A program made the position numbers and the translations under genes. A DNA stretch of 38,450 nt from Pirellulales bacterium (GTDB taxonomy: Bacteria; Planctomycetota; Planctomycetia; Pirellulales; JAGQOS01). Positions 1 to 38,450 of the stretch are shown here, one piece after another. A model generated the notes under the pieces. It ran no database searches, was not told the origin of the DNA, and saw only the letters and a program-made list of their open reading frames with translations. How positions within the stretch are numbered: the stretch's first letter is position 1; the number at the start of each line of letters is the position of its first letter. The stretch spans positions 1 to 38,450 of the forward strand of contig JANQPJ010000318.1 of assembly GCA_028289525.1 (NCBI GenBank), in the 5' to 3' direction.

Positions 1-144
1 ACGACTTTGCAGTTCTCCTGCCCCAGCCCTGGCTCAGCTTGACACCCTAGACTGCCCGATTTATCATCAAGGTTTACTCTTCTTCATCTGTGGTGTGCAT
101 CCTGCGCCTGCCACACAGGCTTATCTCTCTTTACATCGGCTTTC

Positions 145-1335
145 ATGGATCTTCCCTCGATTATCCAGATCGTTTTGGCCATCATTCTGCTGGTGTCGAT
201 GGTGGCCACCTATTTCAGCAGCAAGACCTGGCAGATTGCTCAGGTAGTGTTGGTGTTTTTGATCTTGCTGGCCTCGGCCGCCTATTGGTATTTGGCTGCC
301 GCCACTTTGAAGCTACACCAATCGCATCGCGATCAGGTTGCCCGACTGGAAGAGGAAGTCCGCGATTATGAACAGAAGATTGCCGCTTTGGCCACCGGCA
401 CCGACGATGAGTCGGTCCGCTCGGCCCTTAGCCTAGATGGAGTCGACTTGGAATCGGACGGTGTCCGCCAGCTCAAACTGGCGATTGCCAAGTTGACACT
501 CGATCGGGGTCGAGTTTGGCACGAGTGCCAAGCCCAAGACATTGGCCGTGACGGCTCGGCGACGATTGTGATTGAGAAGCCGGCCCCACACGCTATCAGC
601 GCCGAGGCCATTCTGTTCATCTTCGAAGAAGGCCCTGTGGACGAAGGGGCAAAGTATTTGGGTGAATTTAAGGTCGCCGCGGCCGACGAAGGCTCGATTC
701 AAGTGCAACCGGTCGCTCCGGCCACCAAGGAGCAAGTGGACAAGCTTTCTGGCAGCGAACTGCCCTGGGTACTGTACGAAGTGATGCCGATCGATCGGCA
801 CGACATTTTTGCCGACATGGATGAGGAAACCTTGGCGGCGATGCTGCCCGAGGCCAGTGTGCCGGAGTATCTGAAAGACGGCCAAGAGGCCGAGGCCGAC
901 GATCCGCCTGATCGAGTCATTGAAAACCGGTATGTACGCGAACTGCGCGACTATGAGTACCAGTTTGCCGAAGTCGATAAGCTGGAAGCCTTGCTAGCAG
1001 CCGACATCGAGCGGATCAAGGCCGACTCGTTACGCCTGAAGGATGCGTTGGAGAAGGTGAAGAAAAACGTCACCACCCGTGGTGTCGAGAAAGGCAAGCT
1101 CGACACCGATCTGGCAAGTTTCGTTCGCGAGCACGATTTGGTAGCCGCCCATCGTGCGGCGGTTGCTCGGCAATATACCATCCTCCAGCGGCTCGTCGCG
1201 ACGACGCTGCAAAACAATCGACGTCTGGTCGCCCGGCTTGCTCAGGCTCAACTGGACGCCGCCCAGGCCATTGATCGGCGAACTGGCCAAATCTCGGCCA
1301 CCGCACCGGCACTCGGCCAAGTCGTACGTCCCTGA
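145..1335 (+). CDS. Hypothetical membrane-anchored coiled-coil protein
   Basis: I do not recognise a named family. The 396-residue product begins with two hydrophobic segments (about residues 5-24 and 30-53) separated by a short polar loop, so it is probably anchored in the inner membrane by a hairpin. A charged heptad-like stretch follows (about 55-83, rich in E, R, K and Q), then a mixed globular-looking middle (about 85-250), then long charged helical segments (about 262-300 and 345-375) consistent with coiled coil. ATG 145 is preferred because it places the two membrane segments at the extreme N-terminus; a 93-residue frame starting at 90 is an overlapping shadow. No catalytic motif is visible. 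The next gene is 409 bases away across repeats, so the operon context gives no functional hint. A structural or envelope-organising role is only a guess. Confidence 0.8.
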   Translation: MDLPSIIQIVLAIILLVSMVATYFSSKTWQIAQVVLVFLILLASAAYWYLAAATLKLHQSHRDQVARLEEEVRDYEQKIAALATGTDDESVRSALSLDGVDLESDGVRQLKLAIAKLTLDRGRVWHECQAQDIGRDGSATIVIEKPAPHAISAEAILFIFEEGPVDEGAKYLGEFKVAAADEGSIQVQPVAPATKEQVDKLSGSELPWVLYEVMPIDRHDIFADMDEETLAAMLPEASVPEYLKDGQEAEADDPPDRVIENRYVRELRDYEYQFAEVDKLEALLAADIERIKADSLRLKDALEKVKKNVTTRGVEKGKLDTDLASFVREHDLVAAHRAAVARQYTILQRLVATTLQNNRRLVARLAQAQLDAAQAIDRRTGQISATAPALGQVVRP

Positions 1336-1479
1336 GGGGGGCCAGGCCATTCGGTCGAGCGCCAAAACAACGTGTTTGTCGGAGCCAACACTCCACTTTT
1401 CTGATTTGCCTGCCTACGATACCTTAGTGGGGCAACTCTGAACTTCTGGTTGGCACGGCGATACTCTCAACCGTTTCAA

Positions 1480-1556
1480 GCCTGAAGCGCCAGCGAAGGG
1501 ATTGGTTACTGGAAGTGGAAAAGCACCGCAAAAATTCCTTCGCTGGCGCTTCAGGC
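1480..1556. repeat. Inverted repeat, 20-bp perfect arms (GAAGCGCCAGCGAAGG family)
   Basis: The arm at 1480-1499 is perfectly complementary to 1537-1556, with a 37-base loop. The core GAAGCGCCAGCGAAGG recurs in a shorter hairpin at 5001-5050. It lies downstream of the coiled-coil protein gene and could fold in RNA, but there is no U-tract that would make a standard intrinsic terminator convincing. Confidence 0.8.
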
Positions 1557-1583
1557 TTTCAATCCGTGACTTGAGGGCGAGTT

Positions 1584-1679
1584 TTAGAGCAAATTACCAA
1601 AATGCGTGGTGATGTTTCGTCGAGAAATCCCGGTGAAGACGAGGTGTCGTCCGCCACAGTAAAAAGCAACTTGCTTTAG
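1584..1679 (+). repeat. 96-bp dispersed element, diverged copy 1
   Basis: By eye this copy is about 70 percent identical over its whole length to the 96-bp element at 5159-5254, with the same length and terminal layout: it opens with TTAGAGC and closes with TGCTTTAG. Shared internal blocks include TGTTTCGTCG, AAATCC and CGTCCGC. No transposase lies within it. It sits immediately upstream of the rhomboid gene. Confidence 0.75.
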
Positions 1680-1744
1680 GACAACGAAACACCCTGCCAA
1701 CGCAACTGGCCCACCTGTGACCCACGCGACCAATAGGACTTTCG

Positions 1745-2593
1745 ATGGGGATTTACGACCGCGAATATTCGCGTGACGAACCAACCGGTTTTCAACTGGG
1801 CGGCGACCGCATGCTGGTAACCAATTTACTGTTGGTGACCGTCGGATTGTATCTGGTCGACACGCTGCTCTTGAGCAACCGACTGACTGAGTTGGCGGCC
1901 CTACGCAGCGATGTCTTCTCGCGGCCTTGGCAGCTTTATCAACTGCTGACCTATGGATTTGCCCACGATCCGAAAAACCTGATGCATGTTGGGTTCAACA
2001 TGTTTTTTTTGTGGTTCTTTGGTCGTGACATCGAGTTGACCTACGGCCGGCGATCGTTTCTGTGGATTTACCTGACCACGATCATTGTGGCTGGTCTGGT
2101 ATGGCTGGCCTCGACCGTGGGGTCGGGCAGGCCGGGTATTCTGATCGGGGCCTCGGGCGGCACCACCGGCATCATGATGCTCTATGTGTTGAACTTTCCC
2201 CGGCGGACCATTCTCATCTGGGGTGTACTGCCGGTGCCTGCTTGGGCTTTGGGAGCCATTTATTTGTTTTCCGATATTAGCGGTGCAGTGGCGCGTCCCG
2301 ATGGCAGCAACGTGGCCTACATCGCCCACGTTGCTGGGGCCGGGTATGGCCTGCTTTATTACTACACGCAATGGAGTCTCGGCAGCTGGTTTGGCGGCCG
2401 AGTGCGGATGCCCTCGTTCAGCGGACGGCCGCGTTTGAAGGTCCATGATCCGACCGAGGACGAAGAAGCAATGACCCAAGAAGTCGACGCCATCTTGCAA
2501 AAAATTCAAACGCAAGGCCAAGAAAGCCTGACCGCAAAGGAAAAACGATTGCTAGAACGAGCCAGTCGGCGCTACCAACAAAAACATCGCTAA
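1745..2593 (+). CDS. Rhomboid family intramembrane serine protease
   Basis: This 282-residue protein is a rhomboid protease, which cleaves transmembrane substrates within the lipid bilayer using a Ser-His dyad. The catalytic serine motif GASG is at residues 135-138 (Ser137) and the catalytic histidine is His195 in AHVAGAGYG. The conserved His/Asn of the oxyanion region is present as HVGFN (His81, Asn85). About six membrane helices span residues 22-210. The soluble C-terminal tail (about 225-282) ends in a charged LTAKEKRLLERASRR stretch, resembling the small C-terminal domain (DUF6576-like) of many planctomycete rhomboids. ATG 1745 is chosen because its N-terminal arm precedes the first helix; an AGGAC lies upstream. 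The substrate is unknown. The active site looks complete, so activity is likely. Confidence 0.93.
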   Translation: MGIYDREYSRDEPTGFQLGGDRMLVTNLLLVTVGLYLVDTLLLSNRLTELAALRSDVFSRPWQLYQLLTYGFAHDPKNLMHVGFNMFFLWFFGRDIELTYGRRSFLWIYLTTIIVAGLVWLASTVGSGRPGILIGASGGTTGIMMLYVLNFPRRTILIWGVLPVPAWALGAIYLFSDISGAVARPDGSNVAYIAHVAGAGYGLLYYYTQWSLGSWFGGRVRMPSFSGRPRLKVHDPTEDEEAMTQEVDAILQKIQTQGQESLTAKEKRLLERASRRYQQKHR

Positions 2594-2644
2594 GCTCTGT
2601 CTCTGCATTCGTTCGCCGGCGCCCACAAGGAGGTACGTGCTTCG

Positions 2645-3601
2645 ATGCCGCGTAAGTTGTTTTCAGTTCGAGGGCTGCTCGTAAGCTTGGTGCTCTTAAC
2701 GCTCCTGGTTGTCTTGTGGAGGCTTCCTCGACATCAGGCCCCCCCAGCAGCAAACATCGTTGCCCACCAGCCCAGCCAGGTAACCATGATTCGATTGCCT
2801 GGCGGTACGTTTCAAATGGGCAGTCAGAACCCTCGGCACCCCGATCGGCAACCGGTGCACGAGGTGCGCGTCGGAGCATTTTGGGTCGATGTGCGCGAGG
2901 TGACCAATCGAAAATTTGCTCGTTTTGTTGCCGAAACCGGCTATCAAACCACGGCGGAACAAGCCGGCAAGAGCCGGGTATTCGAACGACGCTCAGGCAG
3001 CTGGAAGGTGGTTGCCGGGGCCGACTGGCACCATCCGACCGGCCCGGAGTCGTCGATCGCCGGACGGGAAGAATTCCCGGTCGTTCAAGTTTCCTGGTAT
3101 GACGCGGTGAGCTATTGTCGTTGGGCAGGCAAACGGTTACCGACCGAAGCCGAGTGGGAATACGCAGCCCGCGGTGGATTGCACGATGCCCGTTATCCCT
3201 GGGGCCGTGTGGAAACCCCTGACGGTCGCCTGCAGGCAAACTACTGGCAAGGCTGGTTCCCCGACCAAGATACCGGCGCCGACGGTTTTCGCAACGTGGC
3301 TCCGGTCGGCTCTTTTACGGCCAACCGGTTTGGTCTGTACGATCTGGCCGGCAATGTTTGGGAATGGTGTGCTGACTGGTACGACGAAGATGCCTATGGC
3401 TTGGCTGCAAAGGTCAACCCGCAAGGGCCGGAAACGGGACGCAACAAGGTTCGTCGTGGCGGTAGCTGGCTCTGTGCCGAAAACTACAGCGATGGCATTC
3501 AAGTTTCTGCGCGCGACGACGCTTCGCCATCGACCAGCACCAATCACACCGGGTTCCGCTGTGTGAGCGACCAACGCCCTCCGGTCGCCAAAACCCGCTA
3601 G
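2645..3601 (+). CDS. FGE-like (SUMF1/EgtB-fold) membrane-anchored protein, second catalytic Cys absent
   Basis: The 318-residue product belongs to the formylglycine-generating-enzyme/sulfatase-modifying-factor superfamily. An N-terminal hydrophobic segment (about residues 9-26) predicts export or anchoring. The fold begins with IRLPGGTFQMGS, followed by FWVDVREVTNRKFARFV, LPTEAEWEYAARGG, GNVWEWCADWY and the terminal GFRC. In true FGE two cysteines five residues apart, in a GGSxxC-x4-C arrangement, bind copper and do catalysis. Here the first is Cys277 in GGSWLC, but the position five residues later is Ser282. Classical sulfatase-activating activity is therefore doubtful; a binding or EgtB/NirV-like role is possible. 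AAGGAGGT lies about 11 bases before ATG 2645. It follows the rhomboid gene by 51 bases in the same direction. No sulfatase gene is in the window. Confidence 0.88.
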   Translation: MPRKLFSVRGLLVSLVLLTLLVVLWRLPRHQAPPAANIVAHQPSQVTMIRLPGGTFQMGSQNPRHPDRQPVHEVRVGAFWVDVREVTNRKFARFVAETGYQTTAEQAGKSRVFERRSGSWKVVAGADWHHPTGPESSIAGREEFPVVQVSWYDAVSYCRWAGKRLPTEAEWEYAARGGLHDARYPWGRVETPDGRLQANYWQGWFPDQDTGADGFRNVAPVGSFTANRFGLYDLAGNVWEWCADWYDEDAYGLAAKVNPQGPETGRNKVRRGGSWLCAENYSDGIQVSARDDASPSTSTNHTGFRCVSDQRPPVAKTR

Positions 3602-3649
3602 TCGAACACGTGGCTTGGCTAACTTTCCTAGCATTCGCCCAATCCTCAC

Positions 3650-4180
3650 ATGTATCGCCCTTACAGCTTCATTGCGTTTCAACTCGGATGGCTATCGGCC
3701 ACCTTGAGCGTCAGCCACGGTTGGCCAATGATTGGACCAGCGGTGATCGGAGTGTTGTTAGTCGCCGGTTCATTCTTGATGGTCGATCCAGGTCGACAGA
3801 TCGGCTTGATCGCCATCATCGCGCTGCTTGGCACAGCACTCGATAGCCTACTCAGTTGGAGCGAATTGGTTTGGTACGCCCATCACGATGGTCCACGGTG
3901 GCTGTGCCCGCTGTGGATAACATCGCTATGGCTAAACTTCGGCATGGCCGTGGCAGGCTGTCTCATGCCGTTGGGCCGAAATCTGGTGTTGGCGGCGGTG
4001 CTCGGCCTGGTGATCGGACCTGTGTCCTACGCAACGCTTGCTTTCCAAGGCAACCTAATCGTCAACTGGCCCGTGCCCCAGGCGATTCTGCTACTGGCCG
4101 CGCTCGGGGCCGGTTGGTTCACGCTCAGCATTTGGTTCGCCACCTTGGCTGCCGACCGCCGAGATGGAACCAACCACTAA
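3650..4180 (+). CDS. DUF2878-like integral membrane protein
   Basis: This 176-residue, very hydrophobic protein has about five to six membrane segments (near residues 10-25, 30-45, 50-70, 85-105, 112-130 and 140-165). The opening FQLGW and the mid-protein PLWITSLWLNF block resemble DUF2878 membrane proteins of unknown function. ATG 3650 starts 48 bases after the FGE-like gene, so the two may be co-transcribed. There is no strong ribosome-binding site. The family match is from memory of its layout and is not certain; membrane localisation is clear. Confidence 0.75.
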   Translation: MYRPYSFIAFQLGWLSATLSVSHGWPMIGPAVIGVLLVAGSFLMVDPGRQIGLIAIIALLGTALDSLLSWSELVWYAHHDGPRWLCPLWITSLWLNFGMAVAGCLMPLGRNLVLAAVLGLVIGPVSYATLAFQGNLIVNWPVPQAILLLAALGAGWFTLSIWFATLAADRRDGTNH

Positions 4181-4550
4181 GGCGAGCCTTCGCCCACGAG
4201 TTTCGAGGCACGGTTTACGACCGCTGCAAACCGGTATTTCAGCAATCGGCCAACGTGTGCTAAGATCCGCACAATCAAGAGCTTAGCGCCTATTCTCACG
4301 TCGCAAAACACTACCCCAGAGGGGGCCAAGACGGGGGGAACTTTGTTGTTGCATGCTGGCACCGGTGCTTATAATAACCAGCAATGAAGTTCAGCGCGGG
4401 TTCCTCGCCTGCGGGCGGTTGATTCGACATCCAGTAGATGCTACCGAGCAACCAAACCGTGAGGTGAAAACAAGGGGCGTTGGGATTTGGCCAGAACCGA
4501 CGACACATGCTCGTTGGTCTTGCCAGTAAATCGCCGAGGAGGACGATCGT
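4181..4550. other. Intergenic region, 370 bases
   Basis: I find no credible coding frame. The stretch contains a G-rich run near 4320-4340 and one promoter-like sequence (listed separately) that could drive the small membrane protein gene at 4551. No repeat of the families found elsewhere in the window occurs here. Confidence 0.5.
4346..4375 (+). promoter_or_regulatory. Candidate sigma70-type promoter for the 89-residue protein
   Basis: A perfect TATAAT is present at 4370-4375, with TTGTTG at 4346-4351 as a partial -35 box and an 18-base spacer. The leader to ATG 4551 would be about 170 bases. Only the -10 is a strong match, so this is tentative. Confidence 0.35.
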
Positions 4551-4820
4551 ATGGCTTCATTTCAATCGTCAAAACTTGGTTGGACGTGCCTGGGGTTTGT
4601 GATGGGGTACGTGTATTGCATGCTGCACGCGGCATGGAACCTATGGCCCATGCAAGATGACGCCATGTTGCATTGGGTTCGCTGGGTTGGCAAAGAAGCC
4701 ATCAAATGGGGATACGTCGGGGTTGTGACCGCGATTGCCCTGTTTGTCTCCGTGCAGTTGCTCAACATCGGCTGGACAGCCTACCAAATGTATGGCAAGC
4801 GCCACGGCCAACATCACTAG
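4551..4820 (+). CDS. Small hypothetical membrane protein, 89 residues
   Basis: No family is recognised. The protein has two probable membrane segments (about residues 9-28 and 52-73) joined by a Trp-rich linker, and a short His/Lys-rich tail. The start is well supported: GAGGAGGA lies just upstream of ATG 4551. The stop codon TAG at 4818-4820 lies inside the first arm of a large palindromic element (4817-4957), so the insertion defines or abuts the 3' end of the gene. It is probably a single-gene transcript, given the candidate promoter in the 370-base region before it. Confidence 0.72.
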   Translation: MASFQSSKLGWTCLGFVMGYVYCMLHAAWNLWPMQDDAMLHWVRWVGKEAIKWGYVGVVTAIALFVSVQLLNIGWTAYQMYGKRHGQHH

Positions 4821-4957
4821 CTGGACAGCGCCACTTTGTTGTGAACTTCTCATCAATACAAGCACGAAGCGAGGGGCGAGTGATTTTGACCGTAAAGTGT
4901 TCACTCGCCCCTCGCTTCGTGCTTGTATTCCATGTCAAAGTGGCGCTGTCCAGCTAG
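4817..4957. repeat. 141-bp double-arm palindromic element
   Basis: Two nested perfect inverted repeats share one centre. The outer arms are 4817-4838 and 4936-4957 (22 bp, CTAGCTGGACAGCGCC...). The inner arms are 4855-4882 and 4902-4929 (28 bp, starting AATACAAGCACGAAGC). The central loop is 19 bases. Related sequence occurs at 9939-9967 and 10277-10341. No transposase is encoded, so it resembles a MITE or REP-like mobile palindrome. In RNA it would form a very stable stem and may end transcripts of the small membrane protein gene. Confidence 0.9.
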
Positions 4958-5079
4958 GCTTTGTTTTAAAACGCATTCGATGCCAACGATTTGAAGGGGT
5001 GAAGCGCCAGCGAAGGAATTTCTGGCAAACGATTCCTTCGCTGGCGCTCCAGACTTCCACGGTTTTAAAACAGTGCCTA
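4955..5079. repeat. 125-bp element with imperfect terminal inverted repeats
   Basis: The ends 4955-4974 and 5060-5079 are inverted repeats with 16 of 20 positions matching. Each contains the palindrome GTTTTAAAAC (4963-4972 and 5062-5071). Inside is a hairpin of the GAAGCGCCAGCGAAGG family (arms 5001-5019 and 5032-5050, one mismatch). It overlaps the last three bases of the preceding palindrome. It is non-coding. Confidence 0.65.
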
Positions 5080-5158
5080 ACCTATAACCCCTCGAAACCG
5101 TCTCTTCTGATGAACGGCGCGGCCAGGCAACTCGCCAGGTGACGGTATCGGTCGATCC

Positions 5159-5254
5159 CTAGAGCAATTTCGGATCATTCGTAGTCGTGTTTCGTCGGAA
5201 AATCCTGGCAAAAACTAGGTCGCGTCCGCTATGGTAAAGAGCGACTCGCTCTAG
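5159..5254 (+). repeat. 96-bp dispersed element, copy 2
   Basis: The element is bounded by CTAGAGC and GCTCTAG, a 7-bp terminal inverted repeat. It is identical to the inverted copy at 10098-10192 except for two adjacent bases (CTGG versus CCAG) and the end base, and about 70 percent identical to copy 1 at 1584-1679. No transposase is present inside. Confidence 0.9.
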
Positions 5255-5604
5255 AATCGGCAGATCCCCGACAACCGGTCGTGTTGCATTCTGACAACCT
5301 GTTCGTCGGTTACGGTGCCTGTTTGTTGCCTGTAAGCAACCTTTCAATGAACTCTTTTGCGCGCCTGAGAGTCCTGTTGCGCAAACGTTTTCCAAGCATC
5401 TAAGTGCTTGTCTTCAAGCCGTTTATGGCTCCGACACGAAGTCCCCATCAGGGCTGTCAGACGGTTCGGACGAAGTGCCGGCACACGATTCGCCTTGAAA
5501 TGTAGGCTAGAAATTCCAATTTCTTGGCCCATCTGACCACTTTTTTCCCCAGGCGCACGTAGACTTCTTTATCGCTTGGCGCCGCAGCCGTAGGCCCAGA
5601 CTGA
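5255..5604. other. Intergenic region upstream of the exopolysaccharide cluster
   Basis: These 350 bases separate the repeats from the first exopolysaccharide gene. I see no coding frame with support. The promoter of the cluster is expected here, but no -35/-10 pair is good enough to list: TTGAAA at 5495-5500 has only a poor -10 partner. Confidence 0.4.
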
Positions 5605-7098
5605 ATGCAAGGACCAACCACTCCGATGAACCGTTACGCTTCGTTCGACCTCTCGACTCGCGACGTTTACCGTGTCATTTTTCGGCATCGCAAAAAGGCG
5701 GCCGCCGTTTTTCTGGGCGTGATGGCGCTCGTCTTTGTCTATGCGCTAACCGCCGCCAAGCAATACCATAGCGAGGCCAAGCTGGTCATTCGACTAGGCC
5801 GTGAAAACACGAACCTTGACGCCACGGCCACCATTGGTCAATCGCCGGTCGTGGCAGTGCCCGACTCGCGCGAGGGCGACATCGACACGGTCGTCGAGAT
5901 TCTCGGCAGCCGTTCGCTGGCCGAACGGGTTGTCGACACCGTGGGCACCGAACCCTTTCTAGGCAAACAGGTCGATGCGAAGCTTGACGTCAAACTGCGC
6001 GAACAAGTGCTGGAAACGTTCGACCAACATTTATCCGTCGAGCGCCTGCGGAAATCGAACGTCTTGCTCATTTCCTATCGGGCAGCCACTCCTCGCCAAG
6101 CACAACAAGTCGTCGAAGCCCTGGTCGAACTCTATCAGGTTGAACATCTGCGGCTGAATCGAACACCGGGCGCACTTTCGTTCCTCGAATCAGAAACCGC
6201 GCGTGTCCGAGGCGAATTACTCGGGCAAGAGCAGCGCCTACGCGAGATGAAACAACAAACTGGTCTGACCTCGCCGGACGAGCAGCGGCGGGCTCTGGTG
6301 ACCCGCATGGCCAGGCTGCAAGAAGAGCTGCTAACGGCCGAAGCTGGCCTAGCAGCTGGCGTGCCAGAAGCCCGACTAATGCACAAGTCGCTTGGCGATT
6401 TGAAGCACATTCAGGTAACGGGCCGAAATCGAGAACAAGGCAACTCGGCCGTGGAAGACGTACGGCGACAACTTTACAACCTGCAACTACGCGAACAAAC
6501 GCTGCTCTCGCGTTACACCGAACATCACGTAGAAGTGAAACAAGTGCGGCAAGAGATCGCCGGAGCGATGGCCTTGCTGCAAAAACAACCTCAAGCATCT
6601 AAGCCGGTGACTGCCGTTCGTGACAAAACGATGATCGAACGGGAACCAGCATTGTTGGCCCTGGCCAAGCGAGCTGAAAAACTTGATTCGCAGTTGGCTG
6701 CTACCCGAAGCGAGCTGCTGGCGTTGGGCGTCAATGAATCTGTGATGAGGCAATTAGAACGTGAAATTCAATTGCTGGACACCAACTATCGCAAGTATTC
6801 CGAAAATCTTGAGCAGGCACGCATCGACCAATCGCTCAAAACCCGACGCATCTCGAACATCAACGTGGTGCAGCCGGCCAGCTATAACCCTCGACCGGTG
6901 AGCCCGAACAAACCGGTGTTGCTGGCCTTGGGGCTAATTTTCGCAACGGCTAGCAGCATAACGTTCGCCCTGCTGCGCGAGGTGATGGACCACTCGCTCA
7001 AGTCGCCGGAAGAAATTGAACACAAGCTGTCGCTTCCCACCCTGATCACGATTCCTCACATCGACCGCACAGCTTTCGCATTTAGCGGAAGGAACTAA
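5605..7098 (+). CDS. GumC/Wzz-type polysaccharide chain-length (co-polymerase) protein
   Basis: The 497-residue product has the layout of polysaccharide co-polymerases that control chain length of an exported polysaccharide. A cytoplasmic N-terminus leads into membrane helix 1 (about residues 31-50), then the Wzz beta-alpha domain (YHSEAKLVIRLGR at about 56-68). A long periplasmic coiled-coil region (about 190-410) follows, then the Pro-rich PxxPVSPNKP block (about 430-440) and membrane helix 2 (about 441-460), ending in a short cytoplasmic tail. The kinase domain fused in many Wzc proteins is absent; the ATPase is encoded separately two bases downstream. ATG 5605 is the longest start; ATG 5626, giving MNRYASFDLS, is equally possible and has AAGGA 12 bases upstream. 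It is the first gene of the cluster. Confidence 0.92.
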   Translation: MQGPTTPMNRYASFDLSTRDVYRVIFRHRKKAAAVFLGVMALVFVYALTAAKQYHSEAKLVIRLGRENTNLDATATIGQSPVVAVPDSREGDIDTVVEILGSRSLAERVVDTVGTEPFLGKQVDAKLDVKLREQVLETFDQHLSVERLRKSNVLLISYRAATPRQAQQVVEALVELYQVEHLRLNRTPGALSFLESETARVRGELLGQEQRLREMKQQTGLTSPDEQRRALVTRMARLQEELLTAEAGLAAGVPEARLMHKSLGDLKHIQVTGRNREQGNSAVEDVRRQLYNLQLREQTLLSRYTEHHVEVKQVRQEIAGAMALLQKQPQASKPVTAVRDKTMIEREPALLALAKRAEKLDSQLAATRSELLALGVNESVMRQLEREIQLLDTNYRKYSENLEQARIDQSLKTRRISNINVVQPASYNPRPVSPNKPVLLALGLIFATASSITFALLREVMDHSLKSPEEIEHKLSLPTLITIPHIDRTAFAFSGRN

Positions 7099-7100
7099 CC

Positions 7101-7787
7101 ATGCTCTCCGATCTTACGACCGAAACATATTCTGGCGAGGTTCCCGTGGTGTTGCCCGAGGTCGCCTCACACTACCACACCCTGCTGGAACAACTCTCCG
7201 CCAGCAAAGATGGCAGCCGTGCCGCGATTCCCACGGTCGGGCTGACGAGTTGCTACAGCGGGGAAGGGGTTAGCACGGTTGCTTCGCAACTCGCCCTGGC
7301 GGCGGCCAATTCGTCAAGTCGCAACGTGTTGCTGATCGACGCCAACTTGGCGCGTCCCTCGGTGCGACGCCGTTTTCAACTCGACCCGGCTCCTGGCTTG
7401 GCTGAAATTTTGCTCGAAGACCGCGACTGGCAAGCCGGGATTCAGACCGCGAACATTCCCAACCTGTCGTTGCTCACTACCGGCATGCGTCAGGCCGATT
7501 TTGCCCAAGCGTTCCATGCCGAGCCAATGGCCGAATTGATTGCCAACGCGCAGGAAACGTTCGACCTAGTGGTGGTCGACATGCCACCGGTCGGTCAAGT
7601 CGCCTGCTGTACACGGTTGGCCAAACTACTGGCCGGGGTGTTGTTTGTGATCGAAGCCGAGCGTGTCCGCTGGGAAGTGGCTCAACGGACGAAAGAATTG
7701 CTTACCCGAGCGAATGTAAAACTGCTGGGCGTCGTGATGAATAAACAACTCCAACACGTTCCTGATTGGCTTTATCGAACTTTGTAA
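7101..7787 (+). CDS. CapB/BY-kinase-like P-loop ATPase partner, Walker A lysine replaced
   Basis: This 228-residue protein has the MinD/ParA-like fold of the cytoplasmic half of bacterial tyrosine kinases that work with Wzz/GumC proteins. Visible motifs are a Walker A-like SGEGVSTV (residues 53-60), a Walker A' VLLIDANLARPS, and a Walker B DLVVVDMPP. The usual GEGKST lysine is Val57, and the usual aspartate of IDADLRRP is Asn. The C-terminus has no tyrosine cluster, only YRTL. It is therefore probably a regulatory or structural partner of the chain-length protein rather than an autokinase, although some homologues with GEGVST exist in other exopolysaccharide clusters. It begins two bases after the upstream stop, with AGGAA as ribosome-binding site, so coupling is likely. 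Confidence 0.88.
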   Translation: MLSDLTTETYSGEVPVVLPEVASHYHTLLEQLSASKDGSRAAIPTVGLTSCYSGEGVSTVASQLALAAANSSSRNVLLIDANLARPSVRRRFQLDPAPGLAEILLEDRDWQAGIQTANIPNLSLLTTGMRQADFAQAFHAEPMAELIANAQETFDLVVVDMPPVGQVACCTRLAKLLAGVLFVIEAERVRWEVAQRTKELLTRANVKLLGVVMNKQLQHVPDWLYRTL

Positions 7788-7857
7788 AGGATCGCCCCAA
7801 CAAGTGCCGGCAAAAACTTCTCCCTCGATTGATTAAGCTTCTTAAGGAAAACGAACC

Positions 7858-9015
7858 ATGTTCGAAGATTTTGGACCGTCCGACGATGTGAGCGACGGTC
7901 GTTTGCGGCACGCTGCGGCACGTCTGGTAGCTCGTTGGTTCGGAGGACGTGACCGCCAGGGGCGCTATGGGCTGCACTCGGTCGAGACGATGACCGAGCA
8001 TCTGGTCCGCGAACGTGCCCGAGTCGATCGGACCGGCGGTAATTTGTCGCTGGTAGTGTTCGCGCCTCGCAGCCGCACCTCGGCCGACAAAACCTTGCAA
8101 GAAGTGGCCACGGTGCTGCATCAGCGACTGCGCAGCTTTGACGAAGCCGGCTGGCTCGACGACGAAGTGCTTGGCGTGTTGCTCTCAGGCACCGACGAAG
8201 CCGGCGGCTGGATCGTGGCGGACGATGTGCGAGCTGCATTGCCCAAGGATTGCGAATCGCCTCGCGTTCGGGTTTACCAGTATCCCACGCAAACGGACGA
8301 TCGCGAGGAAACCATCGAACAACTTTGTAGCGAGCTGGCCGAGCAATCGCCGGAACTTACCGACGAAGCAGAGGAAAAAGAAAAACGCGTCCACGCCATG
8401 GAAGAAATTTTTGTGCAGCCTACACCGCCAGTCAAACGGACAATGGATGTGGTTGGCGCGCTCGTCGGGCTGGCCATTCTGTCTCCCCTCCTGCTGGCCG
8501 TGGCAACGGTGATCCGCCTCACATCGCCAGGCCCTGTTTTCTTTCGCCAACAGCGTAGTGGCCGGGGCGGAAAACCGTTTGAAATGATCAAGTTTCGTTC
8601 GATGGTCGTCGACGCCGAGGCTCGCAAGCAAGGCTTGATGGATCAAAACGAACAAGATGGCCCGGCCTTCAAAATCACCAACGACCCACGCATCACCTGG
8701 ATTGGCAAGCTGATTCGTGCAACCAGCATCGACGAACTGCCCCAGTTGTGGAACGTGGTGCGGGGCGAAATGTCGTTGGTCGGCCCTCGCCCTTTGCCAG
8801 TTTCAGAAACCGCCGGTTGCCAGCGCTGGCAACGACAACGGCTCGACGTCACCCCTGGCCTTACCTGCATCTGGCAGGTACACGGTCGGTCGCGGGTTTC
8901 CTTTGCCGATTGGGTCCGGATGGACGTGCGTTATATTCGTTCGCGAACCGTCTTCCAAGATCTGAAGTTGATTCTGCAAACCGTTCCCTCGATGGTGTTG
9001 CGCAAGGGATCGTAG
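7858..9015 (+). CDS. Polyprenyl-phosphate sugar-1-P transferase with degenerate GGDEF-like N-terminal domain
   Basis: Residues 190-385 form a WbaP/WcaJ-type initiating transferase, which links the first sugar phosphate to undecaprenyl phosphate at the inner membrane. Visible are the membrane helix (about 198-220), SPGPVFFRQQRSGRGG (223-238), KFRSM (245-249), TSIDELPQLWNVVRGEMSLV (289-308), GPRPLP, and the terminal TPGLTCIWQV block. The N-terminal half (about 40-130) has the predicted alternating pattern of a GGDEF domain (LSLVVFAPRS, LRSFDEAGWLDDEVLGVLLS), but the signature GG(D/E)EF is replaced by WLDDEV, so diguanylate cyclase activity is not expected. An acidic linker (about 160-180) joins the halves. 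It follows the ATPase gene by 70 bases, with AAGGAAAA before ATG 7858. Confidence 0.93.
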   Translation: MFEDFGPSDDVSDGRLRHAAARLVARWFGGRDRQGRYGLHSVETMTEHLVRERARVDRTGGNLSLVVFAPRSRTSADKTLQEVATVLHQRLRSFDEAGWLDDEVLGVLLSGTDEAGGWIVADDVRAALPKDCESPRVRVYQYPTQTDDREETIEQLCSELAEQSPELTDEAEEKEKRVHAMEEIFVQPTPPVKRTMDVVGALVGLAILSPLLLAVATVIRLTSPGPVFFRQQRSGRGGKPFEMIKFRSMVVDAEARKQGLMDQNEQDGPAFKITNDPRITWIGKLIRATSIDELPQLWNVVRGEMSLVGPRPLPVSETAGCQRWQRQRLDVTPGLTCIWQVHGRSRVSFADWVRMDVRYIRSRTVFQDLKLILQTVPSMVLRKGS

Positions 9016-9041
9016 TTCACCCCTGGCTGAAGGAAACGGCG

Positions 9042-9998
9042 ATGGCAAACTGGCGTCAACTGGCCAACTGGGGCGTGTTGCGTGTCCCAGTGCCATCCCA
9101 TCTGTGGCAAAGCGATCGGCTTTCTCAGGCGTTCGGCATTCTGATGTATCACCGCGTGGCGCACGAGACACCCGGGGTCGAACCGCCAACCTGGAACGTT
9201 ACCCCGGAACGGTTTCGCCAACAATTGGTCGGCCTGCTCGACCGAGGCTACCAGGCTTGGCCGTTACGCAAAGCGCTCGACTATCACCGGCACGGCCGAG
9301 CGATTCCGCGGCGAACGTTTGTGGTGACATTCGACGATGGGTATGCCAACAACTATCTGCATGCTTGGCCGATTTTGCGTGAGCTGCAAGTGCCGGCCAC
9401 CATTTTTCTGGCCACCGCCTACCTCGACTCGACGGAACCGTTTCCGTTTGACGACTGGTCGGCCGCTGGGTCAGCAGCGTCAGATGCCTGGCGACCTTTA
9501 CGTACCGACGAAGCGACCGAACTGCTCGACGGCGGGCTCGTCGAACTGGGCGCTCATACTCACACGCACGTCGATCTGAGCCAACAGCCTGAGACAATGT
9601 GGCAGGAAATGCTCGCCTCGCGCGACGTGCTGGTCCGCCGATTCGGCTACTCCGACGTCACGTTTGCTTACCCATTTGGCATCCGTCCAGACGGCTTCGC
9701 CGAACGGTTTCACCAGCAGCTTTCAGGCGAAGGGATTCTCTGCACGCTGATGACTGCCGAAGAGCTGGTCACTCCCGACGCACCGCCAACGGCCTGGGGC
9801 CGTTTTACCGCTGGGTCGCTCGATAGCCCACTTACCCTGGCGGCCAAGCTGAGCGGCCATTATTCGGCCTATCGCAATGCCTGGCGCCGAGTGCGTGCTT
9901 GCTGCCGGCAAGGGCAAATCCGTCTTTCAAGCCGAGTCAATACAAGCACGAAGCGCAAGCGAGTGAATTGGAGTTCAAGTCAGTCGTTCCAAAAATGA
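9042..9998 (+). CDS. Polysaccharide deacetylase (CE4/NodB fold), repeat-encoded C-terminal tail
   Basis: This protein is predicted to remove N- or O-acetyl groups from the cluster's polysaccharide. The CE4 motifs are present: TFDDG (residues 96-100) with the catalytic and metal aspartates, HTHTH (172-176) for metal binding, and FAYPFG further on. MYHRVA at 35-40 is typical of the family. The open frame extends upstream to 8748, but that part overlaps the sugar transferase. ATG 9042 has AAGGAAA just upstream and lies 26 bases after the preceding stop, giving 318 residues. The last about 20 residues, with NTSTKRKRV, are translated from the palindromic repeat at 9939-9967, so the original C-terminus was probably replaced by an insertion. 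It is paralogous to the deacetylase at 18409-19377. No signal peptide is visible. Confidence 0.9.
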   Translation: MANWRQLANWGVLRVPVPSHLWQSDRLSQAFGILMYHRVAHETPGVEPPTWNVTPERFRQQLVGLLDRGYQAWPLRKALDYHRHGRAIPRRTFVVTFDDGYANNYLHAWPILRELQVPATIFLATAYLDSTEPFPFDDWSAAGSAASDAWRPLRTDEATELLDGGLVELGAHTHTHVDLSQQPETMWQEMLASRDVLVRRFGYSDVTFAYPFGIRPDGFAERFHQQLSGEGILCTLMTAEELVTPDAPPTAWGRFTAGSLDSPLTLAAKLSGHYSAYRNAWRRVRACCRQGQIRLSSRVNTSTKRKRVNWSSSQSFQK

Positions 9999-10042
9999 CG
10001 ACGGAAAAGCGACGATTTTCCAGGGAAGTGTGTAAAGCAAGT

Positions 10043-10070
10043 GTTTCGCGAGCGGTCACCGACCGCTGTT
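10043..10070 (-). repeat. REP palindrome (AGCGGTC/GACCGCT hairpin plus TTTCGCG)
   Basis: The reverse complement reads CAGCGGTCGGTGACCGCT followed by CGCGAAAC, matching the REPs at 16111-16136 and 35472-35497. Flanking similarity with 16111-16136 extends over about 90 bases. Confidence 0.85.
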
Positions 10071-10097
10071 ACTAACAGCAATCAGTCAATTTGGAAT

Positions 10098-10192
10098 TAG
10101 AGCGAGTCGCTCTTTACCATAGCGGACGCGACCTAGTTTTTGCTGGGATTTTCCGACGAAACACGACTACGAATGATCCGAAATTGCTCTAG
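10098..10192 (-). repeat. 96-bp dispersed element, copy 3 (inverted)
   Basis: The reverse complement is nearly identical to 5159-5254 over the full length; only two adjacent internal bases and the end base differ. Such similarity implies recent spread or gene conversion. Confidence 0.9.
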
Positions 10193-10267
10193 AGCGTATT
10201 TCTCGACCGTTGCTAGCGCCGCGCGCCTTGTATTTGTATGGGTAGCATCGTTTTGGAATACGCTCTA
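10190..10267. repeat. 78-bp palindromic element with 11-bp arms
   Basis: TAGAGCGTATT at 10190-10200 is complementary to AATACGCTCTA at 10257-10267. It abuts the 96-bp element and shares its TAG end, suggesting sequential insertion. Confidence 0.65.
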
Positions 10268-10276
10268 CTGAAAATA

Positions 10277-10341
10277 TTCACTCGCTTGCGCTTCGTGCTT
10301 GTATTTTGAGAAATTCACAGCAAGATGGCGCTGGGCAACTA
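10277..10341. repeat. Right half of the 4817-type palindromic element
   Basis: The stretch contains CACTCGC..CGCTTCGTGCTTGTATT, then a short spacer, then a diverged copy of the outer arm (TGGCGCTG..CAACTAG), in the same order as 4902-4957. It therefore corresponds to one half of the double-arm element. Confidence 0.6.
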
Positions 10342-10506
10342 GCCTGGATGGCCCAAATTGGGGAAAGAAAAGGCCGTCGAGTAGCGTTTCTGCGACCTAC
10401 GCTTTAGGTAAGCACCCCATGCTCTGTGCTCGCGGTGCATCCTCGCATAACCGCTACAGTCCTTGCCGCCGGTTGATGGATCTCCCGGCGAATCGGGCCC
10501 GACGCC

Positions 10507-11868
10507 ATGCAACGCGCCACATTGTCGAATAATCAGCCTGCTGCTCGGCGGTCGCTGCCGTCGGTGCTGACGAAACTGCTGCGCTTCATCCGGCAAGGCT
10601 CGCTGGTCAGCAAGGCAATTCCCTCGGTGCTCGATCAGGCGATCGTCAGTGGCACCAGTTTTGTCACCAGTATTCTGCTAGGCAGGCTGTGCGCACCGGG
10701 CGAAATTGGCGTCTACTTTCTGGGCCTAAGCCTGGTGATGTACGCCGTGGCGATTCAATCGGAAATCATTTGCGGTCCGTATACCGTTTATTCTCATCGT
10801 CGCGAAGGCCGAGCGCTGGCCAGTTATACCGGCAGCATGATGGTTCATCAGGCGATCTTCTCGCTGCTGGTAATCGGTGCGTTTGGGCTATTGGCCGGCA
10901 TCGTCGCACTCGGCTGGGGGCCACACGAGATGCTACCGGCCTTGCTGGTGTTGATGGGCGCGGCCCCGTTGCTGTTGTTGCGCACACTGGTCCGCATGAT
11001 GAGCATGGCCCATTTGCGGATGCGCGAGGTATTGCTGATTGATGTCACCGTGGCAGGGCTCCAATTGAGCGGCCTGGCTCTGTTGGCCTGGTGCGACTAT
11101 TTGTCAGTCGTCACGGTCTTTTTGGTGATGGCCGGCGCCTGTGTGGTGGCGGCCACCGGCTGGTTCTGGCTGCGGCCGTTGGCCATGCGTTTCGAGGCCA
11201 GTCGGATTTGGACCGACTGGCGTCAAAATTGGCAACTTTCGCGTTGGGCCCTGTTGAGCGAGATGTTCGGCTCGACCACCCCTTACCTGCTGCCCTGGAT
11301 GCTGGCCCTGGCCCACGGCACAGCGGCCACCGGTCTGTTCGCCATTTGCACCACCCTGGTCGGGCTGTCGAACAGCTTTTTGCTGGGCATGAGTAATTTC
11401 CTTGTGCCCCGGTGTGCCCAAGCCTTGAACGAAGGCGGACTGGCCCGACTGCAGACCGTGCTGCGACAATCACTCATGCTAATCGTTTCGGCACTCGGGA
11501 TGCTTGCGATCATGTTCTTCTTGGCCGGCGAATGGATCGCTGTAACGTTGTATGGCGAAAACTACGCTGGCTGTGGCGCCACCATCACCGTGCTGGCGGT
11601 CGGGCTGCTGTTCAATGGCCTAAACGTCGGCGTCGGCAACACGCTGTACGCCATGGAACGCCAACAGGCCAACGTGGCAGCCGACATCACGATCCTTGTG
11701 GTGACCTTGCTGGCAGCGGTGATGTTGATCGCTCCGTATGGAGTGTTGGGCACCGCGCTGGCAACCCTGGCTGGCACGGTGGCCGGCACGGCAGTGCGCT
11801 CGGTGGCGATTGTCCGATTTTTTGGGCAACAGGCCGATCCGCTCATCTGTGGGGAGGCCGCCCGATGA
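10507..11868 (+). CDS. Polysaccharide flippase (Wzx/MOP superfamily)
   Basis: This 453-residue protein has about 12-14 hydrophobic helices spread evenly over its length and the general composition of MOP-superfamily flippases, which move undecaprenyl-linked repeat units across the inner membrane. It begins with a basic cytoplasmic arm (about residues 1-30) and enters the membrane at about 42. LDQAIVSGTSFVTSILLGRL resembles the N-terminal segment of oligosaccharide flippases. ATG 10507 is the first start after the repeat island; no strong ribosome-binding site is visible. Its stop overlaps the start of the next gene (ATGA at 11865-11868), indicating translational coupling with the ligase/polymerase gene. 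The assignment to substrate is by cluster context only. Confidence 0.87.
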   Translation: MQRATLSNNQPAARRSLPSVLTKLLRFIRQGSLVSKAIPSVLDQAIVSGTSFVTSILLGRLCAPGEIGVYFLGLSLVMYAVAIQSEIICGPYTVYSHRREGRALASYTGSMMVHQAIFSLLVIGAFGLLAGIVALGWGPHEMLPALLVLMGAAPLLLLRTLVRMMSMAHLRMREVLLIDVTVAGLQLSGLALLAWCDYLSVVTVFLVMAGACVVAATGWFWLRPLAMRFEASRIWTDWRQNWQLSRWALLSEMFGSTTPYLLPWMLALAHGTAATGLFAICTTLVGLSNSFLLGMSNFLVPRCAQALNEGGLARLQTVLRQSLMLIVSALGMLAIMFFLAGEWIAVTLYGENYAGCGATITVLAVGLLFNGLNVGVGNTLYAMERQQANVAADITILVVTLLAAVMLIAPYGVLGTALATLAGTVAGTAVRSVAIVRFFGQQADPLICGEAAR

Positions 11869-13223
11869 TCTCTGCCCATACTCCCGGCCACGACACCGCT
11901 TTGGCCCCACGCTCGCTGCTGTGGCTGGCCATCGTTGGTTTTGGCGCGGCGTTTTTCTGCGTAGAGCACGAGCCGTTCATTTCGACCACCGGCGCCACTC
12001 AGTTCGCCAATGACGCCGGGCACTTGGAACGGGACGCTGCCCAGGGAAGCGTGTTGAACAAAGTTGGATATCTGCTGGCCGGGATGGTTGGCGCACTTTT
12101 TCTACTGCGTCGCACCGGCAGGCAATTGAACTTGAATGGCTTGTTGCCGGTGCTGGTCCTCGTAGGAATGTTGTGGTGCCTGGCCAGTATCACCTGGTCG
12201 ATCGACGTCTGGCGGACCAGCAAGAACCTAATCATTCTGATCTTCTGTTTAGCCGGGGCCTTGGGAGCCTGCCGGCAATTTTCGACCCAGCAACTCGTCG
12301 TGTTGGTATGGGCCGTGTCCACCGGGTTCATGTTGGGTGGAATCGGCATTGAAGTTCTGTTAGGAACTTTTCGGCCCTGGTCGAGCACCTACCGGTTTGC
12401 CGGCACGCTGCACCCAAACGGAGCCGGCGCGAATTGCCTGATGGTTTGTCTGAGCACCTTTTTGCTGCTACGACACGGCATCTGGCGGCGAGCTCAATGG
12501 GGCTTGCTGGCCATTTTGGTGTTGTCGATTGTGTTGCTGTATGCCACCCGATCGCGTTCGTCGTTTGCTGCCTGTGCCTTGGTGGTCGGCGCGGTCTGGC
12601 TGGTGGGCACCAGCGCCAAAGCCAAGCTGGTTGCGAGTGTGGCGACCGTTTGGACTGGCTCGTTGACCCTGCTGGTGGCCCAAATGCTTCACCTTCCGGT
12701 ACTTGACCGAATCACGTCGGTGTTTTTGATGGGCCGCACTTCGAGTGTCAGCTCGCTGAACGGTCGTACCGAGCTTTGGGAGCACGTGGTGCAAGCGATC
12801 GGGCAGCGCCCCTGGACCGGCTACGGGTATGCGGCGTTTTGGAACGACGCCCACGTTTATTGGTATTCCAAGAATCTCGGTTGGGCAATGAACTCGGCCC
12901 ATTCGTTCTATCTCGATGCGGCGCTCGGCCTCGGCTGGACCGGTTTGACCATGTTGCTCTTGGTACTGGTTGTCGTGCTCTGGATGGCTAGAAGCGTTTA
13001 CCGTCGGACTGGCGACCCGATGCACGGTTTGGCCCTGGGCATGTTGCTGCAAAGCATCCTCACTGGCCTGACCGAATCGAGCCTGATGCTCCCTTCCTTC
13101 ACCACGTTTGTCACGGTCATCGGCGTTCTGGAACTGGCCTTCTTTGTGAAGCGTCGCAGCAGCCCGGCCGCCATGACAGCCGCAGATCGCTCCTCTTCGC
13201 TGGGAATGGATTACCCACGTTGA
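11865..13223 (+). CDS. O-antigen ligase/polymerase family membrane protein (Wzy_C)
   Basis: The product has 452 residues from ATG 11865, which overlaps the flippase stop; the frame is open back to 11412, but that part lies inside the flippase gene. About ten to twelve membrane helices surround the Wzy_C signature region. NGRTELWEHVVQAIGQRPWT is followed by GYGYAAFW, then, after a short loop, NSAHSFYLDAALGLGWTGL. This loop is the periplasmic catalytic region in O-antigen ligase/polymerase families. Ligase (WaaL) and polymerase (Wzy) cannot be told apart from sequence alone; beside a flippase and a chain-length protein, polymerase is the more likely role. Confidence 0.9.
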   Translation: MISAHTPGHDTALAPRSLLWLAIVGFGAAFFCVEHEPFISTTGATQFANDAGHLERDAAQGSVLNKVGYLLAGMVGALFLLRRTGRQLNLNGLLPVLVLVGMLWCLASITWSIDVWRTSKNLIILIFCLAGALGACRQFSTQQLVVLVWAVSTGFMLGGIGIEVLLGTFRPWSSTYRFAGTLHPNGAGANCLMVCLSTFLLLRHGIWRRAQWGLLAILVLSIVLLYATRSRSSFAACALVVGAVWLVGTSAKAKLVASVATVWTGSLTLLVAQMLHLPVLDRITSVFLMGRTSSVSSLNGRTELWEHVVQAIGQRPWTGYGYAAFWNDAHVYWYSKNLGWAMNSAHSFYLDAALGLGWTGLTMLLLVLVVVLWMARSVYRRTGDPMHGLALGMLLQSILTGLTESSLMLPSFTTFVTVIGVLELAFFVKRRSSPAAMTAADRSSSLGMDYPR

Positions 13224-13256
13224 ATCACTTCCCTATGAAAAACAAACCTAAAAATC

Positions 13257-14207
13257 ATGTCTGAGAACCTGACCAACATTACGGTGGTGGTCTGCACTTT
13301 GAATCGAGCAGACCAATTGGCCCCAGCCCTAGAAAGCCTGACGCGTTTGGAAACCGCGGACCATTTCTCGTTTGAGATTGTGGTCGTCGACAACGGCTCG
13401 ACCGATCATACCCATTCGGCGGTCGAGTCGGTGTCTCCAGGCCAAGCTACGACGATTCGGTATGCGTACGAAGGCCGTCCTGGAGTGGCCGCCGCGCGCA
13501 ACCGTGGTATTGCCGAAGCGGCCGGCGAGTGGATCGCCTTTTTTGACGACGATCAACGGGCTGATCCGGCGTGGCTGGTTGAGCTGCTCGCGATTGCTGA
13601 AGAAAAAGCAAGCCGGTGTGTCGGCGGTTCAGTCCAGTTGTTGTTGCCGAAAGGGTGCGATCGCCAATTGGCCACTGCCTGTCGCCCGCTATTGGGTGAA
13701 TCGCCTCAACTCGAGGCTCCCTGTCGATATGGGCGCAAGATGGCCCCTGGCACTGGCAACCTGATGGTCCACCGGAGCGTGTTTGACGAGGTAGGCTGCT
13801 TCGACGAAGCCTTGGCGGTGCGAGGAGAAGATTCCGAACTGTTCGAGCGGATCGACGCCGCACGGATCGAGTCGTGGTACTCGCCTCGAGCGATTGTGTT
13901 GCATGTGATTCCCGCCGAACGGCTGCACGACGACTATTTGATCAAGATTGCCCGACTCGGCGGCTGGAGTCCGGCCAAGCAGGATTTGATGCGTCGTGGC
14001 CGGTTGGGCGTCTTGGTGTTGTGGCTGGCCCGAGTGGCGCGAGCATTGGCTGTCTTCTTCCCCCGACGACTCTGGAGTCTGGTGCGAGGAGACCGCGAAT
14101 CGGCCCTGGCGATGCGGTGCCGAATTGCGGCCACGGCTGGCTATAGCCGCTGTCTGTTGTCGCTGTTGGGGCCCAAACGGTTTCAAGTAGAAGGGTTTCG
14201 AGCATGA
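13257..14207 (+). CDS. Glycosyltransferase family 2
   Basis: This 316-residue GT-A enzyme transfers a sugar from a nucleotide sugar to the growing repeat unit on the cytoplasmic face. The family layout is clear: ITVVVCTLNRADQLAPALES at the N-terminus, EIVVVDNGSTDHT, GVAAARNRGIAEA, and the metal-binding FFDDDQ (about residues 97-102). The acceptor-side GTGNLMVHRSVFDEVGCFDE and RGEDSELFERI follow. The C-terminal region (about 240-300) has amphipathic or weakly hydrophobic helices that may attach it to the membrane. ATG 13257 is 33 bases after the polymerase-like gene; there is no clear ribosome-binding site. Its stop overlaps the next ATG at 14204. The sugar specificity cannot be read from sequence. 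Confidence 0.93.
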   Translation: MSENLTNITVVVCTLNRADQLAPALESLTRLETADHFSFEIVVVDNGSTDHTHSAVESVSPGQATTIRYAYEGRPGVAAARNRGIAEAAGEWIAFFDDDQRADPAWLVELLAIAEEKASRCVGGSVQLLLPKGCDRQLATACRPLLGESPQLEAPCRYGRKMAPGTGNLMVHRSVFDEVGCFDEALAVRGEDSELFERIDAARIESWYSPRAIVLHVIPAERLHDDYLIKIARLGGWSPAKQDLMRRGRLGVLVLWLARVARALAVFFPRRLWSLVRGDRESALAMRCRIAATAGYSRCLLSLLGPKRFQVEGFRA

Positions 14208-15313
14208 CGGTACGTGTCGTTCATCCCGACGAGCTGACTTCGGCCGACCTCGAGGCTTGGCACGGTATCGTCGCCCAGCGCGACGAGTTGGCCAGTCCCT
14301 ATTTTCGTCCCGAGTTTGTCCAGGCAGTCGGCGCGGTCCGTCCGGCAGCCCGAGTGGCTGTGTGGGAAACATCTGGCCGGCCGGTCGGTTTTCTTCCATT
14401 CCATCTCGACCAGCCTGGAGTGGCCGGCCCGGTGGCCGGCACCCTGACCGACTTTCAAGGCCCGATTTTGGACCGCGATGGATCGCTCGATGGAGACGCC
14501 TGGCTTCAGGAATGCAACCTTCGCGCCTGGCGATTCGATCACCTGTTGATCGGGGCAGGCCAATTCGACTCGTATCACGAACAGGTTGCCGAATCGCCTT
14601 ACGTCGATCTGTCTGAAGGATTCGCTGCCTTCTGCGAAGCACGGCGTCAAGCCGGCTCGTCGCTGATCAAACAGGTGCAGCGCAAGGCGCGCAAGATCGA
14701 ACGTGAGGTAGGACCGCTACGACTAGAACTATCTAGCTCTGACCCGACGGTTTGGGACCGTCTACTCGGCTGGAAGCTTGAGCAATACCGGCGGATCGGC
14801 TGCGTCAACCATTTAGCGCCCGACTGGACACGCGCGTTGCTCGCGCGGATTGGCGCGGCGCAAGAGCTAAACTTTGCCGGCCTGTTGTCGGCCCTGTATG
14901 CCGGCGACCGGTTGATCGCCGCACATTTCGGCATGCGTTCGGCAACCACGGTTCATTGGTGGTTTCCGACCTATGAACGGGAGTTGGAAAAATACTCGCC
15001 AGGCTTGATCCTTCTGGTTCGTTTGGCCGAACGCTGCGAGGCCGAAGGCTGGGGCCGAATCGACCTAGGCAAAGGCGAAGAACGTTACAAAGCAAGTTTC
15101 ACCTCGGGCGTCACCATGCTGGCCGAAGGCGAAATCGACCGGCGACGAGCGGTCGCCATTGGGCGGCGCAGTTGGCGGGCACTGCGGCGTCGGGTACGCG
15201 ACTCGGCCCTTCGAGAACCCTTGCAAAGGGCCGTACGTCGATTGCGCGCCGTGCGCCAAACCTATGAACCCGGCCAACCGGCCACCAACCCCGTCAACAT
15301 GCAATCGAGCTAA
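14204..15313 (+). CDS. CelD/FemAB-like acyltransferase (Acetyltransf_6, GNAT fold), paralogue 1
   Basis: The 369-residue protein matches the CelD/BcsL-type double-GNAT family found in cellulose and exopolysaccharide clusters, which probably acylates the polysaccharide or its precursor. Shared landmarks among the three paralogues here are SPYFRPEFVQAV (about 31-42), VGFLPFH, WRFDHLL, RKARKIEREVGPLRL (about 164-178), LLGWKLEQYRRIG, LLSALYAGDRLIAAHFGMRS (about 226-245), YSPG, and RIDLGKGEERYK (about 285-296). It overlaps the GT2 gene by ATGA. The C-terminal about 60 residues are Arg-rich and differ among paralogues. The acyl donor and target are unknown. Confidence 0.87.
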   Translation: MTVRVVHPDELTSADLEAWHGIVAQRDELASPYFRPEFVQAVGAVRPAARVAVWETSGRPVGFLPFHLDQPGVAGPVAGTLTDFQGPILDRDGSLDGDAWLQECNLRAWRFDHLLIGAGQFDSYHEQVAESPYVDLSEGFAAFCEARRQAGSSLIKQVQRKARKIEREVGPLRLELSSSDPTVWDRLLGWKLEQYRRIGCVNHLAPDWTRALLARIGAAQELNFAGLLSALYAGDRLIAAHFGMRSATTVHWWFPTYERELEKYSPGLILLVRLAERCEAEGWGRIDLGKGEERYKASFTSGVTMLAEGEIDRRRAVAIGRRSWRALRRRVRDSALREPLQRAVRRLRAVRQTYEPGQPATNPVNMQSS

Positions 15314-15342
15314 ACACCACCGGAGCAGCACGAGGTTTGTCG

Positions 15343-16056
15343 ATGTTCACCGCCCCGATACGATTTGCACGTAGCTTCGGACGCCGCTGGGCCGTTCGTG
15401 GCACACGGTACGCGCTGCGTTGGGTCTGGCACCGGCTGTACGAATCGCTCTGCGAACGCAGCTTGGGTGTCGACACCAAGCCTGATGGTCGTTGGCGTCA
15501 AGAACTACCGAGCGTCGACTGTCATGGGTATCTGCCGTTGCCCTATGACTCGATCCAAAAGGCGATCGAACGGGCAGCGATCAACCCGGAACACGATGTT
15601 TTTCTAGACTACGGTTCCGGCAAGGGTCGGGCAGTCATCACCGCGGCCACCTACCCGTTCCGTCGGGTAATCGGCATCGACGTCAGCGAGTCGCTCAACG
15701 AAATTGCCCGGGCCAACCTTCGTAGCGCACGCCCCAAGCTGCACAGCCGCACGGTTCAAGTCATCACGGCCGATGCCCGCGACTACCGGCTACCTGACGA
15801 TGCGACCGTACTTTATTTCTACAACCCGTTTCGCGACGAAGTGATGCAAGCAGTCCAACGCGAGATTCGCCGTTCGCTGGACGCAGTGCCGCGGAATATC
15901 AAAATTCTTTACCTTTACCCGCAAGATCAAGTGAATCCGTTTGCCGACTGCCAATGGTTACGCCCCGTCGAACGAGTTGACGACCTGTGGGAAAACGTGC
16001 GGCTAGCCGTCTACGAAAACCACCAAGACCAAGGAGCCGAATTGGCCGTCGTGTAA
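15343..16056 (+). CDS. Class I SAM-dependent methyltransferase
   Basis: This protein, 237 residues from ATG 15343, has motif I FLDYGSGKGRAVI (about residues 85-97) for binding the methionine moiety. IGIDVSESLNEIARANL follows, with the acidic residue that holds the ribose, then VITADARDY, and LYFYNPF as motif IV. A basic N-terminal arm (about 5-50) is typical of small planctomycete methyltransferases. TTG 15337 is an alternative start, but the ATG is better placed relative to CACGAGG. It lies between the acyltransferase paralogues, so it probably methylates the exopolysaccharide or a nucleotide sugar; the target is unknown. Confidence 0.88.
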   Translation: MFTAPIRFARSFGRRWAVRGTRYALRWVWHRLYESLCERSLGVDTKPDGRWRQELPSVDCHGYLPLPYDSIQKAIERAAINPEHDVFLDYGSGKGRAVITAATYPFRRVIGIDVSESLNEIARANLRSARPKLHSRTVQVITADARDYRLPDDATVLYFYNPFRDEVMQAVQREIRRSLDAVPRNIKILYLYPQDQVNPFADCQWLRPVERVDDLWENVRLAVYENHQDQGAELAVV

Positions 16057-16110
16057 GACTATTCGAACCACGAACTCAGTAGTTTCAAATTTACTCGTTG
16101 CTGTTGGTAA

Positions 16111-16136
16111 CAGCGGTCGGTGACCGCTCGCGAAAC
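16111..16136 (+). repeat. REP palindrome
   Basis: CAGCGGTCGGTGACCGCT forms a 7-bp-stem hairpin followed by CGCGAAAC, between the methyltransferase and acyltransferase 2 genes. The similarity to 10043-10070 continues into both flanks, through GCTGTTGGTAA on one side and a CCCTGAAAAACAG-like block on the other. Confidence 0.85.
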
Positions 16137-16198
16137 ACTCGTGTTCTACATTTCCCTGAAAAACAGCCACTTTCCATACCGCAAGGAATTGACCGACC

Positions 16199-17272
16199 AT
16201 GATTCACGGAACTCCCATTCGCGCCGATCGTCTGACTGACGCCCAATGGAAACGTTGGGCCGAACTTCAGGAATCGATCCCAGAGTTCGACAACCCATAC
16301 TTCCGTCCGGAATTCACTCAGGCAGTGGCCGCCGTGCGGGATGACGTCGAAGTGACCGTATTGGAAGAGTCGGGCCAGGAAGTCGGCTACCTTCCGTTCC
16401 AACGAGGTCGATTTGGCGTCGGCCGTCCGGTCAGCGGACCGTTGTCCGATTTCCAAGCGGTGATCATCGAACCTGGCCGTGTGTTCAATGCCCGGCGGCT
16501 CATCCGGCAATCGCGTCTGTTGAGCTGGAAGTTCGACCACCTGCTGGCTACCCAGAGCGCGTTCGCTTCCCACCACCGATACGTCGAACCGTCGCCGGTG
16601 ATGAACGTCGAAGGAGGTCTGAAAGCCTATTTGAAACGCCGGATTAACGGTAGTTCGAGTACCCGCGGCGTGCGACGGCTCAACGCAAAAATCGAACGAC
16701 TCATCGGCCCGATTCGCTTCGTACCACACACCACCGACCTTGAAGTTTTTAACACCCTGTTGCGTTGGAAGCGCGCTCAATATCAAGCGACCGGCATGAC
16801 CGACGTGTTTTCGTTTGGCTGGACCCGCAAGTTACTGCAATCTCTGCTCGATCATTCGACCCCTAAATTTTCTGGCATGCTCTCGGCCCTGTACGGCGGC
16901 GATCGTTTGTTGGCCGTTCATTTCGGCATGCGATCCGGCGGCGTGCTGCACTCTTGGTTTCCGGCCTACGACGCCGAGTTCTCGAACGTTTCAGCCGGCA
17001 ACGCGCTGTTAATGCAACTGATCCAAGCTGCTCCCGAGCTAGGGCTAGAGCGCATCGACCTAGGCAAAGGAATGCAAACCGATAAATGGCGTTACATGAC
17101 CGGCGCATCTGATGTGGCCGAAGGCGCAGTGGAGTGCCGGCCGTTGGTCGGCCCAGCTAGCAACGTCTGGCTGGCGACGCGAGACTGGGTGAAGCAGTCG
17201 CCGCTACGGGCGCCTGCCTCTGTGCCAGCTCGTTGGGTGCGCCACCTCCGCGAACGGGCTCTATTTCAATAA
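16199..17272 (+). CDS. CelD/FemAB-like acyltransferase, paralogue 2
   Basis: This 357-residue paralogue of the protein at 14204 has NPYFRPEFTQAVAAVR, VGYLPFQ, GRPVSGPLSDFQA, WKFDHLL, LLRWKRAQYQATGMTDVF, LSALYGGDRLLAVHFGMRSG and RIDLGKG. It differs from the other two in the last motif: where they have EERYK or EEYK after GKG, this one has MQTDKW. It could have a different donor or acceptor, or reduced activity. ATG 16199 has AAGGAAT upstream, about 14 bases away. It is preceded by a REP element. Cytoplasmic location is expected, as no signal peptide is visible. Confidence 0.87.
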   Translation: MIHGTPIRADRLTDAQWKRWAELQESIPEFDNPYFRPEFTQAVAAVRDDVEVTVLEESGQEVGYLPFQRGRFGVGRPVSGPLSDFQAVIIEPGRVFNARRLIRQSRLLSWKFDHLLATQSAFASHHRYVEPSPVMNVEGGLKAYLKRRINGSSSTRGVRRLNAKIERLIGPIRFVPHTTDLEVFNTLLRWKRAQYQATGMTDVFSFGWTRKLLQSLLDHSTPKFSGMLSALYGGDRLLAVHFGMRSGGVLHSWFPAYDAEFSNVSAGNALLMQLIQAAPELGLERIDLGKGMQTDKWRYMTGASDVAEGAVECRPLVGPASNVWLATRDWVKQSPLRAPASVPARWVRHLRERALFQ

Positions 17273-17314
17273 TTTTTTATCGTGTGACAAAAATCCAGCT
17301 TATCTGATGCAGCG

Positions 17315-18394
17315 ATGACTCTCCAGATCTCCGCAATTCCGTTCGCCCGGCTGACCCCCGCCATGCTTGACGCTTGGCGGCAGCTGTTGCAACAATCCCC
17401 GGTGCTTGACAGCCCGTTTTTGCGACCAGAATTTACGGCTGCCGTGGCAACCGTTCGTAGTGATGTGGAAGTGGCGGTATTCGAAGACCAAGGTCAGCTG
17501 GTCGGTTTTTTACCATTTCAACGCACCACTCGACGAACCGGACGACCGGTAGGCGGACGACTCTCAGGCTATCAAGCCCTGATCGCCGCCCCCGAGCTTG
17601 ATTGGGATATCCAATCACTCCTGCAAGGATGTCGGTTACGATCTTGGCATTTCGACCATTGGCGCCATGAGCCCAAATCGTTTCATCCGTTTGTTCGCCG
17701 GCGAGAACCGTCCACCTATCTCGACTTGTCGCAAGGGTTCGAGACCTATCAGGCGACTCGGCGTCAGGCGGGCTCGAAGAGCGTTTCTAAAATTCTTGCC
17801 CGCGGACGCAAGCTGGCCCGTGAGGTGGGGCCGCTTGAACTGGAGTTTGATACTCGTCGGCGCGATGTCTTTGACACGCTCATTCAGTGGAACCAGCAAC
17901 AGTTCCGCGACACAGGGCTGACCGATGTATTCGCCTATGACTGGATTCGACAACTGTTAGAGCATCTGCTGGAAACCGACGACCAACGGTTGCGCCCTCG
18001 TCTCACCGTGCTCTATGCCGGAGCTCGGCCAGTCGCGATTAGCTATGGTTTGCAGAGCGGTCGGGTGATGCACGGCTGGTTCATCGGTTTTTCGCAATCG
18101 CTGGCCAAATACAATCCCGGCCTGGTGATGATTGTCGAAATGGCCCGATCAGCCGCCGAACGAGGCATCGAGCGGATTGAAATGGGTAAAGGGTGTGAGG
18201 AGTATAAAACCCGGCTCGCCTCGGGCAAGTACGAACTGGCCGAAGGGACGCTCGACAGTTCGCCTATTTCGCGAGCGTTGCGCGAAGGGCTGCACGGCAC
18301 GGTCGACTGGGCCCGTTCTTCGTCGATCGGTGCTCCGATCGAGGCGCCATTGCGTTTGACCCAAGGGCTTCGAGACTGGTTCTGGCTTCATTGA
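17315..18394 (+). CDS. CelD/FemAB-like acyltransferase, paralogue 3
   Basis: This 359-residue third member has SPFLRPEFTAAVATVRSDVE, VGFLPFQ, GRPVGGRLSGYQA, WHFDHW, RQAGSKSVSKILARGRKLAR, LTVLYAGARPVAISYGLQSG, YNPG and RIEMGKGCEEYK. It is closest to paralogue 2 in the N-terminal third, but shares the EEYK-like motif and the RRQAGS block with paralogue 1. It lies 42 bases after paralogue 2, and its TGA overlaps a possible TTG start of the next gene. A tandem series of three related genes suggests duplication and specialisation for different positions or residues of the same polysaccharide. Confidence 0.87.
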   Translation: MTLQISAIPFARLTPAMLDAWRQLLQQSPVLDSPFLRPEFTAAVATVRSDVEVAVFEDQGQLVGFLPFQRTTRRTGRPVGGRLSGYQALIAAPELDWDIQSLLQGCRLRSWHFDHWRHEPKSFHPFVRRREPSTYLDLSQGFETYQATRRQAGSKSVSKILARGRKLAREVGPLELEFDTRRRDVFDTLIQWNQQQFRDTGLTDVFAYDWIRQLLEHLLETDDQRLRPRLTVLYAGARPVAISYGLQSGRVMHGWFIGFSQSLAKYNPGLVMIVEMARSAAERGIERIEMGKGCEEYKTRLASGKYELAEGTLDSSPISRALREGLHGTVDWARSSSIGAPIEAPLRLTQGLRDWFWLH

Positions 18395-18408
18395 TCAGGA
18401 AGAAACTG

Positions 18409-19377
18409 ATGACAACTGCTGAAATTGTTCCCACGGAAACCGCCGAACTGTTCCCTTGCCCAGCAGGCAAATCGGCCTGGCGCCAATGGTGTGAAGACCT
18501 TGGGATGCGAACGGCCGGGCGTTTTGGGGCTGGATTGCGCGGTCTGGCAGGCAGCCGAAACGGGGGCCAGCTAGGCATTGTGACCTATCATCGCGTAGCT
18601 GAGCATGTGGCCGGACTAGCCCGACCGCTGCACAACGTTACGCCTCGAACATTCGAGCGGCAATTGGCCGGCTTGCTCCGGCGCGGCTTCCAGCCGTGGC
18701 CGCTCAGTCGCGTGCTCGACTGTCGCGACCAACAGCAACCGATCCCCGATCATACCTTTGTAGTCACGTTCGACGATGGGTATGAAACCGTTTATACCAA
18801 TGCCTGGCCCATCTTGCGCCGGCTGAACATTCCGGCCACCGTGTTTCTCAACACGGCTTATGTCGATTCCGACTTGCCCTACCCGTTTGATGCCTGGGGG
18901 ATGAAGTACGAAGGGTTCGCTCCGGTCGAATCGTATCGCCCCATGACGATTGAGCAATGCGAAGCGATGCTGGCGGATGGCCTGATCGAGCTGGGAGCCC
19001 ATACGCATACGCATCAAGATTTTCGCGAGCGGCCGGACGAATTTTTCGCCGACCTGGAAACGAACGTGGAATTACTCCGATTGTGGTTTGGCATCAAGCA
19101 GCCAACGTTTGCGTTTCCTTACGGCACTCGCCACGCCGGGTTTGCCAGCCAGTCGCTGGTCCAAGCGGCTCAAACGGCCGGCGTACGCTGCGGACTGACG
19201 ACCGAAGCCGTCTCGGTCTGTTTGGCCGACGATCCGTTTGCCTGGGGGCGATACAACGCCTTTCCTTGGGATACCGGCGCCACACTGGCCGCTAAGCTGG
19301 GCGGCTGGTATTCCTGGGCTCCCCAACTACGGCAACGTCTGGCTGGCGTTCAGCAAGCCGAGGAGCCACGCCGATGA
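18409..19377 (+). CDS. Polysaccharide deacetylase (CE4), paralogue 2
   Basis: This CE4-family deacetylase is paralogous to the one at 9042. It has VTYHRVAEH, NVTPRTFERQLAGLLRRGF, TFVVTFDDGY (metal and catalytic aspartates), IPATVFLNTAYVDS, GAHTHTHQDF (metal histidines) and FAFPYGTRH. The frame can begin at TTG 18391, but ATG 18409 has AGGAAGA at the right distance, so 322 residues are preferred. Its stop overlaps the GT4 start (ATGA at 19374). No signal peptide is visible, so it may act on lipid-linked precursors in the cytoplasm or rely on another export route. Its C-terminus is intact, in contrast with the repeat-derived tail of paralogue 1. Confidence 0.91.
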   Translation: MTTAEIVPTETAELFPCPAGKSAWRQWCEDLGMRTAGRFGAGLRGLAGSRNGGQLGIVTYHRVAEHVAGLARPLHNVTPRTFERQLAGLLRRGFQPWPLSRVLDCRDQQQPIPDHTFVVTFDDGYETVYTNAWPILRRLNIPATVFLNTAYVDSDLPYPFDAWGMKYEGFAPVESYRPMTIEQCEAMLADGLIELGAHTHTHQDFRERPDEFFADLETNVELLRLWFGIKQPTFAFPYGTRHAGFASQSLVQAAQTAGVRCGLTTEAVSVCLADDPFAWGRYNAFPWDTGATLAAKLGGWYSWAPQLRQRLAGVQQAEEPRR

Positions 19378-20621
19378 AGGTTCTCCTGTGCCACAATTTC
19401 TATCAACACCCCGGCGGCGAAGATCAGGTCTTTGCCGACGAGGCCACGTTGCTGGAAACGCACGGCCATCAAGTGGTGCGCTACACGGTCCACAACGACA
19501 AAATTGAAGAAATGAGCCGTGCCAGTGCAGCTTGCCGTACGCTGTTCAGCCGCCAAAGCTACCAGCAAGTTCGCCGCTTGATTCGGCGCGAGCGGCCCCA
19601 GCTGCTCCATGCCACCAACACGTTTCCGCTCATTTCGCCAGCCGTCTACTACGCGGCTCAGGCAGAAGGGGTCAAGGTGGTGCAATCGCTGCACAATTAT
19701 CGGCTGCTTTGTCCCAACGGGCTATTGTTGAGAAACGGCGCTGCGTGCGAGTCTTGCATCGGTCGTCGGTTGGCGTGGCCGGCAATCGTGAACAAGTGTT
19801 ATCGCAACAGTCGGGCTGGCTCGGCCGTGGTTGCTGGCATGCTTTTAGCCCATCGGACCTTAGGAACCTGGACCACGGCCGTGGACCGTTATATTGCCCT
19901 GACCGAGTTTGCCCGACAAAAATTCATCGACGGTGGCCTGCCTGCCGCCAAGATTTCTGTCAAACCAAACTTTGTCCAGTCCAACCCATCTATCGGCAAC
20001 GGTTCTCGTGGCGACGTGCTGTTCGTTGGCCGTTTGTCGCCGGAAAAAGGGCTCGAAACCCTGCTGGACGCCTGGCGACATGTGCGCTCACCGCTGGAGC
20101 TGCGGATTGTTGGCGACGGTCCTTTGCGGCCTCAGGTAGAAGCCGCCGTGGCCAGCGATCCACGCATCCATTGGCTAGGCCGGCTGCCGAACGATCAAGT
20201 TTTGACGGCGATCGGCGCTGCCGGCGTGGTGGTCTGCCCATCGCACTGCTACGAAACGTTCGGCCGTACGGTAATTGAAGCATATGCCAAAGGCACCCCG
20301 GTGGCCGTCACCTCGCATGGAGCGATGAACGAATTGGTCGTCGATGGGCAAACCGGAGTGACGTTCGAGCCTGGTCAACCACAAGCACTGGCCAAGGCGG
20401 TAAAACGCCTGCTGGCCAGCGATCGGATGGCGATGCGCAGAGCGGCTAGAAGTCAGTTCGAGCAACACTATCAGGCCGAAACAAATTACCAAATGTTGCT
20501 GCAAATTTACGAGCAAACACTCGGGGAAACGATTCCCAGCAACGAAGATGACAGGACGAACGCTGGTAACCCAGTGGCCCACGCGATGATTCCCGCACTG
20601 GAGATGAGAGGCGAACCATGA
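19374..20621 (+). CDS. Glycosyltransferase family 4
   Basis: This 415-residue GT-B enzyme has an N-terminal domain with HNFYQHPGGEDQVFADEA, a block typical of GT4 members acting on surface polysaccharides, and LHNYRLLCPNG. A small cysteine cluster follows: LCPNG and CESCIGRR. The C-terminal donor domain has VLFVGRLSPEKGLETLLDAW, IVGDGPLRP, VVCPSHCYETFGRTVIEAYA (the EX7E-type region) and GTPVAVTSHGAMNELV. It overlaps the deacetylase upstream and the WecG-like gene downstream by ATGA junctions, so the three are one translationally coupled unit. It adds a sugar to the lipid-linked unit; specificity is unknown. Confidence 0.93.
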   Translation: MKVLLCHNFYQHPGGEDQVFADEATLLETHGHQVVRYTVHNDKIEEMSRASAACRTLFSRQSYQQVRRLIRRERPQLLHATNTFPLISPAVYYAAQAEGVKVVQSLHNYRLLCPNGLLLRNGAACESCIGRRLAWPAIVNKCYRNSRAGSAVVAGMLLAHRTLGTWTTAVDRYIALTEFARQKFIDGGLPAAKISVKPNFVQSNPSIGNGSRGDVLFVGRLSPEKGLETLLDAWRHVRSPLELRIVGDGPLRPQVEAAVASDPRIHWLGRLPNDQVLTAIGAAGVVVCPSHCYETFGRTVIEAYAKGTPVAVTSHGAMNELVVDGQTGVTFEPGQPQALAKAVKRLLASDRMAMRRAARSQFEQHYQAETNYQMLLQIYEQTLGETIPSNEDDRTNAGNPVAHAMIPALEMRGEP

Positions 20622-21469
20622 TGAGTCTACCCAAGGTTCGTTGGCCCCGGCAGCACGATCTGCTGGGCGTTCAAATCAGCGCTACCAATTACGAGGAGGC
20701 CACTACCGCGATCATCACGGCGGCCCATTGCCGGCGTGGAGCCGTGGTCTCCCTCCATCCGGTCCATGCGATTATCGAATGCGTCCGTGATCGAGAACTC
20801 ATGCACAAGGTGAACGCGTTCGATTTGGTGGCCCCCGATGGCCAACCGGTGCGGTGGGCGCTGAATCGGCTGCACGACGCCAAGCTGGAAGATCGGGTTT
20901 ACGGGCCGCGCCTGATGCTGCGGGTGTGTGAACAGGCAGCTCGCGAAGGCGTGAAGATTTTTCTCTATGGCAGCACTGACGAGGTGTTAGAGAAGCTTCA
21001 GAAGAACTTACAGGAACGTTTTCCGGAACTGGAAATCGCCGGCGCGGTGTCGCCTCCTTATCGGGCACTGACGGACACGGAAGATGCTAAAATCGTTCGT
21101 CAAATCAATGAGAGCGGCGCCGGCCTGGTGTTTCTGGGGCTCGGCTGTCCCAAGCAAGATCACTTTGCTGCCGATCATCGAGATCAAATTCAAGCGGTCC
21201 AACTGTGTGTCGGGGCGGCTTTTGACTTTCACGCCGGCAACAAAAAGACCGCTCCAGAGTGGATGCAACGTCGCGGGCTGGAATGGTTGTTCCGGCTTGT
21301 TCAAGAGCCAGGACGTTTGTGGCGGCGCTATTTGTTGACCAACACGATGTTTGTGGTGCTGCTGGCATGGGCGCTGCTTCGCAAAAATGTGTGTGACTGG
21401 TTCGATGTTGGCGGGAAACGTGTTGAAAAAAGCAGCGGCCGGTGGCCGCTCGCGAAACGGAGGAATTAA
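20618..21469 (+). CDS. WecG/TagA/CpsF family glycosyltransferase (GT26), REP-encoded C-terminal tail
   Basis: The 283-residue protein is a GT26 enzyme, which adds a sugar such as ManNAc or its uronic acid to a lipid-linked acceptor. Family landmarks are DLVAPDGQPVRWALN (catalytic Asp region), DRVYGPRLM, FLYGSTDEVLEKL, VFLGLGCPKQD, CVGAAFDFHAG, APEWMQRRGLEWLFRLVQEP and RYLLTN. A hydrophobic patch near the C-terminus (about 245-257) may attach it to the membrane. The start overlaps the GT4 stop by ATGA. The last about 13 residues, KSSGRWPLAKRRN, are read from the REP element at 21427-21509, which also supplies the stop codon. It is the last gene of the cluster. Confidence 0.93.
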   Translation: MMSLPKVRWPRQHDLLGVQISATNYEEATTAIITAAHCRRGAVVSLHPVHAIIECVRDRELMHKVNAFDLVAPDGQPVRWALNRLHDAKLEDRVYGPRLMLRVCEQAAREGVKIFLYGSTDEVLEKLQKNLQERFPELEIAGAVSPPYRALTDTEDAKIVRQINESGAGLVFLGLGCPKQDHFAADHRDQIQAVQLCVGAAFDFHAGNKKTAPEWMQRRGLEWLFRLVQEPGRLWRRYLLTNTMFVVLLAWALLRKNVCDWFDVGGKRVEKSSGRWPLAKRRN

Positions 21470-21509
21470 CGCATCAACGTTTCGCGAGACAGCAACGCTG
21501 TCTGCTTTT
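21427..21509 (+). repeat. REP doublet, left flank of the RAYT gene
   Basis: It contains hairpin 1 AGCGGCC-GGT-GGCCGCT, then CGCGAAACG, complementary to CGTTTCGCG further on, then hairpin 3 AGACAGC-AAC-GCTGTCT, closed by AAAGCAG/CTGCTTT. The layout is the same as 22143-22228, with compensatory changes in hairpin 3. It overlaps the end of the WecG-like gene. Confidence 0.93.
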
Positions 21510-22093
21510 CACTCCACAAAAGACTCTACAAATGACCAATGCTGCGCCGGCTTCCCTTCTTTGATCGGATTCATCTCAACATATTGAATTGCACGTCGTA
21601 TCTCATCCGACGTATTGAGAAACGCCTTCCAACCAGAACGTTGGCTCCAAGGCGATCGTGCATCCGGCAGATGTCCACCAGGATCCAATCCATCGCGACG
21701 AAGTTGCTTTGTCGCCTCCCCCTTGAGCTGGCCCATCACGTATTCGATCTTGTAACGACAACGTGGCAACACCGCATGCACATGCTCTGGCAAGATCGCA
21801 CAGGCATAAAATCGAAAGCCGGAGCGTTCAATCGCTTGCTTAAATCCCTTGGCCACGCTGAGTGCCTGCTGGCCTGAAAACGAGACCAGATTTCGCTCTA
21901 ACGATCGTTTGGTGATTTGGCGCTGTTGATGATCGTGTGGTTTGTGTGCCACCGAACGCCGGGAATCGGTTTTAGTCGCCGGGCCGAAGTGTAGTAGCTC
22001 CCAAGCGCGTATAAACTTTGACCACGAGCCGCGTGGATCATTTGGCAACCAAAATCCATAGGTTGTCAAGATGATGTGATAGCCGCGAACCAT
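21509..22093 (-). CDS. REP-associated tyrosine transposase (RAYT, TnpA_REP, IS200-like Y1/HUH)
   Basis: This 194-residue protein has the HUH motif HVH in ILPEHVHAVLP (about residues 101-111) and the catalytic tyrosine in IRRAIQYVEMNPIKEGKPAQ near the C-terminus. The N-terminal GYHIILTTYGFWLPNDPRG block is typical of RAYTs. RAYTs are domesticated single-strand DNA transposases that cut and join REP hairpins. ATG is at 22091-22093. The protein is full length for the family, with no frameshift, so it may be active. No other transposase is in the window. The gene is convergent with the exopolysaccharide cluster and is bounded by its own REPs. Confidence 0.92.
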   Translation of the reverse strand: MVRGYHIILTTYGFWLPNDPRGSWSKFIRAWELLHFGPATKTDSRRSVAHKPHDHQQRQITKRSLERNLVSFSGQQALSVAKGFKQAIERSGFRFYACAILPEHVHAVLPRCRYKIEYVMGQLKGEATKQLRRDGLDPGGHLPDARSPWSQRSGWKAFLNTSDEIRRAIQYVEMNPIKEGKPAQHWSFVESFVE

Positions 22094-22142
22094 GCGCGTG
22101 ATTCTAATGGCTCGTGTTAAGAGTTGGTAGTCCTGTCACTAG

Positions 22143-22228
22143 TAAAAAGCAGCGGCCGATGGCCGCTCGCGAAACGGAGGAATTGATTTATCAACGTTTC
22201 GCGAGCCGGCAACGCCGGCTGCTTTTCG
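22143..22228 (+). repeat. REP doublet, right flank of the RAYT gene
   Basis: Hairpin 1 is AGCGGCC-GAT-GGCCGCT, followed by CGCGAAACG with complementary CGTTTCGCG, and hairpin 3 GCCGGC-AAC-GCCGGC. The stem of hairpin 3 differs from that in 21427-21509 on both arms but pairs fully, so the structure is conserved. Confidence 0.93.
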
Positions 22229-22279
22229 TTTTAGCGCAGACATAGACAATCCTCACCACACCAGTACAATGCGACAATC

Positions 22280-23233
22280 ATGCGCATCGTAGTTCTAGAC
22301 GGATTCACGCTCAATCCTGGCGACCTGAGTTGGTCCCATTTGGAAGCACTCGGCAACTGTACCATCCATGATCGAACCGCCGATCATGAAGTCGTTGCGC
22401 GCTCCGAGGGCGCAGCAATCCTGCTGACCAACAAAACCGTGTTGGACGCCAATGCCATCGGCCAGCTTCCAGCACTCAAATACATTGGAGTATTGGCCAC
22501 CGGCTACAACGTGGTCGACCTGGACGCTGCCAGCAAACAAGGAATCGTGGTAACCAACGTGCCTGCTTACAGCACGACATCCGTGGCGCAGATGGTGTTT
22601 GCTCACCTGCTGAACCTTACCCAACACCCAGGCGAACATGCCGCCCAGGTGCGGGCTGGACGTTGGCACGCCAGTCGAGATTTCTGTTTTTGGGATTACC
22701 CTTTGATTGAACTCTCAGGGTTGACCATGGGCATCGTCGGGCTCGGCCAAACCGGTCGCGCCACCGCGGCGCTGGCCCAAGCGTTTGGCATGAAACTGCT
22801 GGCCGCGACGCGCAGCCCAATCGACACAGCTCTGGGAATCAAACAGGTCGACCTGGAAACCCTCTTCCGCCAAAGCGACGTGGTTAGTCTGCACTGCCCC
22901 CAAACTCCGGAAACTGTGCAATTAGTAAACCGAGAACGCTTGGCGCTAATGAAGCCGACGGCCTACTTGATCAATACCGGGCGCGGCGGTTTGGTCGACG
23001 AACAGGCATTGGCCGACGCCCTGCAACACGATCAATTGGCCGGCGCAGGACTCGACGTACTCTCGACCGAACCACCAGCGGTCGACAACCCCTTGGTCAC
23101 CACCCCGAACTGCTATATCACGCCCCACATCGCCTGGGCCACCCAAGCCGCCCGCAGACGATTGATGGAAACCGCCATCTCGAACGTCACGGCTTTTCTG
23201 GATGACAAGCCGCAAAACGTGGTCCAGCCTTAA
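22280..23233 (+). CDS. D-2-hydroxyacid dehydrogenase (glycerate/hydroxypyruvate type)
   Basis: This 317-residue NAD-dependent oxidoreductase interconverts a 2-oxo acid and a D-2-hydroxy acid, most likely hydroxypyruvate and D-glycerate given its resemblance to the HprA group. The substrate-binding loop LATGYNVVD is at about residues 73-81. The NAD Rossmann motif GIVGLGQTGRATAALAQAFG is at about 151-170. The catalytic Arg is in INTGRGGLVDE, the Glu in GLDVLSTEPP and the His in YITPHIAWAT. All three catalytic residues are present. The last four bases overlap the end of the convergent DUF1501 gene through a shared TTAA. It begins about 50 bases after the REP doublet. Confidence 0.93.
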   Translation: MRIVVLDGFTLNPGDLSWSHLEALGNCTIHDRTADHEVVARSEGAAILLTNKTVLDANAIGQLPALKYIGVLATGYNVVDLDAASKQGIVVTNVPAYSTTSVAQMVFAHLLNLTQHPGEHAAQVRAGRWHASRDFCFWDYPLIELSGLTMGIVGLGQTGRATAALAQAFGMKLLAATRSPIDTALGIKQVDLETLFRQSDVVSLHCPQTPETVQLVNRERLALMKPTAYLINTGRGGLVDEQALADALQHDQLAGAGLDVLSTEPPAVDNPLVTTPNCYITPHIAWATQAARRRLMETAISNVTAFLDDKPQNVVQP

Positions 23234-24720
23234 ACCAAGATTTCGTCCAGAATGCGACAGGGCAACACGCCGGTCAACTTGGAGTCGAGCCCTTGGATAC
23301 GGAACGAGAGCCGTTTGTGGTTGATGCCCAATAGCTTGAGCATCGTGGCATGCAGGTCGCGGACATGGACCACATCTGAAGCGATGTTGTAGCCAAAATC
23401 GTCCGTCGCTCCATAGGTCACCCCCGGCTTAAAACCGCCACCGGCCAGCGCCATTGTGAAACAACGCGGATGGTGGTCGCGGCCGTCTGGTTTGGCCTGG
23501 CCGCCTTGGGTATACGCAGTGCGGCCAAACTCGCCACCCCAGACAACGATCGTATCTTCCAGCATTCCCTGTTGCTCCAGGTCTTTGATAAGTGCCGCCG
23601 AGGCCTGATCGCAATGGCCTGCTTGTCGGGTAATCTTGGCGTGCAATCCACCATGATGGTCCCAACCGGCGTGAAAGATTTGCACGAAACGTACACCTCG
23701 CTGGGCAAGCCGCCGGGCTAACAGACATTGATAGGCAAACGTGCCTTGCTTCTGAACGTCCGGCCCATACATCTTCAGCACATGTTCCGGCTCGTCAGAG
23801 ATGTCGGTCAAGTCGGGAACCGACGTCTGCATCTGATAGGCCATTTGGAAGGCGTCGATCCGGGCTTCGATTTCTTGGTCGGCCGTTTGCTCCAGCTTGA
23901 TGCGGTTCAAATCGTTTACCGTTTCGATGATTTGCCCACGATCGGCATGGGTAATCCCTTCAGGGTTCGTTAAGAACAAAACCGGGTCGCCAGATGACTG
24001 AAACTGCACGCCCTGGTATTTGCTCGGCAGATAACCCGAATGATAGTAGCGAGAAAGGATCGGCTGCTGCGGCACACCACAGGTCATCACCACATAGGCC
24101 GGCAGATCGGCCGCTTCGCTACCCAGGCCATAGTGCAACCAAGAACCCATCGCCGGTCGGCCAGCGATTTGGCGACCGGTCTGCATAAAATTCATCGCCG
24201 GGTCATGGTTGATCGGGCCAGCTTGCATCGACTTGATGAAGCAGAGCTTGTCGGCCACTCCAGCCATGTGGGGCAGCAAGTCGGAAAACCAAGCACCTGA
24301 TTCACCATGTTGGCTAAATTGATAACGCGAGCCAAAGGCTTTGAACCGCGACTGGTTGCGGGTCATCAAGGTCACTCGTTGATTGCCTAAAATCTCCTTG
24401 GGAACATCTTGGTTTTTGTCTTGTAGTTCGTTCAACACCGGCTTGTAATCGAACAGATCAATGTGGCTGGGGCCGCCTGCCTGAAACAAGTAGATCACCC
24501 GCTTCGCCTTGGGCGCATAATCCAGGCGTCCCAACATGCCGTTGGTGGCCAACGGGTCGTCGGCCGCCGCTGGTCCGGTGGCCGCTTGAGTTTGCTCGCC
24601 ACCTAGCAAGGAGGAGAGGGCCATCATGCCGACGCCGCTTGCGGTACGAGCGAGAAATTCACGACGGCACTGACGAAAAGCGGCGGAATTCGTATCGTGC
24701 GAGTTGGAAAATGGTCGCAT
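23230..24720 (-). CDS. DUF1501 (sulfatase-like fold) protein with Tat signal
   Basis: This 496-residue DUF1501 protein has a twin-arginine signal: RREFLARTASGVGMMALSS at about residues 18-36, followed by a small-residue cleavage region. Landmarks of the family are RVIYLFQAGGPSHIDLFDYK, GNQRVTLMTRNQSRFKAFG, SWLHYGLGSEAADLPAYVV, QCLLARRLAQRGVRFVQIFH with AGWDHHGGL, and IVVWGGEFGRTAYTQGG. The fold is related to alkaline phosphatase/sulfatase, but the function is unproven. It lies 30 bases downstream of the PSCyt1/DUF1553 gene in the same direction, the arrangement seen repeatedly in Planctomycetes and Verrucomicrobia, so the two are probably an operon acting in the periplasm. Confidence 0.95.
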   Translation of the reverse strand: MRPFSNSHDTNSAAFRQCRREFLARTASGVGMMALSSLLGGEQTQAATGPAAADDPLATNGMLGRLDYAPKAKRVIYLFQAGGPSHIDLFDYKPVLNELQDKNQDVPKEILGNQRVTLMTRNQSRFKAFGSRYQFSQHGESGAWFSDLLPHMAGVADKLCFIKSMQAGPINHDPAMNFMQTGRQIAGRPAMGSWLHYGLGSEAADLPAYVVMTCGVPQQPILSRYYHSGYLPSKYQGVQFQSSGDPVLFLTNPEGITHADRGQIIETVNDLNRIKLEQTADQEIEARIDAFQMAYQMQTSVPDLTDISDEPEHVLKMYGPDVQKQGTFAYQCLLARRLAQRGVRFVQIFHAGWDHHGGLHAKITRQAGHCDQASAALIKDLEQQGMLEDTIVVWGGEFGRTAYTQGGQAKPDGRDHHPRCFTMALAGGGFKPGVTYGATDDFGYNIASDVVHVRDLHATMLKLLGINHKRLSFRIQGLDSKLTGVLPCRILDEILV

Positions 24721-24750
24721 GGTATGTGGACTCCCATTACGGGGTAAAAA

Positions 24751-27700
24751 TTATTCGCGAGTAATCGTTTCGTCGAGATTGAGAATTGCCGTGCATAAAC
24801 TAGTCCAGACAGCGTGTTGCACCGGGTCGAGCTTGGCCGGTCGTGCGAATCGCCCTGCCTTGGCTAACGCCTGGGCAGCTTGAGGATCGGCTTCATAGCG
24901 AGCCAAGCGCTTCTCGAGCGAAGTGCGCAAAATGTTCAACTCGCGCTCGGCCGGCGGACGGGCTAGAGCCAACCGGAAGGCATGCTTGATCCGCGCGTCG
25001 GTGTCGGCCGACGATTCGCGAATGACCCGTTGGGCCATCACCCGAGCGGCCTCGACAAACTGCGGATCGTTCAACGAAGCGAGTGCCTGGAGCGGCGAAT
25101 TGGTGCGAGGACGAATCACAGTGCATTCTGACCGATCAGGGGCGTCAAAAATGATAAACGTCGGATAAGGCGTCGTACGCCGCCAGAAAGTGTACAGGCC
25201 CCGGCGGTAAAGGTTCTCTCCGCCAGAGACGTTCCACGGCCAACGCGACTTCATGCCTCCGGGCGCTTTGCCCAAATAATAGCCGTCAGGCTGATATGGA
25301 AACACCGGCGGGCCACCGATCTGGTACGACAACATGCCGGCAATCGACAAAGCATTGTCGCGAATCACCTCAGCCTGTAGACGCACGCGAGGCGATTTCC
25401 AAAGCAGTTCGTTGTCCGGATCGTGGTCGGCATAGCTGGTGCTGGCGATCGACGATTGGCGATACGTGGCCGAAGTGACAATTGTCTTGAACACATGTTT
25501 CACATCCCAGCCAGACCCGACAAATTCGGTCGCCAGCCAATCGAGCAACTGCGGATGTGAAGGGAAGCGTCCTTGACTGCCAAAATCGCCGACGGTTCGC
25601 ACAATCCCTTCACCAAAGAGCTGAGCCCAAAACCGATTGACCTGCACTCGAGCCACCAGCGGATTGCCGGGGTTCGATAACCAATGGGCCAGGCCCAAAC
25701 GATTGCGCGGCTGATCGGCAGGCAGGTGAGGGAAGACGGCCGGCACCTCGGGTTCAACCTGTTCGCCAAGCTGTTGGAAGTCGCCTCGAATCAACACGTG
25801 AGTAGGGCGAGGTTTTTTCAGCTCAACGCTCACCAACTGGAACGGTATCTGTCGGCGAACCTTGGCGATCTTGTCGCGCAACGAAGTGATCCGTTGATTC
25901 AGCGGATCGAAAATTTCGCGCGACGGCCCATACACATAACGCAGGTAATGGTCTTGAACGGCCTTCTTCTCGACCGGTGCCCGATCGTCTTCGGCCACCT
26001 TCAGGGCGACACGAACCGGCTCAGGCAGCGACTTGTCGGCCTTGGCCACCTGCTCCCAAGCGGCTTGCGAAACTTCGGTGTTGACCGAAGCAGCTGACTG
26101 CCAGGTGCGCACACCGGCCGTATCGTAGTAGACCGTGCCGTCGCGTTGCGTGAAAGCCCAGCCGTTGAGCTTTGCGTTGTCGGCCAGGCCAACCTTTTCG
26201 ATCGGCACCTCGAGACGTACCCAACTGCCAACAGCCGGCAACGGCCCAGCGTGGTAGTTGGCCCCGCCAGGACGATTTGCGCCATGCGTGACATTCGGTT
26301 TACCCCAACTCACTCGGTGCTCCCAGTTGCCATCGTTGAACTGTAACTGGACTGCTTGGGGTGGGTCGGCCGGATCGAGATAGACATAGGCAAAGAGTAC
26401 ATCGCTGGTTCGAACAGTCAGGCCAGGCGCGGCTCCGGTGAAGTAATGTTGGTTTAAGCCGGATGCCGAACGACGCATGCTCCGTAGACCGCCGTGGACC
26501 TGATGCCCGGCGCCACCGACCCAATGCCAGTTTGGGTTTTGACCATTGCCATTGAGCTTAGCCTGTGACGGCACATCGTCGTCAATCCAAACCACATCTT
26601 GCGGCCCTTGGGGAAGGCTTGAAACGATTCCTAACTGGTCCCAGTAGGCGGTGCCGTTGTATTGGGTCACGGCCCAACCGTGTACCTGCATGCCAGGCAT
26701 CAAGCCGACCTCGGCGGCCGGAACTTCGAGCCGAACCCACTCGCCGGTGGCCGGCAGATCGCCTAGCCGCTTACGCTCGGTTGTATTGTCGCGGCCAAAG
26801 GCAATGCGGTTCTGACCCCAATACGCACGATGACGCCAGCCTGCGCTTTCGCCGGTGCCGTTGAACTGGACCATGATTTCGTCCGGCGTGTCGTTCGGGT
26901 CAAGATAGACGTGAGCGACCAGTACATCGCCTTCGGCAACCGTTAGCCGTTGAGGCGTATCGCCGAAATAATATTGCTGCGTTCCGCGAGCAACTCGACG
27001 GAGCGACCGCTTTCCAGAGAAGACAGGCCCCTCGCTCGCATCGATCCAGTCGAGCGTTCCTCCCTGGCCTTGGGCGCCGGCCGGCAACGCGTCATCAATC
27101 CAGACAAACGCTTGCGGCGTCTCTAAACGAACCGACGGCAGGTCGGGCTCAGAATAGCTGATTTCTTCGAGTTTATCGCTGATCTGGGCTTCTACCCTAG
27201 CGATCTCGGTACTGGCCGCGTCGATTTGCTTGGTCTGCTCAGGCTGGGGCACCGCGATTGTTGGCTCGTACCGTTTGTTGTGTCCCTGAGCCCCAGGCTC
27301 GTCGAGACTGTTGAAGAACGCAAACAGTTGGTAGTACTCTTTTTGCGTAATCGGATCGTACTTGTGGCTATGACATTCGGCACAGCCCAACGTCAAGCCG
27401 AGCCACACCTGACCTAGTGTGTTCGTACGATCGACCGCATAGCGAGCCCGGAATTCCTGAGGGTCGGCTCCCCCTTCCTCGTTGAAACGCGTGTTCCGAT
27501 TGAACCCCGAGGCAACCCGTTGCTGGATCGTGGCGTCTGGAATCAGGTCGCCGGCCAACTGTTCGATCGTAAACTGATCGAATGGCATGTTTTGGTTGTA
27601 CGCGTTAATCACCCAATCTCGCCACAGCCAGACCTGCCGGGTAGAGTCGTAGTGATAACCGTTCGTATCGCCATAGCGGGCCAGATCCATCCACAACACG

Positions 27701-28395
27701 GCCATCCGCTCGCCAAAATGCTTGCTTGCCAGCATCCGGTCGACGAGCCTTTCGTAAGCGTCAGGCGAACGGTCTTGGACAAACTGATCGACTTCTTCCA
27801 GCGTGGGTGGCAAGCCGCGCAAGTCGAGTGACAGCCGGCGAATCAGCGTCGGACGATCGGCTTCCACAGCCGGCGTCATTCCGTTGGCCTCCAACCGCGC
27901 CAACACAAAATGGTCGATCGGATTTTGGGGCCAGGCTTGTTGCTTAACTGCCGGAGGATCAGCCCGCTTTGGAACCACCATCGACCAATGCTCTTCGTAC
28001 TTCGCCCCTGAAGCGATCCAACGACGCAGTACTTCGATTTGCTCCGGCGTAATCTTTTTCTCAGACTCGGCCGGCGGCATCCGTTCGTGAGGATCATCCG
28101 ACAACAGTCGTTCGAACACCAGACTCTCTTCCGGATGGCCTGGCACAATCGCCGGATCGCCATCGCGGTCGGCGGTGGCCTCCTCAGCCACATCGAGACG
28201 CAAGCCGGCCTCGCGCGATGCTTCACTCGGTCCATGGCAATGGAAGCAAGCTTCGGAAAGGATCGGCCGCACATCGCGCCCAAAGTCTGGCGGCTGATCA
28301 CCAGCCGGCTCGGCGCCGGCCAACAACGGCGACATGCCACAGATCAATACAAACAAGACCATTCGGAAACGAATGAATGGAGGATTGCAGAGCAT
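24751..28395 (-). CDS. PSCyt1-DUF1549-DUF1553 cytochrome-like protein with two inserted repeat domains
   Basis: The 1214-residue exported protein has a signal peptide (about residues 10-28). A cytochrome-c-like PSCyt1 domain with haem motif CFHCH (Cys50, Cys53, His54) spans about 38-135. The DUF1549 domain (about 155-370) includes a second CAECH (338-342) in the GCAECHSHKYDPI block. The DUF1553 domain (about 890-1190) includes QVNRFWAQLFGEGIV and TYRQSS. Between DUF1549 and DUF1553 are two tandem copies of a domain of about 165 residues (429-593 and 600-766), each with VWIDD, SLRR or SMRR, YVYLDP-type strands, EWVRLEVP or SWVRLEVP, and a GWA.TQ.nGT.Y end. The whole may be a periplasmic haem protein working with the DUF1501 protein. 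AGAGGAA precedes ATG 28395. Confidence 0.94.
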   Translation of the reverse strand: MLCNPPFIRFRMVLFVLICGMSPLLAGAEPAGDQPPDFGRDVRPILSEACFHCHGPSEASREAGLRLDVAEEATADRDGDPAIVPGHPEESLVFERLLSDDPHERMPPAESEKKITPEQIEVLRRWIASGAKYEEHWSMVVPKRADPPAVKQQAWPQNPIDHFVLARLEANGMTPAVEADRPTLIRRLSLDLRGLPPTLEEVDQFVQDRSPDAYERLVDRMLASKHFGERMAVLWMDLARYGDTNGYHYDSTRQVWLWRDWVINAYNQNMPFDQFTIEQLAGDLIPDATIQQRVASGFNRNTRFNEEGGADPQEFRARYAVDRTNTLGQVWLGLTLGCAECHSHKYDPITQKEYYQLFAFFNSLDEPGAQGHNKRYEPTIAVPQPEQTKQIDAASTEIARVEAQISDKLEEISYSEPDLPSVRLETPQAFVWIDDALPAGAQGQGGTLDWIDASEGPVFSGKRSLRRVARGTQQYYFGDTPQRLTVAEGDVLVAHVYLDPNDTPDEIMVQFNGTGESAGWRHRAYWGQNRIAFGRDNTTERKRLGDLPATGEWVRLEVPAAEVGLMPGMQVHGWAVTQYNGTAYWDQLGIVSSLPQGPQDVVWIDDDVPSQAKLNGNGQNPNWHWVGGAGHQVHGGLRSMRRSASGLNQHYFTGAAPGLTVRTSDVLFAYVYLDPADPPQAVQLQFNDGNWEHRVSWGKPNVTHGANRPGGANYHAGPLPAVGSWVRLEVPIEKVGLADNAKLNGWAFTQRDGTVYYDTAGVRTWQSAASVNTEVSQAAWEQVAKADKSLPEPVRVALKVAEDDRAPVEKKAVQDHYLRYVYGPSREIFDPLNQRITSLRDKIAKVRRQIPFQLVSVELKKPRPTHVLIRGDFQQLGEQVEPEVPAVFPHLPADQPRNRLGLAHWLSNPGNPLVARVQVNRFWAQLFGEGIVRTVGDFGSQGRFPSHPQLLDWLATEFVGSGWDVKHVFKTIVTSATYRQSSIASTSYADHDPDNELLWKSPRVRLQAEVIRDNALSIAGMLSYQIGGPPVFPYQPDGYYLGKAPGGMKSRWPWNVSGGENLYRRGLYTFWRRTTPYPTFIIFDAPDRSECTVIRPRTNSPLQALASLNDPQFVEAARVMAQRVIRESSADTDARIKHAFRLALARPPAERELNILRTSLEKRLARYEADPQAAQALAKAGRFARPAKLDPVQHAVWTSLCTAILNLDETITRE

Positions 28396-28655
28396 GACAA
28401 TCGTTCCTCTTCATATTTTTTAAAAGACGTTTCGTTGGATGACGACGTAACAATCACATCCGTCAACGAGAAACTGATCGAAATTGATCTGACGATTTAC
28501 CAGCAGCAAGCGGCGAGCAATCATTGAAATGTGCTACAGGTGGGAATGCGGCTTCAAGTTTAACCGAAATCTATCGGATGATCAAATTATTTTTTCTCGC
28601 CGAGGGTGCGGTAACGGATTGTGGTCGTTTCAGCCCGTGTCATAGAATTCTCTCG

Positions 28656-28678
28656 TTCCCAAGCTCTGCTTGGGAACC
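28656..28678. repeat. GTTCCCAAGC/GCTTGGGAAC perfect hairpin
   Basis: Two 10-bp perfect arms are separated by TCT and preceded by CTCTC. It resembles the widespread GTTCCCACGCTCTGCGTGGGAAC-type palindromes that I recall from many genomes; here the stem is altered on both arms while pairing is kept. Confidence 0.7.
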
Positions 28679-28865
28679 AGTTTACCGCCAGTGTGCCCCC
28701 CAAAAGAAACCACACGAGAAAGCCGCCACCAAAAATTACTGCGCCCCTCGCCGAAAAAATGTGGCCAACACACAAGTGTGCAACCCCACTGTGACATCAT
28801 GCCACACGTGTTCCCTCCCTAAATTCAAATGTCAGTCGGTCTAAATTTCGCGTATTGATCAGCAG

Positions 28866-28891
28866 CAGCGGTCGATGCCCGCTCGCGAAAC
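28866..28891 (+). repeat. REP palindrome, slightly degenerate
   Basis: CAGCGGTCGATGCCCGCT followed by CGCGAAAC. One stem pair is lost compared with the copies at 16111 and 35472. The downstream flank (CTTGAAAAACAG) also matches the 16111 copy. Confidence 0.8.
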
Positions 28892-28957
28892 ACTTGTTTT
28901 TACATTTCGCTTGAAAAACAGTGATTTCCGGATTCTCGTTTTTGGAACGACCGAATG

Positions 28958-30127
28958 TCATCGTCTACGAGATTTTGTCTCAAAATCGCTTGCTGCCTGA
29001 AGCCAGGCCTGCTCCAAACTTTCTAGCCTGATCGTTAACCGGCGTGGGTTGTCTCCATGCCGGTCGACTACTTCCAGGGTAACGACTTCACCAGGCGACT
29101 GGCTGCGGACGAGTTGCATGAAGGAATCAACTCGATCATACGCTTGGCCATTGGTCTTGAGAATAATATCCCATTCACGAAGACCGGCCTTGGCCGCTGG
29201 GCCCTGGCCTTGCAGCTGACGAACGACCAGCCCTGTTTTCACTTTTGCTGCGCGTAGAAACGCGGGATCTTGTCCCCACATCTCTTCGACCGCGGTGCCC
29301 AAGGTTGCTGTATTGGCCGATTGTTTCGTTTCGACAAGACGGCGCAGACTGGCCAACGGCGCCACGACCGCCAAGCCGATCGGTGCCCGACCATTGTTGA
29401 TCAGTGACGACTGAATGCCGATGAGTTCACCCTGCGCGTTAACCCATGGTCCTCCAGAAGTTCCCACAGGCGAATCACCATTGATGTGAATCGCGCGGAT
29501 CATATGATGGTTGCAAAACTCAAACGTGGCGCTATCGCGGGCAACCGTGCCACGCATCATGACTTGATGGCGAAACATCGGCGCGCCAAATAAAAACACC
29601 GGTTCGCCGGCCGGCGGGCTCTTTTCGGCGAGTGCTAATGGTGCCGCCTGATGAGCGGCCGGTTCATAGCGCAATAGCACCACGTCGTGGCCACGGTCGA
29701 GCGCCACCAGGTGAGCCTGAACTCTACGAGAGTCGGCCAGACGAATTTCAACCTGACGTCGTGGCTTGCCCAACACATGGGCTGCCGTGAGCACATACGT
29801 TCCATCATCGACCAAAGTGCCTGAGCCGGCCAAACGACCGTCAACAAGCACTTCGACGCCGGCAGCTTTCAAAGTTTGATAAAGCTCTTGGGTCGCGGGC
29901 GCCGATGGCGGCTGGGCACTTGAGCAAACAGGCATCATCACAGCAGTCAACCAGACCGAGAGCAGCATAGCCGCTCGCCACTCGCGCCAGGTGCGCCGAA
30001 GTGGTCGAGACCTCGTCTTGGATGGATGTATTGAAATCAAAGAAATCCATTCAACCAGAGTGAGCGAACCTGATATGCTGAAGTGAAACACCTTTATACA
30101 AATCATCAAGATTTGCTTGAACACCAT
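28958..30127 (-). CDS. HtrA/DegP-like serine protease with PDZ domain
   Basis: Numbering is from the first ATG (30127). A trypsin-like domain carries the triad His117 (VLTAAHVLG), Asp148 (RGHDVVLLR) and Ser224 (VGTSGGPW). A PDZ domain (about 285-375) contains GLVVRQLQGQGPAAKAGLRE and GDNPRRLTIRLES. It is predicted to be an envelope protease or chaperone. The start is uncertain: the first 53 residues are not signal-like, whereas Met54 (at 29968) begins a good signal peptide, MLLSVWLTAVMMPVCSSAQ, with a basic stretch before it. A TTG at about residue 30 is another choice that would keep the basic region. The gene appears to stand alone: 562 bases separate it from the next gene downstream and 199 bases from the one upstream. 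Confidence 0.9.
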   Translation of the reverse strand: MVFKQILMICIKVFHFSISGSLTLVEWISLISIHPSKTRSRPLRRTWREWRAAMLLSVWLTAVMMPVCSSAQPPSAPATQELYQTLKAAGVEVLVDGRLAGSGTLVDDGTYVLTAAHVLGKPRRQVEIRLADSRRVQAHLVALDRGHDVVLLRYEPAAHQAAPLALAEKSPPAGEPVFLFGAPMFRHQVMMRGTVARDSATFEFCNHHMIRAIHINGDSPVGTSGGPWVNAQGELIGIQSSLINNGRAPIGLAVVAPLASLRRLVETKQSANTATLGTAVEEMWGQDPAFLRAAKVKTGLVVRQLQGQGPAAKAGLREWDIILKTNGQAYDRVDSFMQLVRSQSPGEVVTLEVVDRHGDNPRRLTIRLESLEQAWLQAASDFETKSRRR

Positions 30128-30207
30128 TGTTCTCTAGTCTAAACCTGGATGCAAGCTGGCAATCATCATGCTTCAGGAGAACTGCCGAGACATCTATTTC
30201 GGAAAAA

Positions 30208-30226
30208 CAGCGGACGGTGGCCGGTG
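30208..30226 (+). repeat. Degenerate REP remnant
   Basis: ACAGCGGACGGTGGCCGGT, preceded by GGAAAA, resembles the REP family, but the stem pairs poorly and the CGCGAAAC tail is missing. It lies between the HtrA-like gene and the giant surface protein gene. Confidence 0.4.
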
Positions 30227-30326
30227 TTTTTCGACTTATCATGCTCTGCGGATGGGCGGTATACACTCGGTGGGGCGAGAAATGTGTGAACCCCAAGTTC
30301 GCCCCATGGCGAGATCAAGTTTCGAC

Positions 30327-33300
30327 TCAAAGGTAGGTCACTTGCAGTCGCGGCCGGTCGCCGGTCGACGAGGCTTCGTTCGAGCTAATAGCCAGCCCAT
30401 CGCCTCCTTCGTCGTAGTCTTGCAAGATTACACCATGGTTGGCGGCTGGGTTGTCTACCCAGGCTTGGACCATTGCGATGCCTACGGCGTTCAGTTCAAT
30501 GGTGACTGAACCGGTCGAATCTTGATCAATTGAACCGATGGGCGTGGTTGTCCGATCAGTCGTGCCCTGGGCTCCAGGTGTTTGCCAACCGGCGCCGCTA
30601 GTCGCGTCGTTCCAGGTGGCGTCATCCTCTGACCAAGCCCGCAGCAGTTGATAAAGCTCATACTCAACCGTCGAGCCGTTCACCACCTCGAGTGTAATCG
30701 AGGCTTCGGTCACCTGACGTCCGGCGGGAATCGAGCTGATGTCCCAACGAAAGAGCCCGGCGCGGTCGGGGCCGCCATCCGATTTGATCAACGACGCGGA
30801 ACCAAAATTCTCATCTTCAAACTCGGTCTCGAGCCGGGTGTCGCTGGCGCCGAAGTAACCATTCACGCCTTGCTGGAAGTCGACCGTAGTCGGCACAGGC
30901 GTGTTGTCGACGATGATGGTCACATCGTCACTGACCACGTGCTCTCCGTCATCGGCGGTTAGCCGTAGGACATAAGTTCCCTCGGCCGAAAAAGTTGCCA
31001 AAGTGTCGATTGCCGCCGCATTGGCAAACGCGACCGTACCGGGACCAGAGACTTGGGTCCAGCTGGTCGTGACCGCCCCTGGCGGGCTAGGCAGACCATC
31101 GTCGGTGACCGTTGCGTTTAAGAATACTGGCTCCGAGGTGGAAGTCGTTTGGTTCAATCCGGCGTTGACTTGAGGCGCTTGGTTAACGACCGGACCGCCA
31201 GCCGTATAGGTCACTTGCAGCCGTGGGCGTTCCGACACCGCCGAAGCTTCGCGGGAGTAAAACGCCAGCCCGTCTCCTCCCTCGATATAGTCTTGGAGAA
31301 TGACGCCAAAATTTGAAGCTGGATTGTTCACCCAACGTTGAACAGCGGCCAGGCCGGCAGCGTTCAACTCCACCGTGAACTGGCCGGTGGAAGAACTTTC
31401 GATCACTCCCAAGGCGGTCGAGGCACGATCGGACGAGCCTTGGGCGCCAGCAGTCTCCCAGGCATCGCCTTGAGCAGCCTGATTCCAGTTCACTTGGTTT
31501 TCATCCCAGTCGCGCAACAACTCGTAAAACTCGTAAGCCACGCGTGACCGGTTGATAACTTGTAGTGTGATCGAAGCTTCGGTAATCACACTCCCGGCCG
31601 GAATGGTACTGGTATCCCACTTGAACAAGGAAGACCGATCGGGATTGCCGTCGCTTCTGAGCACCGTCGCCGAACCATAGTTGGTGCCAGGCGCTTCCGA
31701 TTCGAGACGTGCATCAATGGCACCCGAGTAACCATTTGCGCCTTGCTGGAAATTGACCGTGATCGGCGCCGAGCCGTCTTGGACCGTGACAGACACTTCA
31801 TCACTGGCCATCAACTCTCCGTCGTTGGCTGTCAGCCTGAGGACGTAGTTGCCTGGCGCGCTAAACGTGGCGGTCGCGTCGACAACACTCGCGTTGGCAA
31901 AATTCACCGTGCCTGGGCCGCTGACCCTCGACCATCGGGTGGTCACGTTGGCCGGTTCAGGCAGACCATCGTCGGTCACCGTGCCGTTGAGCGCAACGGG
32001 GTCGCCGAGGAAAACCGACTGATCCGTTCCGGCGTTCACTGTCGGCGGGCGGTTGGGAATGGAGCCATCGGTGAAGTAGGTAAGTTCTAGTTGAGGACGA
32101 TCGTTCACATTCGACACTTCGCGCGAGCTGACCACCAGGCCGTTGCTGCCTTCGAAGTAGTCTTGCAGAATGAAGCCGTAGTTCGACGCCGGGTTGTCGA
32201 TCCAGGATTGGACGACCGCCAGGCCAGCGGCGTTGAGGTCAATCGTATGGTGCCCAAGCGAAGTGGCTCGGAGTTGGCCCAGGATGTCATTCCCTCGATC
32301 GGAGCTACCTTGCACGCCAGCGGTTTGCCAGGCGGCGCCATCAATGGCCTCGTTCCAAGTGACGGTTCCCTCGTCCCAGGCTCGCAACAACTGATACAGG
32401 TCGTAGGTCACCCCGGAAGAATTTGTCACGTCGAACGTGATTGAAGCGCCCGTCACAAAACTACCGGCTGGAATCGAACTGATGTCCCACTGAAACAATC
32501 CGGCCCGATCTGGGTTGCCGTCGATTTTAATGAGTGAGTTCGATCCATAGTTCGTGTCCGCAGAACTCGCTTCGATGCGTGCGTCGATCGCACCGGTGTA
32601 GCCATCGACTCCGTGACGGAAAGCAACCGTCACTTCGCCCGAGTTGTCGGTCACCGTGACTGTCACGTCATCTTGTTGCGACAACTCACCGTCGTGGGCC
32701 GTCAATCGCAAGACGTAGGTGCCTGGCTCAGTGAAGGTGGCAGTCGTGTCAATCGCCGTGGAGTTGGCAAACGTGACCGAACCAGGCCCACTTTGCTTGG
32801 TCCAAGTTGTGGTAACGCTGGCTGGCGGATTCGGCAAGCCATCGTCGGTCACCGTCCCGTCGAGAGCAACTATTTCGGACAGCAAAACGGTTTGATCTGC
32901 CCCGGCTTGAACGACTGGAGCTTCATTTTCAATGACTGGCTCGTCTTCGAGTACGACGACGGTTACCGTGTCGCTGTTTGAAAGTTCGCTATCGCTGGCC
33001 CCTAGACGTAGAACATAGGTGCCCGGCAGGCTAAACGTTGCTCCAGTGGCCAAGGCCCCGGCGTTGCCAAAGCTAACGGTGCCGGGCCCACTCACTTTGG
33101 ACCATTGAGTCGTGAGGTTGGCTGGCGGATTCGGCAGTCCGTCGTCAATTGCCGTGCCGTTTAGCGATGCCGTTTGCGAGAGCGTGATGGTTTGGTTCGC
33201 ACCAGCATTGACCACCGGTGGTTGATTCACGACGACTCCACCAGCGGAAAATTCAATGCTCAAACGTGGTCGGTTCGAGATGTCGGAAATTTCGCGCGAT

Positions 33301-35093
33301 TCAATCGCCACTCCGTCGGTTCCCTCGGTGTAATCTTGCAGAATCACCCCAAAATTGGCGGCTGGATTCTCTACCCAGGCCTGAACGGCCGCCACGCCGG
33401 CTGCGTTGAGTTCGATTGTCACCTGATTTTCGGAATTCTGGATGATTTGACCAATTGGGTCTGAGCCACGATCCGAGGCTCCCTGGGCTCCTGCGGTTTG
33501 CCAGGCAACTCCATTTTCAGCGTCGTTCCAGGTTACCCCGTTTTCGGTCCAATCTCGCAGAAGACGATAGAACTCGTAACTAACATCCGAGCCGTTAGTC
33601 ACTTCTAGCGTAATTGAGGCGGCCGACACTACACTGGTCCGAGGAATGGCGCTCGTGTCCCAGCGAAACAAAGCGGCCCGATCAGGCCCACCATCGGCCC
33701 TCAGGATTGGATCACTGCCCAGGTTTTCGTCGTCTGTTTCCACATCGATTCCGGCATCTCGGGTTCCAGAATAACCGTTTACGCCATCTTGAAAATCGAA
33801 CGTGTGGCTGCCGGCTTGGCTGAGCACCGTGACGGTGAGATTGTCGCCAATGACCAATTCACCGTCGTCGGCAGCGAGCCGCAAAACATAGGTGCCTGGC
33901 AGGCTAAAAGTGGCTGTTGTGTTCGTCGCAGCGGCATTGACAAAGTCTACGCTGCCTGGCCCGCTCACCAGGGTCCACAGGGTTGTCACACTGGCCGGCG
34001 GGTCGGGCAGCCCGTCGTCCATCACCGTGCCCTGCAAGGCTACCGATTCGCCTGCAAAAACGTTCAGATTCTCTCCAGCGTCGACCACCGGTCCCTGATT
34101 GCCAGCAGTGGCAAACACCGCCTCATAGATACGTCCGTCCGGAACATTGTCTTCCATGGCATCGGCGATATAGAGCGCCAAAGCGCCAGCGTCGTCATTG
34201 GGATTCGAAGTCGGCCCAATGGCCAAGCCCTGGGGAGAAATCGGCCGTGGCGAAAAACCACTGATGTCATAGGTGGCAACGTAACCGCCAGTTGTCGTAT
34301 ATTCGAAGACCGCCAAGTCAGGGCTCGACACAATCAACAGATGGCCTGTCGTTGGGTCGAACGTGATCCCCTCGGGATCGGCAATCCGATCAGCAACCGA
34401 AAACGCCGATTGATACTCCAAGTCGGAGTTGTAGACCAAGATTTGCTGGCCGCCAGAAAGCCCATCGGCAACGTAAAGCAGACCGGTCGCCGGATCGACG
34501 GTGATGCCTTCAGGATCAATGGCCGAAGGCAAATCGTCGCTGACATTCACCTGAGCCAGCACTGATTCGAAAGTGCTGTCGTACCGCGTAACGGTTTCTC
34601 GGTTATCGTTGGTCACATAGAAATACCCATCGAATGGGTTGTAGACGATTCCAGTCGGCTCGGAATTCCCGCTCACAAAGCTGGCGTGCAAGGTGCCGCC
34701 ATCTGGCGAAACAGCAAACAGATTGTTGCCATCAAAAATTTCTGAAATCTCGTTGATCTCAGAATCGGCCAGATAGAGCTGACCGGATGGCCCATGGTAG
34801 GTGAGCCCAGCCACATCGGTGCTGGGAATCACTCCGCCATCCCAAGTATCGAAGTGCGCCACCTGAACCAAGTCGCCAGCCAGCATCTCGCGCCGCTCCA
34901 AGCCTTCAACCTGTAGTTTGGTCTTCGACCGAAGAGATGCCCAACGAACCGAACGCCTACGTGAACCAAGGCGGGCAGATAGCTTCCGGAGTAATCGCCA
35001 TGAATCGTCCAAAATTGAATCACCCCGGTATACAGGTTCAAAAAATTGGCAAATAACCGCAGCATGCACGGCAAAACCGCTACAATGCCACAA
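30327..35093 (-). CDS. Giant secreted protein: planctomycete N-terminus, beta-propeller, 5 PKD-like and 4 DNRLRE domains
   Basis: Numbering is from the frame limit at 35093 (1588 residues). LERREMLAGD (65-74) is the planctomycete extracellular-protein N-terminal motif. A six-strand-type repeat region (about 80-330; SGQLYLAD, TGLLYVAD, TGHLLIV) resembles an SdiA-regulated or NHL beta-propeller. PKD/REJ-like domains lie at 332-425, 622-716, 722-815, 1012-1106 and 1303-1396; DNRLRE (CBM96-type) domains at 430-617, 820-1007, 1110-1297 and 1401-1588. It ends on the last DNRLRE domain, with no sorting tail. There is no in-frame ATG before Met70. TTG 35093 has no ribosome-binding site, whereas TTG 35012 has GGGGTGAT just upstream and gives about 1561 residues, so I prefer that start. 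A polysaccharide-binding surface role is likely. Confidence 0.93.
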   Translation of the reverse strand: MWHCSGFAVHAAVICQFFEPVYRGDSILDDSWRLLRKLSARLGSRRRSVRWASLRSKTKLQVEGLERREMLAGDLVQVAHFDTWDGGVIPSTDVAGLTYHGPSGQLYLADSEINEISEIFDGNNLFAVSPDGGTLHASFVSGNSEPTGIVYNPFDGYFYVTNDNRETVTRYDSTFESVLAQVNVSDDLPSAIDPEGITVDPATGLLYVADGLSGGQQILVYNSDLEYQSAFSVADRIADPEGITFDPTTGHLLIVSSPDLAVFEYTTTGGYVATYDISGFSPRPISPQGLAIGPTSNPNDDAGALALYIADAMEDNVPDGRIYEAVFATAGNQGPVVDAGENLNVFAGESVALQGTVMDDGLPDPPASVTTLWTLVSGPGSVDFVNAAATNTTATFSLPGTYVLRLAADDGELVIGDNLTVTVLSQAGSHTFDFQDGVNGYSGTRDAGIDVETDDENLGSDPILRADGGPDRAALFRWDTSAIPRTSVVSAASITLEVTNGSDVSYEFYRLLRDWTENGVTWNDAENGVAWQTAGAQGASDRGSDPIGQIIQNSENQVTIELNAAGVAAVQAWVENPAANFGVILQDYTEGTDGVAIESREISDISNRPRLSIEFSAGGVVVNQPPVVNAGANQTITLSQTASLNGTAIDDGLPNPPANLTTQWSKVSGPGTVSFGNAGALATGATFSLPGTYVLRLGASDSELSNSDTVTVVVLEDEPVIENEAPVVQAGADQTVLLSEIVALDGTVTDDGLPNPPASVTTTWTKQSGPGSVTFANSTAIDTTATFTEPGTYVLRLTAHDGELSQQDDVTVTVTDNSGEVTVAFRHGVDGYTGAIDARIEASSADTNYGSNSLIKIDGNPDRAGLFQWDISSIPAGSFVTGASITFDVTNSSGVTYDLYQLLRAWDEGTVTWNEAIDGAAWQTAGVQGSSDRGNDILGQLRATSLGHHTIDLNAAGLAVVQSWIDNPASNYGFILQDYFEGSNGLVVSSREVSNVNDRPQLELTYFTDGSIPNRPPTVNAGTDQSVFLGDPVALNGTVTDDGLPEPANVTTRWSRVSGPGTVNFANASVVDATATFSAPGNYVLRLTANDGELMASDEVSVTVQDGSAPITVNFQQGANGYSGAIDARLESEAPGTNYGSATVLRSDGNPDRSSLFKWDTSTIPAGSVITEASITLQVINRSRVAYEFYELLRDWDENQVNWNQAAQGDAWETAGAQGSSDRASTALGVIESSSTGQFTVELNAAGLAAVQRWVNNPASNFGVILQDYIEGGDGLAFYSREASAVSERPRLQVTYTAGGPVVNQAPQVNAGLNQTTSTSEPVFLNATVTDDGLPSPPGAVTTSWTQVSGPGTVAFANAAAIDTLATFSAEGTYVLRLTADDGEHVVSDDVTIIVDNTPVPTTVDFQQGVNGYFGASDTRLETEFEDENFGSASLIKSDGGPDRAGLFRWDISSIPAGRQVTEASITLEVVNGSTVEYELYQLLRAWSEDDATWNDATSGAGWQTPGAQGTTDRTTTPIGSIDQDSTGSVTIELNAVGIAMVQAWVDNPAANHGVILQDYDEGGDGLAISSNEASSTGDRPRLQVTYL

Positions 35094-35670
35094 CTCATTT
35101 TATCCATACTACCAACAATCCCTAGAATTCCTAGTCTTCGCATTATTTTGCTTCTCTGGTTGGTCATTGCTGAGAAATGTTGGGGCGAAGTTTTCTCTAC
35201 AAGGCGCGCGGCAAAATCCACACCTAAGGGGGAGTCGGTCGGACCGGCTATCACCAGCCAAACATCACTTGGCTTTCGATGTTAGGCAGTCCGATCCAGT
35301 CGTCCGAAGATCGTGGTGAAGGCACGATCAGATCCGTGAAGCCACTTGCCGGTTCAGAACTCCGCAAGAAGAGTGGCCACGCACGATACGCCAGAGAATA
35401 TTGTGCCCCCACATTTCCGCTAACAGCAGGAAATGGCGCAGGAGAATTGCAAAGTCGTTTTTTTGAAAAAACAGCGGTCGGTGACCGCTCGCGAAACGGC
35501 TGAACTTTTCTGTTTCGCGCTTTGGCCGCCGGCCGCTGCTTTGGTGGAATCGACGACTTTGCAATCCTCTCTGGGAAATGGCGGGGAACACTTGCCAAGA
35601 CAGGCAGGGCGTCAAAAGTTTCGGTGCAGAATATCAACCGGATAACGCAACACAAGCTTCTCGTGAAGCC
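35094..35670. other. Intergenic region with one REP
   Basis: These 577 bases lie between the porin gene and the giant protein gene, both on the minus strand. Frames seen here are short, and one of them reads through the REP, so I accept none as a gene. The REP at 35472-35497 is the only structured element I can support. The promoter for the giant protein should lie near 35020-35200. Confidence 0.45.
35472..35497 (+). repeat. REP palindrome
   Basis: CAGCGGTCGGTGACCGCT followed by CGCGAAAC is identical over the core to 16111-16136 and preceded by a TTTTTTGAAAAAA stretch. Confidence 0.85.
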
Positions 35671-37212
35671 TTAAAAGTTCAACGTCCATTGTCCATAGAC
35701 AAAGTCGGCATCGTTGCTCGTCGTAATCTTGTCGCCTCGCCAGAAATGGGAATAACCGAGCAGCACGTTGCTACGTGGACTGATCGAGTATTTGACTACC
35801 AGATCCAATTCCTGACCCAGGTCGCGACTGGCATTCTGGGGTGGTGTTCCACCAATGCTGGGAACCGCACCCGGCTGATTCGACTGGAAGATGTAGTACC
35901 AGGCCAACAGGTTGACTTTCTTACACGGTTTGGCCGTCAACAAGAAGTTGACCGACTCGATATTTGATCGCTGCACTGCGTCGATGAAGCCGAGATACTT
36001 GTGGGCCAAGGGGAAGAGCTGGTTGTAGCCGTTAAAATCTCCTCCCGGCACATCACCGCTGGCATAATCGAAATAAGCCCACAACGTTGGCGTCCAGGGC
36101 AAGCAAGGCAATTTGCGACCTAGACCGATGGTTGCAAAGCCGGCATCCTGATCAACGCCGACACCGGCGGCATCACCACCTTGGTAGGCCCCTTCAAACT
36201 CATACAGCCAGTTGCCGTGTGAGCCGTGCGCTCTGGTGCCAAAGGTGTGTAACGAAGAGAGGGCAATCGCGTTGTCGAATCCAAGATAATAAAAATCGAA
36301 GTTGATGCGATCCAAGCCACTGTAAGTACTGTAGACGCCATAAAACTTGCGTTGCCAATCGGCTTCGTCAAATGCAAACGGGCGTACCGGAACAAACGCG
36401 GTCCAAAAGGCGTCGATCTGCAAATCGTCTTGCTTCCAAATCGCTTTGAGGCCTTCAAACGTCCGGCGCGTGTTGGCCCAATCCAAAGGTGATACGGTCC
36501 GCTGAGCGCCGTAGAGCAACTCCTGACGGCCGATGCGAAAGGTTAGCCCATCGACCAGCTTCAAATCGGCGAACGCATTCAACAGATCGCCCTGGTTGAT
36601 GTCGGTCCCGCGAGCCGGCAACGACTGTCCGCCTGTATCGGCATAAATGCCTTCGACGTAGAACCGCACCAGATCGTTCATTTCGTAGTTGGCGTACAGC
36701 CGCAGTCGGGTGAGCAGAAAATCGTCGGTCGTGTTCGTAAAGCGAGTCGACTGTCCCTTGTTCAGGCCCTCTTCGTGATGGTAGCGCAGACGAAGCTGCC
36801 CGCCGACATCGAGCGTTCCACAATCGCCAACACACAACCGTTTCAAATGGTCTCCCAACAAACAACCGTCATAGCACGGATCGCACAAGTAGTTGAAGTC
36901 ATTGGCATAAAAGACGCCTTTGTGCGATTTCTTGGCTTTAGCTTGGGCTGCCTGTTTCTGTTGGCAAGTGCAGCACCCAGCCTGACAGCTACCAGTGTCA
37001 CAGCCTGTTGCCGTGTCGCAGGGTGCCGGCGTGGTGCAACCTGTGTCGCAAGCAGGCTGATCAACCAACATGTTCTCATAGCTTGTCGGGCTGACAAACT
37101 GAACGGCGTGCTCAGGAGCGAGGGTAGGTGTCTCTTGTGCCTGTAGCCAGGTGGTGCAACTCACCATGGCGCAGAAGGCGCCAGCCATCCATTTTGTGCG
37201 AAATTCATCCAT
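35671..37212 (-). CDS. Alginate-export (AlgE-like) family outer-membrane porin with Cys-rich N-terminal region
   Basis: This 513-residue protein has a signal peptide ending near WLQAQ (about residue 26). A Cys-rich region (about 54-135) with 13 cysteines follows, then a beta-barrel domain from about 137, opening with DVGGQLRLRYHHEEG and DDFLLTRLRLYANY. RIGRQELLYGAQRTVSPLDW is followed by many alternating aromatic strands and a C-terminal WTLNF with terminal Phe, as in outer-membrane proteins. The barrel resembles the alginate-export family (PF13372 type). TAGGAGC lies upstream of ATG 37212, consistent with a good start. The exported or imported substrate is unknown. It is probably transcribed alone; metF is upstream in the same direction, 361 bases away. 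Confidence 0.88.
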   Translation of the reverse strand: MDEFRTKWMAGAFCAMVSCTTWLQAQETPTLAPEHAVQFVSPTSYENMLVDQPACDTGCTTPAPCDTATGCDTGSCQAGCCTCQQKQAAQAKAKKSHKGVFYANDFNYLCDPCYDGCLLGDHLKRLCVGDCGTLDVGGQLRLRYHHEEGLNKGQSTRFTNTTDDFLLTRLRLYANYEMNDLVRFYVEGIYADTGGQSLPARGTDINQGDLLNAFADLKLVDGLTFRIGRQELLYGAQRTVSPLDWANTRRTFEGLKAIWKQDDLQIDAFWTAFVPVRPFAFDEADWQRKFYGVYSTYSGLDRINFDFYYLGFDNAIALSSLHTFGTRAHGSHGNWLYEFEGAYQGGDAAGVGVDQDAGFATIGLGRKLPCLPWTPTLWAYFDYASGDVPGGDFNGYNQLFPLAHKYLGFIDAVQRSNIESVNFLLTAKPCKKVNLLAWYYIFQSNQPGAVPSIGGTPPQNASRDLGQELDLVVKYSISPRSNVLLGYSHFWRGDKITTSNDADFVYGQWTLNF

Positions 37213-37573
37213 GATCTCGTGCTCCTAATCGTGATCAGCAAGCGCGCCACAACCGGCTGCATCGTGTGTCCAAGGCAAAATTACTTCTCTTGAAGACCGC
37301 GCGGACAACAGTACTTCGCAGTATGGTTTTAGGCAGGGTCTACAGGCTTCTGTTGAGCGCCTGAGAGGAGTTATTCGCCGCGCAGCCGTCAGTAGGATCA
37401 GGTTCGACTAGAGCACACTAAATTTGCCAGCCACAATTTTTGAGCCGGCGCATTTAACCTAAACTATCGGATTTTTAATCATTCAGGGTTTGAAGTCCCG
37501 AATGAGAGCCCATGTAGGGGATGCCAAACATGCGAATTCGCACACTTGAGCTGTGATGCCAGGGATCGCTGGT
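37213..37573. other. Intergenic region between metF and the porin gene
   Basis: No coding frame or known repeat is visible in these 361 bases. They are AT-richer than the neighbouring genes (for example around 37420-37480), and the promoter of the porin gene is expected here on the minus strand, but I cannot assign boxes with confidence. Confidence 0.4.
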
Positions 37574-38446
37574 CTATCGGGGCAGGGTCACCGCGTCGAG
37601 CACTTGAGAAGTGGCACGGGATTGATTGAGTACATAAAAATGTAAGCCGGGGACTCCATGGTCGACCAATTCCTGGCTCTGGGCAATAGCCTGAGCAACG
37701 CCCACGGCGAATTGCTCTTCGGCTACATCGCCACAAGCGGCCAGCCGTTTAACAAAATCGTCGGGCAGTTTAGCGCCGCAAAGCGAAGTGATGCGTTGAA
37801 TCTGACCAAAATTGGTCACCGGCAACAAGCCAGGCACCAAGGGCGCCTTGATTCCTGCCGCTTGATACCGGTCGCGAAAACGGAAAAAGTCGCTGTTGTC
37901 ATAAAACAACTGGGTTAGCACTACATCGGCGCCGGCATCGACCTTGCGCTTCAAGTTTTCCAGATCAATTTCGGGGCTGGGAGCCTCTTGATGAGTTTCT
38001 GGATAGCCAGCGACCGCCACGCTCAAACTGGCAAACTCTTCGCGCAACAATGCCACCAACTCGTTGGCATAGGTCAATCCGTCCGCCACAGGTTGAAACG
38101 TGGTTTCCCCTTGGGGCGGATCGCCTCGCAAGGCAACAATGTTTTCCACTCCACGGTCGATCGCTTCGCGAAGGTAAGCCCGCAGTTGGTCGACCGAACT
38201 GCCTACACAGGTAAGATGACTGGCCACCGAGACACCGAACTGGTTGCGAACCTGTTCAACAACGTCGAGCGTCTTGTCGCGCGTGGAACCGCCTGCTCCA
38301 TACGTGCAAGTGATGACGTCGGGCCGATAGTTGCTCAGCTGGTCGACATGCCGAAGCAACGCTTCTTCGCCCTGAGCCGTCTTGGGTGGAAAAAGCTCGA
38401 ACGACAGGCCAAACCGGCCTTCACCATAAGCCGTGGAAAACGTCAT
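37574..38446 (-). CDS. metF: Methylenetetrahydrofolate reductase
   Basis: This 290-residue FAD enzyme reduces 5,10-methylene-THF to 5-methyl-THF for methionine synthesis. Hallmarks are SFELFPPKT with the catalytic Glu (about residues 15-23), TYGAGGSTRDKT, SHLTCVGSS, NIVALRGDPP, GYPETHQEA, NLKRKVDAGADVVLTQLFYD, GLLPVTNF and the terminal GLHFYVLNQS, all as in MetF of E. coli. The length matches the family. ATG is at 38446, four bases from the window edge, so any upstream regulator such as an S-box or cobalamin element would lie outside. The gene points away from the right end. Confidence 0.96.
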   Translation of the reverse strand: MTFSTAYGEGRFGLSFELFPPKTAQGEEALLRHVDQLSNYRPDVITCTYGAGGSTRDKTLDVVEQVRNQFGVSVASHLTCVGSSVDQLRAYLREAIDRGVENIVALRGDPPQGETTFQPVADGLTYANELVALLREEFASLSVAVAGYPETHQEAPSPEIDLENLKRKVDAGADVVLTQLFYDNSDFFRFRDRYQAAGIKAPLVPGLLPVTNFGQIQRITSLCGAKLPDDFVKRLAACGDVAEEQFAVGVAQAIAQSQELVDHGVPGLHFYVLNQSRATSQVLDAVTLPR

Positions 38447-38450
38447 GCGC

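Follow-up and report, generated by a model that had tools for sequence, protein, structure and literature searches.

A REPtron-like locus of a planctomycete RAYT clade and the probable spread of its REP inside small inverted-repeat elements

REPtrons have been described in E. coli, Stenotrophomonas and Marinomonas (TnpA-REP groups 2 and 3; PMC8266576). The locus presented here resembles them in several respects: an HUH-Y1 gene that is present once and has inverted REP pairs on both sides, a hairpin with a 5' foot, the Y---NP motif and, for the modelled fold, 4er8 as the best PDB match. However, the foot of those systems is GTAG, whereas here it is GTTTCGC or GTTTAGC, the feet lie inside the doublet, and other residues occupy the positions of Q95, E100, H101 and R104, which are among those reported to contact GTAG in TnpA-REP (PMC6006769, PMC8266576). 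Atypical feet are on record for subclass 2.6 and class 3 (PMC6006769). The TnpA-Y1 class 3 of Planctomycetes and Acidobacteria shares with our locus the phylum, an atypical foot without GT[AG]G and a W[TA] motif, but it combines Y---EQ with a CnGA foot (PMC6006769), whereas the clade studied here has Y---NP, with N175 invariant in 102 sequences, and GTTTAGC. We rejected a class 3 assignment of the RAYT because it carries Y---NP and its foot reads GTTTMGC. Planctomycete REPs with GTAG tags and tyrosine transposases of R. baltica have also been mentioned (PMC3733652).

The inverted REP doublets of Pseudomonas fluorescens, the REPINs (PMC3116915), are likewise dispersed in hundreds of copies, whereas here most doublets lie inside longer elements with terminal inverted repeats (TIRs) and flanking duplications. 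Pseudomonas REP units joined to unrelated stem-loops are known, and the "double inverted repeats" of P. putida and P. fluorescens are degenerate REPs of this kind in hundreds of copies (PMC3733652, Fig. 8B). Those repeats flank the transposase gene; in contrast, the RAYT-side copies described below lack extra ends, and duplications are present. Bacterial MITEs (NEMIS, ERIC, RUP and others) are, like our elements, noncoding, 70-300 bp long and equipped with TIRs of 15-30 bp and flanking duplications, but the interior here is a RAYT-cognate REP doublet. In the literature outside subscription journals, we found no account of a foot of the GTTTAGC type, nor of MITEs that carry a RAYT-cognate REP and are flanked by target duplications.

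The RAYT gene and its REP doublets

The window, that is, the whole stretch of DNA analysed, comprises 38,450 nt of the forward strand of contig JANQPJ010000318.1 from Pirellulales bacterium GCA_028289525.1 (Table 1), an assembly of 4.04 Mb in 425 contigs that is 95.5% complete. Its RAYT gene encodes 194 aa and appears intact. The protein joins an HUH motif with a single catalytic Tyr in a Y---NP setting, and the residues concerned (H104, H106, Y171, N175 and P176) are kept in 100-102 of 102 clade sequences. It matches the NCBIfam family REP_Tyr_transpos (NF047646) with an E-value of 2.5e-12 and 46.9 bits, below the curated cut-off of 80, and each of the 49 clade members examined also matches this family (best E-value 3.4e-17). 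The score against Pfam Y1_Tnp (21.7 bits) lies just under the cut-off of 23. An AlphaFold model from a 49-row alignment reached a pLDDT of 85.5, and the top PDB match of this predicted structure is 4er8, the structure of TnpA-REP from E. coli in complex with a REP hairpin. Residues 11-60 form a low-confidence part of the model. An N-terminal block outside the HUH core (residues 12-25, YGFWLPNDPRGSWS) is nearly invariant across clade members.

The gene lies between two 84-nt direct repeats that share 89% identity and the same orientation. Its TGA stop codon (21509-21511) overlaps the end of the left doublet, and 50 nt separate its ATG from the right doublet, which is upstream of the start. Both doublets consist of a left hairpin, a central CGCGAAAC/GTTTCGCG stem, a right hairpin and an outer AAAAGC/GCTTTT stem, and their single-stranded DNA folds beat all shuffles (z -5.2 for the left and -7.1 for the right doublet). 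A first-pass annotation, made from the sequence alone, had described an apparently intact HUH/Y1 gene with HVH and Tyr present between same-orientation doublets that share a three-hairpin layout, and our analysis confirms both points. It had also proposed asking whether the RAYT is the only one, and we found a single copy of this clade in the genome. Its description of the locus as self-contained is not supported: the gene is single-copy and gives no sign of moving as a unit. We saw no duplication around the locus or its doublets in the flanks, and no Rfam match within the window.

Read 5' to 3', a REP unit is GTTTCGC, a G, a 7-bp hairpin with a 3-nt loop, and GCTTTT; the foot is not of the GT[AG]G type, and paired units face each other with the feet inside. 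Across 26 genomic doublets, 99.0% of cells are paired and seven pairs vary on both sides, with 36 both-side changes against 11.9 in shuffles. Compensatory stem variants include GGTC/GACC, GGCC/GGCC and GACC/GGTC among genomic copies, and AGACAGC/GCTGTCT and AGCCGGC/GCCGGCT in the RAYT doublets.

Table 1. Positions of the features in the 38,450-nt window
Feature	Position	Strand	Basis and remarks
Right arm of another type-A element	1..25	none	contig start; assembly breaks in the repeat
Third inverted-repeat family, GAAGCGCCAGCGAAGG	1478-1567 and 4986-5059
Second inverted-repeat family, AATACAAGCACGAAGCG...	4855-4929, 9939-9968, 10276-10305
Inverted repeat of 95 nt	5159-5253 / 10098-10192		copies 98% complementary and separated by 4.8 kb; directly adjoins a type-B element
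Type-B element	9980..10103	none	CAGTCGTTCCAAA-type ends; one REP with its foot at 10043; matches 16080-16173 in inverted orientation (82%)
Type-B element	16076..16195	none	REP at 16111; degenerate right end with an approximate coordinate
REP doublet, 3' side of RAYT	21427..21510	none	repeat comparison and fold; AAAAGC-(AGCGGCC GGT GGCCGCT)-CGCGAAAC-20 nt-GTTTCGCG-(AGACAGC AAC GCTGTCT)-GCTTTT; feet inside
RAYT (REP-associated Y1 HUH transposase)	21509..22093	minus (22093 to 21509)	ORF, NCBIfam match, AlphaFold fold match; HVH at residues 104-106, catalytic Tyr171 (YVEMNP), W149-SQRSG-W155 loop
REP doublet, 5' side of RAYT	22144..22227	none	same layout; right stem AGCCGGC/GCCGGCT is a compensatory version
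Type-B element	28832..28954	none	REP at 28866; flanks repeat AATGT
Degenerate type-A arm and one hairpin	30174..30240	none	foot lost; end approximate
Open reading frame, 1588 aa	30327-35093	minus	four internal repeats of ~870 nt that share 65-73% identity; resembles a repetitive surface protein
Type-A element	35439..35572	none	doublet inside CAGGAGAATTGCAAAGTCG/CGACTTTGCAATCCTCTCT; flanks AGGAAATGGCG / GGGAAATGGCG, 10 of 11

Feet and foot recognition across the RAYT clade

A genome scan and searches of the order and phylum yielded 117 clade relatives, nearly all planctomycete and mostly 43-63% identical. GTTTAGC occurs in the flanks (±250 bp) of 55 of 101 clade RAYTs, against 4 of 101 controls of twice the length. 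Foot-plus-hairpin units beside the 117 RAYTs number 193 in 57 kb, compared with 23 in 236 kb of distal sequence, and are hence about 35 times denser. They share the geometry of the window's REP (foot, G, 7 bp and a 3-nt loop) or show a foot, 7 bp and a 4-nt loop. The clade's feet comprise GTTTAGC, GTTTAAC, GTTTCGC, GGTTAGC, ATTTAGC, GTGTAGC and others, of which only the rare GTGTAGC and GCGTAGC contain GTAG. Foot type tracks the protein tree (25 changes against 48 when shuffled; 0/200), and the GTTTAAC-foot RAYTs form one clade (support 100/99). A covariance model of foot and hairpin, scored in 397 genomes of the order (our own and 396 others), matched 15 of 56 genomes with a RAYT of the clade and 11 of 341 without (Fisher p 7e-8; p 3e-7 with our own genome left out). 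Perfect pairing in one alignment (A4) was set aside as circular evidence, its rows having been selected for perfect stems. One genome (G090) has at least 18 matches to the model and no RAYT of the clade was found in its 89% complete assembly; either the gene was lost or it is missing from the assembly. This genome shares its genus with a RAYT-bearing one (G047).

These data support a REPtron-like locus, belonging to a planctomycete RAYT clade with a GTTTAGC-type foot. The pairing of RAYT and REP is observed here, as is its age: judged from sequence comparisons, it is ancient in the phylum. The GTTTCGCG block that the first-pass annotation had singled out is present, but it is a local version of this phylum-wide foot.

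In a profile alignment with 4er8, W94-QPRF-W99-EH..R104 of E. coli aligns to W149...W155-KAFLN of the window's RAYT. At the positions of Q95, E100, H101 and R104, the clade mostly has A/G/S, K, V and D/N, respectively. The GTAG-contacting residues are thus not kept, the Q95 position being filled by A/G/S/T/N and the R104 position by D/N/E/S, which agrees with a foot other than GTAG. The window's RAYT and the group of L042, both with GTTTCGC feet, share W-SQR[SK]G-W, a loop one residue longer than in nearly all others; this link between loop and foot is a post hoc lead with too few independent contrasts. A simple code in which the Q insertion specifies a CG foot could not be established: in L087 the foot is GTTTCGC although the insertion is absent, L092 and L096 combine the longer loop with GTTTAGC, and only three contrasts are independent (sign test p 0.5). 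The data do not firmly reject a grouping of the window's RAYT with L042 (AU p 0.053), whereas a single clade of all six CG-foot rows is rejected (p 0.0006). Among 392 genomes of the phylum, no CG-foot RAYT was found beyond the window's.

Dispersed REPs and composite elements

Pattern searches for foot plus hairpin, with one mismatch allowed, returned 588 REP units in the genome, and at least 225 doublets match CGCGAAAC-N8-24-GTTTCGCG; control patterns returned 0 in both cases. A flanked RAYT gene is thus found together with genome-wide REPs. These copy numbers are lower bounds, since many contigs end inside dispersed elements. The doublet family is absent from the 396 other genomes sampled from the order, which gave at most 3 matches each, like the controls. 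The exact family is therefore neither missing from the rest of its genome nor abundant in relatives lacking the RAYT, the two outcomes that the first-pass annotation had named as speaking against it. The recurrences that it listed at 10043, 16111, 28866 and 35472 are all real and lie outside the main open reading frames. However, only the last is a doublet, with a degenerate right side, and the remaining three each consist of one REP within a type-B element.

Such repeats might be kept for a host function, such as transcription end, mRNA stability or gyrase sites, with the mechanism of spread being secondary. The window's copies sit between main genes, and the stems of the genomic doublets are perfect and covary, as for a structure under selection. 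On the other hand, the absence of the family from 396 of 396 other genomes of the order argues against a conserved function, and the compensatory changes may have arisen before dispersal, in a small number of subfamilies. We regard this explanation as improbable.

Reading 67 doublets with their flanks revealed that most belong to longer elements. At least one CAGGAGRAYTGCAAAGTC arm, scoring above the 99th percentile of a null drawn from the window, accompanies 54 of 62 dispersed doublets and neither of the two RAYT doublets. In the resulting type-A element, the doublet lies inside this outer inverted repeat (arm consensus CAGGAGAACTGCAAAGTC), over 122-139 bp with tight clusters at 122-125 and 132-134 bp. 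The 32 complete copies carry TIRs of 18-20 nt, as MITEs do, and 10 of them are flanked by direct duplications of ~10 bp (n=10, at least 9 of 10 matching), against a null mean of 0.00 (0/500) when flanks were re-paired at random in 500 shuffles. The excess lies at n=8-12, and these repeats correspond to the target-site duplications of MITEs; examples are GGCTCGACAC (L213), TGCTTACCAG (L192) and GCTTGCGAGC (L017). Two thirds of the copies show no clear duplication (perhaps owing to age or boundary error). The type-B element has (T)CAGTMGTTCCAAA ends and a single REP in ~124 bp, and its copies probably carry duplications of 5-6 bp: at n=6, 7 of 11 complete elements, a sample of 11 only, show one (null mean 0.97, maximum 5). 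Elements were sampled via their REP, so that REP-less MITEs with the same ends would be under-counted.

That the elements are composite and that duplications flank them is observed here. DDE-type transposition characteristically duplicates its target; to our knowledge HUH/Y1 enzymes do not, as is established for IS200/IS605. Hence, most dispersed copies probably spread as MITEs with TIRs, target duplications and a captured REP, not by RAYT. The dispersal by RAYT that the first-pass annotation implied does not fit most dispersed doublets, which are internal parts of TIR elements with ~10-bp duplications, nor the RAYT doublets, which carry no such ends and whose AAAC-to-GTTT spacer is 20 nt long, compared with 14 nt in 58 of the 67 doublets read. 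The corresponding REPIN model, in which RAYT copies doublets round the genome and the outer arms simply belong to a longer REPIN, draws on the strong REP-RAYT association across the phylum and on the dispersed inverted REP pairs known in Pseudomonas (PMC3116915). We nevertheless consider it unlikely, as ~10-bp flanking duplications are unexpected of HUH/Y1 transposition, the RAYT-side doublets lack arms, and the same REP sits inside two different end types. Alternatively, a RAYT reaction of an unusual kind that duplicates its target is a possible source of the duplications.

The composite elements could also be mobilised by a TIR-using, TIRYT-like RAYT, since TIRYTs and TIR repeat families have been described (PMC3733652). 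The genome has three more full-length Y1 genes (C158, C384 and C419; open frames of 226-236 aa) that might encode it, but no REP was found in their fetched flanks, and we rejected them as REP owners. Moreover, we know of no TIRYT that duplicates its target, and we hold this alternative to be very improbable. A short Y1_Tnp-like open frame of 116 aa near a contig end (L035, G000:C42:87-368) has one REP ~300 bp away. Sequence resembling the AATACAAGCACGAAGCG family adjoins a REP doublet on another contig (C25, L203), and none occurs close to the genome's other Y1 genes.

A proposal for the spread of the REP

The reading that we favour, with a probability of roughly 60%, is that the locus is a REPtron of the planctomycete RAYT clade whose REPs were captured in TIR elements, and that the spread of these as MITEs explains most of the ~590 units. 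RAYT would bind its own REP in folded, single-stranded form (GTTTCGC, G and the 7-bp hairpin with a 3-nt loop) and, by analogy with E. coli TnpA-REP and its GTAG hairpins, would cut and rejoin it. Type A (122-139 bp) would have arisen when one small TIR element captured a doublet, and type B (~124 bp) when another took up a single REP. Both MITEs would have been moved in trans by a target-duplicating transposase, presumably of DDE type, leaving ~10 bp for type A and 5-6 bp for type B. The ~200 kb of the genome that were read contained no autonomous transposase with ends of either type. Residual action of RAYT on dispersed copies is conceivable, and RAYT may still be acting on them; the ~8 of 62 dispersed doublets without an arm could be RAYT products. 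A more elaborate version, possible but rather doubtful, holds that two unrelated DDE-type MITEs independently captured and spread a RAYT-cognate REP whose hairpin was maintained for the HUH enzyme, and that the W149-W155 loop reads the foot, both GTTTCGC lineages with WSQR[KS]GW differing there from all GTTTAGC/GTTTAAC relatives.

REP abundance is usually taken as the footprint of RAYT transposition, whereas here the duplications point to other machinery. If another machinery spread most copies, abundance alone is no evidence of RAYT activity, and the abundance of REPs in this genome is accordingly weak evidence for it. Finally, the planctomycete clade supplies ~100 naturally occurring combinations of a RAYT and its foot, spanning several foot types, so that the choice of a REP by its RAYT is testable by swapping one short loop.
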